In this document: positions 1 through 35,567 of the stretch, piece by piece
How the letters are laid out: the number at the start of each line of letters is the position of its first letter
Numbering within the stretch: position 1 is the first letter of the stretch
Source of the DNA: Thermoplasmata archaeon
GTDB taxonomy: Archaea > Thermoplasmatota > Thermoplasmata > Methanomassiliicoccales > Methanomethylophilaceae
Length of the DNA: 35,567 nucleotides
Reading direction: 5' to 3'
Assembly (NCBI GenBank): GCA_015063235.1
Contig: SUSW01000038.1
Coordinates: 1 to 35,567 of the forward strand
Notes under the pieces: generated by a model
Databases searched by the model: none
Seen by the model: only the letters and a program-made list of their open reading frames with translations
Told to the model about the DNA's origin: nothing
Program-made: the position numbers and the translations under genes

Positions 1-216
1 AAGGGAACCGCCAATGCCCGCGTCCGTGACAAGGAGCGCTGGATGGCGACCATCAGGCCCATCCGTGACGAGCTGAAGACCCTCAGGGCCGAAGGCAAGA
101 TTTCACCCTCCGTCTACAGGCTTTACTACAGGAAGGCCAAGGGAGGAATGTTCAAGTCACGCAGGCACCTTAAGCAGCACATGATTGCTGCTGGACACCT
201 CAAGGAGGAGATCTGA
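1..216 (+). CDS. rpl19e: Ribosomal protein L19e (eL19), C-terminal part
   Basis: The window opens inside this gene. The 71 visible codons encode a very basic, helix-rich tail with RWMATIRPIRDELK and a YRLYYRKAKGG stretch, typical of the C-terminal half of archaeal eL19, a large-subunit protein. The TGA stop (214-216) shares its A with the ATG of the L18 gene, so the two are probably translationally coupled. The order L19e-L18-S5-L30-L15-secY is the standard archaeal spc operon, which supports the call. The N-terminal half lies upstream of the window. Confidence 0.93.
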   Translation, partial: KGTANARVRDKERWMATIRPIRDELKTLRAEGKISPSVYRLYYRKAKGGMFKSRRHLKQHMIAAGHLKEEI

Positions 217-716
217 TGGCAACAGGACCTAGATACAAAGTCGCATTCCGCAGAAGAAGAGAACTCCGTACCGACTACTATGCCCGTAAGAAGCTCCTCA
301 CAGCAAGAGAGACAAGGGCCGTCGTAAGGAGGTCCAACAAGAACATCTCCATCCAGTTCGCGGACTTCGCGATGGAGGGAGACAAGATCATCGCTTCTGC
401 ATCGACCAAGGAGCTCAAGGCAATGGGATGGGAGTACTCATGCTCCTCAGTTCCCGCAGCTTACCTCGTTGGATACCTTGCAGGAAAGAGAGCAATCAAA
501 GAAGGCGTCGAATACGCAGTACTCGACATCGGTATGCAGAAAGTCCAGCACGGCGGAGTCCTTTTCGCCACAGTTGCTGGAATGATCGAGGCAGGCCTCG
601 AGGTTCCCTGCAGCGAGGATGTTCTCCCCGAGGAGGACAGGCTCAAGGGAAAGCACATCGATGACGCGATGGAAGCGGCAATCGACAGCATCAAACAGAA
701 GATGGAGGCTGATTAA
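216..716 (+). CDS. rpl18: Ribosomal protein L18 (uL18)
   Basis: This 166-residue basic protein starts with MATGPRYKVAFRRRRE and has the internal YLVGYLAGKRA segment characteristic of archaeal/eukaryotic L5/L18. uL18 binds 5S rRNA in the central protuberance of the 50S subunit. The ATG overlaps the stop of L19e by one base and the gene ends in TAA, one base before the S5 ATG. The length is close to the archaeal family norm. An antisense frame and a second forward frame inside the gene are shadows. Confidence 0.95.
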   Translation: MATGPRYKVAFRRRRELRTDYYARKKLLTARETRAVVRRSNKNISIQFADFAMEGDKIIASASTKELKAMGWEYSCSSVPAAYLVGYLAGKRAIKEGVEYAVLDIGMQKVQHGGVLFATVAGMIEAGLEVPCSEDVLPEEDRLKGKHIDDAMEAAIDSIKQKMEAD

Positions 717-717
717 A

Positions 718-1398
718 ATGGCTGACTGGGTTCCTAAGACAAGGCTCGGACAGATGGTCCTCAACGGCGAGATCACCACAATGAGTGACGCCCTGGCGAC
801 CAAATTGCCTCTCCGTGAGCCCGAGATCGTGGATATCCTGCTCCCCGACCTCCAGGACGAAGTCATCGACCTGAACATGGTTCAGAGGATGACCGACTCC
901 GGAAGGAGGGTCAGGTTCGCCGTTACCTGCATTGTAGGAAACGGAGACGGATTCATCGGATACGGAAGGGCAAAGGGAAAAGAAGTCGGACCTTCCATCA
1001 AGAAGGCTATCGACAATGCGAAACTGAACATGATCGAGATCAAAAGGGGATGCGGTTCCTGGCAGTGCGGATGTGGAAACCCCCACAGTCTGCCTTTCGA
1101 GGTACAGGGGTCCACCGGATCCGTCACTGTTACACTGAAGCCCGCACCCCGCGGAGTTTCACTTGCAGTCGGTGACGTCGCGAAGAGTCTGCTGACCCTC
1201 GCCGGCGTCCAGGATGCATGGGGATTCGCAAGAGGAAACACAAAGACAAAGGTCAACTACGCAATGGCGACCTTCGAGGCTCTGAAGATGACATCCCGCA
1301 TGAGGGTCACCGACGAGCAGGCGAAGAACCTGAACATCGTTTCCGGACCTACCGGAATCAAGTTCGCTGAGACCGATGTCGACACACAGGAGGAGTGA
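718..1398 (+). CDS. rps5: Ribosomal protein S5 (uS5)
   Basis: Encodes 226 residues. The N-terminal double-stranded-RNA-binding S5 domain contains the hallmark GNGDGFIGYGRAKGKEVGP and the C-terminal domain has GVSLAVGDVAKSLLTLAG, as in archaeal S5. It belongs to the 30S subunit and contributes to decoding accuracy. The frame is open further upstream, but the ATG at 718 is the natural start: it follows the L18 stop by one base and gives the conserved MADWVPKTRLG beginning. The TGA stop is followed two bases later by the L30 start. Confidence 0.95.
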   Translation: MADWVPKTRLGQMVLNGEITTMSDALATKLPLREPEIVDILLPDLQDEVIDLNMVQRMTDSGRRVRFAVTCIVGNGDGFIGYGRAKGKEVGPSIKKAIDNAKLNMIEIKRGCGSWQCGCGNPHSLPFEVQGSTGSVTVTLKPAPRGVSLAVGDVAKSLLTLAGVQDAWGFARGNTKTKVNYAMATFEALKMTSRMRVTDEQAKNLNIVSGPTGIKFAETDVDTQEE

Positions 1399-1400
1399 AG

Positions 1401-1865
1401 ATGACATACGCAGTTATCCGTGTACGTGGACAGCCCGATGTCAATTACAACATCGAGTACACCATGGGACTCCTCGGCCTGAACAAGGTCAACAACTGTG
1501 CTGTGATCCCCGAGAACCCCTCCACAAAGGGAATGCTCCAGGTAGTCAAGGACTACTGCACATGGGGGGAGATCGACGAGGCCACCCTGGCGGCACTCAT
1601 CCGCGCACGCGGAAAGGTAGTCGGAGACAAACCCCTCGACGATGCATACCTCAAGGAGAACTCCGAGTTCGCAACAGTCGACGAGATGGCCAAGGCCATC
1701 ATCGAGAATAACTACAAGATGAAAGATGTTGACGGCGCAAAACCTATATTCCGCCTCCACCCACCCGTTAAGGGATACGAGGGGAACAAGCGCTCATTCC
1801 AGAACGGAGGAGCACTCGGATACAGGGGAGCAAAGATCAACGATCTTATCAACAGGATGATCTGA
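1401..1865 (+). CDS. rpl30: Ribosomal protein L30 (uL30)
   Basis: The 154-residue product begins MTYAVIRVRGQPDVNYNIEYT, the start of archaeal/eukaryotic L30/L7, which is longer than bacterial L30. It is a 50S subunit component. ATG 1401 is chosen over the in-frame GTG at 1395 because the strong AGGAGGAG Shine-Dalgarno (1388-1395) is then correctly spaced and the family start is reproduced. The gene lies between S5 and L15 as in other archaeal spc operons. Confidence 0.94.
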   Translation: MTYAVIRVRGQPDVNYNIEYTMGLLGLNKVNNCAVIPENPSTKGMLQVVKDYCTWGEIDEATLAALIRARGKVVGDKPLDDAYLKENSEFATVDEMAKAIIENNYKMKDVDGAKPIFRLHPPVKGYEGNKRSFQNGGALGYRGAKINDLINRMI

Positions 1866-1875
1866 GGTGTGAAAT

Positions 1876-2298
1876 ATGCCAAGCAGAACCAAGAAATTCA
1901 GGGGATACAGGACTCACGGACGCGGAAAGAAGTCCGGACGTGGAGCAGGTATCATCGGTGGACACGGTATGGCCGGATACGGCAAGACTGGAAAAATCGG
2001 AATGCTGAAAGAGGACAGGAACTACTTCGGTCGCCACGGTTTCAAGAGACCTCAGTGCACTGTTGAAGCAAACCGCACAATCAACGTCGGCGAGCTGTCC
2101 GAGAAGATCGAGACCTTCGTCGCAATGGGATTCGCCTCCAAAGAGGGAGATGCCTACAAGCTCGACCTCACAGAGGCTGGAATCGACAAGCTGCTCGGAA
2201 ACGGAAACATCGACTTCGCAGTCAATGTGACGGTCGATTCCGTGTCCGAGAAGGCTCGCGAGAAGATCGAGGCAGCAGGCGGTTCAATCGCCGAATGA
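1876..2298 (+). CDS. rpl15: Ribosomal protein L15 (uL15)
   Basis: The 140-residue product has the glycine- and arginine-rich N-terminus typical of uL15 (RGYRTHGRGKKSGRGAG, then GGHGMAGYGKTGK), which threads into 23S rRNA. The C-terminal half is a compact domain. It lies directly before secY, its conserved position in both archaeal and bacterial spc operons. It ends in TGA, 23 bases before the secY start. Confidence 0.95.
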   Translation: MPSRTKKFRGYRTHGRGKKSGRGAGIIGGHGMAGYGKTGKIGMLKEDRNYFGRHGFKRPQCTVEANRTINVGELSEKIETFVAMGFASKEGDAYKLDLTEAGIDKLLGNGNIDFAVNVTVDSVSEKAREKIEAAGGSIAE

Positions 2299-2321
2299 AA
2301 ATATCGGGAAGGTAGAAAGAG

Positions 2322-3848
2322 ATGGAAGAAACACAGAGCCTGTTGTACAAGATTAAGCCCTTGTCCGACAGGCTACCCTCCGTCAAGAGGCCCGAAGGCC
2401 ATGTGCACTTCAGGACCAAAATGATGTGGGTAATAGTCGTATTGGTGCTCTATTTCGTCATGACGAATGTGTACCTCTACGGCCTCGACAGGTCGACTAT
2501 GCTCGACATATTCGCACAGTACAGAACTATCATGGCCGGTGCTTCCGGATCGCTACTGCAACTCGGTATAGGACCGATCGTTACAGCTTCGATTATAATG
2601 CAGCTGTTCGTCGGTGCAAAGATCATCAAACTGGATCTCACGAAACGTGACGACAAGGCATGTTACCAGTCTGTCCTCAAACTGCTGGTCATAGTGATGA
2701 TCGTCTTTGAGGCCATCCCGCAGGTCGCGGGATACCTCTCACCTTCCGCAGGACTGACAGGCGCAGTCGGCGATATAGGTGGAAGACTGATTCTCATATT
2801 GCAGCTGTTCGTGGGATCCTATATCATCTTCATGATGGATGAGGTGGTGTCTAAGTGGGGTATCGGAAGCGGTATCTCGCTGTTCATCGCAGCAGGAGTG
2901 GCGCAACAGCTATTCACAGGAACGTTCAACTGGGAGATGGTGGACATGGGCTCCATGGAGGTGCCCGGAGGTACCATACCCAGAGCGATCTATTACGTGT
3001 TCACCCTGTCACCCGCAGAGATGTCATCGTACGGTTACGAGTCTCTATTCCTCGGCAGCCCCAACCCGGTAATTGCGTTGGTAGGTACGATAGTGATATT
3101 CTTCGTGGTGGCGTATCTGGAATCGACACGTATCGAGCTCCCGTTGTCTCACGGCAACGCAAGGGGTGCACGCGGACGTTACCCGATCAAGTTGCTCTAC
3201 GCAAGCAACATCCCTGTCATCCTGATGTCTGCTCTGCTCGCTATCGTGAGCATGGTGGCATTGCTGCTCTACAGCAACAACTTCCTCAGCGGCATCCCGC
3301 TCATCGGACATAACGGAGCAATCGGTTATTTCGTGGACGGAAGCACGACTGCGGCAGGAGGATTGGCGTGGTATCTGTCAGCGCCCACAGGATTGGTGAG
3401 TTGGCTGATGCCTATCATAGACCCGGCGACATACGGTGACGGTATACACGGTCCGTTGCAGCATCTAGCTCACGTGGCAGTATACTTCTCGGTGATGGTC
3501 ATGGGTTCGATCCTGTTCGCTAAGTTCTGGGTCGAGACCACAAACCTCGGTCCAGAGGCAGTGGCCAAGCAGATCCAGAAGAGCGGTATGCAGATGCCCG
3601 GATTCCGTCGCGACCCCCGTGTCCTGAAACGTGTCCTTGAGAGGTATATCCCAACGATCACGATCATGTCGGGAGCCATCGTCGGAGCGCTAGCGGCCTT
3701 CGCGGATATGGTGGGAACTACCGGAAACGCAAGCGGAACAGGAGTTCTGCTGACAGTCGGTATCATCATCCACTTCTACGAGGCTATGGGACGCGAACAG
3801 ATGATGGAGATGAACCCCATGATGAGGGGATTCTTCGGTGGAGAGTGA
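2322..3848 (+). CDS. secY: Preprotein translocase subunit SecY
   Basis: A 508-residue polytopic membrane protein, the pore-forming subunit of the Sec translocon. About ten hydrophobic spans are visible, the first around residues 35-55. Family signatures include the plug-region text GIGPIVTASIIMQL, the WGIGSGISLFIAAGV stretch, a basic cytosolic loop (GNARGARGRYPIKLLYASNIPVIL) and the late FRRDPRVLKRVLERYIP loop, which matches the ribosome-contacting loop. It follows L15 as usual. In many euryarchaea adk comes next, but here the next gene is the EMC3-like protein. It ends in TGA. Confidence 0.96.
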   Translation: MEETQSLLYKIKPLSDRLPSVKRPEGHVHFRTKMMWVIVVLVLYFVMTNVYLYGLDRSTMLDIFAQYRTIMAGASGSLLQLGIGPIVTASIIMQLFVGAKIIKLDLTKRDDKACYQSVLKLLVIVMIVFEAIPQVAGYLSPSAGLTGAVGDIGGRLILILQLFVGSYIIFMMDEVVSKWGIGSGISLFIAAGVAQQLFTGTFNWEMVDMGSMEVPGGTIPRAIYYVFTLSPAEMSSYGYESLFLGSPNPVIALVGTIVIFFVVAYLESTRIELPLSHGNARGARGRYPIKLLYASNIPVILMSALLAIVSMVALLLYSNNFLSGIPLIGHNGAIGYFVDGSTTAAGGLAWYLSAPTGLVSWLMPIIDPATYGDGIHGPLQHLAHVAVYFSVMVMGSILFAKFWVETTNLGPEAVAKQIQKSGMQMPGFRRDPRVLKRVLERYIPTITIMSGAIVGALAAFADMVGTTGNASGTGVLLTVGIIIHFYEAMGREQMMEMNPMMRGFFGGE

Positions 3849-3852
3849 GTGA

Positions 3853-4602
3853 ATGGCGAATCCAGGAAGTCCAGAGAACATGGCAGCACTGAACCAGAAG
3901 CAGGCTCCGATGATGTCCAACAAGACAATGATCGGAATGCTTCTCGTGTTCGTCATCATGTTCGCAGTTGCCGGATTCAGGCAGCAGATCGGAGAGGCAC
4001 TGGATTTCGTGTTCAGGTTCATTGCATTCGACGGGGAATACCCCGTCCTCACGCTGTTCATCGCAGGTACGATCATGATTACGCTGGGAACCGTCATCAG
4101 GGGATTCCTTCAGAATCCTATCGAGATGGCAAGGAACCAGCAGATCCAGAGCGAGTTCAACAAGGAGCTCCGCCAGGCTAGGATTGAAAACAACCTCTTC
4201 AAGCTGAAGAAGCTTGAAGAGCTTCAACCCCAGATCATGTCGATGTCTATGAAGCAGAGCACAGACCAGATGAAGGTCATGCCTATAACGATGCTCTTCG
4301 TCATCCCCATCTATGCATGGGTATGGTACTTCCTTAGTACCGGAGACGGCGGGGCCGGCGGAGCATACTTCGGACCCGGCAATCCGATCTTTGACACGTA
4401 CGGCAGCGTGCATGTTCAGATGCCTTGGACAGCAATAGACCTGAATGCGACAGCGTTCTTGAACTTCCCCGTGTGGATATTCATCTATACGATGATCAGT
4501 TTGCCCATCGGACAGATTGAGAACAGGCTCATCAGGCTTCACCTCCTCAAGAAGGAGCTGGAGAAGCTTGACCGTGAGGCCCAACAGGCTGAGATCCTAT
4601 GA
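3853..4602 (+). CDS. EMC3/TMCO1 (DUF106) family membrane protein, archaeal YidC-like insertase
   Basis: A 249-residue membrane protein with a hydrophobic span near residues 25-45, another near 60-80, a charged coiled-coil-like cytosolic segment (NPIEMARNQQIQSEFNKELRQ onward, about 95-140) and further spans near 145-165 and 200-220. This arrangement, and the position between secY and cmk, are those of the archaeal DUF106 family, which belongs to the Oxa1 superfamily with YidC, EMC3 and TMCO1 and probably helps insert membrane proteins alongside SecY. It starts four bases after the secY stop and overlaps cmk by four bases (ATGA). Confidence 0.85.
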   Translation: MANPGSPENMAALNQKQAPMMSNKTMIGMLLVFVIMFAVAGFRQQIGEALDFVFRFIAFDGEYPVLTLFIAGTIMITLGTVIRGFLQNPIEMARNQQIQSEFNKELRQARIENNLFKLKKLEELQPQIMSMSMKQSTDQMKVMPITMLFVIPIYAWVWYFLSTGDGGAGGAYFGPGNPIFDTYGSVHVQMPWTAIDLNATAFLNFPVWIFIYTMISLPIGQIENRLIRLHLLKKELEKLDREAQQAEIL

Positions 4603-5132
4603 GAATAACCATAAGCGGTCCTCCCGGATCCGGGAAGACGACCGCCTGCAGCAAACTCTCCGAGATACTGGGGCTTAAGGCCGTGGTTTTCGGCAAGATA
4701 TTCCGCGAGCTTGCTGCAGAGAAAAACCTTTCACTGGTCGAGCTCGGCGCCATCGCCGAGCAAGACCCTTCTATTGACAAGATGATAGATTCTAGGATCC
4801 TGGATATCGCCAGAGAGAATGAGGACATCATCTTAGAATCAAGACTTTCTGCTTACATGTGCTCGCGCAACGGTATCTCTGCATTCAAGGTGTACATTGA
4901 TGCAAGCCCGGAGGTCCGTATCTCCAGGATCGGGGTCCGTGAGGGCGAGACATTCGACGATGCATATGCCAAGACTTTGGAACGCCAGAAATCTGAGGCC
5001 AAGAGATACAAGATGTACTACGATATCGATATCGAGGATAAGAGCGTGTACGATCTCATAATCAACACAGATGACCTGGACCCGGACCAAGTGGTAGCGA
5101 AGATCCTCGAAGCAGCAGGTGTTTCGAATTGA
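4599..5132 (+). CDS. cmk: Cytidylate kinase (archaeal type)
   Basis: A 177-residue P-loop kinase phosphorylating CMP/dCMP with ATP. The Walker A motif GPPGSGKTT lies at residues 7-15 and the protein is shorter than bacterial Cmk, as in archaea. Conserved segments include FGKIFRELA, a RLSAYMC nucleotide-binding region and DASPEVRISRI. It overlaps the upstream insertase gene (ATGA) and its TGA stop overlaps the next start (TTGA), so the three genes look translationally coupled. The cmk-cbf5 pair is conserved in archaea. Confidence 0.93.
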   Translation: MRITISGPPGSGKTTACSKLSEILGLKAVVFGKIFRELAAEKNLSLVELGAIAEQDPSIDKMIDSRILDIARENEDIILESRLSAYMCSRNGISAFKVYIDASPEVRISRIGVREGETFDDAYAKTLERQKSEAKRYKMYYDIDIEDKSVYDLIINTDDLDPDQVVAKILEAAGVSN

Positions 5133-6127
5133 TCGTGAAGGATCCGAATGCTATACCCGATAAATGGGGCAAGAGGCCGTCGGACCGTTCGGTCGGCGAG
5201 CTTCTCAAAGGCGGAGTGATAATTCTGGATAAGCCGTCAGGCCCTACTTCGCACCAGGCGACCGCATGGGTCAGGGATGCTTTAAAGGCTGAGAAGGTAG
5301 GGCACGGAGGTACGCTCGATCCTTATGTCAGCGGAGTACTCCCTATCACTCTCGGAAAGGCCACCCGTCTCACAGACATCGTCCTGTCCTCGGACAAGGA
5401 GTACATCTGCCTGATGAGGCTGCACGGCGACCGTCCCGAGAGCAGGATAAAGGCCGTCATATCGGAGTTCGTGGGAAAGATCTACCAGCTTCCTCCCGTA
5501 AGGTCCTCAATCAAGCGTCAGCTCAGGATCAGGACCATCAGGGAGATAGAGGTTCTGGATATCCGCGGACGCGATGTCCTGTTCAGGATGGAATGCGATG
5601 CCGGAACATACGCCAGGACGCTTTGCGTCGATATTGGTGACGTGTTGGGATGCGGAGCGAATATGGTGGAACTGAGGCGTACTCGCTCAGGTAAAATGAC
5701 GGAATCACGCGCAGTTCAGCTTCACGACATCAAGGATGCCTATGTGTTCTGGCAGCAGAACGGCCGTGAGGATTGGCTCAGAAGCATGCTTCAGCCGATG
5801 GAGGTCCTAGTGGAGCCTCTGCCGAAGGTCGTAGTCAAAGCTACTGCTGTGGATGCCATCTGCCACGGGGCGGATCTGAACATCTCCGGGATACATATGC
5901 TCGACGAGGACATCCGCAAGAATGCTCTGGTCGCGATGATGACTGCAAGAGGCGAGCTGATAGCCATCGGCCGTATGGCGATGTCATCATCCAAGATCAT
6001 GTCCACATCGCAGGGAAAAGCGGTGGATACCGAGAGGGTGTTCATGGAAGAGGGCCATTATCCTAGGATGTGGCGCTATTCCACGGATCTGCCTGAACTG
6101 ACAGAAGAGCCAGATTTCCCCGCCTAA
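5129..6127 (+). CDS. cbf5: tRNA/rRNA pseudouridine synthase Cbf5 (TruB family)
   Basis: The 332-residue length matches archaeal Cbf5, the catalytic subunit of H/ACA RNPs that can also form tRNA pseudouridine 55. The catalytic-aspartate motif is seen in VGHGGTLDPYVSGVLPI. Other TruB-family blocks are LDKPSGPTSHQ and AGTYARTLCVDIG. A C-terminal PUA domain begins near residue 230 (LPKVVVKATAVDAICHGADL). The start is uncertain: TTG 5129 overlaps the cmk stop, and an in-frame GTG lies at 5135. It ends the long operon with TAA. Confidence 0.94.
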   Translation: MIVKDPNAIPDKWGKRPSDRSVGELLKGGVIILDKPSGPTSHQATAWVRDALKAEKVGHGGTLDPYVSGVLPITLGKATRLTDIVLSSDKEYICLMRLHGDRPESRIKAVISEFVGKIYQLPPVRSSIKRQLRIRTIREIEVLDIRGRDVLFRMECDAGTYARTLCVDIGDVLGCGANMVELRRTRSGKMTESRAVQLHDIKDAYVFWQQNGREDWLRSMLQPMEVLVEPLPKVVVKATAVDAICHGADLNISGIHMLDEDIRKNALVAMMTARGELIAIGRMAMSSSKIMSTSQGKAVDTERVFMEEGHYPRMWRYSTDLPELTEEPDFPA

Positions 6128-6165
6128 ATGATTTATCTTTCTTTTGCCATAACCAAGCGATAGTC

Positions 6166-6504
6166 ATGTCTTTCTTCCAGAAGAGGACCCAGGTGTACGG
6201 ACCGGAGGTGCTGTCCATAGGTGATTTCGACCCTACAGCGGACGGTTTCTATAGGAACGTGGTCACGATCCCTCTGGAGATAAAGCACAATCAGCAGCTC
6301 TATGTCAGCGTAAAATCGGATAATCCCGTTGACATAGTGATCGCCAAGGATAATGTCTCTGCGGTGGCTCACAAGGACAGGCAGAAGGACATAGTGATGG
6401 GGCCGTATCCAACGGAGAAGCACGAAAGCATGGGGATAATCATCGCGGTGTTCCGCGGTGACAAGGCGACAGCCACAGTCGAAGCATGGACGGAAAAGAA
6501 ATGA
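6166..6504 (+). CDS. Hypothetical protein, 112 aa
   Basis: I do not recognise this protein. It is soluble, mixed-charge and probably beta-rich (alternating patterns such as QLYVSVKSDNPVDIVIAKDNVSAV and ATATVEAWTEKK), with no signal peptide and no cysteines. A possible TATA element (GATTTATCTT) about 35 bases upstream suggests a new transcription unit after cbf5. Its TGA stop overlaps an ATG of the following membrane-protein gene, so the two may work together. The beta-strand pattern resembles small secretion-independent sandwich domains, but no family is assigned. Confidence 0.7.
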   Translation: MSFFQKRTQVYGPEVLSIGDFDPTADGFYRNVVTIPLEIKHNQQLYVSVKSDNPVDIVIAKDNVSAVAHKDRQKDIVMGPYPTEKHESMGIIIAVFRGDKATATVEAWTEKK

Positions 6505-7610
6505 AGGGCGGCAATGTGAAGGCCAAGGTCCAGGGAGCGATGAACCTCAGGCTCCCGATCCATTCCGAGATCAATCTTCTGAGCAAGAGGGATGTCAGGA
6601 CGGCCATACTGTTCATAGTGCTGTTCATCGCATCCGCGATAATTTATTGGTTCATGATCTCCTATCAGGGCATATCCGTCTACAGGGCATTGCCTGTGAC
6701 CGCCGTCCCGTTTTTCGTGGTCGGCGCCATATACTACGTAATTAGGCGCAGGTTCTACGCGATGATATTCATCATAGTGGTCGCAATACTCTCGTATCTG
6801 ATCATGCCGGACAGCGTGCTTTACATAATCTACTTGCTGGTCTGCGCAGAGGGAGTCGCTCAGATGGTCGACATAATCCAGAGGTTCTCATTCTACAAGA
6901 TAATGGCATCCATCGAACGTGTGAACATCAAAGAGAATCCTTCGCTGATAGACAGGCTCGTGGTCTTTGTCTTTAACATCCCGGTGGATATCGATACCCG
7001 CAATCTGATGATAGACAAGAACATAATCATGGACAAGCTCCCATGGAAAGACATGATATTCTCCATGCTGCTGGCACTTCTGTTCTGCATGTTCCTGTGG
7101 ATCTATCTTTTCCTGAATCCCTCATTCTCGATAAACGTTACGGGCGTTCCTATCTATACGTTTACTATCGTGCTGTACCTGGCTATGATTGTGATGCCCT
7201 GCTCGATATTCAGCACGCTCAATGCGAGGATATCCACGGATTACCGCGACTTCAAGATCTACTCCGGATTCTTGGAAACTTTCAAGAAGATGTTCCTGCC
7301 TGTGTTCGCCGCGATGATTTTTCTCATCTCCGCAGTATCTTCCGGGCCGGACAATCTGTACTATGTCGCTATGTCCCTCGGGATGATAATCATCATGATC
7401 ATATTCACATCCATCATGTATTACACCAGCAACGAGGTGGAAGTGGTCAACGACATAGTTGATAAATGGGATACGTTCCACCCTACGAGCATATACTCGC
7501 AGTATTCCGAGAACGACAAGAGGGCATCATTGGATGACGGTGTGCCAGGGACTCCGAGGAGAAACCCCTCGGATTGTTTCATCCCTGACTTCAGAAACCG
7601 GGACCTTTGA
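6501..7610 (+). CDS. Hypothetical polytopic membrane protein
   Basis: About 369 residues with roughly eight hydrophobic spans (for example ILFIVLFIASAIIYWFMI, FVVGAIYYVI, MIFIIVVAILSYLIM, MLLALLFCMFLWIYLF and MIIIMIIFTSIMYY), and a 50-residue polar C-terminal tail. I do not recognise the family. ATG 6501 is chosen because it forms an ATGA overlap with the upstream 112-aa gene; an in-frame ATG at 6486 would add five residues. The last 20 bases overlap the convergent gene on the other strand. Confidence 0.72.
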   Translation: MKGGNVKAKVQGAMNLRLPIHSEINLLSKRDVRTAILFIVLFIASAIIYWFMISYQGISVYRALPVTAVPFFVVGAIYYVIRRRFYAMIFIIVVAILSYLIMPDSVLYIIYLLVCAEGVAQMVDIIQRFSFYKIMASIERVNIKENPSLIDRLVVFVFNIPVDIDTRNLMIDKNIIMDKLPWKDMIFSMLLALLFCMFLWIYLFLNPSFSINVTGVPIYTFTIVLYLAMIVMPCSIFSTLNARISTDYRDFKIYSGFLETFKKMFLPVFAAMIFLISAVSSGPDNLYYVAMSLGMIIIMIIFTSIMYYTSNEVEVVNDIVDKWDTFHPTSIYSQYSENDKRASLDDGVPGTPRRNPSDCFIPDFRNRDL

Positions 7611-8034
7611 AATTCGAGTTCAGCTGTCCAGGCTTGTTAAGAGAGTTTATGATGGGCATGAAGACCTGTCCTGATGACATGCCGGGGGTCTTGTTAAGAC
7701 CAATCAGTTCCGGTTCGTGATAATTGGTGATGATAACCTGGTACTTCTGCCTGGTATCCTCGATCTCCACTACGGGGACTTCAAGCTCCTTGAGCGTAGC
7801 TAGCGTGGCATCGGCAAGGTCCTGGATATCCTCAGGGGAGACGTCGTCGTCCAGCCTGATGAAGAACGTGTGCTCCTCAGTCTGAGGGTTGAAAAGGTAT
7901 TCCACCTTGGATCCGGATACGATATCCTTGAACTTCTTTCCCTTCTCATCGTCGGACATGAGCTCAAGCATACGTTCCTTCCAGGTGTTGGGGATGTCGA
8001 TGTAAATCGCTTCCTTTCCGAGAATCTTCCACAT
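7591..8034 (-). CDS. Hypothetical protein, 147 aa
   Basis: A soluble acidic protein starting MWKILGKEAIYIDIPNTWKERM, with an N-terminal alpha/beta segment, an FFIRLDDDVSPEDIQ region and a flexible Gly/Asn/Pro-rich tail. No family is recognised. The frame stays open to 8151, but that would run across the divergent trpS start. ATG 8034 fits better because a TATA-like ATTTATAC (8056-8063, read on -) lies about 22 bases upstream, consistent with a leaderless transcript. The 3' end overlaps the convergent membrane-protein gene by 20 bases. Confidence 0.7.
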   Translation of the reverse strand: MWKILGKEAIYIDIPNTWKERMLELMSDDEKGKKFKDIVSGSKVEYLFNPQTEEHTFFIRLDDDVSPEDIQDLADATLATLKELEVPVVEIEDTRQKYQVIITNYHEPELIGLNKTPGMSSGQVFMPIINSLNKPGQLNSNFKGPGF

Positions 8035-8113
8035 GCCGGCAAAATCGGCTGACCCGTATAAATCCTTAACCGCGCGCACTCTTTTATTTAGAAGGAAAGG
8101 ATAACGGGCAGTC

Positions 8114-9235
8114 ATGCCAGAGGAATTCACGGTCACGCCATGGGAGGTCAAGGGCGAGATTGACTACGATCAGCTCATGAAGATGTTCGGAACCACGCCG
8201 ATAGACGACGCTCTGCTGGACAGATTGGCGGGCTACGGAGAGCTGCATCCCATGCTCAAGCGCGGGATTTTTTACACCCATAGGGACCTGGCATGGCTGC
8301 TCGATCAGTATGATAAGGGCAACAAGTTCACGATCTACACCGGAAGGGGGCCTTCCGGAAACACCCACCTGGGACACCTGATGCCCTGGATGTTCAACAA
8401 ATGGGTACAGGATACCTTCAAAGTGGATATGATCTTCCAAATGACCAACGATGAGAAGTTCCTTTTCAAGGATCTCACTCTGGAGGACACTACCAGCATG
8501 GCCTATCAGAATGCACTGGATTTCATAGCACTCGGATTCGATCCCAAGAGGACTAAAATCATCCTCAACACGAAGAACATCGACAAGCTCTACCCCATAG
8601 CATTGAGTGTTGCGAAGAAGATAACCTTCTCCACAGCGAAGGCCGTGTTCGGATTCGATAACTCCACGAACATTGGGTCGATATTCTTCACTGCGATGCA
8701 GTCCGCACCCGCATTCATCCCCTCGGTGGATGCAGGGAAGCAGGTGCCCGTCCTTATCCCCTGCGGAATCGATCAGGATCCGCACTTCAGGGTCTGCAGG
8801 GACGTGGCTCCCGGTCTGGGATATCCCAAACCGTCGCTCATCTTCTGCAAGATGATGCCAGGACTCTCGGGAGGCGACAAGATGTCCTCATCGGACGAGA
8901 ATGCCACGATATACACCACGGATACCGAGAAGCAGGTGAAGAAGAAGGTCGGAAGGGCGTTCACAGGCGGATGCGTGTCCGTCGAGGAGCAGAGGGAGAA
9001 GGGCGGAAACCCAGAAGTCTGTTCTGTTTTCAAGTACAATTATTTCATGTTCGAGCACAGCGACGACGAGATCAACGAACTCGTCCGTAAATGCCGTAAC
9101 GGCGAGATCCTCTGCGGTGAATGCAAGATGTGCCTGACACAGAAAATCAACGTGTTCCTGGCAGAGCACCAGGAGAAGAGAGAGAAGGCCAAGGACGTCA
9201 TAGCCGATATGGCTTATGACGGATTTGAATGGTGA
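8114..9235 (+). CDS. trpS: Tryptophanyl-tRNA synthetase
   Basis: A 373-residue class I synthetase charging tRNA-Trp. The HIGH-like signature appears as THLGH (residues 84-88) within RGPSGNTHLGHLMPW and the KMSKS-like loop as KMSSS (256-260). The long N-terminal extension and overall length are those of archaeal/eukaryotic TrpRS. A CxxC-containing stretch near the C-terminus (ILCGECKMC) could bind a metal. It shares a short divergent promoter region with the 147-aa gene and is followed at once by pheS, an aminoacyl-tRNA synthetase pair. Confidence 0.95.
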   Translation: MPEEFTVTPWEVKGEIDYDQLMKMFGTTPIDDALLDRLAGYGELHPMLKRGIFYTHRDLAWLLDQYDKGNKFTIYTGRGPSGNTHLGHLMPWMFNKWVQDTFKVDMIFQMTNDEKFLFKDLTLEDTTSMAYQNALDFIALGFDPKRTKIILNTKNIDKLYPIALSVAKKITFSTAKAVFGFDNSTNIGSIFFTAMQSAPAFIPSVDAGKQVPVLIPCGIDQDPHFRVCRDVAPGLGYPKPSLIFCKMMPGLSGGDKMSSSDENATIYTTDTEKQVKKKVGRAFTGGCVSVEEQREKGGNPEVCSVFKYNYFMFEHSDDEINELVRKCRNGEILCGECKMCLTQKINVFLAEHQEKREKAKDVIADMAYDGFEW

Positions 9236-9240
9236 TCCCC

Positions 9241-10761
9241 ATGGTTAGCGACGAGATATTGGAAGGATTGAGCTACAACGAGAAGAAGCTGCTGCTTGCT
9301 TTGAACAGAATGGGCGGGGCCGCGACACCCGCACAGCTGATCGATGCAGAGGACTTCGGACTGGAAGTCGAGATCATGGGAGCGGCCTCATGGCTGGAGT
9401 CCAAAGGGATGGCCAAAATTAAGGAAGACTCCGAGAAATACATCACTCTCACCGATATGTCCGTAGTGGAGCAGGGTCTGCCAGAAAGGATAGCGATCAC
9501 CAATATAGATGCCGCAGGCGGAAAGCTGGACATGAACGTCCTCGCCGAGAAGATGTCCGACGGATTGGACAAGGTCGCGGTAGGTTGGCTCAAAAGGAAG
9601 GCATTGGCCGATATAGTTTCAGAGGGGGATTTAAAGTACCTCGTACTGACCGACAAGGGAAAGTCCATGATCGGCATCGAGATGCCCGAAGAGGCATTGC
9701 TCAAGAGACTGGCAGCCGGCCCCGTCCTCGCAGAGGAAGCGGATGCGGCGGCCGTCAAGGATCTCAAGGGCAGGAAAGGCGTCCTAGGGGAGAAGATCGT
9801 CACAGAGAGGTCCATATCGCTCACTGATTCAGGAAAGGAGGTCGCTGCATCCGGTATCGAGCTCAAGCCTCAGGTCACCGAGATCACAGACCGCCTCATC
9901 CAGTCTGGGGAATGGAAGAATGCGGAGTTCAGGAAATACGACATCCAGACCTTTGCACCTGCAATAGTGCCGGCGAAGAAGCATCCCCTTTCCAGGCTCG
10001 GAGCCCAGATAAGGAGGATGTTCACGGATATGGGATTCGTGGAGATGTCCTCGGAGTATGTCCAGCCCTCATTCTGGAATCTGGATGTCCTGTTCACACC
10101 CCAGGACCACCCGGCAAGGGACCTTCAGGATACATTCTACCTTGAGAATCCGCGCTCGATACACATCGACGATGAGGAGCTTCTCGAGAAGATAAGGAAC
10201 ATCCACGAGAACGGCGGGGACACCGGTTCCACTGGATGGGGCGGAAAGTGGTCCAGGGATATGGCAGAATCCGCACTCCTCAGGACGCACAGCACGGTCA
10301 CCAGCATCAGGTACATCTCGCAGCATCCGGATGCGCCCCAGAAGGCGTTCTCCATCTCAAGGATATTCAGGAACGAATCCATCGATGCCACGCATCTTCC
10401 CGAGTTCACGCAGATTGAGGGAATTGTCATCGACGAGAACGCCGACTTCAACATGCTGGTCTCGATGATCAGGGAGTTCTACGCGAAGATGGGATTCGAT
10501 CAGATCCGCATCCGTCCCGCTTATTTCCCCTATACCGAGCCTTCGCTGGAGATCGAGGTCTTCTTCAACGGTAAGTGGATGGAGCTCGGAGGAGCCGGGA
10601 TGTTCAGGCCTGAGGTTCTCGCACCATTCGGAGTCAAGACTCCTGTCCTCGCATGGGGATTCGGATTCGAGAGGCTTGCGATGCTCAAGTGGAACATAAA
10701 GGACATCAGGGACCTTTACATCTCTGATATCGACACTCTCAAGAAGAATACAATCTTCTGA
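9241..10761 (+). CDS. pheS: Phenylalanyl-tRNA synthetase alpha subunit
   Basis: About 506 residues, the long archaeal/eukaryotic type of the class II PheRS alpha chain. The N-terminal ~200 residues form winged-helix-like domains (SYNEKKLLLALNRMGG). The catalytic domain begins near 250, with motif 2 around SISRIFRNESIDATHLPEF and motif 3 around VLAWGFGFERLAML. ATG 9241 is preferred over the in-frame ATG at 9229, which overlaps the trpS stop. The beta subunit gene is not in the window. The last 405 bases are overlapped on the opposite strand by an open frame from the convergent gene. Confidence 0.94.
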   Translation: MVSDEILEGLSYNEKKLLLALNRMGGAATPAQLIDAEDFGLEVEIMGAASWLESKGMAKIKEDSEKYITLTDMSVVEQGLPERIAITNIDAAGGKLDMNVLAEKMSDGLDKVAVGWLKRKALADIVSEGDLKYLVLTDKGKSMIGIEMPEEALLKRLAAGPVLAEEADAAAVKDLKGRKGVLGEKIVTERSISLTDSGKEVAASGIELKPQVTEITDRLIQSGEWKNAEFRKYDIQTFAPAIVPAKKHPLSRLGAQIRRMFTDMGFVEMSSEYVQPSFWNLDVLFTPQDHPARDLQDTFYLENPRSIHIDDEELLEKIRNIHENGGDTGSTGWGGKWSRDMAESALLRTHSTVTSIRYISQHPDAPQKAFSISRIFRNESIDATHLPEFTQIEGIVIDENADFNMLVSMIREFYAKMGFDQIRIRPAYFPYTEPSLEIEVFFNGKWMELGGAGMFRPEVLAPFGVKTPVLAWGFGFERLAMLKWNIKDIRDLYISDIDTLKKNTIF

Positions 10762-11958
10762 ATCAACGGGGAAGAGCCGGTCGCAGAACTTTCTCAGATC
10801 GGCCTTCCTTCCTTCATTTCTGCTTATAGCGGCAGCATTCTCCAATACGATCCTGGCATCGGCCTTCCTCCCCATCTCCATAAGAGCGAACGATTCATAC
10901 GCCAGGAGTATGTCCATCCTGAAAATGCAGTGATCCCGGGACATCCTGGATTCTGCTTCCGAGAATATGGTCATCGCTTCCTCAGGTTTCCCTGACCAAA
11001 GGAGGCAGACGCCTTCCGTCATCAGGCTGTCTGCACTATTATCATCGACATCGGAGATGATGCTGTAAGCCCTTTCGATCATGTGCTGTCTCAGGGCAAT
11101 TTCGGCCTTCAATATAGATCCTGCGTTCTGATCCTTCAGGGAGATCCTGTCCGTTATCTCTGCCGCATCATCGATCTTTCCGGAATCGATCATCATCCTT
11201 GCTGCTATCTTCTGAAGATCGGTATCGTCCTGTCTTTCAAGAAGAATCGGCAGCGAATCGAGAACCTTGGTCTGAAGGGAATCGATCAGCATGAATCTCC
11301 TGTCCCTGATGAGTCTGATCGCCTCCCTGTCCCTGTGCGCCATGACCAGGTGATATATCCTCTCGGAAATGCCTTTCTCATGATCGATGCACCAATCTGC
11401 CGCTTTGCTGTGCCATCTGATCAGCAGATCGGGGCTTGCGTTGTCCAGAATCTTCTTCTTGAGTTCAGGTCTGATGTAAGCGTTGTTATCGTTCTTGAAG
11501 TAGATGAATGGGATGTCCGCAGGAAAGCTGTCCTTCGTAACGGTCTGTTCGAGAAGACAGTAGCACCCCAGCATATCCGCCTGATACCGGTCCATCTGAC
11601 TGAGGTTCGAGGCCATGTTATCGGCGCTGTCCAGAGCCTCATCGATGCAGATCCCCAGTACGGAGAGCTCATTCTAACGGCTCTGATAGATCTCCTTCCC
11701 GCGATTGGTGAGGTGATACACCTTCCTTCTGTGCATCTTGCTGCTCTTCTTGATGGTAGAGGAGCTTGCTTCCACTTCCTCTCCGGCCATCATCTTGCTG
11801 ATGATGATGCTGACATGTGAGCGGGATATCCCCAGTTTCATAGCTATCCCGTCCTGAGTGATATCGAACGGTGCTCCGTATTGAATGTCGCGGCTGATGT
11901 ATATGAAACGGTGCAGATGAGCAAGCGTTTTGTCGTGGAGTGTTATCGGGTTGTCCAT
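10357..11958 (-). CDS. Winged-helix + helical-repeat protein with in-frame TAG at codon 95
   Basis: Codons 1-94 (11958 to 11677) encode a winged helix: DGIAMKLGISRSHVSIIISKM is the recognition region and YHLTNRGKEIY the wing. A single TAG (11674-11676) follows, and the same frame continues for hundreds of codons. The continuation is an alpha-helical, TPR/MalT-like segment (KAADWCIDHEKG, then AKAEIALRQHM-type helix pairs up to about codon 395). No Shine-Dalgarno precedes the first methionine after the TAG (11616), so the parts look like one gene. The frame then stays open 405 bases antisense to pheS; this tail is probably accidental, so the true C-terminus is uncertain, and a lost stop or frameshift near 10765 is possible. 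Function unknown, perhaps a regulator with a ligand-sensing helical domain. The TAG may be pyrrolysine, read-through or a disabling mutation. Confidence 0.6.
11674..11676 (-). other. In-frame TAG inside winged-helix/helical-repeat gene
   Basis: Read on the minus strand, the codons run Ser-Arg-TAG-Asn-Glu-Leu-Ser-Val-Leu-Gly. The frame is open on both sides (94 codons before, more than 400 after). A small stem, TCTCC/GGGGA with a five-base loop (11666-11652), begins eight bases after the TAG, but it is weak and I do not claim it is a specific insertion signal. Pyrrolysine decoding is inferred from lineage only. Confidence 0.55.
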
Positions 11959-12028
11959 AGACAGGATAATCGCATATAGGATTTAAGTGGAGCACGCTTT
12001 ATCTAGGCTTTTTAGTTCAAAGTCAAAT

Positions 12029-12051
12029 ACTCGGACCAATATAGTCGGAGT
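12029..12051 (+). promoter_or_regulatory. Imperfect inverted repeat just before the dtdA start
   Basis: ACTCGGAC (12029-12036) and GTCGGAGT (12044-12051) form an eight-base inverted repeat with one mismatch and a seven-base spacer CAATATA. It ends directly at the ATG 12052, in the divergent gap between the winged-helix gene and dtdA. It could be an operator for a dimeric regulator or simply include the Shine-Dalgarno CGGAG. Confidence 0.3.
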
Positions 12052-12888
12052 ATGTCGAGATTGTTGGTGTGCAGCGAACTGGATCTCCCGTCGGCCAATA
12101 TGAGGGACTCGCTCCTGTCCTTCCATGAATGGGAGGATATGGGTTCCGAGGGACAGAATAGGTACCTTCGCTACGGGGACTCCATAATCATGACTATTCC
12201 GGATATGCATATACGCCACGAGGATCTCGATAAGGAGGCCGAGGCCTTCGGAATAAAAGTAGACGAGATCATCGTGATGTCCAAGCATTCCGCTAAGAGC
12301 GGAAGGCCGGCTCTGACCGTGCATCCCATAGGGAACTATCATGAGAACATGTACGGAGGGAAGGAGAGGACGCTGGTCCCCGCCGCACCTGCATTCATGT
12401 CAGCCGCTCTGAGGGCCATCGTCCAGAAGAACGATATGCCCGAGAATCAGCTCTGCTTCGAGGTCACCCATCACGGGCCGTTCGTCAGCAGACCTACGTT
12501 CTATATCGAGGTTGGAAGCGAGCAGACCCATTGGGAGAACAAACATGCGGCGGAGATACTGGCACATGTGCTTGACGAGCTCGAGCCGGACGATACGTAC
12601 CCTTCGATGGTGGGAGTCGGAGGAGGCCATTATGCACCCCGTTTCACAGAGGTCGCCCTCAAGTTCAAGGCAAATTTCGGACACATGCTTCCCATCTACC
12701 AGATGGAAGGGAGAGATGATGAGGACATAATCCGTATGGTGAAGGATGCGTGTGCCGCGACCGATACCAAAACGGTGTATCTGCACAGGAAATCGATGAA
12801 GAAGCCGGAGGAGAGGCGTGTGTCTGCCCTGATAGAATCCGCCGGCTTCGAGATTGTAAGTTCCAAGGATCTGGAACCCATTCAGTGA
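12052..12888 (+). CDS. dtdA: D-aminoacyl-tRNA deacylase (archaeal/plant DTD2/GEK1 type)
   Basis: A 278-residue enzyme that hydrolyses D-amino acids from mischarged tRNA. The family blocks LTVHPIGNYHENMYGG, CFEVTHHGPF and VGVGGGHYAPRFTEVAL are all present, including the conserved histidines probably involved in zinc binding and catalysis. Length matches archaeal members. It diverges from the winged-helix gene with a 93-base gap and overlaps the convergent UMP kinase stop by seven bases. Position among tRNA synthetase and release-factor genes fits a translation-quality-control role. Confidence 0.92.
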   Translation: MSRLLVCSELDLPSANMRDSLLSFHEWEDMGSEGQNRYLRYGDSIIMTIPDMHIRHEDLDKEAEAFGIKVDEIIVMSKHSAKSGRPALTVHPIGNYHENMYGGKERTLVPAAPAFMSAALRAIVQKNDMPENQLCFEVTHHGPFVSRPTFYIEVGSEQTHWENKHAAEILAHVLDELEPDDTYPSMVGVGGGHYAPRFTEVALKFKANFGHMLPIYQMEGRDDEDIIRMVKDACAATDTKTVYLHRKSMKKPEERRVSALIESAGFEIVSSKDLEPIQ

Positions 12889-13562
12889 GAGTTTACGAAA
12901 GTACCGTTGATGGGCTTGCCCAGAATGGCGTTCTTCAGTTCGTCCAAGTTCCTTCCGTCGATCATTAGGATGTCCATCCTGTTCTCCTTTGCGAGTTTGA
13001 CTCCGAGAGGGTCGAATACGCTGGATTTGGATGCCCCATGCTCCTTGTAGACTATCTCTGCCAGTTCGTCTATGGTCATCTTCGGTATCTTTTTGGCATT
13101 CGGATCCTTGCGCGGATCGGCTGTATATACCGCATCCACTGATGTTCCGTTGATGATTCTGTCCGCTTTCATAGCAGCAGCGACCATGGATGATACCGCA
13201 TCGGTGGTATGGCCGGGCACAGTTCCGCCCATTACAACGATCTTCCCGGGCTGTGAGGCCTTGACGAGTTCTTCCGGATCCGTGATGACAGCATCCGGCA
13301 TTTCACCCAGTGCCAGCATCAGAAGCTGAGCGTTCATGCGAGTCGCTGCTATGCCGAGGATGTCCTGCTCATAGGTGCTTCCGCCGAGATCCTTTGCGAT
13401 TCCGGCATAATACCTCGCGGTCTTACCTCCGCCGCACACTATCGCGAGCTGCACTTCCTTGGATACCTCTTTGAGCATCTTCGCGAGCTTTCCGATAAAT
13501 TCTGCATCATTCTCTCCGGGGACGAGAATCGACCCGCCAATAGATACGACGACCTTTTCCAT
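12882..13562 (-). CDS. pyrH: Uridylate kinase (UMP kinase, archaeal type)
   Basis: A 226-residue amino-acid-kinase-fold enzyme making UDP from UMP. The N-terminal VVSIGGSIL loop, the GGGKTARYYAG phosphate-binding segment, the GTVPGHTTDAVSSMVA region and VDAVYTADPRKDPNAK are archaeal PyrH signatures. ATG 13562 is chosen because it reproduces the family start MEKVVVSIGG; the open frame extends 17 codons further with no support. It is convergent with dtdA, overlapping by seven bases. Confidence 0.92.
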   Translation of the reverse strand: MEKVVVSIGGSILVPGENDAEFIGKLAKMLKEVSKEVQLAIVCGGGKTARYYAGIAKDLGGSTYEQDILGIAATRMNAQLLMLALGEMPDAVITDPEELVKASQPGKIVVMGGTVPGHTTDAVSSMVAAAMKADRIINGTSVDAVYTADPRKDPNAKKIPKMTIDELAEIVYKEHGASKSSVFDPLGVKLAKENRMDILMIDGRNLDELKNAILGKPINGTFVNSH

Positions 13563-13637
13563 TCTACCGTATCTGGGATGTGTATGGACCAATATGAATG
13601 TGGCGATTAACAAATACGGTCGGAGAATGGGTGTTGC

Positions 13638-13658
13638 AGGAGGTGATCCCGGGCCCGG
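13638..13658 (+). other. Perfect 12-base anti-16S complement next to a GC palindrome
   Basis: AGGAGGTGATCC (13638-13649) is fully complementary to the conserved 16S rRNA 3' end and is followed by the palindrome CCGGGCCCGG (13649-13658) and then AGTTTT. No convincing gene start follows at ribosome-binding distance; the nearest ATG (13674) opens only a seven-codon frame. It lies in the 193-base gap between pyrH and the aRF1 gene. Confidence 0.35.
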
Positions 13659-13710
13659 AGTTTTCAGTCATAAATGATGGTCACACGCGTAATATAAGAA
13701 CGCACGTCCG

Positions 13711-13722
13711 TAATATTTATAA
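13711..13722 (+). promoter_or_regulatory. TATA box for the aRF1 gene
   Basis: TAATATTTATAA lies 34 bases upstream of ATG 13756. It would place transcription start near 13745, giving a very short leader containing the GGTGG ribosome-binding stretch. A second copy of CGTAATAT (13688-13695) upstream may be an alternative element. Confidence 0.55.
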
Positions 13723-13755
13723 CACATTCAGGGATGGGTGGGGTAGGTGGACCTA

Positions 13756-14994
13756 ATGGCAGATATCAATACTGAGAATTCTGAGGACAGGGCAAGGTAC
13801 GATTTCAAGAAAGATATGCAGGAGATCATGAACTACAGGGGCAGAGGAACAGAACTCATCTCCTGTTACGTTCCGGAGAACAAACCCATCTCCGATGTAA
13901 TGGCATATCTCAGGAATGAGCAGTCTCAGGCATCCAACATCAAGTCGAAGACGACGATGAAGAATGTCACGAGCGCTATCGATTCCATCGCCTCTCGACT
14001 CAAAACATTCAAACAGGCACCGCCGAACGGCATAGTCATCTTCTGCGGAGAGGTCCCCCGTGCAGGAGATCAGACCAAGATGGTCCAATATGTGATCCAT
14101 CCGCCGGAGGCTATCACGGCATTCCTTTACAGGTGCGATTCCGATTTCTTCACGGAACCCCTGGAATCGATGATGCTGGATAAGAAGTGCTACGGACTCA
14201 TAACCATCGACAGGTCCGAAGCCACATTAGGTCTTCTCAACGGTAGCAGGATCCAGGTTCTGAAGCATTTCGATTCATTAGTCCCCAGTAAGCACCACCA
14301 GGGAGGTCAGTCGTCAGTCCGTTTCGAAAGGCTGATCGAGATCGCCGCCCACGAGTTCTTCACAAAGGTGGCGGACAACTGTACCGAGTATTTCCTCAAC
14401 AGGCCGGAGCTGCTGGGGATACTTGTCGGAGGGCCGGGTTACACTAAGGAGTTCTTCGTTAAAGAAGAGTATCTCCACCACGAGCTCAGGAAGAAGATCA
14501 TCACCCCTCTCGTGGATACAGGTTACACAGACGAGTCCGGACTCAGGGAACTCGTTCAGAATTCACAGAATATCCTTACCGGTCTTCAGCTGGCAAGGGA
14601 GAAGGTCTACATGCAGAGGCTTTTCACGGAGATCAGGAAGGCTGACGGAGGACTTTCCGCATACGGAGAGGATGAGGTCAGGAACTACCTCGTCAGCGGA
14701 GCCGTCGACACCGTGCTTCTGTCAGAGGCCATCAAGAAAAGGCGTATCACGGTCCAGTGTCAGCAGGGACATGTCCACGAGCTCACGGTGGCCGATTCCG
14801 ACGCTAGTATCCCCTGTCCCGAATGCGGGAGCAAGACACAGATAACCTCGGATGAGGATTTCATCGACGACTTCTTCAACAAAGCTGAGATGTTCAACAC
14901 ACGCGTGCAGCTCATCTCTCCAGATTCAGAGGAAGGAGACATGCTGCTGAAGGCTTTCGGAGGAGTGGCAGCCCTCCTGAGATACAGGATGTGA
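13756..14994 (+). CDS. prf1: Peptide chain release factor aRF1
   Basis: A 412-residue archaeal class I release factor recognising stop codons and triggering peptidyl-tRNA hydrolysis. Numbered from ATG 13756, the decoding NIKS motif is at residues 61-64, YxCxxxF at 125-131 (YRCDSDF) and the catalytic GGQ at 183-185. The C-terminal domain has a zinc-finger-like CQQGHxHE...CPECG segment. All decoding motifs look canonical, so nothing in this copy obviously excludes UAG recognition. An in-frame GTG (13747) would add three residues. The gene overlaps a possible GTG start of argS. Confidence 0.96.
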   Translation: MADINTENSEDRARYDFKKDMQEIMNYRGRGTELISCYVPENKPISDVMAYLRNEQSQASNIKSKTTMKNVTSAIDSIASRLKTFKQAPPNGIVIFCGEVPRAGDQTKMVQYVIHPPEAITAFLYRCDSDFFTEPLESMMLDKKCYGLITIDRSEATLGLLNGSRIQVLKHFDSLVPSKHHQGGQSSVRFERLIEIAAHEFFTKVADNCTEYFLNRPELLGILVGGPGYTKEFFVKEEYLHHELRKKIITPLVDTGYTDESGLRELVQNSQNILTGLQLAREKVYMQRLFTEIRKADGGLSAYGEDEVRNYLVSGAVDTVLLSEAIKKRRITVQCQQGHVHELTVADSDASIPCPECGSKTQITSDEDFIDDFFNKAEMFNTRVQLISPDSEEGDMLLKAFGGVAALLRYRM

Positions 14995-15008
14995 TTCAAT
15001 TGACGATC

Positions 15009-16796
15009 ATGGATGATTTCCAGGCGGAGATCCGTAAGAGGGTCTCCGAAGCGCTGAAAGAGATGGGTGCGGAAGGCACGGAGTTCGTAGTCGAGGCTTC
15101 CACGATGGAAGGCGTCGATATGGCGGTACCGTGCTTCCCGATGGCGAAGGCTCTCAGGAAGGCCCCTCAGGCCATCGCCGATGATCTGGCCAGCAGGATA
15201 CAGCCCTCCGGCATCATCGCAAGCGTCTCCAGCGTTAACGGATTCCTCAACTTCAATGTGGACACGGCTATCCTCATCGAGCTGACCCTTGACGAGATCG
15301 TGAACAACGGTGCGGAGTTCAGCCACATGCCAAAGACAGGAATCAGGGTCAATGTGGAGCACACATCCACCAACCCTACCGGGCCTATCCACGTGGGAAG
15401 GGCACGCAACCCCATCATCGGAGACACCCTGGCGAGATGCCTGAAGAGGTGCGGACACGAGGTCATGACCGAGTACTATGTGAATGACGTGGGAAAGCAG
15501 GTCGTCGTCCTCACATGGGGAGTCAACAACGTCTCTGACGAGGAGGCCGCCAAGAACTCAGAGGAGCACATGAAGGAGATCGGGCAGAACGAGAAGGAGA
15601 GGGACAAGACCGATCACAGGCTTGTCGCCAAGTACCGTGTTGCCAATAAAAGGATGGAATCCGAGCCTGCCGTGCAGGAGGAGATCTCCGAGATGATGAG
15701 GCGCTTCGAGCAGGGAGATCAGCAGGTGATCGATACGGTCAGACACACCGCGGGCATCATGCTGGACGGTCTCAAGGAGACTCTCAGCAACATAAACGTG
15801 GAGCTCGACAGGTACACATGGGAATCACAGTACATCGCAGACGGTTCCGCAAAAGCAGTAGTTGAGGAACTCAAGCAGTCCAAGTATGCAGGACAGACCA
15901 AGGATGGTGCATGGTATGTCGATCTGAAGGACTTCGGTGTACAGGGGAAGAACACCAAATTCACATTCACAAGGTCCGACGGCACCACACTGTATACCAC
16001 TCGTGACCTTGCATATCATCTTGACAAGTTCACGAGGGCAGACCGTCTGATCGACGTTCTGGGGGAGGATCAGAAACTCGGAAGCAAGCAGCTCTGCTCC
16101 GCTCTCGAGATCATGGGTAAGGACAAGCTCCCGGAGCCTCTGTTCTATGCATTCGTCTCCCTCCCTGAGGGAAAGATGTCCACCAGGAGGGGAGTCGTCG
16201 TCTATCTCGATGACCTTATCGATGAGGCCGTAGCACGTGCCTACGAGGAGATCAAGAAGAGGCGTTCCAACCTCTCCGATGAAGAACTGAGCAAAGGGCG
16301 CACCGAGATGTCCGAAGAGAACATGAGGGAGGTCGCTAAGATCGTTGGAGTCGCCGCCGTTAGGTTCAATATCGTCCGTGTCCAGCCCGAGAAGCAGTTC
16401 GTCTTCAAGTGGGAGGATGCTCTCAACTTCGACGGTAATTCCGGACCATACCTGCAGTACGTCCATGCCAGGGCATGCAGTATGCTCAGGAAGGCAGGGG
16501 AGTTCGACCATGATACCGATCCGGCCAAGTTCACCGAGCCTTACGAGATCAAGCTGATCAAGATTCTCGCCAGGTACGAGGAGGTCCTGAAGGCTGCCGG
16601 TAATGAGATGCGTATCCACATGATCCCGGCTTACGGGCATGAGCTCGCCAGTGCTTTCAATCAGTATTATGCGGCCGTCTCCATCCTCAATTCCAAGGAA
16701 AAGAGGAATGCCAGGCTCACTCTCGTAGAGTGCGCAAAGACCGTTTTGGCAGATGTACTGGACTGTCTCGGTATGGGCGCTCCCGAGGAGATGTGA
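15009..16796 (+). CDS. argS: Arginyl-tRNA synthetase
   Basis: About 595 residues, class I synthetase. The N-terminal additional domain is followed by HIGH-like HVGRARN in the context NPTGPIHVGRARNPIIGD, the YYVNDVGKQV block, the catalytic LGEDQKLGSKQLCSAL region and a KMSTRRG loop in place of KMSKS, usual for ArgRS. The C-terminal alpha-helical anticodon domain ends in HELASAFNQYYA and AKTVLADVLDCLGM. ATG 15009 is the conservative start; GTG 14991, overlapping the prf1 stop, is also in frame and would couple the two genes. Confidence 0.95.
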   Translation: MDDFQAEIRKRVSEALKEMGAEGTEFVVEASTMEGVDMAVPCFPMAKALRKAPQAIADDLASRIQPSGIIASVSSVNGFLNFNVDTAILIELTLDEIVNNGAEFSHMPKTGIRVNVEHTSTNPTGPIHVGRARNPIIGDTLARCLKRCGHEVMTEYYVNDVGKQVVVLTWGVNNVSDEEAAKNSEEHMKEIGQNEKERDKTDHRLVAKYRVANKRMESEPAVQEEISEMMRRFEQGDQQVIDTVRHTAGIMLDGLKETLSNINVELDRYTWESQYIADGSAKAVVEELKQSKYAGQTKDGAWYVDLKDFGVQGKNTKFTFTRSDGTTLYTTRDLAYHLDKFTRADRLIDVLGEDQKLGSKQLCSALEIMGKDKLPEPLFYAFVSLPEGKMSTRRGVVVYLDDLIDEAVARAYEEIKKRRSNLSDEELSKGRTEMSEENMREVAKIVGVAAVRFNIVRVQPEKQFVFKWEDALNFDGNSGPYLQYVHARACSMLRKAGEFDHDTDPAKFTEPYEIKLIKILARYEEVLKAAGNEMRIHMIPAYGHELASAFNQYYAAVSILNSKEKRNARLTLVECAKTVLADVLDCLGMGAPEEM

Positions 16797-16798
16797 GG

Positions 16799-17296
16799 AT
16801 GACGGAGATCCGTCAGCTCAAGGTCAAGGACATCCAGAGTGTCCGCGACCTCGAGATCTCCTGCATCAAGGAGTACTTCGCAGCCACTATCGAGAACAAA
16901 TGGGAAGATCTTCCGCAGGAGTGGAAGGACAATCTCGGAGCCAGCAGCAAGAATCATTTCAAGGCATACCTGGACAGCGGCGTGAGCTTCGTGGCGGTCG
17001 AGGATGATGAGATCGTCGGATTCATATTCGCCCAGATACTCCATCATATATGCGACGAGGACAATCTGCTGTGGATCGAGAACATGGGGGTGCACCCGTA
17101 CTTCAGGCGCAACGAGATCGGATTCTTGCTGCTGAGAGAATGCGTCAGGAAAGGACGCGAGCTCGGTTGCACAGTGGCCCACAGCATGATCCAGGAGGAC
17201 AATGCTCCTTCGATACTTCTGCACAAGAAACTGGGATTCTTCATGGACAGGCGTGAAGTCGCGCTCATGGATCTCAGAGATCCGAAACTCAAATGA
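16799..17296 (+). CDS. GNAT family N-acetyltransferase
   Basis: A 165-residue GCN5-like acetyltransferase. The acetyl-CoA-binding motif A is seen as MGVHPYFRRNEIGFLLL, a RxxxIG variant of the usual Q/RxxGxG/A, and motif B as NAPSILLHKKLGFF. The architecture resembles archaeal RimI-like and small-molecule acetyltransferases, but the substrate cannot be read from sequence. It begins two bases after the argS stop with GAGG just ahead, so it is probably cotranscribed with argS. The IS110-family element begins within about ten bases of its stop. Confidence 0.88.
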   Translation: MTEIRQLKVKDIQSVRDLEISCIKEYFAATIENKWEDLPQEWKDNLGASSKNHFKAYLDSGVSFVAVEDDEIVGFIFAQILHHICDEDNLLWIENMGVHPYFRRNEIGFLLLRECVRKGRELGCTVAHSMIQEDNAPSILLHKKLGFFMDRREVALMDLRDPKLK

Positions 17297-17303
17297 CCAG
17301 CAA

Positions 17304-17315
17304 CAAAAACGAGCG
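17304..17315 (+). repeat. Left subterminal inverted repeat of IS element
   Basis: CAAAAACGAGCG, an exact reverse complement of the sequence at 18684-18695. It lies eight bases after the GNAT stop and 79 bases before the transposase start. Confidence 0.75.
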
Positions 17316-17393
17316 GCAAACTCGCCGAGGATGAAGCGCAAAGGATGAAGAAGTGCGACATTCATTCTCAATCGCTAAACAGAGGAATGCCGC

Positions 17394-18419
17394 ATGAGAT
17401 ATATTGGGCTAGATGTACATAAGGATAATATCACGGCTTGCGTGCTCACGAGCACTGGCAAGCCGAAGTTCGAGAAGGATTTCATAAAGGATTCAGAATC
17501 CTGGAATCTTTCCGAGCTGATGGAATATGGTGACAAGGAAGGATTCTGCGTAATGATGGAATCCGGGACCTACGCATATCAGCCGTTCAGGTTCTTCTCC
17601 GATCGGGGCGTGGAGACCCATGTCGTCCACGCCCAAGCGCTGAAGGTCATCACGCAATCCGATAAGAAAACGGATAAGAAGGACGCATACACGATCGCGA
17701 GGATGCTGAGGCTGTGGAAGCGGAAGGAGATCGACCTCCAGATGGCGTTCATGCCCACGAGGGAACAGTGCGAGCTCAAGGACATATGCAGGTACCGCGA
17801 GGAGGTCTCCAGGAAGATAGGCGACGAGACCAGGAGGATAAAGTCTCACATGTCCAGGAACTGTGAGTACCTTCCGGAATCGTTCGATAATTTCAAGACC
17901 CAGAGGGCAAGGAACTTTGTCAGGTTCAATTTCCAATCGGATATCACCCTGATGAACCGTTTGGCGGAGCTGGAGAGACTGTTCAGGGAGAGGGATTCCG
18001 TTCAGAAGGAGGTGGAATCCAGGCTTCCGGGTTCCAGAGAGGTGGAGATCCTGATGACCATTCCCGGCGTGGCCAGGCAGACGGCCGTCCAGATCATGTC
18101 CATGATCGTGGACATCGACAGGTTCGACGATTCTGAGAAACTATGCGCATACTTCGGAATGGTCCCGAGGGTGAGGGATTCCGGAGGGAAGGAACATCAC
18201 GGCCACATGACCAAGAACGGGGACAGGATGATGAGGGCGATCATGGAACGTGTGACGGAGTCGCATGTCCGCAACTGTGACTCTTCCGTCACCCAGTATT
18301 ACAAGAGGAAGTGCTCTGAGATGGGTACGAAGAAGGCGCTCATAACGGCATCTCGGAAGATGCTGTCGGTGATATTCGCGATGCTGAAGTCCGGTTCGGA
18401 CTTCAGGCTCGCAGCTTGA
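17394..18419 (+). CDS. IS110-family transposase (DEDD recombinase)
   Basis: A 341-residue transposase. The RuvC-like N-terminal domain shows the DEDD tetrad: D7 in IGLDVHKD, E56 in MMESGTY, and D94/D97 in KKTDKKDAYTIARML. A helical linker spans about 120-210. The C-terminal transposase-20 domain contains IPGVARQTAVQIM and the segment YFGMVPRVRDSGGKEHHGHMT, with S263 as the candidate nucleophilic serine. It appears intact and full length. Its TGA stop (18417-18419) lies inside a perfect ten-base hairpin. IS110 proteins act with a structured guide (bridge) RNA made from the element's non-coding end. Confidence 0.93.
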   Translation: MRYIGLDVHKDNITACVLTSTGKPKFEKDFIKDSESWNLSELMEYGDKEGFCVMMESGTYAYQPFRFFSDRGVETHVVHAQALKVITQSDKKTDKKDAYTIARMLRLWKRKEIDLQMAFMPTREQCELKDICRYREEVSRKIGDETRRIKSHMSRNCEYLPESFDNFKTQRARNFVRFNFQSDITLMNRLAELERLFRERDSVQKEVESRLPGSREVEILMTIPGVARQTAVQIMSMIVDIDRFDDSEKLCAYFGMVPRVRDSGGKEHHGHMTKNGDRMMRAIMERVTESHVRNCDSSVTQYYKRKCSEMGTKKALITASRKMLSVIFAMLKSGSDFRLAA

Positions 18420-18438
18420 ATCGTTGTCCGATTCAAGC
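18414..18438 (+). other. Perfect 10-bp hairpin across the transposase stop codon
   Basis: GCTTGAATCG (18414-18423), loop TTGTC, CGATTCAAGC (18429-18438). No T-run follows, so it does not look like a simple terminator. It may mark the 5' boundary of a structured RNA from the non-coding end of the element or limit readout of that region by translation. Confidence 0.5.
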
Positions 18439-18683
18439 CTAACTCCCGACATCCGATGCCGGTTATGGGATGCGAGGTCCGAGGTATTCTGCCGTCGTTA
18501 TTTTTTGCGGCCATGACCGCCTTCTCAAATTACGGAGTCGACCGACGACCAAGCTCGAAAAGTCATCTTACGGCCATCTGGACCGTCTAAAGTAAATTGA
18601 GTTGGCATGACAGAATCGGTGGGTCGGATGCGGGAATCTGTCAGCGTAAGCTATAAACAACAGGCAAGATAATGCGATTATAA
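18439..18683 (+). ncRNA. Candidate bridge RNA region of the IS110-family element
   Basis: This stretch has no credible gene. It contains several stem-loops: CATCC/GGATG around a 13-base loop (18450-18472), GCGG/CCGC (18507-18520), an ACGG...CCGT hairpin near 18573-18590, and a longer stem TGACAGA/TCTGTCA (18608-18614 with 18637-18643, extended by GC/GC across one bulged A) enclosing a 22-base loop. A stem with a large loop is the type of structure that carries guide sequence in bridge RNAs. Position downstream of the gene matches IS1111-type elements. The RNA ends and the guide segments cannot be fixed from this window alone. Confidence 0.45.
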
Positions 18684-18695
18684 CGCTCGTTTTTG
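18684..18695 (+). repeat. Right subterminal inverted repeat of IS element
   Basis: CGCTCGTTTTTG, exact reverse complement of 17304-17315. AT-rich sequence follows immediately, then the terminator of the neighbouring minus-strand gene. Confidence 0.75.
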
Positions 18696-18710
18696 ACAAG
18701 TAAATTATAA

Positions 18711-18739
18711 GGAAAAAATAAGACGGGGTCTCCCCCGTC
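18711..18739 (-). terminator. Terminator of the minus-strand purP operon
   Basis: GACGGGG (18722-18728) and CCCCGTC (18733-18739) form a perfect seven-base stem with loop TCTC. Read on the minus strand it is followed by TTATTTTTT, ending transcription a few bases after the stop of the 201-aa gene. Confidence 0.65.
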
Positions 18740-18743
18740 GTTT

Positions 18744-19349
18744 TCATTTCTTCTTGGACTGGAGATATCTCTGTCTCTCAGACTTGGGTGCTTCGCTCTT
18801 CGTCTTGGGAGCAGCCATCTTGGAAGCCTGTCTCTCCGCTTCGATCTGCTCGAAGGTGAGCTGGTTCTTCTGTTTGGGCGCGGTGCGTGTCTTGTAGATG
18901 ACGAAAGCCACGATGAGCAGTGCCACGATGATGATTGCGGCATAGATTCCCCAGTTATCCCAGATGGATGTCTCGAAGTTCACTTTGAAGTGAATCTTAT
19001 CGTGAATGCCATTAGAGAATGAGATATACATCGGACCGGATTTATCGGCAGTGAACGAGATCGTCTCCTCGACTTTCTGGTCGCTGACTATGAACCTTAT
19101 GGTTTTGGTCGCGATAGGTGTTGTGCTGCCAGATGCGCAGACATCAACAGTGCTGGTGTAGTTCCTATCGGTGTTTGTGTAGACCAATGTGAGAGTCAGC
19201 GTACTTCCCTTCGATACGTTATAGCTTGAGCCGTCCTTCAGCTCTATCTGGATCCTGTTGGCCGCATCCGTATCTTCCGAAGGTAATGCGAAAGTCGTCA
19301 ATGCCACCGCGAGGATGAGTGCGACTGCAAATATTGCCTTGGTCTTCAT
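18744..19349 (-). CDS. Exported, membrane-anchored protein of unknown function
   Basis: A 201-residue protein with a clear signal peptide (MKTKAIFAVALILAVALTTFA, cleavage likely near the following Ala/Asp-rich stretch), an extracellular beta-sandwich-like domain of about 110 residues with many Thr/Ser (SSYNVSKGSTLTLTLVYTNT), one transmembrane span near 135-155 (IYAAIIIVALLIVAFVIY) and a Lys/Arg-rich cytosolic tail. The pattern suggests a CARDB-like surface domain, but I assign no function. Its ATG overlaps the purP stop (ATGA), although purP is a cytosolic purine enzyme with no obvious link. The IS element lies just downstream. Confidence 0.8.
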   Translation of the reverse strand: MKTKAIFAVALILAVALTTFALPSEDTDAANRIQIELKDGSSYNVSKGSTLTLTLVYTNTDRNYTSTVDVCASGSTTPIATKTIRFIVSDQKVEETISFTADKSGPMYISFSNGIHDKIHFKVNFETSIWDNWGIYAAIIIVALLIVAFVIYKTRTAPKQKNQLTFEQIEAERQASKMAAPKTKSEAPKSERQRYLQSKKK

Positions 19350-20503
19350 GTGACGATCTCCTCTACACGCTCTTCGTCGATCGCTCTTCTGATCTCCATG
19401 GCGAGCCTCCTTCCGGATGACATCTCCTGCCTCCAGAGTGAGTTGCCGTAGGGGTGGCCGACAGACATGTGAACGTTGGTTCCTCCTCCGATACGCGGGG
19501 CTACGTCATAGATATGGAATTTCAGATCCTTATCGACGCAGGTCTGCAGACAGAACGGTCCGATGATACCGGGGTCGTAGAACTTCTTGGTCGCTGCGAC
19601 ATATTTCTCTGCGAGCTCGTATGCCTTGGGCAGCAGCGATTCCCTGAGGGTCGCCGAGTTGTGACCGCAGACCGTGTACTCGGGGATGATCCCATCCTCC
19701 TCCAGCTCCACCTGCTGCTTTCCGGGAAGCCTGCAGTATCCGTCCAGGGATGATTCGAACCTCCAGTCGATTCCCAGAAGTTCCAGTTTCTCTCCCTTCT
19801 CCTCGAGCGGGGAGTAGAAGAAGTCCAGGTTGAAGACGGGGCCGATGATGTACTGCTCCATCCTGGCATCCTTGAGGAAATCAGGCTCGATGACACCTTG
19901 CTTGATCAGCTCGGTGGACTTCTCCACGAACTGGTCGTAATCCTTCGCTGTGAAGAATCCTCTCTCAAGCTTCTTGACCTTGTGGTGGACCTTGATGATG
20001 GTGAGTCCGTCTATATCTTCGGGTTTCTCGACCTTTTTGGGGAAGGGAAGTCCTGCCTCATTGAGGATCCAGTAGTAGTCTTTGGGATCTCCCCTCTCCT
20101 CGGATCTCAGAAGGTTCCTGCTTCCGACCATGGGGAGCTTGAAGTCATCCTCGACAGCGTCGATCCCGCAATAGGAGACGAAAGACCTGTTGGGAACGAA
20201 AAGGACATTGTTCTTCAGAAGATTCTGCTGGACGTCCGTGTTCAGGATATCCTTGTACTTGTTCAGGACGACGGTTTCGTCAACTGTTCCCCTGTGTAGA
20301 GCTCCGTTGCTGTCGTAGATCGTCTTGTAATATCTCGTGAATGGCGAGTCTCTTCCCTCTTGGCATATCGCCACGGTCTTGAAACCCTCCGATTTGGCGC
20401 CGTCGCATGTGTCCAGTCCCGAATGGGAGCCGACAACACCGATTTTCGCTTTTTTCAGATCGATTTTTTCCAGGTTGCCCAGGACCTCGTCTCTGCTTAT
20501 CAT
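19346..20503 (-). CDS. purP: FAICAR synthetase PurP (formate-AICAR ligase)
   Basis: A 385-residue ATP-grasp enzyme that makes 5-formamidoimidazole-4-carboxamide ribotide from AICAR, formate and ATP, the archaeal replacement for the folate-dependent step of PurH. Family blocks: IGVVGSHSGLDTCDGAKSEG at the N-terminus, VPNRSFVSYCGIDAVE, GSRNLLRSEERGDP, and the late APRIGGGTNVHMSVGHPYG. A TATA-like ATAATATC about 30 bases upstream serves the start. Methanomassiliicoccales and other methanogens rely on such formate-using purine enzymes. Confidence 0.93.
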   Translation of the reverse strand: MISRDEVLGNLEKIDLKKAKIGVVGSHSGLDTCDGAKSEGFKTVAICQEGRDSPFTRYYKTIYDSNGALHRGTVDETVVLNKYKDILNTDVQQNLLKNNVLFVPNRSFVSYCGIDAVEDDFKLPMVGSRNLLRSEERGDPKDYYWILNEAGLPFPKKVEKPEDIDGLTIIKVHHKVKKLERGFFTAKDYDQFVEKSTELIKQGVIEPDFLKDARMEQYIIGPVFNLDFFYSPLEEKGEKLELLGIDWRFESSLDGYCRLPGKQQVELEEDGIIPEYTVCGHNSATLRESLLPKAYELAEKYVAATKKFYDPGIIGPFCLQTCVDKDLKFHIYDVAPRIGGGTNVHMSVGHPYGNSLWRQEMSSGRRLAMEIRRAIDEERVEEIVT

Positions 20504-20629
20504 AATCGGACATGATGGTCCTCAGATATTATGCCGTCGGTCACGGGGACGGTAGTAGAGTGCTTTGCGGAGAAGACTGTGCTTCCAGCAGGTTCGTAAC
20601 AGGAAAGATAAGAGGTGGGAGAAGAAGAG

Positions 20630-20702
20630 TAGCCTCGCCAAGATTCGAACTTGGGTCCGGGGATCCAGAGTCCCCAATGATTGACCACTACACTACGAGG
20701 CT
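20630..20702 (-). tRNA. tRNA-Gln (anticodon CUG)
   Basis: Read on the minus strand, a 73-base tRNA folds with acceptor stem AGCCTCG/CGAGGCT and discriminator A (20630), anticodon stem GGGGA/TCCCC around the loop CTCTGGA (anticodon CTG), and T-arm CCAAG-TTCGAAT-CTTGG. No intron and no encoded CCA are seen. In archaea tRNA-Gln is normally charged through Glu-tRNA-Gln amidotransferase. A TATA box lies 27 bases upstream. Confidence 0.93.
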
Positions 20703-20728
20703 ATCAAGACTCCCGATTCTCTCACTCC

Positions 20729-20738
20729 TTATAATACT
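20729..20738 (-). promoter_or_regulatory. TATA box of tRNA-Gln
   Basis: Read on the minus strand, AGTATTATAA is placed about 27 bases before the mature 5' end, the standard archaeal tRNA promoter spacing. It lies just past the 3' end of the winged-helix gene at 20749-21024. Confidence 0.65.
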
Positions 20739-20748
20739 TTTCAGGGAT

Positions 20749-21024
20749 TCATTTCTCTCTCAGGTCTTTTTCGACCTGTAACAGCAGATTAGCCGCTCTT
20801 TCTCCTTTCTCTGTCATAGTCCAATACGTTTTCGTGCTGTGACTCTCTGACTTTCTGGTTTGTAGTACCCCCGTCTCCAGAAGCATTTCCGCGACGGATT
20901 TTATGGAACTGTAGTTCCGGTTAACTTTGACCAAGTCGGCCGATTTCACCTCCTTTTCACGATGAATGAGGAGGATCAGACCAACTGCGTTTCTATCGCA
21001 AATGATGTAATGCTCCTTAGTCAT
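20749..21024 (-). CDS. Small winged-helix transcriptional regulator
   Basis: The 91-residue protein has the size and pattern of a stand-alone archaeal winged helix: helices from IICDRNAVGLILLIHREKEVKSADLVKVN, a recognition helix near SSIKSVAEMLLETGVLQ, and a wing ending in KTYWTMTEKGERAANLLLQVEKDL. No ligand-binding domain is present. Targets are unknown. The upstream 119 bases are AT-rich and hold the palindrome at 21101-21116, a possible self-regulatory site. Confidence 0.78.
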   Translation of the reverse strand: MTKEHYIICDRNAVGLILLIHREKEVKSADLVKVNRNYSSIKSVAEMLLETGVLQTRKSESHSTKTYWTMTEKGERAANLLLQVEKDLREK

Positions 21025-21100
21025 AATTGGACATCTACGAGGTAGAAGATATCAGTTGTTAATAACAAAGATTAGTATGTTTATTAATTAATGACAAAAA

Positions 21101-21116
21101 TGTACATTGATGTACA
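21101..21116 (+). promoter_or_regulatory. Palindromic candidate operator TGTACA-N4-TGTACA
   Basis: TGTACATTGATGTACA is a perfect dyad with a four-base centre in an AT-rich gap between the small winged-helix gene and the adk terminator. Such sites suit dimeric winged-helix proteins, so autoregulation of the adjacent gene is plausible but unproven. Confidence 0.35.
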
Positions 21117-21141
21117 AAAGAGGGGGCTGATGCCCCTTTTT
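21113..21141 (-). terminator. Terminator downstream of adk
   Basis: GGGGC (21123-21127), loop TGAT, GCCCC (21132-21136). On the minus strand, which carries adk, the hairpin is followed by CTCTTTTG; on the plus strand it is followed by TTTTT. It sits two bases past the adk stop. Confidence 0.6.
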
Positions 21142-21143
21142 GT

Positions 21144-21770
21144 TCATTGAATGACTTTCTTCACTTTTTCGAAGATTTCGTTTATGTCTCCTGAACCTTC
21201 GATGGTGACAAGGGTGCCCTTCTTGCTGTAGTAGTCGATGAGAGGCATGGTGTTCTTGCGGTATACCTCGAGCCTGTTTCTGACGGTCGCTTCCTTGTCG
21301 TCGTCCCTCTGGTAGAGCTCCGATCCGCACTTGTCGCAGATACCGTCCTTCTTAGGCTTCTTGGTGGCGAGGTGGTAGACCGCGTTGCACTTGGGGCATG
21401 AGCGCCTCTGAGTGAGCCTCTGGATGAGTTCCTCATCCGCGACATCGAAGTTAAGTGCGAGATCTACATCCATCTGCTCCGCGAGGGCATCTGCCTGCTC
21501 TACTGTCCTGGGGAAACCGTCGAGGAGGACCCCTCCTTTAATTCCTGCGATTTTCTCTTTCATCAGACCGATGATGAGGTCATTGGGGACGAGGGCTCCG
21601 GCGTCCATGTACTCCTTTGCCTTCTTTCCGAGCTCGGTACCGTTCCTGACCGCTTCGCGGAGCATGTCTCCGGTGGAGAGCCTGGTGTATCCGAATTCAT
21701 CTGTAAGTTTCTCTCCCTGGGTACCCTTTCCGGCGCCAGGAGGTCCGAGAAGAACGATCGTCGATTTCAT
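21144..21770 (-). CDS. adk: Adenylate kinase, bacterial-type with zinc LID
   Basis: A 208-residue enzyme interconverting ATP+AMP and 2 ADP. It has the P-loop GPPGAGKGT (residues 9-17), the AMP-binding LSTGDMLREA and LLDGFPRTVEQAD blocks, and a long LID with four cysteines (C125, C128, C145, C148) that would bind zinc. This is the bacterial/mitochondrial-type Adk rather than the short archaeal AdkA. Euryarchaea often carry an adk between secY and the EMC3-like gene; here it is absent there. ATG 21770 is chosen by the family start MKSTIVLLG; a TATA-like stretch near 21792-21800 lies just upstream. Confidence 0.94.
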   Translation of the reverse strand: MKSTIVLLGPPGAGKGTQGEKLTDEFGYTRLSTGDMLREAVRNGTELGKKAKEYMDAGALVPNDLIIGLMKEKIAGIKGGVLLDGFPRTVEQADALAEQMDVDLALNFDVADEELIQRLTQRRSCPKCNAVYHLATKKPKKDGICDKCGSELYQRDDDKEATVRNRLEVYRKNTMPLIDYYSKKGTLVTIEGSGDINEIFEKVKKVIQ

Positions 21771-21824
21771 GAGTCCGATGAGGCCTTTCACATATAATAA
21801 GGAAAGGTACTGGGGGTCTCGCCA

Positions 21825-21835
21825 CAGATTTATAC
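21825..21835 (+). promoter_or_regulatory. TATA box for the cbiZ pair
   Basis: AGATTTATACG lies about 30 bases upstream of ATG 21865, which gives an almost leaderless transcript. I see no B12 riboswitch or other structured leader in the 94-base gap. Confidence 0.5.
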
Positions 21836-21864
21836 GACGCAAGGGGATTCGGTACTGTATTATT

Positions 21865-23025
21865 ATGCTCACCTGGAGAGAGGTTCTGGAGGTAGAGGAG
21901 ACGGATGATTCCCGTCAGGTCGGAAGGGTGTGTCCCGACATCCCTGTATACCGGCAGGGCAGGGCTTTGATCCTCGACCTGAAGGGCGGCAGCCATAGAG
22001 TATTGTCCTCAGGATTCACCAACGGAGGTTATTCAGAGGATCCTCTGGCACTGATGAATATCTCCGGAGTGGGCGGTAAGCCTGAATACAGCTGCATGAT
22101 GGGCGGTCTGGACGAGTTCGACGAGTCCGTGTACAGATACCTGGAGAAGCTGGGATACGATCCCGATAGGGCCGTATGCATGAGCACCGCTGCTCATATG
22201 GACAATGCGATAATCACAGAGGTCAGGTCTCCGGAGGGAATATCGGTTTCATCAGCCATAACCGCGGGGATAAGGCACAACGGAGGCCGTCCGGGGGATC
22301 CGACCACATACGATGAGGTTGCTGGACAGAACGATGCCACCTCGGGAACGATAATCATAATGATGTCGGTGGATGCCGACCTCTCAGAGAGGGCCATGTT
22401 ATCAGCATTGCTGATGGCAACGGAGGCTAAGAGCTGCGTGGTCCAGGAGCTGCAGGCCAGGAGCCTGTATACTCCGAATATAGCTACCGGGTCTGGTACG
22501 GATCAGGTCGCTGTAGTTTCCAACAAGAATTCAGTCCACAAGATAGATGCTCTTGACCGCAATTCAGGTCTGGCCAGGGCCATAGCGGAATGTATTCGCA
22601 AAGGTCTGGTGGAGGCTCTGGACAAGCAGTCAGGAATGAATACGGAGCTTCAGAGCGATGTGATGACGGTTCTGAGCCGCTACGGGCTGACACAGGACAC
22701 GATCAGAGAGGAGATGAGATTCCCGGCGACCATGGAGGAGCTTATGAGAGCTCTTGACGAGGTCCGTTCTGACAGGTATCTGTCAGCGATGGCGATGGCC
22801 GTTCTGCACATCCAGGACGATGTCCGCAACGGTGTGATCTCAGAGGAGGATGGGCTTGAGGTCGCTAAGACCATCTGCAGGCAGGCGGTTCTGAAAGGGC
22901 GTCTGAGCGGAGTCGAAGCGCTGAGGATCGACTCTTCGGATAATATCCCGGAGCTGGTTTCCTATGTATCGGCTGTGAGGCTTCTCCGTGCCGTGGAGGA
23001 AGGGAGGTGTTCCGATGGTCAGTAA
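21865..23025 (+). CDS. cbiZ: Adenosylcobinamide amidohydrolase CbiZ
   Basis: A 386-residue protein whose first ~250 residues match CbiZ, which removes the aminopropanol arm of adenosylcobinamide so scavenged corrinoids can be rebuilt through adenosylcobyrate. Signatures: VLSSGFTNGGYSEDPLALMN, VSSAITAGIRHNGGRPGDP, LLMATEAKSCVVQEL and NIATGSGTDQVAVVSN. The last ~130 residues are an added helical region not needed for CbiZ in shorter homologues. ATG 21865 is used; the upstream open frame is antisense to adk. The TAA stop overlaps the next gene, a second family member. Confidence 0.88.
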   Translation: MLTWREVLEVEETDDSRQVGRVCPDIPVYRQGRALILDLKGGSHRVLSSGFTNGGYSEDPLALMNISGVGGKPEYSCMMGGLDEFDESVYRYLEKLGYDPDRAVCMSTAAHMDNAIITEVRSPEGISVSSAITAGIRHNGGRPGDPTTYDEVAGQNDATSGTIIIMMSVDADLSERAMLSALLMATEAKSCVVQELQARSLYTPNIATGSGTDQVAVVSNKNSVHKIDALDRNSGLARAIAECIRKGLVEALDKQSGMNTELQSDVMTVLSRYGLTQDTIREEMRFPATMEELMRALDEVRSDRYLSAMAMAVLHIQDDVRNGVISEEDGLEVAKTICRQAVLKGRLSGVEALRIDSSDNIPELVSYVSAVRLLRAVEEGRCSDGQ

Positions 23026-23854
23026 GACGGCAATCGATTTGCCCAACGGCAGGTACTGCGCACTCACGACGGCATACAGCGGTGTCATAGACGTAAAATC
23101 CATCGATATCGTCAACAGCAGATCCGGTTATTCTGACGGCTGTCTGAGCATTCATGTCAGCGGGGATGCCGGGAAGGTGGCATCATCATGTATGGAATTC
23201 GGGAAGAACAGGGTCCGCACATATGCATATGCTGATTTCGGAGGAGGGCTAGAGCGTGCAGGCCGCTTCCCCCAGGAAGGAAACGGAGAAGTGTCGGTAA
23301 CAGTGGTCATAGAGGCCAATGTTCCGGACTCCACGATGGCGCGTGCCGCTATAACCGCCAACGAGGGCATCACTGCAGCGATGCAGGACCTCAGACTCAG
23401 ATACGGCGGGCTAAACGCCTCGGGCATGGTCAGACAGGATGTCACGATCGTATGCAACAGGGTCTCCGGCGTATCTGTGCGCGGAGCGGGGAACCATAGC
23501 AAGATGGGCGAACTGATCGGAGCATCGGTCATCGATGCGGTGAAGGCATCAGCTCAGAAGAACGGTTTCGATATCAAGGACTCCACGACTGTCACGAAGA
23601 TGATGAAAGACTTCGGATACAAGAATGTACCAGACATCCAAAATTGCATCGATACCGACAGCAAAACCATAGCGACGGTATCATCCGTGATGCACATCGT
23701 GGACTGTATCCGCTGGGGTCTGATCCCGGAGGAGGAGGGTGCTGCGGCAGGCAGGGACATCCTCAGGAGCTGCTTCGGTTACGAGGGTAACGGCCAGACC
23801 CTCTCAGAGGCTCTCGCAGACGCCGTTGCCTACCGTATCTCCCGCAGTCAGTGA
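23015..23854 (+). CDS. Second CbiZ-family protein (divergent paralogue)
   Basis: A 279-residue protein related to its neighbour: the order YADFGGGLERAG, VSVTVVIEANVPDSTMARAAITANEGITAAMQ and RGAGNHSKMGELIGASVIDAV echoes the CbiZ fold, and the tails also correspond (VMHIVDCIRWGLIPEEEG here against VLHIQDDVRNGVISEEDG in the neighbour). Key CbiZ motifs such as NGGRPGDP are not conserved, so it may act on another corrinoid or serve as a partner subunit. It starts at ATG 23015, inside the end of cbiZ, with GGGAGG upstream. Confidence 0.72.
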   Translation: MVSKTAIDLPNGRYCALTTAYSGVIDVKSIDIVNSRSGYSDGCLSIHVSGDAGKVASSCMEFGKNRVRTYAYADFGGGLERAGRFPQEGNGEVSVTVVIEANVPDSTMARAAITANEGITAAMQDLRLRYGGLNASGMVRQDVTIVCNRVSGVSVRGAGNHSKMGELIGASVIDAVKASAQKNGFDIKDSTTVTKMMKDFGYKNVPDIQNCIDTDSKTIATVSSVMHIVDCIRWGLIPEEEGAAAGRDILRSCFGYEGNGQTLSEALADAVAYRISRSQ

Positions 23855-23864
23855 ACATAACGGT

Positions 23865-23882
23865 CTGGAATCCCTCTTCCAG
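23865..23882 (+). other. Hairpin after the cbiZ pair
   Basis: CTGGAA (23865-23870), loop TCCCTC, TTCCAG (23877-23882), eleven bases after the stop of the second CbiZ-family gene. No T-run follows, so a terminator role is only possible. Confidence 0.3.
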
Positions 23883-23954
23883 GCAGTGAAATTACTAAGC
23901 GACCGAACATAGTATTAAATCCCTGACATTGTAATCGCGCGTGCAGGTGTTCGT

Positions 23955-25382
23955 ATGGAACAGAAAGTTATCGATGAAATTGAGAAGATTGTAGGAAAGG
24001 ACGGATACTCTATCGATCCGGCAGTCCTTTACACGTATGGGTTTGATGCATCGATATTCCATAAGACACCGGACATGGTAGTCCAGCCCAGATCCACCGA
24101 GCAGGTCTCGGAGATCATGAAGGTCGCATCCAAATACAAGATCCCGGTCACCCCAAGGGGTGCAGGAACCGGTCTCTGCGGCGCGGCAGTGCCTATCAAG
24201 GGAGGTATCGTCCTCGCCATGCAGAGGATGAATAAGGTCCTCAAGGTCAGCGTTGCCGACCTTTGGGTGGATGTCGAGGCTGGATGCGTATACAACGATC
24301 TCAACGCCGAGCTCGAGAAATATGGATTCTTCTTCCCTCCGTCACCCGGTTCGGCCGAAGCCTGCCAGGTAGGGGGAATGGTCGCAACGAACGCCTCGGG
24401 AATGCGTGCAGTCAAGTACGGGGCCACCAGGGATTTCGTCATGGGCCTTACCTTCGTCAAGGCTGACGGAGAGATCGTACGCTGTGGAACCAGGACCATC
24501 AAGGATGCGTCCGGATATCAGCTGGCACGTTTCATGTGCGGTTCTGAGGGGACCCTTGGAATCATCACCGAGATCACTTTCAAGATCACCACCAAACCCA
24601 AGAAGTCCGCATACTGCCTCTGCTGCTTCAACGATGTCTTAGCCGCAGGTAAATGCATATCAGCCATCATCGCCAAGCCTCTGATCCCGGCATCATGCGA
24701 GCTCATGGACAGCACCAGCATCAACGCGGTCAATAAGGCACGCGGAAACCCCCTGCCAGACTGCGGTGCGCTCATCATCGTCGAGGCCGACGGAGAGAGC
24801 GACGAGATCGTCGACAGGGATATCGCGATCGTTGCGGAGATCGCCGAGGGTCTTGGAGCGGTTTCGGTCACCCCCACCAAGGACAAGGCGCTCATCGCCA
24901 AGTGGACCGATGCAAGGAAGTCTGTTATGGTCTCCCTTGCGGCACTGAAACCAGGATGCTCATCGGTATCTCTTGCTGATGACATGGGCGTTCCTATCTC
25001 CAAGGTGCCCGATGCGGTAAAGGCTTTCCAGGAAATCGCAGAGAAGTACAGGGTCACAATCGCTACCTACGGACATGCCTCTGACGGAAACCTTCACACC
25101 AAGATGGTCATCGACCCTACCGACAAGGATGAGTGGGAGAGAGGAATCGCAGCCGTCAACGAGATCTTTGATGTATGCATCGAGCTGGGCGGAACCGTCA
25201 CCGGAGAGCACGGGGTCGGAATCTCCAAGGCACCCAACTATCAGAAGGAGAGGGCTACCGAGCTCAACACCATCAAGGCGGTAAAGAAGGCCTTTGACCC
25301 GGACAACATCCTTAACCCCGGAAAGTCCGAGCAGTGGGAAGGCACGATCCTCAGGGACCTTAGATATCCCTGCAAACTCTGA
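23955..25382 (+). CDS. FAD-linked oxidoreductase, GlcD/lactate dehydrogenase family
   Basis: A 475-residue flavoprotein. The N-terminal FAD-binding (PCMH) domain shows VTPRGAGTGLCGAAVP, PGSAEACQVGGMVATNASG and DASGYQLARFMCGSEGTLGI; the C-terminal FAD-oxidase domain has TYGHASDGNLHTKM and GTVTGEHGVGISK, with the histidines expected in the active site. The family oxidises D-2-hydroxy acids such as D-lactate or glycolate. No glcE or glcF-like Fe-S partner is adjacent, so the electron acceptor is unknown. A TATA-like AGTATTAAAT (about 23910-23919) lies upstream and the gene seems monocistronic. Confidence 0.92.
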   Translation: MEQKVIDEIEKIVGKDGYSIDPAVLYTYGFDASIFHKTPDMVVQPRSTEQVSEIMKVASKYKIPVTPRGAGTGLCGAAVPIKGGIVLAMQRMNKVLKVSVADLWVDVEAGCVYNDLNAELEKYGFFFPPSPGSAEACQVGGMVATNASGMRAVKYGATRDFVMGLTFVKADGEIVRCGTRTIKDASGYQLARFMCGSEGTLGIITEITFKITTKPKKSAYCLCCFNDVLAAGKCISAIIAKPLIPASCELMDSTSINAVNKARGNPLPDCGALIIVEADGESDEIVDRDIAIVAEIAEGLGAVSVTPTKDKALIAKWTDARKSVMVSLAALKPGCSSVSLADDMGVPISKVPDAVKAFQEIAEKYRVTIATYGHASDGNLHTKMVIDPTDKDEWERGIAAVNEIFDVCIELGGTVTGEHGVGISKAPNYQKERATELNTIKAVKKAFDPDNILNPGKSEQWEGTILRDLRYPCKL

Positions 25383-25404
25383 TTTCCTTAACTTTTGAAG
25401 GGTC

Positions 25405-25426
25405 GGCGGTGCCTCGTGGCACCGTC
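25405..25426 (-). terminator. Strong hairpin between convergent glcD-like and M50 genes
   Basis: CGGTGCC (25407-25413), loop TCGT, GGCACCG (25418-25424), extended by one wobble and one GC pair. It includes part of the minus-strand stop codon and lies 23 bases beyond the plus-strand stop. No long T-run follows on either side, so it may act as a bidirectional 3' end rather than a classical terminator. Confidence 0.45.
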
Positions 25427-26108
25427 AGGCCCAATATAATGTAGGAAGGCCGAACATCATTATGTAAAGCTCTATTCCTGCAACCGCGATTGCTGCTATC
25501 CAGATCTCCAGTCTCCATCCGAATATCTTGGATCCGTCGAGAGGCGGGATCGGCAGAAGGTTGAAGACTGCCAGGAATGCGTTGAGGTTTCCGAGCATCA
25601 GGAAGAATATGGTCCATCCGCTGTGATTGATGGTGAAGCATCCGATTATTCCGATGGCCGCGAGGACGATGTTGACTGCTGGACCAGCTATGCTGATCTT
25701 ACCGTTGCGCTCCTTGTCCACGTTCCCTGAGATCATGACGGCTCCAGGGGATGCGAAGAGGAATCCGAAAAGAGATGTGACCAAGGTCAGTACAAGACCC
25801 AAGGGCCACATGCGGAACTCCGACCAGAGTCCGAATCTCTGTGCAGTGAACTTGTGCCCGAACTCGTGGAACAGGAAGCTGACCACCACAAGAACGAAGC
25901 ACATTCCGAACAGGCCCACATATTTCATGTCGGAGCCTAGATGATATTCGAAGAATCCCAGTATCGAACTGCTGCGGTAAAGGATCGTGAATGCTATCGC
26001 CAGTACTACCACTGAGATCAGAATGTCTCTGATTTCCATTCTGCTGAAACGCGGTTTGCCGAAACCGGGATTGACGCGCTGCAGATTGTCGTAATACCTA
26101 TCATCCAT
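25425..26108 (-). CDS. Site-2-protease-like zinc metalloprotease (M50)
   Basis: A 227-residue polytopic membrane protease. The zinc-binding HEFGH (H81-E82-H85) lies at the end of a hydrophobic span and the third ligand lies in NLLPIPPLDG nearer the C-terminus. About six spans are visible. M50 enzymes cut membrane proteins within the bilayer; the substrate is unknown. It diverges from the HAD gene across a short AT-rich region (AAATTAATAAG) that could hold TATA elements for both genes. Confidence 0.9.
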   Translation of the reverse strand: MDDRYYDNLQRVNPGFGKPRFSRMEIRDILISVVVLAIAFTILYRSSSILGFFEYHLGSDMKYVGLFGMCFVLVVVSFLFHEFGHKFTAQRFGLWSEFRMWPLGLVLTLVTSLFGFLFASPGAVMISGNVDKERNGKISIAGPAVNIVLAAIGIIGCFTINHSGWTIFFLMLGNLNAFLAVFNLLPIPPLDGSKIFGWRLEIWIAAIAVAGIELYIMMFGLPTLYWA

Positions 26109-26179
26109 AATACTTCGATATCCTACAAATTAATAAGCGTATCATCAGACGGGCGGTGGCATTCCGTTATATCGGTGAG

Positions 26180-26908
26180 ATGCATGTAAGTTCCATGGAG
26201 ATCTGGAACGGACTGTGTTTCATGCACGACCCCGACACTTCAAAGAGGGCTTTCATATTCGACATGTACGGCACCCTTGTAAGGGCAAGGTTCGGTAATC
26301 TGGATGATATATACGATGCATTCTACAGACTGTTCCCGGACGCCGATCCCAGGGATGTTCAGGATGAGTACCAGAGGTACGTGAACCATTACGAAAGGAC
26401 GTTCGGCCCACACAGAGAGATGACGATTTCCGACCTACTGGAACATATGGATTCGGTCTTTCATACGGACAACGACAGCCTGGAAGCCGAGAACGTACTG
26501 ATGCGTTCTACGCACACGTTCATACCAGTGGAAGGGGCGGAAGAGACGCTGTCTTACTTCAAGGACCATGGATACAGGATAGGGGTCTTGAGCAACACAT
26601 CCTACCGTGGTTCGGTGGTGAAAGGGTTGCTTGAGGACGTGGGGTTCGACCATCTTATAGATGCGGTGGTCAGCAGCGCCGACGTAGGTTACAGGAAACC
26701 TCATGATAACGCATACAGTGCAGCGGTAGAATCGATTGGAGCGCAGAGATGGGACTGTTTCTTCGCAGGGGACAGTGAGGATAAGGATTACCTCGGGCCC
26801 AGAAGGTTCGGAATGAGAGGAACGTTCCTCATCGATCCCAAGAGGTCATCCAAGGAATGCGGGATAGTAGCATCCATAGCGGACATCCCCAGCTTCTTCC
26901 GCGACTGA
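26180..26908 (+). CDS. HAD-superfamily hydrolase
   Basis: About 240 residues with all four HAD motifs: FIFDMYGTLV (nucleophile Asp), VLSNTSYRG (motif II), KPHDNAYSAA (motif III lysine) and FFAGDSEDKDY (motif IV). An inserted helical cap lies between motifs I and II, so it is a subfamily I phosphatase or dehalogenase-like enzyme of unknown substrate. The start is uncertain: the frame opens with GTG 26156, and ATG 26180, 26195 and 26222 are alternatives; the last would begin just before the first motif. The next gene starts 14 bases after the stop, preceded by GGAGG. Confidence 0.85.
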   Translation: MHVSSMEIWNGLCFMHDPDTSKRAFIFDMYGTLVRARFGNLDDIYDAFYRLFPDADPRDVQDEYQRYVNHYERTFGPHREMTISDLLEHMDSVFHTDNDSLEAENVLMRSTHTFIPVEGAEETLSYFKDHGYRIGVLSNTSYRGSVVKGLLEDVGFDHLIDAVVSSADVGYRKPHDNAYSAAVESIGAQRWDCFFAGDSEDKDYLGPRRFGMRGTFLIDPKRSSKECGIVASIADIPSFFRD

Positions 26909-26922
26909 AAGGAGGCGGTCAC

Positions 26923-28860
26923 ATGGTCCAGAAGAACATAGCTCACGGGAAGGAGATATGCAGATGGTGCGACACATGCGGCAATCTGATACTGGGCGAA
27001 TGCTGTTCCCGCTGCGGTTCGGAAGGACGCGAGTTCGAGATCAACAGTCCTGGAGACATCAGGCCGTGCATGGGCGACAGCATCGGCCTAGTCCTCTCAT
27101 TGTTCAGGGATGCTTTCGGTACGGATTCTCCGCTGAAGGGCAGGATGATGTTCTTCAACAAAGTGCCTGGTGAGGACCGTACCGATGAGATCATCGCCGA
27201 CGGATCCGTACTGGGGATACTGCGTTTCGATATGAAGCTGGACCGCATCCTGCTGGAGATCAGGCAGCCAGGAGCGGATATGTTCTGCAATGTGGCCACC
27301 AAGAATGTGGTGATCTTCGGAGGAATGTCCGGTCATCTCAAGGGCAAGACGGTCCCCGGAGCAAATATCGTCGATGTTATAGGGGACTTCTAGACAGGCT
27401 CCACCCTCATACTGAAAAAGGGTCAGAAGGTCGGTCCAGGCATAGCACTGGTGGACAGCGCTTCTCTCAGGGTCGCTGATAGGGCGGTGAAGATACGCGA
27501 CCTGAATGCTCCTGCGGAAAGGCCTCCGGCGAAGAAATCGGGGATCAAGGAGTTCGTCGAGGTCAATGAGGACCACTTCAGAAGGATTAGCAGGCGTGCC
27601 GTGAAGGAGATACGTAGGTTCCTGGACGAGAAGAATGTGAAAGGTCTTCCGATCACCGTATCATTTTCAGGCGGAAAGGATTCCCTGGCGGCATACGGTC
27701 TGACCGTAGAGGCGAAGGAGAATCCGGAACTGATGTACATCGACACGGGTTTGGAGTTTCCGGAGACAGTGGATTACGTCAGATCATTCGCGTTGGAACA
27801 CGACAGGAAACTTCATGTGGCGGAAGGGAAGAACGGATTTTGGGAAAATGTGGATACGTTCGGTCCGCCTGCCAAGGACTTCAGATGGTGCTGCAAGGTC
27901 TGCAAGCTCGGACCGACCACCGATATGATCTCTTCTATCTACCCGAAAGGGACCATCACAGTCGAAGGAAACCGCTGGCTCGAGTCCTACGCCCGTTCCG
28001 GCATAGGATTCGTAACGAAGAATCCGTTCGTACCCAATCAGATCAACCTCAACCCCATACGCTCATGGTGCGCAGCCGAGGTCTGGGGATATATACTGAT
28101 GTCAGGTCTGGAGTACAATCCGCTCTACGACAGGGATTTCGAGAGGATCGGTTGCTATCTGTGCCCGTCCTGTCTGTCCAGCGAGTGGAGGAACACCGGC
28201 CGCATCCATCCGGAGCTGTACGGAAAATGGGAATCCTATCTCCATGAGTATGCTGAGGATAAAGGTCTTCCGAAGGAATATGCTGATATGGGATTCTGGA
28301 GATGGAAGGTCCTTCCGCCCAAGATGATCCAGCTTTCGGAGGAGATGCAGATATCCCTGAAGCCGAAGAAGGCGTCCGGACCTACAATAAGGGTGCTGAA
28401 GGGGGCATCCCCGTGTACGGCCGGCGGATATTCTATCGAGGCCGTGGTCAACGTTAACAGGGTGAGGGATTTCTCGTATGTGGAGGATGCGTTACGTACT
28501 ATCGGCGAGGTGAAGTATTCTCCGGAATATGAGATTGCTCTGGTAAAGACCCCCATAGGTAGGGCTAAGCTGTTCGGAGGCGGACAGGTATCCGTCACCG
28601 CTCCCGACGCCAAGAATGCCAAGAAGGTATTCGATAAGGCAGTCAGGACCCTCATTCGCGCCGAGCTGTGCACAGAATGCAGAATATGCACTAAGAAGTG
28701 CCCCCGCCGTGCGATCATCATAAAGGGAGGCATGAGGGTGGATCCGGAGAGGTGCAATTCGTGCGGAAAGTGCACAGAATCCTGCCCGCCCTACCATTAT
28801 TATGACAAGATCATGGAATCTGTCGACATCTCCGAAAAGGGATGTCCGGCCAAAAGGTAA
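26923..28860 (+). CDS. Zn-ribbon/PUA/PAPS-reductase-like/ferredoxin protein with in-frame TAG at codon 157
   Basis: Read through the TAG at 27391-27393, the gene encodes 645 residues in the order seen in a methanogen family: N-terminal zinc ribbon (C16, C19, C28, C31), NSPGDIRP block and PUA-like domain (about 75-190), PAPS-reductase/adenine-nucleotide alpha-hydrolase domain with SFSGGKDS (SGGKDS at 249-254), a cysteine-rich WCCKVCKLGP segment, then C-terminal ferredoxin modules (C583/586/589/593 and C611/614/617/621). The TAG splits the PUA domain: ANIVDVIGDF precedes it and TGSTLILKKGQKVGPGIALVD follows, as in uninterrupted homologues. ATG 26923 has GGAGG upstream; nothing suggests a separate start after the TAG. 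The family is thought to act in sulfur transfer, but the exact reaction is unknown. Pyrrolysine insertion, read-through or mutation are all possible. Confidence 0.8.
27391..27393 (+). other. In-frame TAG inside PUA domain, candidate pyrrolysine codon
   Basis: The reading is Gly-Asp-Phe-TAG-Thr-Gly-Ser. The frame is open for 156 codons before and 488 codons after. A weak ACCCT/AGGGT stem (27403-27407 with 27419-27423) lies downstream, which is not convincing as a specific insertion element. In related proteins this position falls in a variable surface turn of the PUA domain, so a bulky residue could be tolerated. Confidence 0.65.
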
Positions 28861-28884
28861 ATCCGATGATGTTATCGCGGTGGC

Positions 28885-29442
28885 ATGCAGTTTGTGAAGG
28901 GTCCGCCGGCAGAAGTAGCACTCAACCGTCTCATTGAGGGCAACAAGGAATTCGTGGCCGCTGGGCTCGATAACGGCAACTATACACGCGAGCGGAGGAT
29001 CAAGACCGCTGAGAACGGCCAGCAGCCCTATGCAGTCGTCATATCCTGTTCTGATTCGCGCGTTATTCCCGAAGCAATCTTTTCAGCTGGCATCGGTGAC
29101 CTCTTCGTCATCCGCACCGCGGGCAACACCATCGACGAGGGTACCCTGGGGAGCATAGAGTATGCTGTGGAGCACCTGGGATGCAATCTCGTGGTGGTTC
29201 TGGGTCACACCAACTGCGGAGCAGTCACGGCAGCATTGCAGGACCACAAGGGGATGAAGGTCCAAGCAATTCTCGACAAGATCATGGAGGCTGCAGGGGA
29301 CGAGACAGATCCAATTAAGATATCGGAGCTGAACATACGTCAGAGCGTTCGGGTGATATCCGATGACCTCATCATGGACGAAGGTGTTTCAGTCCTGTCG
29401 GCGATATACGATCTACGTGAAGGGACCGTTCGTTTTATGTGA
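28885..29442 (+). CDS. Beta-class carbonic anhydrase
   Basis: A 185-residue zinc enzyme interconverting CO2 and bicarbonate. Zinc ligands are C55 (in CSDSR), H108 and C111 (in GHTNCGA), and the catalytic Asp57-Arg59 dyad is present. IRTAGNTIDEGTLGSIEYAVEHLG is the usual beta-CA block. It is only 24 bases downstream of the PAPS-reductase-like gene and may be cotranscribed. In a methanogen it would supply CO2 or bicarbonate for biosynthesis. Confidence 0.93.
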   Translation: MQFVKGPPAEVALNRLIEGNKEFVAAGLDNGNYTRERRIKTAENGQQPYAVVISCSDSRVIPEAIFSAGIGDLFVIRTAGNTIDEGTLGSIEYAVEHLGCNLVVVLGHTNCGAVTAALQDHKGMKVQAILDKIMEAAGDETDPIKISELNIRQSVRVISDDLIMDEGVSVLSAIYDLREGTVRFM

Positions 29443-29458
29443 GTCTCTTGGACAACGG

Positions 29459-29468
29459 TTATTATAAA
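29459..29468 (+). promoter_or_regulatory. TATA box before the 246-aa membrane protein
   Basis: TTATTATAAA ends 20 bases before ATG 29488, which implies a leaderless or nearly leaderless transcript. Confidence 0.55.
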
Positions 29469-29487
29469 GAGTGATGTATCCCTGCTC

Positions 29488-30228
29488 ATGGATTGGACAT
29501 TCGGAATCGCCCTGTTGATCGGTTTCGCACCCGTGTTCATACTAATGGACCTGGTGCTCAAGAAATACACGTATCCCAGGGTAGAGAACCCATTCTTCAA
29601 GGACACAACGTTCTTCGGCATGTTCACGGTCGGTATCGTAGAAGGTGCCATCGTCGTCTTCGCAATCGGCGGATTAGGTCTGCTGGACAGTCAGTTCTCC
29701 ATTCTTCTGATGATCATGATGGGACTGATCGAGCTCATGGCTATGGTGATTGTGATGAACCTCAGGAGGTTCCGCGGCAATTCTGATTCCATCTTCTATG
29801 GATATGGATTGGGTCTCGGAATGGCCGGAGGAATGGGATCCGGATTGGCATACCTCATGCTCATGGGCGCTACTTCGGAATCCGAGGCGACCTCGCTCGA
29901 ACCGTACATGATCGTCGTCACGATTCTTCTGTCCGTATCTCTGGCACTGATGCTTGGTTCCAGCGGAACCAACATCGGAGAAGGCATAGCCAGGCATGCT
30001 CCTATGCAGTTCGTCATGCAGGCCGGAGTGCCCCTCATAGCTTACAATATGCTCTTCGCGACACTGCCCATCACTGGCGGTTTCGTATACATCCTGATAC
30101 TCATCGCTATGGTCGCTCTGGGAGCGTTCTTCTTCTACAAGAACCTCTTCGTTAATCTTCCGAGGATTATCAAAGAAGTGTTGAAGATGAATGGGATCAA
30201 GCGTGACGACATCCCTAAGGCCAAGTGA
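29488..30228 (+). CDS. Hypothetical multi-pass membrane protein
   Basis: A 246-residue protein with about seven hydrophobic spans, glycine-rich in the middle (GLGLGMAGGMGSGLAYLMLMG), and a short basic C-terminus. The pattern resembles PrsW-like or small transporter-like archaeal membrane proteins, but no catalytic motif is visible and no function is assigned. It has its own promoter and is convergent with the zinc-ribbon gene. Confidence 0.75.
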   Translation: MDWTFGIALLIGFAPVFILMDLVLKKYTYPRVENPFFKDTTFFGMFTVGIVEGAIVVFAIGGLGLLDSQFSILLMIMMGLIELMAMVIVMNLRRFRGNSDSIFYGYGLGLGMAGGMGSGLAYLMLMGATSESEATSLEPYMIVVTILLSVSLALMLGSSGTNIGEGIARHAPMQFVMQAGVPLIAYNMLFATLPITGGFVYILILIAMVALGAFFFYKNLFVNLPRIIKEVLKMNGIKRDDIPKAK

Positions 30229-30261
30229 TAGTAACACGAAATAGAAAAAAGTGTTATCCAA

Positions 30262-30717
30262 TCAGGCTTTGTAGTGGCCGTATCCGACCTCATGGATGTA
30301 ACAGCGTTCGAGCATGGAGGCAACGTATCTCTCGGCGTATTTCTCGCCGACGATCTCCTCCACGTCATCTATCGTGAAGGTTCCTTTGATCTTCGTCAGG
30401 CCTTTGGCTAGGATCATCATCTTCTCATCGAGATCCGAGCTGTGTTCGTACTTGTAGATCATGGTGGAGTAAGGGTCCGCCTTCTCGATCTTTTTCTTCC
30501 TGTCCCTGACCTCTTTCGGTGTCGGAGCCTCGAATCCAGCAGCCTGTCCCAGTGCCTCTCTGGCCGTTTCCTGGTCGCGGCATTCGAAGATGAACACCAT
30601 CTGATCAGTCCTCTCGGTGTTGCCGCAGTAAGGGCATGACGAGCTTTTGGATGACTTGTCGATGACGCGGGCTCTACCGCATGAGCTGCAGATCGAGAGT
30701 CCGTACAGGAGAATCAC
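30262..30717 (-). CDS. Zinc-ribbon + winged-helix-like protein of unknown function
   Basis: A 151-residue protein with an N-terminal zinc ribbon (ICSSCGRARVI and SCPYCGN, two CxxC pairs), a charged linker and a C-terminal helical domain (FTIDDVEEIVGEKYAERYVASMLERCYIHEVG) resembling a winged helix. It may be a DNA- or RNA-binding protein. The start is GTG 30717, which overlaps the pdaD stop (GTGA), so it is probably translated with pdaD. I do not recognise a named family with confidence. Confidence 0.72.
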   Translation of the reverse strand: MILLYGLSICSSCGRARVIDKSSKSSSCPYCGNTERTDQMVFIFECRDQETAREALGQAAGFEAPTPKEVRDRKKKIEKADPYSTMIYKYEHSSDLDEKMMILAKGLTKIKGTFTIDDVEEIVGEKYAERYVASMLERCYIHEVGYGHYKA

Positions 30718-31187
30718 CTGTATTCAGCGAAGACAAGGGCCGAGATGCAGCACCCGTAGTTGTCCATCGGAATCTTCAGTTCCTCAATCGCATAGTTTAT
30801 CTCGCTGAATTCGACTCCGCGGATATCGGACATCTCCTTCATCTTGCATGAGAGGATCTCCTTCAGAGATTCGCCCGATCCGTGGATGTGTCCCTCTGCC
30901 ACATATCCTCCTTTCCCGTCTTTGCGGTAGGCATAGGCGATGCCGGCAGCGATGGTCTCCCCTTCCGTACCCCTCATCTGTGCCAGCACGCAGTGCGTGA
31001 CGGCTCCCATAGGCATCTTGCAGGGTTCGATGAGCTCTGCTCCTCTGGGTATCACGGACGAGACGGATACTAGGTTCTGTTCCCCTATCCCTGAGTTGAT
31101 CAGAGCCTTGTCGAAGGCGTTGAGATCCGATGTGGGGCTCACAGCGGAGCTGTGGGTTATGAAGAATTTACTGGGGACTAGTTCCAT
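30714..31187 (-). CDS. pdaD: Pyruvoyl-dependent arginine decarboxylase
   Basis: A 157-residue proenzyme making agmatine, the first step of archaeal polyamine synthesis. The self-cleavage site is the Ser43-Ser44 pair in LVSVSSVIPRGAELI; cleavage leaves a pyruvoyl group on the large chain. PMGAVTHCVLAQMRGT and GHIHGSGESLKEIL are family blocks. Length fits the family. It is followed with overlap by the zinc-ribbon gene. Confidence 0.93.
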   Translation of the reverse strand: MELVPSKFFITHSSAVSPTSDLNAFDKALINSGIGEQNLVSVSSVIPRGAELIEPCKMPMGAVTHCVLAQMRGTEGETIAAGIAYAYRKDGKGGYVAEGHIHGSGESLKEILSCKMKEMSDIRGVEFSEINYAIEELKIPMDNYGCCISALVFAEYR

Positions 31188-31225
31188 ATCTGCTCGATAT
31201 TAGTCTCTGTATCTAATGGTATCGG

Positions 31226-31942
31226 TCATCCGATATACTGAGACGTATTGTTCATGTTGCTCTGGGCCTGGTCTATCTGAGCCTGGATGAGTTCAGCTTC
31301 TTTCATCAGCTCCTTGGAACTGGTCTTGAATCCGGGTATGAGTCTCGATATAGGTTCGATGAACTGTGCCGCGGATGCTGGATCCGGGACTCCGGCCGTA
31401 GCCGGAACCATTATGGAGATGATATCCATGCCTTTGTTGGGGGCCGCGTACATCATGACTCCGGTTATCCCCCTGATCATCCCCTCCTTCATAGGCTCGA
31501 TTTTGCTTTTCTTCAGCAGGGACGCACCGTTCGGCCCGGCTGCGACAGCCAGTATCCTGGAGTTCTCGAATTTGGGTGTGCCTTCCATGGAGACGATGGT
31601 CTTGCACCCGTGCTGTCTCAGATACAGAAGTATTCTGTTGGCTAGCTGATAGCATTCTTCCGGTTTGGGAGCGAACTCCGTCATGCACAGGAGCACGTCG
31701 TGACCGTTCTTGCGCTTGTTCTTGTATGCGTAGAATCTCACCGGAGGCATTGCCGTGCAGTCCGAGATGAGGCAGTACGGGGGCATGGAAGGCGATGCCA
31801 GCCCTGCCACAGGAGTCATGTCCAGACTTTTGATGTACATGTTGGCCATGATGGAGCTGTTGAGCCCCACGCTGGGGAATCCGATCACGGCAATGGGGTC
31901 TTTCAATGTAACATCCTGGTAGGGGATGAGGTCTATATCCAT
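31226..31942 (-). CDS. PAC2-family protein (proteasome assembly chaperone-like)
   Basis: A 238-residue protein with the PAC2-fold pattern: PIAVIGFPSVGLNSSIMANMYI at the start, a central LLYLRQHGCKTIVSMEG strand-helix, ITGVMMYAAPNKGMDIISIMVPA, and a Gln-rich C-terminal helix. Archaeal relatives such as PbaB assist assembly or regulation of the 20S proteasome; the assignment here is by family only. It diverges from the M16 protease gene over a 51-base gap with a shared TTTTTAAG element. Confidence 0.82.
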   Translation of the reverse strand: MDIDLIPYQDVTLKDPIAVIGFPSVGLNSSIMANMYIKSLDMTPVAGLASPSMPPYCLISDCTAMPPVRFYAYKNKRKNGHDVLLCMTEFAPKPEECYQLANRILLYLRQHGCKTIVSMEGTPKFENSRILAVAAGPNGASLLKKSKIEPMKEGMIRGITGVMMYAAPNKGMDIISIMVPATAGVPDPASAAQFIEPISRLIPGFKTSSKELMKEAELIQAQIDQAQSNMNNTSQYIG

Positions 31943-31963
31943 ACTGAGTTAATCACCGTCATC

Positions 31964-31975
31964 CTTTTTAAGAAG
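31964..31975. promoter_or_regulatory. Shared divergent TATA-like element
   Basis: CCTTTTTAAGAA in the 51-base gap between PAC2 and M16 genes. Either strand reads an A/T-rich box 20-30 bases from the start codons (31942 on -, 31994 on +). Confidence 0.4.
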
Positions 31976-31993
31976 TACTGCTCTGGTGGACAT

Positions 31994-33268
31994 ATGAGCG
32001 GTCATCATATCGACGTTTCCAAGACCTCGGGCGGTATCCCCGTTGTAGTCGACAACATTCCCGACAGCGAGAGCGCGGCCTACATGATAGGCGTCGCTAC
32101 CGGCTCTAGGGACGAGACCGAGGACATATTCGGGCTGTCGCACCTACTCGAGCACACCGTGTTCAGGGAGACGAAGACAATGGATTCGTACCAGATGGCT
32201 AAGGAGATCGAGGGTGCTGGGGGAGAGCTTAATGCTTTCACCGGAAGGGAGATGACCGCATTCTACGGGATTACTATCAAAGAGACCGCTGATGTAGCCA
32301 GAAGGATCGTCGGAGACATAGTCGCTAATCCGCTCATTAACGATAAGGCGACGAAGCTGGAGAAGAAGATCGTTCTCCAGGAACTCAACATGATCAAGAA
32401 CGAGCCGGAGAGGTACATCCACGATCTCTTCGAGACAGTCCTTTGGAGGGGTCATGAGCTCGCTCAGGATGAGGGAGGAGATCCGAAGCTGGTCGCCAAG
32501 ATGACTCACAAGGATCTCAGGAAATACTACGAGGAGAAGTATCTGATTCCCAACCTGTCGGTATACGCAGTCGGTTCCGTGGACCTCGATGAGACGGTCG
32601 CATGGGCGGAGGAGACTCTCGACAGCATGTCCGGAGGTAAGAGGAATGTCAGGAAGGTGCCCCACACACCCGAGGCCAAGTACGAGTTCGTCAAGAACGA
32701 CTCCGATCATTACCAGGTCGCCATGGGATTCCCCTCATACAGCTCTTCGAATCCGGACCGTATGGCCATGTCCATGATGTCGGCAGTACTTGGATCGGGA
32801 ACGAGTTCCAGGTTGTTCAATGATGTCAGGGAGAAGAAGGCGCTCGTGTATTCCATCTTCACATCCATAGCCCAGAACAGTGATGCATCGTCCACGACCG
32901 TGTACATGTCATGCACAAAGGAAAACGTGGAAGTGGCGATGCAGACCACATCCGAGGTTATCGGGAAGTTCCTTAAGGAAGGTTTGGAGAAAGGTGAGCT
33001 TGACAGGGCCAAGAGACTGATTAAGGGAGCAAACGTCAGGGCGATGGAATCGACGGACAACAGGCTGTACAGGCTCGGTGTAAACCACATGCTCAACGGA
33101 AGCACCGAGACCCTCGAGCAGAGGCTTGCAAAGATCGACACGGTCACCGAGGACGACGTCATGAGGGTAGCGGAAGACCTGCTGAAGTTCGACCGTATGA
33201 ACGTGGTCGTCCTGGGAAAGACCTGCCGCCCGCTCAAAGAATACGATATGAACAAGCTCAGCTTCTGA
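31994..33268 (+). CDS. M16-family zinc metallopeptidase
   Basis: A 424-residue pitrilysin/processing-peptidase-like protein. The inverted zinc motif HLLEH (H50, E53, H54) is followed 75 residues later by E130 in VLQELNMIKNEPER, giving HxxEH...E as expected. The second half is the inactive partner domain, with the R/Y-like pair near LYRLGVNHM. It has the size of bacterial YmxG/PqqF-like and mitochondrial processing peptidases. The substrate is unknown. ATG 31994 is used because upstream sequence in this frame is antisense to the PAC2 gene. It overlaps the hydrogenase protease stop by 11 bases, convergently. Confidence 0.9.
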   Translation: MSGHHIDVSKTSGGIPVVVDNIPDSESAAYMIGVATGSRDETEDIFGLSHLLEHTVFRETKTMDSYQMAKEIEGAGGELNAFTGREMTAFYGITIKETADVARRIVGDIVANPLINDKATKLEKKIVLQELNMIKNEPERYIHDLFETVLWRGHELAQDEGGDPKLVAKMTHKDLRKYYEEKYLIPNLSVYAVGSVDLDETVAWAEETLDSMSGGKRNVRKVPHTPEAKYEFVKNDSDHYQVAMGFPSYSSSNPDRMAMSMMSAVLGSGTSSRLFNDVREKKALVYSIFTSIAQNSDASSTTVYMSCTKENVEVAMQTTSEVIGKFLKEGLEKGELDRAKRLIKGANVRAMESTDNRLYRLGVNHMLNGSTETLEQRLAKIDTVTEDDVMRVAEDLLKFDRMNVVVLGKTCRPLKEYDMNKLSF

Positions 33269-33743
33269 GCTGTCCGATAAGATGCATCACAGCGTTCTTC
33301 GCGCTGTCCACTGAAGCTTCCACCGCAGGGGTCATGGTCTCAGATACGGTCTTGATGTCCTCGACCTCAATGGCTATGTACATTATCTTCTCAGGCATGA
33401 TGCTCGGATCCATCTGGCGCCCTATACGGATGGCAGTGGGGAGGTTAACGTCGTGGGACGAAGCCTCGTTGATTCCGCTCTCGAAGTCTTCCTCGGAAAA
33501 TATCATGACTGTCCCGGGACTGTAGGAACCGGTCTGGATTGCATCGACGATGATGGCGAATCTGTAACCGTGGATCACAGGCAGGATATCCAGTCCGCCC
33601 ACGGCCTCCTGGTAGCAGTCCACACAGTCCAGATGCATATCCTCTATAGCCTGGGAGACTCTCAGCCCTACGGCATCGTCGGACATGATCGGGCTGCCGA
33701 GGCCCACTATCGCTATCTCGGAATCTCTGTCGTTCAGTCCCAT
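33258..33743 (-). CDS. Hydrogenase maturation protease (M52 family)
   Basis: A 161-residue nickel-dependent endopeptidase that trims the C-terminus of the [NiFe]-hydrogenase large subunit after cofactor insertion. Candidate metal ligands are D22 or D23 (in GLGSPIMSDDAVGLRV), D67 (in IIVDAIQTG) and H97 (in SSHDVNL). The frame is open for 33 more codons, but ATG 33743 begins the family-like text and an AATAATAAAT box about 25-35 bases upstream suits a leaderless start there. The gene lies beside hdrCB, so an Mvh-type hydrogenase is the likely client. Confidence 0.87.
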   Translation of the reverse strand: MGLNDRDSEIAIVGLGSPIMSDDAVGLRVSQAIEDMHLDCVDCYQEAVGGLDILPVIHGYRFAIIVDAIQTGSYSPGTVMIFSEEDFESGINEASSHDVNLPTAIRIGRQMDPSIMPEKIMYIAIEVEDIKTVSETMTPAVEASVDSAKNAVMHLIGQLRS

Positions 33744-33834
33744 CTGATCGGCATTGCATGTTGGATCCGATTTATTATTCTTGGCCTGCTGGATGCCGAA
33801 GGTATTATCTTTAAGGGTAACACTGAGGGAAGAT

Positions 33835-34635
33835 GTGGACATATCTATCCAGAATTCTCAGATAATCAACGGAAAGACCGTGACCGCACGTCAGATAGAG
33901 GCGCTGATGGCCGTCGAGGAGACCGGTAGCCAGACATCTGCGGCAAAGCGTCTCGGCATATCTGTGCCGGTGCTCCACAAATATATTGCATGCATCGAGG
34001 AGGCGGTAGGCGGACCTGTACTGAAGACCACTCCGGCAGGCTCGGTCCTCACACATACCGGAAAGGAGATTCTGGACCTCGCCCGTTATACGGAGAACAG
34101 GTGTATAATGGACAGGGGATTTACAGTGTGCTGCACTCCAGTCACCGAGGACATCATGATGTCAGTGATATCTGCATCGAAGATACCGGATGCACATATC
34201 ATCGTATCCGATGATGAGTACAATATCCGCCTTATGAGGGAGAACAGGGCCGATCTGGCGATTATCGACGACCCTCTGTACCTCTTCGAAGTCGAGGAAT
34301 ATCAGATGGAAGAGATCGGATACATGGGCATGGTCTACATAGACAACGGACCCAACTTCATCCGCTACAAGTACGGCGCCCAAAGGGTCGCTTTCATGTA
34401 TCTCGATTCGATCAATAAGAAGTATAACATCGATTCGGAGACATTCTCGCTTCCGGAACTGCTGGGATCCAACAAGAGCTTCTTCATCGACGAGTTCATG
34501 CTCACCAGGAGGAATCTCAGGCTGAAGAGTGCAGTGGATCCGAAGATGCTCCGCCACGCCATCACAGCCATCTACCGTGAGGAGGAACCGCGTATTTCCA
34601 AGATCATAAAAGCGGTAAAGGCCAGAAAACTCTGA
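33835..34635 (+). CDS. LysR/ModE-like transcriptional regulator
   Basis: A 266-residue protein with an N-terminal winged helix of LysR/ModE type (ARQIEALMAVEETGSQTSAAKRLGISVP, then a wing ending in LTHTGKEIL) and a periplasmic-binding-like effector domain (VSDDEYNIRLMRENRADLAIIDDPLYL). The start is GTG 33835, with GAGGGA just upstream; longer frame-open sequence has no support. It sits 86 bases upstream of hdrC on the same strand and may regulate hdrCB or the divergent hydrogenase protease. The effector is unknown; molybdate or an oxyanion is one idea. Confidence 0.8.
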   Translation: MDISIQNSQIINGKTVTARQIEALMAVEETGSQTSAAKRLGISVPVLHKYIACIEEAVGGPVLKTTPAGSVLTHTGKEILDLARYTENRCIMDRGFTVCCTPVTEDIMMSVISASKIPDAHIIVSDDEYNIRLMRENRADLAIIDDPLYLFEVEEYQMEEIGYMGMVYIDNGPNFIRYKYGAQRVAFMYLDSINKKYNIDSETFSLPELLGSNKSFFIDEFMLTRRNLRLKSAVDPKMLRHAITAIYREEEPRISKIIKAVKARKL

Positions 34636-34683
34636 GAAAGGTATTACCCATAAGGATAATACCGTCTGGTCACAAACATCCCC

Positions 34684-34692
34684 TATTATATA
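34684..34692 (+). promoter_or_regulatory. TATA box of hdrCB
   Basis: TATTATATA ends 29 bases before ATG 34722, within the 86-base gap after the regulator gene. The implied leader is only a few bases. Confidence 0.65.
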
Positions 34693-34721
34693 GGAGACTT
34701 ACGGTAGAAGGTCCGATTATC

Positions 34722-35204
34722 ATGGTTACACCCAAGGCAGAGATCTCGAAGGAGATCGCGGATGCAGCAAAGATGTGCTTCCAGTGCGGTACCTGTACAG
34801 CAGGATGCCCCTCAGGAAGGAGGACCTCCTACAGGGTCAGGAAGATCGTCAGGATGGCACAGCTCGGAATGAAAGAGGAGATCCTCAGCTCCGATGAGCT
34901 GTGGGAGTGCAGCACCTGCTACACATGTGTTGAGAGGTGCCCCCGTCAGGTCCCCATCGTTGATATCATCATCGACCTCAGGAACATGGCAGTCGCAGAG
35001 GGTCACATGAGGCCCCAGCACAAGGGAACCGCAACCAACCTCGTCAAGTTCGGACACACAGTCGATGTCAAAGAGAACATCTCCAAGCTCAGGGCAGAAA
35101 TGGGCCTCCCCGAGGTACCCCCCACAGTCCTCGCCAACCCCGCAGCAAAGGCAGACCTTGACAAGATCCTGGCAGCAACAGGATTCACCAAGATCGTGGA
35201 GTGA
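34722..35204 (+). CDS. hdrC: Heterodisulfide reductase subunit C
   Basis: A 160-residue iron-sulfur protein of the HdrABC complex, which reduces the CoM-S-S-CoB heterodisulfide in methanogenesis. Two four-cysteine 4Fe-4S motifs are present: C19/C22/C25/C29 and C63/C66/C69/C73. Length and order match soluble HdrC. hdrB begins five bases after the TGA stop, the standard hdrCB arrangement. HdrA and Mvh hydrogenase genes are not in the window. Confidence 0.94.
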   Translation: MVTPKAEISKEIADAAKMCFQCGTCTAGCPSGRRTSYRVRKIVRMAQLGMKEEILSSDELWECSTCYTCVERCPRQVPIVDIIIDLRNMAVAEGHMRPQHKGTATNLVKFGHTVDVKENISKLRAEMGLPEVPPTVLANPAAKADLDKILAATGFTKIVE

Positions 35205-35209
35205 TTAAG

Positions 35210-35567
35210 ATGGCTAAATACGCATTTTTCCTCGGATGTATCGCACCCCTCAGATACCCCGGAATCGAGAAGTCAACAAGAGAGGTCTGCAAGGCACTCG
35301 GAATCGAGCTCGTAGACCTGAAGGACGCAAGCTGCTGTCCTGCACCCGGAGTCATCAGGGCCTTCAACAAGAAGACCTGGCTCGCAGCTGCGGCAAGGAA
35401 CCTCGCCCTCGCAGAGAAAGAGGGACTTGAGATCGTCACAATCTGTAACGGATGCTACGGATCGCGCTTCGATGCAGCATACGAGCTCGCAGAGGACAAG
35501 GAGCTCCTCGCAGAGGTCAACAAGATCCTCGCAGAGATCGGAATGGAGTACAAGGGAACCACAAAGG
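35210..35567 (+). CDS. hdrB: Heterodisulfide reductase subunit B, N-terminal part
   Basis: The first 119 residues are visible before the window ends. MAKYAFFLGCIAPLRYPGIEKST is the start of HdrB, and two cysteine-rich CCG-type segments follow (DASCCPAPGV and TICNGCYGSR), which in the HdrABC structure bind the two non-cubane 4Fe-4S clusters where the heterodisulfide is cleaved. GTGATTAAG lies between the genes, leaving a short spacer. The remaining two-thirds of the gene lie downstream. Confidence 0.93.
   Translation, partial: MAKYAFFLGCIAPLRYPGIEKSTREVCKALGIELVDLKDASCCPAPGVIRAFNKKTWLAAAARNLALAEKEGLEIVTICNGCYGSRFDAAYELAEDKELLAEVNKILAEIGMEYKGTTK

Follow-up and report, generated by a model that had tools for sequence, protein, structure and literature searches.

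The pyrrolysine residue of MtmB is catalytic. A far wider use of the same residue reportedly exists: Kivenson et al. are said to have described, in Science in 2025, an archaeal 'Pyl code' in which all TAG codons stand for pyrrolysine in proteins of many functions, with protein evidence. Thg1 (tRNA-His guanylyltransferase) of Methanosarcina acetivorans carries a pyrrolysine that was seen physically, is dispensable for activity and is attributed to neutral evolution (Heinemann 2009, as related in the 2010 review PMC2933860). For 'Ca. Methanomethylophilus alvus', excerpts of Borrel 2014 (PMC4153887) predict 16 non-methyltransferase pyrrolysine proteins, give TAG as a rare stop codon (1.6%) and propose as a mechanism that a mutation can become stable when the cell suppresses it. 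The same excerpts mention an Fe-S protein with an amber codon in 'Ca. M. intestinalis' and say that M. alvus lacks this protein.

Here we analyze a window of 35,567 nucleotides (the whole stretch of DNA under study), which corresponds to contig C39 of G000, a 1.78-Mb genome assembly of 54 contigs that is 87% complete and belongs to a gut-type methanogen of the order Methanomassiliicoccales. One of its genes contains an in-frame TAG. We consider, with a probability of roughly 0.84, that this UAG is translated as pyrrolysine and that it represents a neutral substitution at a tolerant site, being neither a catalytic residue nor the point of a regulated split.

An intact gene with a single internal TAG

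The features discussed below are collected in Table 1. The frame runs from the ATG at 26923 to a TAA at 28858-28860, TAG 27391-27393 is its sole internal stop, and it specifies 645 residues if the TAG is counted as one. The match to NCBIfam NF010366 (PRK13795) runs across the TAG, from residue 25 to residue 657 of the 667-aa open reading frame and from position 28 to position 662 of the 667 of the model, with 666.2 bits. When scored separately, the part before the TAG matches model positions 28-177 (106.9 bits) and the part after it positions 183-662 (539.6 bits); since these are successive stretches of the model, the two halves are consecutive parts of one protein. The view of the initial annotation that the TAG lies in frame within a gene is thereby borne out. 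As the score is below the curated cut-off of NF010366 (745 bits), though nearly the whole model is aligned, we call the gene a relative of PRK13795 and do not certify it as a member.

Table 1. Positions of the features discussed (window coordinates, or locus name followed by locus coordinates)
Feature	Position	Strand	Remarks
Shine-Dalgarno-like sequence	26908..26915	+	AAAGGAGG; upstream of likely start
Zn-ribbon-like / PUA-like / PAPS-reductase-like / 2x[4Fe-4S] ferredoxin gene	26923..28860	+	one in-frame TAG; relative of PRK13795 (NF010366)
Four-cysteine CxxC...CxxC N-terminal segment	26968..27015	+	Zn-ribbon-like
In-frame TAG	27391..27393	+	proposed pyrrolysine codon, residue 157 of 645
PAPS-reductase domain (PF01507)	27652..28170	+	SGGKDS invariant
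2x[4Fe-4S] ferredoxin-type module	28654..28788	+	Pfam
Canonical aRF1	13747..14994	+	NIKS and YRCDSDF; same motifs in sister genomes compared
Second TAG gene of the window	10357..11958	-	533 codons; TAG 11674-11676; winged-helix-like N-terminus (by eye), weak TPR matches
Citramalate synthase	L224:4526-6085	+	TAG at residue 189; TIGR00977 residues 7-517, 691.1 bits, cut-off 450
TnpB-family gene	L357:2186-3352	-	TAG inside DRD-x-NAA; C-terminal part would need read-through
IS5-like transposase frame	L219:9321-10616	-	two in-frame TAGs

Pfam places both the PAPS-reductase domain and the ferredoxin modules downstream of the TAG, and together with NF010366 it confirms that the SGGKDS and ferredoxin modules follow in the same frame, as had been proposed. 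Upstream, Cys 16, 19, 28 and 31 of the N-terminal segment are invariant among the 53 sequences of alignment A1, and the spacing of these cysteines suggests the 'Zn-ribbon' label. The placement of the TAG in the middle of a PUA-like domain is weakly borne out. The window protein itself gives no Pfam PUA match at E 0.01; in the relative L202, a PUA match below the Pfam cut-off covers residues 138-185 and takes in the TAG column (residue 155). Across the 53 sequences of A1, 17 give a PUA match at E 0.01, and among seven relatives inspected singly two have the match, both under the Pfam cut-off.

As regards the new ribosome-binding site that was said to be absent after the TAG, no obvious restart was seen. 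The first in-frame ATG past the TAG, at 27733, is already beyond SGGKDS, and a GGAG- or GAGG-like site is absent from the 16 bases upstream of each of the four in-frame GTGs between the TAG and 27733. A PDB search returned APS/PAPS reductases and ferredoxin-bearing enzymes as relatives, with weak scores. Neither the PDB nor the RNA searches gave anything bearing on the TAG; an Rfam scan of the window detected one tRNA and nothing else, and a literature search on the function of the enzyme gave, among the papers listed, none on the gene's family.

A genome equipped to decode UAG

The initial annotation had suggested a search of the genome for the pyrrolysine genes; tRNA-Pyl(CUA), pylS, pylB, pylC and pylD were all found. 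The tRNA-Pyl, with anticodon CUA, is on contig C47, where the PylS C-terminal family (261.2 bits), PylB (439), PylC (316.5) and PylD (198.8) lie side by side, each above its cut-off, with two MtmB genes bearing an in-frame TAG on one side of PylS. G000 hence encodes tRNA-Pyl(CUA), PylRS and PylBCD, the set that marks a pyrrolysine-decoding organism. In a survey of the 31 genomes of the genus, all gave an MtmB match and 28 a PylS match. In a genome with this full Pyl system, read-through of the UAG as pyrrolysine, which the initial annotation had put forward, is by far the best fit.

The window also encodes a canonical aRF1 (Table 1). NIKS and YxCxxxF are standard motifs of this factor, and since the aRF1 of G000 retains them, UAG probably still causes termination in part of the cases, and read-through may yield less than 100%.

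A relative of the release factors, found in other genomes, also bears a TAG. This paralogue has GGM for GGQ and is without NIKS, and its TAG is at the same codon in L408, L409 and L410 (from G125, G126 and G136, respectively), in the context gaaTAGctccaagg; the fourth copy, L411 of G134, has GAG there. PylD is above cut-off in G125 and G134 but not in G126 and G136, and a PylS match, which was obtained for 92 genomes, is lacking in both G126 and G136. The shared TAG of the paralogue therefore occurs where assemblies showed no Pyl genes. Such a conserved codon, in a protein related to release factors, could serve to sense whether UAG is being decoded.

A private TAG in a variable column

The gene is nearly universal in the order: it was detected at E 1e-100 in 138 of 147 genomes, and in 73 of the 74 genomes with a completeness of 90% or more, with one match in G000. 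One copy each from 129 of the 138 genomes was aligned, the nine omitted being mostly partial copies. TAG occupies this column in G000 only (1/129), so that UAG is not conserved across the orthologues, unlike in the MtmB type. The 128 other orthologues have 16 kinds of residues there (S 30, R 21, K 16, E 12, Q 11, G 10 and ten more kinds), and 617 of the 624 columns are less variable than this one. Among the eight orthologues closest to G000 in identity, five encode Lys here with AAG, a single substitution from TAG; in the gene tree as drawn (branch support not considered), G000 has L017 as its neighbour, with TTC. A special role for residue 157 finds no support: its codon is TAG in one orthologue of 129, and its column ranks among the most variable.

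The idea that the UAG splits a short Zn-ribbon/half-PUA form from the full enzyme fares no better. Such a regulated switch could draw on the termination expected where aRF1 and tRNA-Pyl compete, as described in excerpts of PMC9499178. However, none of the 128 relatives shares this TAG, the cut would fall within a domain predicted in relatives, and the search for a PYLIS-like stem-loop or other RNA fold downstream of the TAG revealed none beyond chance (z 0.81). Considering also the variable column and the other in-frame TAGs of the genome, we regard the switch as the least probable of the explanations weighed in this work.

Two other peculiarities were noticed among the orthologues. L039 (also L175), from the PylS-bearing genome G070, has a TAG at a different place, where the 128 others all have TGG (Trp); this TAG may be an error, result from a nonsense mutation or encode pyrrolysine. 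Since this Trp is otherwise invariant, TAGs in the family need not all be benign. In L069 (G109) and L118 (G036), a TGA around query residue 542-544 ends the frame ahead of the ferredoxin part, on contigs that continue, which would correspond either to loss of the ferredoxin module or to a frameshift.

Constraint downstream of the TAG

A recent nonsense mutation, by which UAG would terminate translation and the gene would stand at the onset of decay into a pseudogene, accounts readily for a TAG private to G000. It sits poorly with a near-universal gene that is the sole match in its genome and that has kept, beyond the TAG, each of the 79 columns without variation in the other orthologues and each of the 107 near-invariant ones (at least 97% conserved). 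The dN/dS ratios of G000 against nine genomes are 0.06-0.18 upstream and 0.07-0.11 downstream, these values being rough with synonymous sites near saturation.

The one sign that leans toward decay is mild. With the tree fixed, the downstream/upstream length of the terminal branch of G000 is 1.94, versus 1.18 for the whole tree, and two of the other 29 branches have a higher ratio, L025 (2.89) and L012, a zero-length branch whose ratio is meaningless. This weak excess of downstream change could be due to chance, to a faster-evolving half or to slight relaxation. Private changes were also counted for G000 and G081 (upstream 8 vs 3, downstream 45 vs 6), a comparison discarded as biased, G081 not being the gene-tree neighbour of G000; the branch lengths, used in its place, lean the same way, mildly. 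Of the situation that the initial annotation had named as contrary to its proposal, relatives all with a sense codon and this strain with other decay, the first half is what we observe (sense codons in 128 of 128 other orthologues) and the second, bar this mild rate excess, is absent. The nonsense mutation is further disfavored by the UAG-reading tRNA of the genome, by private TAGs in unrelated genes such as that of citramalate synthase, and by the lack of a similar excess for TGA and TAA (see below). Altogether, we deem it improbable.

TAG stops across the genome

The use of TAG was examined in 652 kb of G000 (37%), made up of the initial parts of 40 contigs together with the window and L059, the stretch with the pyl genes, using a simple codon-usage gene caller; a coding extension was defined as at least 30 codons past the stop. 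The 594 complete genes of this sample end in TGA (518), TAA (51) or TAG (25). Coding extensions follow 16 of the 25 TAGs, versus 29 of the 569 TGA and TAA codons (Fisher p 9e-14), and removal of the window and L059, which were chosen and non-random, leaves 11 of 20 versus 27 of 519 (p 5e-9).

All 29 extensions in the second class follow TGA and none TAA, and they differ in kind from those past TAG. An in-frame ATG is found within five codons in 15 of the 29 TGA cases versus none of the 16 TAG cases, and its absence within 35 codons concerns 10 of the 16 TAG cases versus two of the 29 TGA cases. The TGA extensions thus mostly resemble downstream neighbours that share the frame. For 10 of the 14 TGA cases without an early ATG, a family scan was made: nine had no listed match across the stop, and in the tenth, L221, the stop is crossed by whole-protein models, which cover a small metal-binding protein together with an ATPase that has a ribosome site and a start of its own. 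These figures also speak against a sequencing or assembly error, which should have produced TGA and TAA interruptions as well. That the TAG is based on a single assembly is a point in favor of an error, and the TAG of L039 at an otherwise invariant Trp may be one; for the TAG at 27391, we hold this explanation to be even less credible than a nonsense mutation.

Family scans were carried out for 20 of the 25 TAG cases, 18 by NCBIfam and Pfam and the two mtmB by PF05369. In 10 of the 20, one family or domain model spans the TAG: the PRK13795-like gene, citramalate synthase, an amidohydrolase (below cut-off), TnpB, a GNAT protein, a methyltransferase, a Na/Pi symporter (PhoU domain), a PD-(D/E)XK nuclease and the two mtmB. 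A TerB_N match in L059 stops five residues beyond its TAG. Nine of the 25 TAGs have no coding extension by the criteria used; one of these, in TnpB, is still inside a family match, and the others may be real stops. As regards full reassignment of UAG, the split of 16 TAGs with and nine without extension stands beside an aRF1 whose NIKS and YxCxxxF motifs are unchanged.

The sister genomes, considered for comparison only, exhibit the same pattern. Extensions follow six of nine TAGs in the Pyl-bearing G078, versus 22 of 382 other stops, and four of eight in G082, versus 24 of 372; the excess of TAGs with a coding extension is common to the genus. G082 had been considered as a Pyl-negative control from the same genus and was rejected: this genome (96% complete) gives no PylS match, yet has mtmB genes with in-frame TAG, perhaps owing to an assembly gap.

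Other interrupted genes

Contrary to the initial annotation, for which no other gene in the window ended in TAG, the minus-strand frame 10357-11958 is interrupted by a TAG as well. At its column, TAG is present in G000 only among 30 loci, three of which have no residue there. Relatives of this gene in L314 (G087) and L329 have TAGs at other places; the aligned frame of L314 contains three TAGs and two TGAs, which may reflect decay, a gene of lesser length or additional pyrrolysine codons.

Citramalate synthase offers a parallel case in an unrelated gene. It is present in 28 of the 31 genomes of the genus and TAG-interrupted in G000 only, where it is the one match at E 1e-150; relatives have Ser, Ala, Glu and others at the TAG column. 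Two mobile-element genes are listed in Table 1 as well, the TnpB-family gene, whose TAG is inside what we take to be a conserved TnpB motif (DRD-x-NAA), and the IS5-like transposase frame.

Probable acquisition of pyrrolysine by drift

We propose that a sense codon was changed to TAG by mutation on the G000 lineage, at a highly variable position. In the presence of charged tRNA-Pyl(CUA), such a change would be a mild missense mutation rather than a nonsense mutation, and therefore could drift in at a tolerant position. Decoding of the UAG by tRNA-Pyl(CUA) and PylRS would yield one full-length protein of 645 residues, with some termination expected from competition between aRF1 and tRNA-Pyl. 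Judged from the alignment, residue 157 would occupy a surface position in the fold, and the pyrrolysine predicted there is probably functionally neutral. Drift of TAG as a pyrrolysine codon explains why, in the three genes compared with relatives, the TAGs are private and in variable columns, why they occur in unrelated genes and why the frames are intact.

A broader reading is that UAG approximates a 62nd sense codon in this uncultured gut-type lineage. Pyrrolysine would then be part of many housekeeping proteins, including the near-universal Fe-S enzyme, the single citramalate synthase, a phosphate transporter and TnpB, and growth would be pyrrolysine-dependent even without methylamines, while the release-factor motifs stay standard. 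We put this forward tentatively, at slightly less than an even chance.

The PRK13795-like gene is a clear candidate for the spread of pyrrolysine by drift beyond the methylamine methyltransferases. Standard annotation would break real genes, one of them present in 73 of the 74 good genomes of the order, plus citramalate synthase, and in genomes of the genus, genes should be called with TAG treated as sense.

Comparison with known systems

Four described situations can be set against this locus. First, MtmB shares with it an in-frame UAG within the same genome, but the MtmB codon is common to the genus, whereas the TAG of the PRK13795-like gene is private and in a variable column. Second, the 'Pyl code', as reported, resembles it through the use of UAG as a general sense codon; the present case is a candidate from sequence, in a genome where reassignment may be complete or partial. 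Third, the genes predicted in 'Ca. M. alvus' (PMC4153887, in the excerpts considered) belong to the same order and are likewise TAG-interrupted with both halves matching the same protein, the species being different. In Table 7 of that article, no entry fits the PRK13795-like gene, citramalate synthase or the second TAG gene of the window by name or size, and the Fe-S protein of 'Ca. M. intestinalis', from what the excerpts say of it, would not fit a near-universal gene.

Finally, Thg1 is the closest parallel in type. In both cases, one species gained an amber codon within the frame of a widely distributed gene, at a residue that is dispensable in Thg1 and probably neutral here. The PRK13795-like gene shows one protein family on both sides of a private TAG, sense codons in the relatives and a tolerant column. 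The two cases differ in the order and the enzyme concerned, and in that pyrrolysine was observed physically in Thg1 and is predicted from sequence here. The mechanism is thus already known from Thg1 and from the predictions in 'Ca. M. alvus', and the PRK13795-like gene is a new example of it.
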